Shown here: in pieces, positions 1 through 8,931 of the stretch
How positions within the stretch are numbered: the first letter of the stretch is position 1
Layout: every line of letters starts with the position of its first letter
DNA from: Pseudomonadota bacterium
GTDB taxonomy: Bacteria; Pseudomonadota; Alphaproteobacteria; Reyranellales; Reyranellaceae
Direction: 5' to 3'
DNA length: 8,931 nucleotides
Assembly: GCA_023436825.1 (NCBI GenBank)
Contig: JAEZHS010000542.1
Span: 1-8,931 of the forward strand
The notes under the pieces: model-generated
The model's database searches: none
What the model saw: only the letters and a program-made list of their open reading frames with translations
What the model was told of the DNA's origin: nothing
Position numbers and translations under genes: made by a program

Positions 1-176
1 TCCTTCTTGGCGAACTCGCGGCCGGTGACGCGGCCGACGAGCCAGGCATCGCCTTCGAGCTTGTCGTGCAGGATCTCGAACAGGTTGCCCGACTTCTCGC
101 GCGCCGGCCGCTGGCGGCTTTGCCAGGTGCGGCCGTCGACGCTGGAGACCATGTGGCAGATGACGTGAGGCTTCAT
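1..176 (-). CDS. RibD C-terminal-domain / dihydrofolate-reductase-like protein (5' part only)
   Basis: Only the first 58 codons are visible; the rest runs off the left edge. The N-terminus contains HMVSSVDGR (residues 8-16), matching the first strand and NADPH-site region (S-x-DGR) of the RibD_C/DHFR-like fold, followed by a helix with LFEILHD and then WLVGRVTGREFAKK, where 'GRVT' fits the second strand of these reductases. The family reduces small heterocycles with NADPH, as in riboflavin or folate metabolism, and is cytoplasmic. The ATG is 7 bases after the hyuA stop on the same strand, with a weak GTGAAG upstream, so it is probably the third gene of the hyuB-hyuA transcript and translationally coupled. 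A link to hydantoin-type ring chemistry is inference. The exact substrate cannot be told from this fragment. Confidence 0.75.
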   Translation of the reverse strand, partial: MKPHVICHMVSSVDGRTWQSRQRPAREKSGNLFEILHDKLEGDAWLVGRVTGREFAKK

Positions 177-183
177 CGGGGCT

Positions 184-2235
184 TCACTTTTCACGCACGA
201 TCAGGGAGCCGAACTTGTGCATCTCCGCCGTCTGCTCCGGCAGGAGCAAGGTCGTGGCGTCGAGCTGCTTGACGATGGCGGGCCCTTCGAAGGTAGCGCC
301 GGCGCCGAGCCTGGCGCGGTCGTAGACCGGCGCCTCCGCAGGGCCGCCGGCGAGCGAGACGCGCTGCCTGCCGACGACGGCATTGGCGGCCGGACCGCGA
401 TCGGGAATCTCGCCGAGCTTGAGCGCGGGCAAAAGGCCTACGGCATCGACACGCAAGGTCACCATCTCGACGGGCACGTCGTCGAGGCGGAAGCTGTAAA
501 GGCGCTCATGCTCGTCGTGGAAAGCGTTCAGGACTTGGTCGAGCGCCGCCTGGTCGGTGGCGCGCCCGGACCATGCCAGCGTGAGCTCGCTGCCCTGGTC
601 CTCGTAGCGCAGGCTGGCGTGCCAGGAGATGCGGCGCGCGCTGTCGCTCACGCCTTCCTCGGTCAGCCAGTCGAGCGCGTCGCGCTCGAGGCCCTGGAAC
701 ACCTCGCCGATCTGGCCGAGGTCGAAGCGGCCCTTGCGCTGCACGCAGCTGCGCGAGAACTCGGCGCGCAGGCTGGAGGCCAGCAGGCCGAGCGCGGAGA
801 GCACGCCGGGTGCCGGCGGCACGAGCTGGACCGGACAGCCGATCAGGCGCGACAGCGCCCCGCCATGCAGCGGCCCGGCGCCGCCGAAAGGCACCAGCAC
901 GAAGTCGCGCGGATCGTGGCCGCGCTCGACCGACCCGACGCGGATTGCGCCCAGCATGGTGCTGTCGATGATCTCCAGGATGCCGCGCGCCGCCTCGTCG
1001 ACCGAGAGGCCGAGCGGGCGGGCGATCTTGTCGTCGACGGCGCGGCGGGCGGCCGTGCGATCGAGGGTGAAGCTGCCGTCCAGAAGGCCGTCGGGCAGAT
1101 GGCCGAGCACGAGATGAGCGTCGGTCACCGTGGGCTGCGTGCCGCCGCGGCCGTAGCAGACCGGACCGGGCGCGGCGCCGGCGCTTTGCGGGCCGACGAC
1201 CAGCCCGCCGGTCTCCGAGATGCGCGCCAGCGAGCCGCCGCCCGCGCCGATGGTCGTGAGGTCGACCATGGGCAGCGTCACCCGCCAGTCGGCGATACGG
1301 CCGTTGGTGGTGATTCCCGGGGTACCGCCGCGCACCCGCGCGAGGGCGGCCGAGGGGCCGCCGATGTCGATGGTTATCAGGGCGCCGAAGCCGGCCTGCG
1401 CGGCGACGAAGGCGGCGCCGACGATGCCGGCGGCGGGGCCGCTCAGCGCCGTCTCGACCGGGGTGCGGCGGATGGCGCGGGTGCTGGCGACGCCGCCGGA
1501 GCTCTTCATCAGCAGCAACGGCGCGGTGATTCCCTGCTGATCGGCGCGCTGCTCGAGCTTCTCGACGTAAGTCGAGACCACCGGCATGACGTAGGCGTTG
1601 AGCAGCGTGACGACGCTGCGCTCGTACTCGCGCAGCACCGGCAGGACCTCGCACGAGATCGAGACCAGCGCCTCGGGATGTTCTTCGCGCAAAATCTCGG
1701 CGACGCGCTTCTCGTGCGCGGCATTGGCGTAGGAATGCAGCAGCACGACGCCCACCGTGGCGATGCCCTCGGCCTTGATCTCGCTCGCGACCTGGCGGAT
1801 CGCGTCATCGTCGAGCGCTTCGACCTCGGCGCCGTCGGGGGCAATACGGCCGGCCGCTTCCCAGATATGCTCGGGCGGCACCGGCCGCGGCGGCTTCTGC
1901 CAGGTGAAGAGGTTGGCGCGGCGCGGGATGTCGTGACGGCCGATCTCCAGCACGTAGCGGAAGCCCGAGGAGACGATCAGGGCCGCCTTCGGACCCTTGC
2001 GCTCCAGGATCAGGTTGGTGGCGACCGTCGTGCCGTGCAGCACGCGGCCCACCGCCCTGCCGTCGAGCCGCGCCTCGGTCAGCACCGTGCCCAGCCCGTT
2101 GCCGAAGCCCTCCGACGGATCGTGCGGCGTCGACGGTGTCTTGCCGACGATCAGCCGGCCGTTCGCCGGATCGTAGAGCGTGACGTCGGTGAAGGTGCCG
2201 CCGGTGTCGACGCCGATGATGGCTCCGTCGCTCAT
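184..2235 (-). CDS. hyuA: Hydantoinase/oxoprolinase subunit A (N-methylhydantoinase A family), altered second phosphate loop
   Basis: 683 residues, full length for HyuA. This subunit binds ATP and, with HyuB, catalyses ATP-dependent opening of hydantoin, 5-oxoproline or related cyclic amides in the cytoplasm. Order seen: N-terminal ASKHA phosphate loop VDTGGTFTDV (9-18), HGTT (67-70), KSSGG (244-248), SGPAAG (265-270), second phosphate-loop region DIGGPSAALARV (290-301), TIGAGGGS (328-335), GPVCYGRGG (357-365), PTVTDAHLVLG (368-378), PFGGAGPLHGGAL (449-461), PPAPGVLSALGLL (473-485) and a C-terminal all-beta domain. The second loop normally reads D-x-GGTS-x-D-V; here Thr is Pro294, Asp is Ala297 and Val is Leu298. 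The ATG has GGAG 8 bases upstream. It lies 175 bases downstream of hyuB, separated by a large inverted repeat. The family is certain. The substrate is not, and activity is open because of the loop changes. Confidence 0.93.
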   Translation of the reverse strand: MSDGAIIGVDTGGTFTDVTLYDPANGRLIVGKTPSTPHDPSEGFGNGLGTVLTEARLDGRAVGRVLHGTTVATNLILERKGPKAALIVSSGFRYVLEIGRHDIPRRANLFTWQKPPRPVPPEHIWEAAGRIAPDGAEVEALDDDAIRQVASEIKAEGIATVGVVLLHSYANAAHEKRVAEILREEHPEALVSISCEVLPVLREYERSVVTLLNAYVMPVVSTYVEKLEQRADQQGITAPLLLMKSSGGVASTRAIRRTPVETALSGPAAGIVGAAFVAAQAGFGALITIDIGGPSAALARVRGGTPGITTNGRIADWRVTLPMVDLTTIGAGGGSLARISETGGLVVGPQSAGAAPGPVCYGRGGTQPTVTDAHLVLGHLPDGLLDGSFTLDRTAARRAVDDKIARPLGLSVDEAARGILEIIDSTMLGAIRVGSVERGHDPRDFVLVPFGGAGPLHGGALSRLIGCPVQLVPPAPGVLSALGLLASSLRAEFSRSCVQRKGRFDLGQIGEVFQGLERDALDWLTEEGVSDSARRISWHASLRYEDQGSELTLAWSGRATDQAALDQVLNAFHDEHERLYSFRLDDVPVEMVTLRVDAVGLLPALKLGEIPDRGPAANAVVGRQRVSLAGGPAEAPVYDRARLGAGATFEGPAIVKQLDATTLLLPEQTAEMHKFGSLIVREK

Positions 2236-2272
2236 GGCTTCATCTCCACAACGGAGAGCCGGCGAGCACTGG

Positions 2273-2382
2273 CCTCACCCTGAGGAGCGGCCCGCAGGGC
2301 TGCGTCTCGAAGGGTGGGAACGAGCACCACGCTTGTTGCCCACCCTTCGAGACGCGCGCTACGCGCGCTCCTCAGGGTGAGG
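2273..2382. repeat. 110-bp nested inverted repeat (REP/BIME-like hairpin) between hyuB and hyuA
   Basis: The outer arms are 16 bases and perfect: CCTCACCCTGAGGAGC (2273-2288) and its reverse complement (2367-2382). Inside them a second perfect 16-base pair of arms, CGTCTCGAAGGGTGGG (2303-2318), matches 2339-2354. The core continues as AACGAGC (2319-2325) against GCTTGTT (2331-2337), with one G-T wobble and a 5-base loop. Nearly the whole element can fold into one long hairpin. It is noncoding, and I associate this sequence type with dispersed repeats in alphaproteobacterial genomes. In the hyuB-hyuA leader it could stabilise the upstream message or reduce read-through into hyuA. Confidence 0.9.
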
Positions 2383-2410
2383 TTGCCGGGTAGCGCGCGC
2401 CGAGCGGCAC

Positions 2411-4210
2411 TCATGTCAGCGTTTCCTTATAATCATTCTGATGGAACAGCGCCGATGCCGGGCGGTCGGCGCGGCGCTTGGCCGTCGCCGCCTGGTCGAC
2501 GCTTCGGCCGTCCGCGCTCAGCACCACGCCGTAGTCGCGCTCGGCGCTGCCGCGGCTCACGAAGCCGCCGCGCACGTCGGCCAGCACGCGCTCGGCCTCG
2601 CGGTCGAAGGGATGGCCCCAGCCGCCTCCGCCGCCCGTCTCCAGCCGGATGATGTCGCCCTGCTTCAGCACGTTGCCGTCGCTGAGCGGCTTCAGCTCGC
2701 GCTCGTCAGGCTTGCCCGGATTGACGACGCAGCGGCCGGCGCGCCCCGACTGGCCGCCCGCGGTCCCCCACGGCGGAAATTCTATGGCATCGAGGCGCAC
2801 CGAGAGCAGCGCTTCCCTGGCCAGGATCTCGAGCTCGCGCACCACGCCGCAGCCGCCACGCCAGCGGCCGGGACCGCCGGTATCGGGGTTCAGCGCATAG
2901 GTGCGCACGCGCACGGGATAGGAGATGTCGACGAACTCGGCGGGATAGTTCTCCTGCGCCACGAGATAGACCGCGTCGTGGCCGTCGGCGAAGGGCCGCG
3001 CGCCGTAGCCGCAGGCGACGCCGTCCGACATCAGGAAGCGCTGGCCCTCCATCGAGGTGCCGCGGATCAGCCAGATGACGTAGGGGCTGTGCGAGGCGGC
3101 CGCCTTGCCACCCGAGGCCTGGTTGATCAAGCCGAGATAGCCCGAGAGGTTTCGCAGCATGGTGACGCCGCGATGTCCGAGCGCAGCCGGAAAGCGCGGC
3201 TGCAGGATTGAGCCCTCGCGCAGCTTCACCTCGTCGAACAGTGATTCCGCGCCGGCATTCAACGACACCTCGGTGCTGCCGCCCAGCAGGTAGACGCCGA
3301 CCAGCACGCCGGGCGCCTTGTGGTTGAGCACGAGGTTGATCGGCCCCTTCACCTGGTCGTCGCTCTCGGTCTGGTCGAGCAGGAAGCGTCCGTCCTCGGT
3401 CGCCTCGAGCTTGTAGCGGATGGTGATGGGCCCGCTGCCCTGGCCGTCGGTATCGACGGTCTCGGCGAAGCGATAGGTGCCGGGCGGAACGAGCGCGCGC
3501 AACCGGCTGCGCACGGCCTCGGCAGTGCGCTTCAAGAGTTCGTCGAAGGCATCGCGCAGGCCCGAGGCGCTGAAGCGATTGGCCAGCTCCTCCAGCCGCT
3601 TTTCGCCCAGCGCCACCGCAGCCAGCATGGCGCGCATGTCGCCGCGCACCAGGGCCGGGAAGCGGCAGTTGCGCACGAAGATGCGCAGCAGGTCCTCGTT
3701 GATCACGCCGTCGCGCTTCAGCCGCACCGGCGGCACCATGGTGCCTTCCTGGAAGATCTCGGTGCAGTCGGCGGACAGCGAGCCCGGCCGCATGCCGCCG
3801 ATGTCGGCGAAATGCGCCCAGGTCTGGGAGAAGCCTATCAGCTCGTCGTCGGCGAAGACCGGCGAGACCAGCACCTGGTCGGGCGTGTGGGTGACGGCGC
3901 CCTTGGATTCGTAGCAGTCGTTGTACCAGTAGATATCGCCGCGCTTCATCGTCTCGGGCGGATAGAGCGTGAAGATCGGCGTCACCAGGTCCGACGCGAA
4001 GGGCAGCGACTTGCCGGCGATCAACCGGCCGTCGGCGGCATAGACACCGGCGGCGTAATCCTTCTTCTCGCGGATGAAGGGCGACATGGCGGTGCGCTCG
4101 ATCAGCACCTCCATCTCCGACTGGATGGCGCGGAGGCCGCCGCGGATGATCTCCAAGGTCACCGGATCGACGGCGCCCGTCATGAGTGCCGCGCTGCGCT
4201 GCTCTGCCAT
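2411..4210 (-). CDS. hyuB: Hydantoinase/oxoprolinase subunit B (N-methylhydantoinase B family)
   Basis: 599 residues from the chosen start. HyuB is the partner of HyuA in ATP-dependent cyclic-amide hydrolysis. Visible family features: VDPVTLEIIRGGL (14-26), ERTAMSPFIREKKDYAAGV (38-56), GDIYWYNDCY (91-100), TH..D (107-111), AHFADIGGMRPGS (132-144, the conserved AHHADIGG-type motif), GRWRGGCGVVRE (448-459), PPWGTAGG (479-486) and the glycine-rich C-terminal RLETGGGGGWG (522-532). The open frame extends 17 codons further upstream, but ATG 4210 has GGGAG (4219-4223) at 8-base spacing and fits the family N-terminus. It is first in the minus-strand operon and divergent from the TctC-type binding protein at 4416. 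No frame damage is seen. N-methylhydantoinase, acetone carboxylase-like or oxoprolinase activity cannot be separated from sequence alone. Confidence 0.93.
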   Translation of the reverse strand: MAEQRSAALMTGAVDPVTLEIIRGGLRAIQSEMEVLIERTAMSPFIREKKDYAAGVYAADGRLIAGKSLPFASDLVTPIFTLYPPETMKRGDIYWYNDCYESKGAVTHTPDQVLVSPVFADDELIGFSQTWAHFADIGGMRPGSLSADCTEIFQEGTMVPPVRLKRDGVINEDLLRIFVRNCRFPALVRGDMRAMLAAVALGEKRLEELANRFSASGLRDAFDELLKRTAEAVRSRLRALVPPGTYRFAETVDTDGQGSGPITIRYKLEATEDGRFLLDQTESDDQVKGPINLVLNHKAPGVLVGVYLLGGSTEVSLNAGAESLFDEVKLREGSILQPRFPAALGHRGVTMLRNLSGYLGLINQASGGKAAASHSPYVIWLIRGTSMEGQRFLMSDGVACGYGARPFADGHDAVYLVAQENYPAEFVDISYPVRVRTYALNPDTGGPGRWRGGCGVVRELEILAREALLSVRLDAIEFPPWGTAGGQSGRAGRCVVNPGKPDERELKPLSDGNVLKQGDIIRLETGGGGGWGHPFDREAERVLADVRGGFVSRGSAERDYGVVLSADGRSVDQAATAKRRADRPASALFHQNDYKETLT

Positions 4211-4218
4211 GCAATTCG

Positions 4219-4223
4219 CTCCC
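4219..4223 (-). promoter_or_regulatory. Shine-Dalgarno site fixing the hyuB start
   Basis: Reading on the minus strand, GGGAG lies 8 bases before ATG 4210. No comparable site precedes the upstream in-frame ATG at 4261, so the start at 4210 is preferred. Confidence 0.6.
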
Positions 4224-4295
4224 GTTGGGCGAAGGCTATCAAGGACGGCGCGGCCTCGCATCCGCCGGCTGAGCGCAGTGCGGAACAGGACTTGC

Positions 4296-4325
4296 TTGAC
4301 GGTGTCGGACCCGGATGAGGAACAT
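4296..4325 (+). promoter_or_regulatory. Possible sigma70-type promoter for the TctC-like gene
   Basis: TTGACG (4296-4301) is followed after 18 bases by GAACAT (4320-4325), which matches the -10 consensus at three of six positions including the last two. It lies in the 205-base divergent region between hyuB and the binding-protein gene and points toward the latter. Transcription would then include the hairpin at 4350-4385. The -10 is weak, so this is a candidate only. Confidence 0.25.
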
Positions 4326-4349
4326 GGCGAGGGGAGCGGACACGTCGTT

Positions 4350-4385
4350 CATGCTCCTCTCCCCCGTTAGGGCGAGAGGAGCATG
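4350..4385. repeat. Perfect 12-bp inverted repeat in the leader of the TctC-like gene
   Basis: CATGCTCCTCTC (4350-4361) pairs exactly with GAGAGGAGCATG (4374-4385), with three further C-G pairs possible inside and a GTTA loop. The right arm ends in an in-frame ATG (4383) of the downstream gene. It lies 31 bases before the preferred ATG at 4416, so it is in the untranslated leader, as an attenuator-like hairpin or as a short dispersed palindrome. There is no T-run after it, so it is not a standard terminator. Confidence 0.75.
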
Positions 4386-4415
4386 AGTCGTGTCAACGAA
4401 GAGAGAGGCTTCAAA

Positions 4416-5384
4416 ATGCGTCACTTTACGCGCCGTACGATTCTCGCATCGGCCCTGGCCGCGCCTGCTGTCGCCCGGGCGCAAAGCGACTTTCCCAATC
4501 GGCCGATCAGGCTGGTGATCCCGTGGCCGCCGGGTGCGTCGGCCGATGCCTTCCTGCGCACCATCGCCGACCAGGCCGGCAAGCGGCTGGGCCAGAACGT
4601 GGTGCCCGACAACAAGCCCGGCGCCAACGGCACCTTCGGCGCGGTCGTCCTGAAGGACGCCAAGCCCGACGGCTACACCCTGGCGCAGATCCACACCGGC
4701 GTGGTGCGCGCCCAACTCATGGCCGAGCAGCCGACCTACAACGCACAGACGGATTTCACCTACATCATCCAGCTCTCGGGCTCGGCGCACGGCATCGTCG
4801 TGCGCGCCGACAGCCCCTACAAGACGCTCGAGGACCTGATCGCCGCCGCCAAGGCCAATCCCGGCAAGCTGAACTACGGCACATTCGGACCGTCCTCGGT
4901 CCAGAACATGACCATGGTCGACCTGCAGCAGCGGCTCGGCATCGAGCTGACGCATGTGCCCTATCGCGGCGGCAGCGAGCTCTACCAGGGTCTTTTGGGC
5001 AAGCAGATCGACATCATCGCCGACGCCAGCGGCTGGATTCCCCTGGTGCAGAGCGGCCAGTTCCGCCTGCTCGTCGTCTGGGGCTCCAACCGCATGAAGC
5101 TCTTCCCCGAGGTGCGCACGCTCAAGGAAGCCGGCATCGACCTGGTGGTGAACTCGCCCTACGGCATCTGCGGCCCCAAGGGCATGGAGCCGGCGATCGT
5201 GAAAAAGCTCCACGAGGCGTTCAAGGAGGCGCTGTACGACGCCGCGACGCAGGCCGTCATGGAGAAGTTCAGCATGCCGACTCTCTACCAGGACGCCGCC
5301 GCCTACCAGGCCGACTACAAGGAACTCGAAAACATCGAGCGCGAGAACCTGAAGCGCGTCGGCCTGCTCGCCAAGCAGGGCTGA
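4416..5384 (+). CDS. Tripartite tricarboxylate transporter (TctC/Bug family) substrate-binding protein
   Basis: 322 residues, the usual size for Bug receptors. An N-terminal signal with TRRTIL (5-10) followed by a short hydrophobic stretch and AVARA-Q (18-23) looks like a twin-arginine (Tat) signal, cleaved near residue 22, so the protein should be periplasmic. The mature part shows the family pattern: FPNRPIRLVIPWPPG (26-40), the DNKPGANGTFGA region (65-76), KPDGYTL (83-89), LNYGTFGPSS (152-161), THVPYRGG (179-186) and DIIADA (199-204). The start is ATG 4416 with GAGAGAGG 7 bases upstream; an in-frame ATG at 4383 lies inside a hairpin arm and would disrupt the signal peptide. The gene is divergent from hyuBA. 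No TctA/TctB genes are nearby, so it is an orphan receptor. A ligand that feeds the hydantoinase is inference. Confidence 0.93.
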   Translation: MRHFTRRTILASALAAPAVARAQSDFPNRPIRLVIPWPPGASADAFLRTIADQAGKRLGQNVVPDNKPGANGTFGAVVLKDAKPDGYTLAQIHTGVVRAQLMAEQPTYNAQTDFTYIIQLSGSAHGIVVRADSPYKTLEDLIAAAKANPGKLNYGTFGPSSVQNMTMVDLQQRLGIELTHVPYRGGSELYQGLLGKQIDIIADASGWIPLVQSGQFRLLVVWGSNRMKLFPEVRTLKEAGIDLVVNSPYGICGPKGMEPAIVKKLHEAFKEALYDAATQAVMEKFSMPTLYQDAAAYQADYKELENIERENLKRVGLLAKQG

Positions 5385-5396
5385 AGGCCGGCCCGC

Positions 5397-5654
5397 CTAA
5401 CCGAGGACCAGCGGAAGCCGCCGATACCGGCCGCGATGGTCGCCCAGCGGCAGGTCGTCGGGGGTACTGGGCTTGGGCAATGGCAATCCCTTGGCGACGA
5501 TCTTGTCGAGAAGCTCGCGGGCCTCGCGCGACGGGCGATAGATAATCTCCGCCTCGCTGACGCCGGAGGCCATGACTCCCGGCAAGTCCGGCACCCAGCC
5601 AACATACTGGCCATCCTGGTTGTGTCGGATCAGCGAGTAGTAAGAAGCATCCAT
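5397..5654 (-). CDS. HicB-family antitoxin-like protein, no HicA partner
   Basis: 85 residues from ATG 5654. The N-terminal half has the HicB-like partial RNase H fold signature: a first strand YYSLIRHNQDGQYVGW (5-20), then VPDLPG (21-26, the D-x-PG turn), then the helix following SEAEI (33-37) with SREARELLDK (42-51). The C-terminal tail is proline-rich (LPLPKPSTPDDLP) and shows no DNA-binding domain, as in the short HicB-like proteins. In HicAB systems such a protein neutralises the HicA mRNase, but no 60-80-residue HicA-like frame is seen on either side. It is convergent with the TctC-like gene (12 bases between stops) and divergent from the diiron gene. There is no clear Shine-Dalgarno before the ATG. 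The open frame continues upstream to 5804, but that part overlaps the diiron gene and does not resemble the family. Confidence 0.75.
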   Translation of the reverse strand: MDASYYSLIRHNQDGQYVGWVPDLPGVMASGVSEAEIIYRPSREARELLDKIVAKGLPLPKPSTPDDLPLGDHRGRYRRLPLVLG

Positions 5655-5687
5655 GGATAAAGGACAGCAGAGTCCGGCCTTGCGTCC

Positions 5688-5701
5688 TTGATCCAGATCA
5701 A
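5688..5701. promoter_or_regulatory. FNR/FixK-type box, perfect TTGAT-N4-ATCAA
   Basis: TTGATCCAGATCAA matches the FNR/FixK/Anr consensus in both half-sites. Its centre is at 5694.5. If it acts as a class II activator site (centre at -41.5), transcription of the diiron gene would begin near 5736, giving an 18-base leader, with CATCCT (5723-5728) near the expected -10. It also lies 34-47 bases upstream of the hicB-like ATG on the other strand, so it could affect both genes. Confidence 0.75.
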
Positions 5702-5753
5702 ACGGAAAAATGAACGTCGCGTCATCCTTCTGCTCCCCAGGGACGGAGCAGCC

Positions 5754-6821
5754 ATGACCACGCAGACCCTCTATCAATTGCCGGTCGACATCACGCAGTG
5801 GCATTTCGACGGCCAGACGGAAGTCCTGTTCAACTGGGAATACGATGACGGGTCGGCCGATCTGCTGAAACTCTACGAAAGAGGCAAGCAGCAGCAGTGG
5901 AACGCCTCGACCCGGATCGACTGGTCGCAGAATCTGTTCGAGGACAATCCGATGGGTCTCTCCGACGAGACCATCCCGATCTACGGCTCACCGGTCTGGG
6001 CGAGGCTCACCGACAAGGAAAAGAACTGGCTGCGCTTCAACCTTCAGTGCCACACGATCTGTCAATTCATGCACGGCGAGCAGGGCGCATTGATCTCCAC
6101 CGCCAAGATCGTCAGCACCGTCCCCGACATGAACGCCAAGTTCTACGCCGCCACCCAGGTGATGGACGAAGCCCGCCACATCGAGGCTTACAAGCGGCTG
6201 ATTCACGAGAAGTTCAAGTCCGCCTATCCCATCACGCCATCGCTCAAGAAGCTGCTCGAGCAGACGCTGAGCGACCGGCGCTGGGACTTCACCTATCTCG
6301 GCATGCAGGTGCTGGTCGAAGGACTGGCGCTCGCCGCCTTCCAGCGCATCCGGGACAGCGCCAGGAACAACCTCGCAGCCTCGATCAATGCCTACGTGAT
6401 GCAGGATGAAGCGCGGCACGTCACCTTCGGCCGCCTGGCGCTGCGCGACTACTATCCGCAGCTTTCCGACGCCGAACGCGCCGAGCGCGAGGAATTCGCC
6501 GTCGAGGCGCTCTACTTCATGCGCGACCGCTTCAACCAGGCCGAGGTCTGGGAGCGCTCGGGCCTTCCGGTCAACGAGCTGGTCAAGTTCGCCTACGAGT
6601 CCGGCGCCATGCAGGCCTTCCGCACCCGCCTGTTCACGCGCATCGTGCCGATCCTCAAGGAGATCGGACTGTTCGGACCGAAGATGCAGAAGGCCCTGGG
6701 TGACATGGGCGTGATGGAATATGCAAAGATCGACGTCGAAAGGCTGATCGGCAACGACATGAAGGTCGCCGAGGACTTCGACGCCCGCCGCTTCGTCGAC
6801 GACGCCTTGGCTGCCGGCTGA
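5754..6821 (+). CDS. Ferritin-like diiron protein, AurF-type oxygenase candidate
   Basis: 355 residues, soluble, no signal peptide. It contains a complete four-helix diiron site: E109 (MHGEQ), D138-E139-A-R-H142, E189 (LVEG) and D218-E219-A-R-H222. Both halves fit E-X28-D-E-X-X-H exactly, the doubled motif described for the N-oxygenase AurF and also close to ribonucleotide reductase R2-like enzymes. The N-terminal ~90 residues (QWHFDGQ, NWEYDDGSADLLKLYERGKQ) form the lead-in seen in bacterial 'ferritin-like domain' proteins of unknown substrate. Expected chemistry is O2 activation at a carboxylate-bridged di-iron centre; the substrate is unknown. ATG 5754 is preferred because GGAG (5745-5748) lies 5 bases upstream; an earlier in-frame TTG at 5688 lies inside the FNR/FixK-type box. 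It ends 6 bases from the end of the convergent cytochrome gene. Confidence 0.88.
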   Translation: MTTQTLYQLPVDITQWHFDGQTEVLFNWEYDDGSADLLKLYERGKQQQWNASTRIDWSQNLFEDNPMGLSDETIPIYGSPVWARLTDKEKNWLRFNLQCHTICQFMHGEQGALISTAKIVSTVPDMNAKFYAATQVMDEARHIEAYKRLIHEKFKSAYPITPSLKKLLEQTLSDRRWDFTYLGMQVLVEGLALAAFQRIRDSARNNLAASINAYVMQDEARHVTFGRLALRDYYPQLSDAERAEREEFAVEALYFMRDRFNQAEVWERSGLPVNELVKFAYESGAMQAFRTRLFTRIVPILKEIGLFGPKMQKALGDMGVMEYAKIDVERLIGNDMKVAEDFDARRFVDDALAAG

Positions 6822-6827
6822 CGGCGT

Positions 6828-7172
6828 CTACTTGGCGGCCGGTGCTCCGGCCTGCTTCAGGCTGAGGATGTAGTCGATGATGCTTTCGCGCTGGTCGGCG
6901 TTCAGGCGGAACATCGGCATGCCGGCGTGCGGCGTGGTCAGGGCCACGGTGAGCGCGGTGCTCGTCATGCCGGGGGTCGTCGCCAGCGCCAGGAAGGTGG
7001 GTGCCCGCGTGTTCGGAGACTGCAGCTGCTGCGGCTGGACCGCGTGGCATTCCGAGCACACCTGCCGCGCCAGCGCCAGCCCGCCCGGCACGGTCCCGCC
7101 TTCCTCGGCGCGCAGTGGCTGGCCGGCCAACGCAGCGAACAGAACGACCACGGACGATGGCAGGACTTTCAT
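6828..7172 (-). CDS. Small periplasmic c-type cytochrome (class I-like)
   Basis: 114 residues. A Sec signal peptide (1-22, hydrophobic core VVVLFAALAG, cleavage after PLRA) is followed by one haem-binding motif CSECH (C39, C42, H43) and a downstream HAGMPMF (82-88) that supplies the axial methionine, probably M85. The C-terminal helix DQRESIIDYILSLK (93-106) is the usual last helix of class I cytochromes c. It should carry electrons in the periplasm. ATG 7172 has GGAGG (7178-7182) at 5-base spacing and starts the signal peptide exactly; the open frame extends to 7229 without function. Upstream are a 16-bp palindrome overlapping the ribosome binding site and a TTGA-N6-TCAA box, suggesting oxygen-responsive expression. 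It is convergent with the diiron gene. The redox partner is unknown. Confidence 0.9.
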   Translation of the reverse strand: MKVLPSSVVVLFAALAGQPLRAEEGGTVPGGLALARQVCSECHAVQPQQLQSPNTRAPTFLALATTPGMTSTALTVALTTPHAGMPMFRLNADQRESIIDYILSLKQAGAPAAK

Positions 7173-7180
7173 GCCGACCT

Positions 7181-7196
7181 CCGATGACGTCATCGG
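7181..7196. promoter_or_regulatory. Perfect 16-bp palindrome overlapping the cytochrome ribosome binding site
   Basis: CCGATGACGTCATCGG is identical to its reverse complement. Its end at 7181-7182 overlaps two bases of the GGAGG Shine-Dalgarno site of the cytochrome gene. It could be an operator for a dimeric regulator. In RNA it could form a 6-bp hairpin with an ACGU loop that partly hides the ribosome binding site. No known regulator is recognised. Confidence 0.6.
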
Positions 7197-7231
7197 GCGC
7201 GTCGATCCCGCGCCTGCGACGGTTGCCATGT

Positions 7232-7237
7232 CCTATA
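7232..7237 (-). promoter_or_regulatory. Candidate -10 element for the cytochrome gene
   Basis: On the minus strand this reads TATAGG, matching the first four positions of TATAAT. Its centre is 32 bases from the centre of the TTGA-N6-TCAA box, the spacing expected for a class II FNR/FixK promoter. Transcription would start near 7225, leaving a leader of about 53 bases that includes the 16-bp palindrome. Confidence 0.4.
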
Positions 7238-7259
7238 GCCGCTGGGGTCGTCCGCGATG

Positions 7260-7273
7260 TTGACGTGGATCAA
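7260..7273. promoter_or_regulatory. FNR/FixK-type box TTGA-N6-TCAA upstream of the cytochrome gene
   Basis: TTGACGTGGATCAA has both conserved TTGA and TCAA half-sites; compared with TTGAT-N4-ATCAA only one inner T is C. Its centre is about 94 bases before the cytochrome ATG and about 32 bases before a TATAGG hexamer on the same strand. It lies just beyond the 3' end of the pstB remnant. Confidence 0.65.
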
Positions 7274-7297
7274 CTGTCGCCGGCCAAACGACACCGC

Positions 7298-7712
7298 TCA
7301 ACCGAAGCAGCCCCGTGACGAATTTCTGGGTGCGCGGATCGTTCGGTAGGGTGAACACCTCCTAGGCAACGCCGAACTCCACCAGCTCGCACACAGCGCG
7401 GCGCCGAAGGCGACGTTGTCCTAGAACGACATCCGAAACGGCGCCGGCGATGCGCAGCCGCAGTCGTTCGACGTCGTCGCCCATCGTCAGGATGTTCTCG
7501 CCGTCGAGCAGCACCTCGCCGTCGACTCGCTGACCGTCATGCAGGTCGTACATGCGGTTGAACACGCGCAGCAGCGTGGACTTGCCGCCGCCTGACGGCC
7601 CGATGAAGGCCGCCACGCGGTGCTCGTGGATCGGCACGGACACGTCCTTCAGTGCCCGGTTTCCGTCCTCATAGGAGAAGTTCAGCTTGTGGACGCTGAT
7701 CTTCGCGCGCAA
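7298..7712 (-). pseudogene. pstB: Decayed pstB (phosphate ABC transporter ATP-binding protein), internally deleted
   Basis: Reading on the minus strand from about 7709: KISVHKLNF, then AAFIGPSGGGKSTLLRVFNRMYDL (Walker A; the usual Cys of GPSGCGKST is Gly), then GEVLLDGENIL and DVERLRLRI. After that the usual GMVFQKPT is missing, consistent with a deletion of about 17 bases that shifts frame. The shifted frame reads PFRMSF, a TAG where Tyr is expected (7421-7423), then DNVAFG. The signature motif, Walker B and most of the C-terminal half are absent. The frame then reads ELVEFGVA, a TAG (7362-7364), EVFTLPNDPRTQKFVTG, and an apparent one-base insertion before a C-x-F-G-stop ending at 7298. Several independent lesions show long decay. 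No start codon is clear; TTG 7712 is possible. No pstS, pstC, pstA or phoU is nearby. Confidence 0.85.
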
Positions 7713-7750
7713 CGGCCCATCGGCCGGCGCGGGCCGGCGGTCTCGTCGGG

Positions 7751-8176
7751 CTAGAGCCAGTACCACGGCCGCGTCGGATTGGTGACGTCGGGCGCCTCGA
7801 GATCCTCCGGCTCGACGGCCGGCGCACCGGGCTTGGGGATGTCGAAGGACTTGCGCGCCAGCAGGGCGCCCATCGCGTCGATGCCGCCGCGGTAGTTGCT
7901 GCGCTCGCACTCGATCGCCGCGGCGATGCGCGTGTGATTGCGCGGCCCGTCGGAATTCTCGCCGCGACCCACGCCGTAGCGGTCGAAGTAGGCGACGAGT
8001 TGCGAGCAGCGGCCCTTCAGCCAGCCGATGCGCCCGGGCGTCATCGGCTTGGCGCTGCCCGCAGCCGGTATCTGGGTCGGAGGATCGCCCAGTGCGCCCA
8101 CCGACTGGGCCGAAGCACTGCCGGCGAGCGTCATCGCCAGCAGGGTCACGAACAGAATGAGCCTGCCCAACACCAT
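7751..8176 (-). CDS. Small secreted protein of unknown function
   Basis: 141 residues. A clear Sec signal peptide (1-23: MVLGR, a hydrophobic core LILFVTLLAMTLAG, cleavage after SASA) sends it to the periplasm. The mature part starts with a Gly/Pro/Ala-rich linker, then a central region with KGRCSQLVAYFDRYG (55-69) and ECERSNYRGG (89-98). Its only two mature cysteines, about 32 residues apart, could form one disulfide. The tail is proline-rich and ends in TRPWYWL. The start is supported by GGAG 7 bases before ATG 8176. The family is not recognised; the pattern resembles conserved hypothetical exported proteins of Rhizobiales-type genomes. It is divergent from the GNAT gene (157 bases between starts), and the pstB remnant begins about 40 bases after its stop. 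Confidence 0.75.
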   Translation of the reverse strand: MVLGRLILFVTLLAMTLAGSASAQSVGALGDPPTQIPAAGSAKPMTPGRIGWLKGRCSQLVAYFDRYGVGRGENSDGPRNHTRIAAAIECERSNYRGGIDAMGALLARKSFDIPKPGAPAVEPEDLEAPDVTNPTRPWYWL

Positions 8177-8333
8177 GGTCGACTCCGTGACTGGATGGCT
8201 TTCGGGCAGAGGCTATGTCTGGACTATTGCGTACAGCCGCTGGCAACGATGAATTTATGAGGACGCCGCCAGGGAGCGGCGACACGAAAGTGTCATCGAT
8301 GCGTGCTTGATCGGCATTCACGAGAGGAATGCC

Positions 8334-8813
8334 GTGGATCAGCCGCTCACCCTGCCCGACAACGTCGTCGTCCGTCCGTCGACCGAGGAAGACGTGCCGG
8401 CCATGCTGGCGATCTACGCCCATCACGTCCGCAATGGCGTGAACGTCGAGGATCCCGAGCCCCTGCACGACGAGGACATCAAGCGTCGGCGCAAGAACAT
8501 GCTGAAGCGCAAGCTGCCGCATCTCGTGGCCGAACGGGCCGGAACGATCGTGGGCTACGCTTACGCCGTGCCCTTCCGCAAGCGGCCGGCCTACCGCTAT
8601 GCCGTCAAGCATTCGATCTACGTGCATCCCGACCATCTGCATTCCGGCGTCGGACGGGCGCTGCTGCCGGCGCTGATCGACGCCTGCGGCGCCGTCGGCT
8701 TTCGCCGCGCCGGCCTGCTGGAGGGCGTGGGCTACAAGTTCGGGCGCTGGACGGACAGCCTCTTGATGCAGCGCGTGCTCGGCCCCGGCACCGCCGAGGC
8801 GCCGAGCTTCTAG
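8334..8813 (+). CDS. GNAT N-acetyltransferase, phosphinothricin-acetyltransferase-like, with internal deletion
   Basis: 159 residues from GTG 8334, which has AGAGG (8323-8327) at 6-base spacing; an in-frame TTG at 8307 lacks such a site. N-terminal VVVRPSTEEDVPAMLAIYAHHV (11-32), HLVAERAGTIVGYAYAVPFRKRPAYRYAVKHSIYVHPDH (63-101) and GVGRALLPALIDAC (105-118) match the PAT/Bar-like branch, which acetylates amino groups of small molecules with acetyl-CoA. GLLEGVGYKFGRWTDSLLMQR (127-147) is the C-terminal signature. Between them, family members carry about 30 residues (beta strand, N-A-x-S, L-H-E-x-x-GF). Here GF at 122-123 joins directly to RRAGLLEGVG, so this segment is missing in frame. The P-loop region reads LHSGVG in place of Q/R-x-x-G-x-G. 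The frame is open and may be expressed, but loss of part of the CoA site makes activity doubtful. Confidence 0.85.
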   Translation: MDQPLTLPDNVVVRPSTEEDVPAMLAIYAHHVRNGVNVEDPEPLHDEDIKRRRKNMLKRKLPHLVAERAGTIVGYAYAVPFRKRPAYRYAVKHSIYVHPDHLHSGVGRALLPALIDACGAVGFRRAGLLEGVGYKFGRWTDSLLMQRVLGPGTAEAPSF

Positions 8814-8829
8814 GCTCTTTGCTGGGAGC

Positions 8830-8871
8830 GCGCCACTCCGTGGCGCTTCCTCCCCAACGAAGTTGGGGAGG
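8830..8871. terminator. Two tandem hairpins after the GNAT gene, terminator- or REP-like
   Basis: GCGCCAC (8830-8836) pairs with GTGGCGC (8840-8846) across a 3-base loop. Immediately after, CCTCCCCAAC (8849-8858) pairs perfectly with GTTGGGGAGG (8862-8871) across GAA. They begin 17 bases after the GNAT stop. No T-run follows, so classic Rho-independent termination is uncertain. The second hairpin resembles short palindromes repeated in many alphaproteobacterial genomes. Confidence 0.6.
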
Positions 8872-8900
8872 TGTCGGCGTCTTACAACGACGGAGGGGTC

Positions 8901-8931
8901 ATGGGCTACAGCATCATTGATGCTTATGACC
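8901..8931 (+). CDS. Start of an unidentified gene, cut by the right edge
   Basis: An ATG preceded by a strong GGAGGGG (8892-8898) opens a frame of ten codons reading MGYSIIDAYD before the window ends. The start signal is good, so a real gene is likely, but nothing can be said of its product. It follows the tandem hairpins, so it probably starts a new transcription unit or is read through from the GNAT gene. Confidence 0.5.
   Translation, partial: MGYSIIDAYD

Follow-up and report, generated by a model that had tools for sequence, protein, structure and literature searches.

A relocated diiron oxygenase paralogue behind a conserved FNR/FixK-type site, a probable low-oxygen isozyme in relatives of Reyranella

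Introduction

Promoters controlled by FNR- and FixK-type proteins have been described in several Alphaproteobacteria. Under FixK2 of B. diazoefficiens, the transcript of nosR starts at +40.5 from the box, and the napEDABC promoter of the same organism carries a box that is the same 14-mer as the one found here in front of a diiron gene (PMC5582078). In Dinoroseobacter, FnrL controls usp and heme genes (PMC5398030). Low-oxygen isozymes have been described in cyanobacteria, where ChlAII, HO2 and DesF are induced via ChlR (PMC4500134). Among diiron enzymes, AurF, CmlI and DnfA have a third His ligand, in a 3-His/4-carboxylate diiron site (PMC9478400). We describe here a locus where a diiron oxygenase-like gene and a cytochrome c gene each lie behind an FNR/FixK-type box, and where the diiron protein is probably a low-oxygen isozyme, placed beside a cytochrome that would be under FNR/FixK control independently.

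Results

The window, that is, the whole stretch of 8,931 bases that was analyzed, contains the following features.

5397..5654, minus strand: UPF0150/HicB-like gene, divergent (Pfam UPF0150 at 17.3 bits, under the cut-off of 27.3)
5688..5701: predicted FNR/FixK box of the diiron gene, TTGATCCAGATCAA, centre 5694.5, about -40.5
5710..5725, plus strand: family-wide promoter element ATGAACGTCGCGTCAT (consensus ATGAACGGAGCGTCAT), a candidate operator that overlaps the predicted -10
5723..5728, plus strand: predicted -10 of the diiron gene, CATCCT, at 21 nt from the box; the four relatives have CATCAT
5754..6821, plus strand: diiron (AurF-fold, 2-His/4-Glu) oxygenase-like protein, 355 aa, Pfam AurF
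6828..7172, minus strand: small c-type cytochrome, 114 aa, one CxxCH, Pfam Cytochrom_C
7232..7237, minus strand: predicted -10 of the cytochrome gene, TATAGG, 22 nt behind the box
7260..7273: predicted FNR/FixK box of the cytochrome gene, TTGATCCACGTCAA when read towards the gene, centre 7266.5, -41.5

The earlier note on this DNA had placed FNR/FixK boxes at 5688-5701 (TTGATCCAGATCAA) and 7260-7273 (TTGACGTGGATCAA), and both 14-mers are indeed there, as the sole perfect TTGA-N6-TCAA sites of the window. Its description of the two genes as convergent, with 6 bases between the stops, agrees with the coordinates of the reading frames (5754-6821 on the plus strand, 7172 to 6828 on the minus strand). 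With up to one mismatch allowed the window has five matches, three of them with one mismatch, against a mean of 0.97 in shuffled sequence. For perfect sites the mean was 0.026 per shuffled window; one site was present in 26 of 1000 dinucleotide shuffles and two sites in none. A short, apparently truncated ORF at 7362-7712 on the minus strand looks, by eye, like a piece of a PstB-like ABC transporter ATPase.

The note had also claimed class II-like spacing for both boxes and a TATAGG hexamer behind the cytochrome box, and the predicted positions are consistent with both. TATAGG, 22 nt downstream of its box, puts the predicted +1 near 7225 and the box centre at -41.5. The diiron box, with CATCCT 21 nt downstream of it, would lie at -40.5 from a predicted +1 near 5735. 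CATCCT is a weak match to TATAAT, and the diiron mRNA leader is predicted to be short, with a GGGACGGAG stretch ahead of the ATG at 5754. Both predicted -10s fit a box-to-start distance of about 41 bp, with the box 21-23 nt before the -10. The same gap was observed at other boxes. Among 32 box-gene pairs, taken from two sets of loci, TA hexamers are most frequent at gaps of 21-22 (8 pairs), with 0-3 at the other single gaps from 12 to 33, and hexamer matches to T1, A2 and T6 number 30 and 38 at the peak gaps versus 11-26 elsewhere. TA falls exactly at gap 22 in six of the nine box-bearing cytochrome genes (the window's included), and a box-bearing usp gene (L201) has the string GCGTCATCCTT at the spacing of the diiron -10.

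Genome contigs carrying the diiron gene were scanned at 75 loci, which came from the best 80 of 385 relatives, and a perfect box was present within 250 bp upstream of the gene at five of them, at -66/-65 in L001, L002 and L003, at -117 in L005 and at -100 in L007. None of 818 control genes had a perfect box within 250 bp upstream; these were called with a simple gene caller at 69 loci (L006 and L008-L075), with at least 250 bp upstream, and gene content overlaps between the loci. The diiron box is identical at 14 of 14 bases in R. soli (L001), G002 (L171), G003 (L003) and URHD0017 (L154), and 19 bases around it are invariant in all five sequences of the window clade. A perfect box also lies within 350 bp upstream of nine of the ten cytochrome genes of this type (the window and nine loci, 58-79% identity), the sole boxless one being L113 of G004. 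Conservation upstream of orthologues, the check that the earlier note had proposed, was thus found for both genes: the diiron box is present throughout the window clade (5 of 5) and in L005 and L007, and the cytochrome box in 9 of 10. The diiron box is not present in L004, an extra diiron copy (91% identical) whose genome, G004, has FixK/FNR-like genes; neither the diiron nor the cytochrome gene is boxed in that genome. The metagenomic protein P0003, seen as protein only, has LIQIK added at its N terminus, which is what translation through such a box would yield.

Both boxes were found at equal spacing in three relatives and in URHD0017, which lost most of the diiron gene. Inspection by eye of this last locus (L154) shows the diiron promoter block and box kept, most of the gene gone and a short stretch resembling its 3' part left ahead of the cytochrome gene. 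The gene-less conserved FNR/FixK promoter that results (L154:5633-5760) points into the cytochrome gene from behind and may make antisense RNA.

Across six Reyranella-group genomes (43.4 Mb), TTGAT-N4-ATCAA was found at 61 sites (5, 13, 10, 11, 13 and 9) versus 3 for the reversed control pattern. R. soli has five sites in 9.8 Mb, two of which flank this gene pair, where 0.003 close pairs would be expected. The neighborhood of 40 of these 61 sites was inspected (all of G001, G003, G006 and G008, 2 of 13 in G002 and 1 of 11 in G005). Genes behind these boxes encode 5-aminolevulinate synthase (hemA), BchE and a NarK-family transporter, all over NCBIfam cut-offs, as well as OmpW-like, small heat-shock and Usp-like proteins below the cut-offs and CBS-like proteins named by eye. 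No gene start was found within 300 bp of the box at 4 of 20 loci in one set or within 400 bp at L164 (one of nine), and at least two sites, those at L168 and L169, fall within called genes. The bchE gene behind its box (L211:2364-4026) is in the Reyranella-group MAG G006 and hints at bacteriochlorophyll synthesis. In G003, two copies of a protein of ~60 aa with CPVTG/CLACG motifs (L166:3343-3537 and L167:3507-3689) lie about 310-320 bp behind boxes. It is well supported, by sequence comparison, that both palindromes of the window are real FNR/FixK-type sites; their conservation and spacing, together with the kinds of gene that lie behind such boxes at other places in the genomes, give good support for FNR/FixK control of both genes.

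Candidate activators were found in the same group. Seven of eight related genomes encode FixK-like proteins, of which the best are 52-100% identical to the query from R. soli. FnrL/FnrN-like proteins that have a CxxC-x7-C (4-Cys) motif are encoded in G001, G002, G008 and G021 (loci L233, L236, L237 and L238). NCBIfam scores were 114.6 bits for FnrL and 221 bits for FixK, both under the equivalog cut-off of 300. A recognition helix of ETxSR type, which reads TTGAT, is present in both kinds of protein. It is unlikely that another CRP-family protein sits at these sites, for example an NO-responsive one of the Dnr/NnrR type, or that the bound protein represses. Such a reading could draw on the 12-26 matches to the CRP-type HTH model in each of seven genomes, on the resemblance of Dnr-type sites to TTGAT-N4-ATCAA (PMC5398030) and on the G003 assembly, a MAG with the pair, both boxes and 10 boxes overall, where no FnrL- or FixK-like match was found at E <= 1e-20. 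As G003 is a MAG, its assembly may lack the activator gene; alternatively, a different member of the CRP family may be at work in it. However, the class II placement suits activation, the presence of hemA, bchE and usp in the regulon suits low oxygen, and the FixK-like genes described above argue in the same direction.

The box at 5688 also lies 33 bp from the start of the divergent HicB-like gene, and it may be common to this gene and the diiron gene. A neighbor similar to the HicB-like gene was called in L171, L173 and L154. A second HicB-like gene, at L162:2832-3089 on the minus strand, starts about 32-44 bp from the same palindrome, depending on the start chosen; as two separate loci pair a HicB-like gene with this FNR/FixK palindrome, such genes may belong to the regulon. 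These two distances would also fit a model where the box belongs to the HicB-like gene and the diiron gene merely adjoins it, with a promoter of its own. We consider this improbable, as the boxed diiron copies of L005 and L007 have no HicB-like neighbor called (L160, L161), the spacing and the -10 suit the diiron side, and no good -10 was seen by eye on the HicB side.

The diiron protein matches Pfam AurF with 68.4 bits (cut-off 29.6). "AurF-like," as it had been called, therefore holds at the Pfam level but not for the set of metal ligands. E109, E139, H142, E189, E219 and H222, the ligand candidates, are among 24 columns that are invariant over 37 aligned sequences, and the position of the third His of an AurF-type site, four residues before the last Glu, would be V215, as judged by spacing with AurF outside the alignment. 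An AurF N-oxygenase or a DnfA-like hydroxylamine oxidase was rejected on the absence, by spacing, of this third His. NCBIfam returned only R2lox models, far below cut-off, and a search of solved structures by sequence gave weak ADO matches. AlphaFold models the protein with moderate confidence (pLDDT 74, but under 50 for residues 1-33), and the Foldseek matches of this model in the PDB are to ADO, CmlI and AurF with TMq of 0.42-0.50, which would indicate a ferritin-like diiron fold only. No signal peptide was seen by sequence alone (no predictor used), and the protein is probably cytosolic. The family is large: all 7999 scored candidates, those sharing most words, passed E 0.001.

Each of eight genomes has 3-5 matches to the diiron gene. 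Copies of ~82% and ~70% identity are present in G001-G005, G007 and G008, and G001-G005 have an extra copy of 89-94% besides. G006 carries copies of 87% and 82% together with a fragment; the remaining matches are more distant (~30%) relatives. dN/dS is 0.09-0.11 between the window and L001-L003, and 0.06-0.14 over all pairs among these four, which points to purifying selection on the extra copy. A paralogue under purifying selection is thus kept beside another copy in relatives, the pattern of the isozyme class. In a comparison of 67 of 73 rows, the others having been dropped for stops or low ungapped identity, eight positions split most of the seven extra copies (6-7 of 7) from at least 90% of the 51 core copies; residue 143, beside the ligand H142, is among them.

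Opposite the ~82% (core) copies lies a gene for a ferredoxin-type reductase that has FAD, NAD and 2Fe-2S domains and is closest to PaaE (211 bits, under the model cut-off of 420.8). No box was present at the 56 loci with a divergent PaaE-like reductase gene, at the six with a reductase elsewhere or at the two with too little upstream sequence, and boxes were present at five of the 11 where no reductase was found. The six boxless loci of this last class are L004, L062, L066 and three ~70% paralogues. By comparison of these contexts, the diiron gene of the window is a relocated paralogue of the reductase-linked gene.

The shared promoter element was the best match in the 200 bp upstream at 73 of 75 loci, the other two having too little upstream sequence. 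Over the 64 rows counted, 12 of its 16 columns are conserved in 58-64 rows and four in 43-54; the element is poor in L066 (10/16) and L073 (9/16). A search with TGAACGNNGCGTCA in six genomes gave 11 sites, seven of which are diiron promoters, with four elsewhere. The right end of the element coincides with the predicted -10, and by eye the box occupies the -35 position in the window clade, whereas TTGCC is at this position in three or four of the four ~70% copies inspected. CTAGCA-N5-TGCTAG or variants of it were seen by eye further upstream of several ~82% copies (e.g. L010 and L012), between the diiron and reductase genes.

The distance from box to shared element, start to start, is 22 bp in the window clade, 56 bp in L005 and 50 bp in L007, that is, 34 and 28 bp further away in the latter two, so that class II action there would need another -10. 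Three different distances could reflect separate captures or the rearrangement of one. The tree, built by a quick method from the window, 46 of the 75 loci (chosen by us) and three paralogues, needs two changes of box state and is compatible both with a shared origin of L005 and L007 with the window clade and with separate ones. On the three distances we base the tentative suggestion, for which the odds are somewhat against, that relocated diiron duplicates were captured by FNR/FixK more than once, giving dedicated low-oxygen isozymes in an alphaproteobacterial family.

The cytochrome matches Pfam Cytochrom_C with 24.7 bits (cut-off 21.3) and Cytochrome_CBB3 with 24.7 bits, under the cut-off of 27; solved structures searched by sequence matched at E 0.08-0.26. 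Its homologues have the same length and start at the Met of 7172. This is the conserved start, and a 133-aa ORF from 7229 would begin upstream of the predicted transcript start. A signal peptide was recognized by sequence alone (no predictor used), and the protein is probably exported.

The earlier note had taken the gene pair as an undescribed two-gene module under shared low-oxygen control. FNR/FixK sites at both genes are upheld by conservation, spacing and regulon company, but the joint module is not. A diiron enzyme and a cytochrome acting in one pathway, and co-regulated for that reason, would agree with the convergent adjacency and two boxes seen in the window and in L001, L002 and L003, where the cytochrome beside the diiron gene has its own box, and as a remnant in URHD0017. 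However, each gene occurs boxed without the other. Box-bearing cytochromes without an intact adjoining diiron gene were found at five loci (G014 twice, G005, G006 and G021), so that the two genes are neighbors in some relatives and not in others, and no such cytochrome was present in the 13 kb fetched around the boxed diiron copies in G005 and G006. The boxed diiron copy of G006 adjoins a rhodanese-like gene, and such a gene lies beyond the cytochrome in L173, L171 and L154 (by Pfam for L173). In URHD0017, in addition, the cytochrome gene and both boxes have survived the loss of most of the diiron gene. The compartments are probably different as well: with a signal peptide on the cytochrome and none on the diiron protein, direct electron transfer between them is unlikely. 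We therefore rejected the two-gene module on synteny, and we give a common pathway little chance. The cytochrome, boxed with or without a diiron gene beside it, seems to belong to this regulon in its own right.

Discussion

The model that we favor is that of a low-oxygen isozyme beside an independently controlled cytochrome gene. At low oxygen an FNR/FixK-type activator would bind at about -41 of both genes and recruit RNA polymerase as at class II promoters. The two promoters are convergent, and each would bring about the induction of its own gene, diiron or cytochrome, separately. The diiron duplicate would have left its ancestral place beside the PaaE-like reductase gene and come under FNR/FixK control. 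It would then most likely act at low oxygen as the isozyme of a diiron oxygenase or desaturase that depends on O2, with the reductase of the core locus to reduce it, and the cytochrome would serve low-oxygen electron transport, a neighbor by regulon and not a partner. The boxes, their spacing and conservation, the paralogy and the regulon company were read from the sequence, and from these we infer induction, the identity of the activator, the isozyme role and the redox partner. Cells of soil bacteria related to Reyranella would thus probably turn on both genes when oxygen is short.

If true, this model offers a testable case of keeping an O2-dependent reaction going as oxygen falls, with a duplicate that has moved away from the reductase-linked locus and has an FNR/FixK site in front of it. 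The regulon, the reductase partner and the set of paralogues also give a handle on a large uncharacterized diiron family. A literature search found no work joining Reyranella with AurF; for Reyranella with FixK it gave one paper, which by its title concerns beetle frass.

The locus shares features with several known systems. Like the FNR, FnrL and FixK2 regulons of Alphaproteobacteria, it has the TTGA-N6-TCAA palindrome at a spacing of about 41 bp, and the targets overlap (heme, usp and bacteriochlorophyll genes; PMC5398030). It differs in its diiron oxygenase target, none having come up in the accounts of those regulons consulted here; the word "diiron" does not occur in PMC5398030. With the diiron N-oxygenases AurF, CmlI and DnfA it shares the Pfam AurF match, with CmlI and AurF among the Foldseek matches, and the partner protein of DnfA likewise combines FAD/NAD and 2Fe-2S domains (PMC9478400), but V215 stands where their third His would be. 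The core diiron copies, divergent to a PaaE-like reductase gene, recall the phenylacetyl-CoA epoxidase with its PaaE-type reductase; here, however, the oxygenase is matched by the AurF and not the PaaA model, and no other paa genes were noticed by eye in L063. The closest analogy to the proposed role would be ChlAII, HO2 and DesF, where one copy of an O2-dependent enzyme serves aerobic cells and a further one is induced at low oxygen, as we propose here. The cyanobacterial activator ChlR is of MarR type, in contrast to the CRP/FNR type here, and the enzyme family is another; the cyanobacterial isozymes are about 48% similar, whereas the diiron copies are about 83% identical. The logic of low-oxygen isozymes and the switch itself are thus already known, and it is the pairing of this enzyme family with this regulator that looks new.
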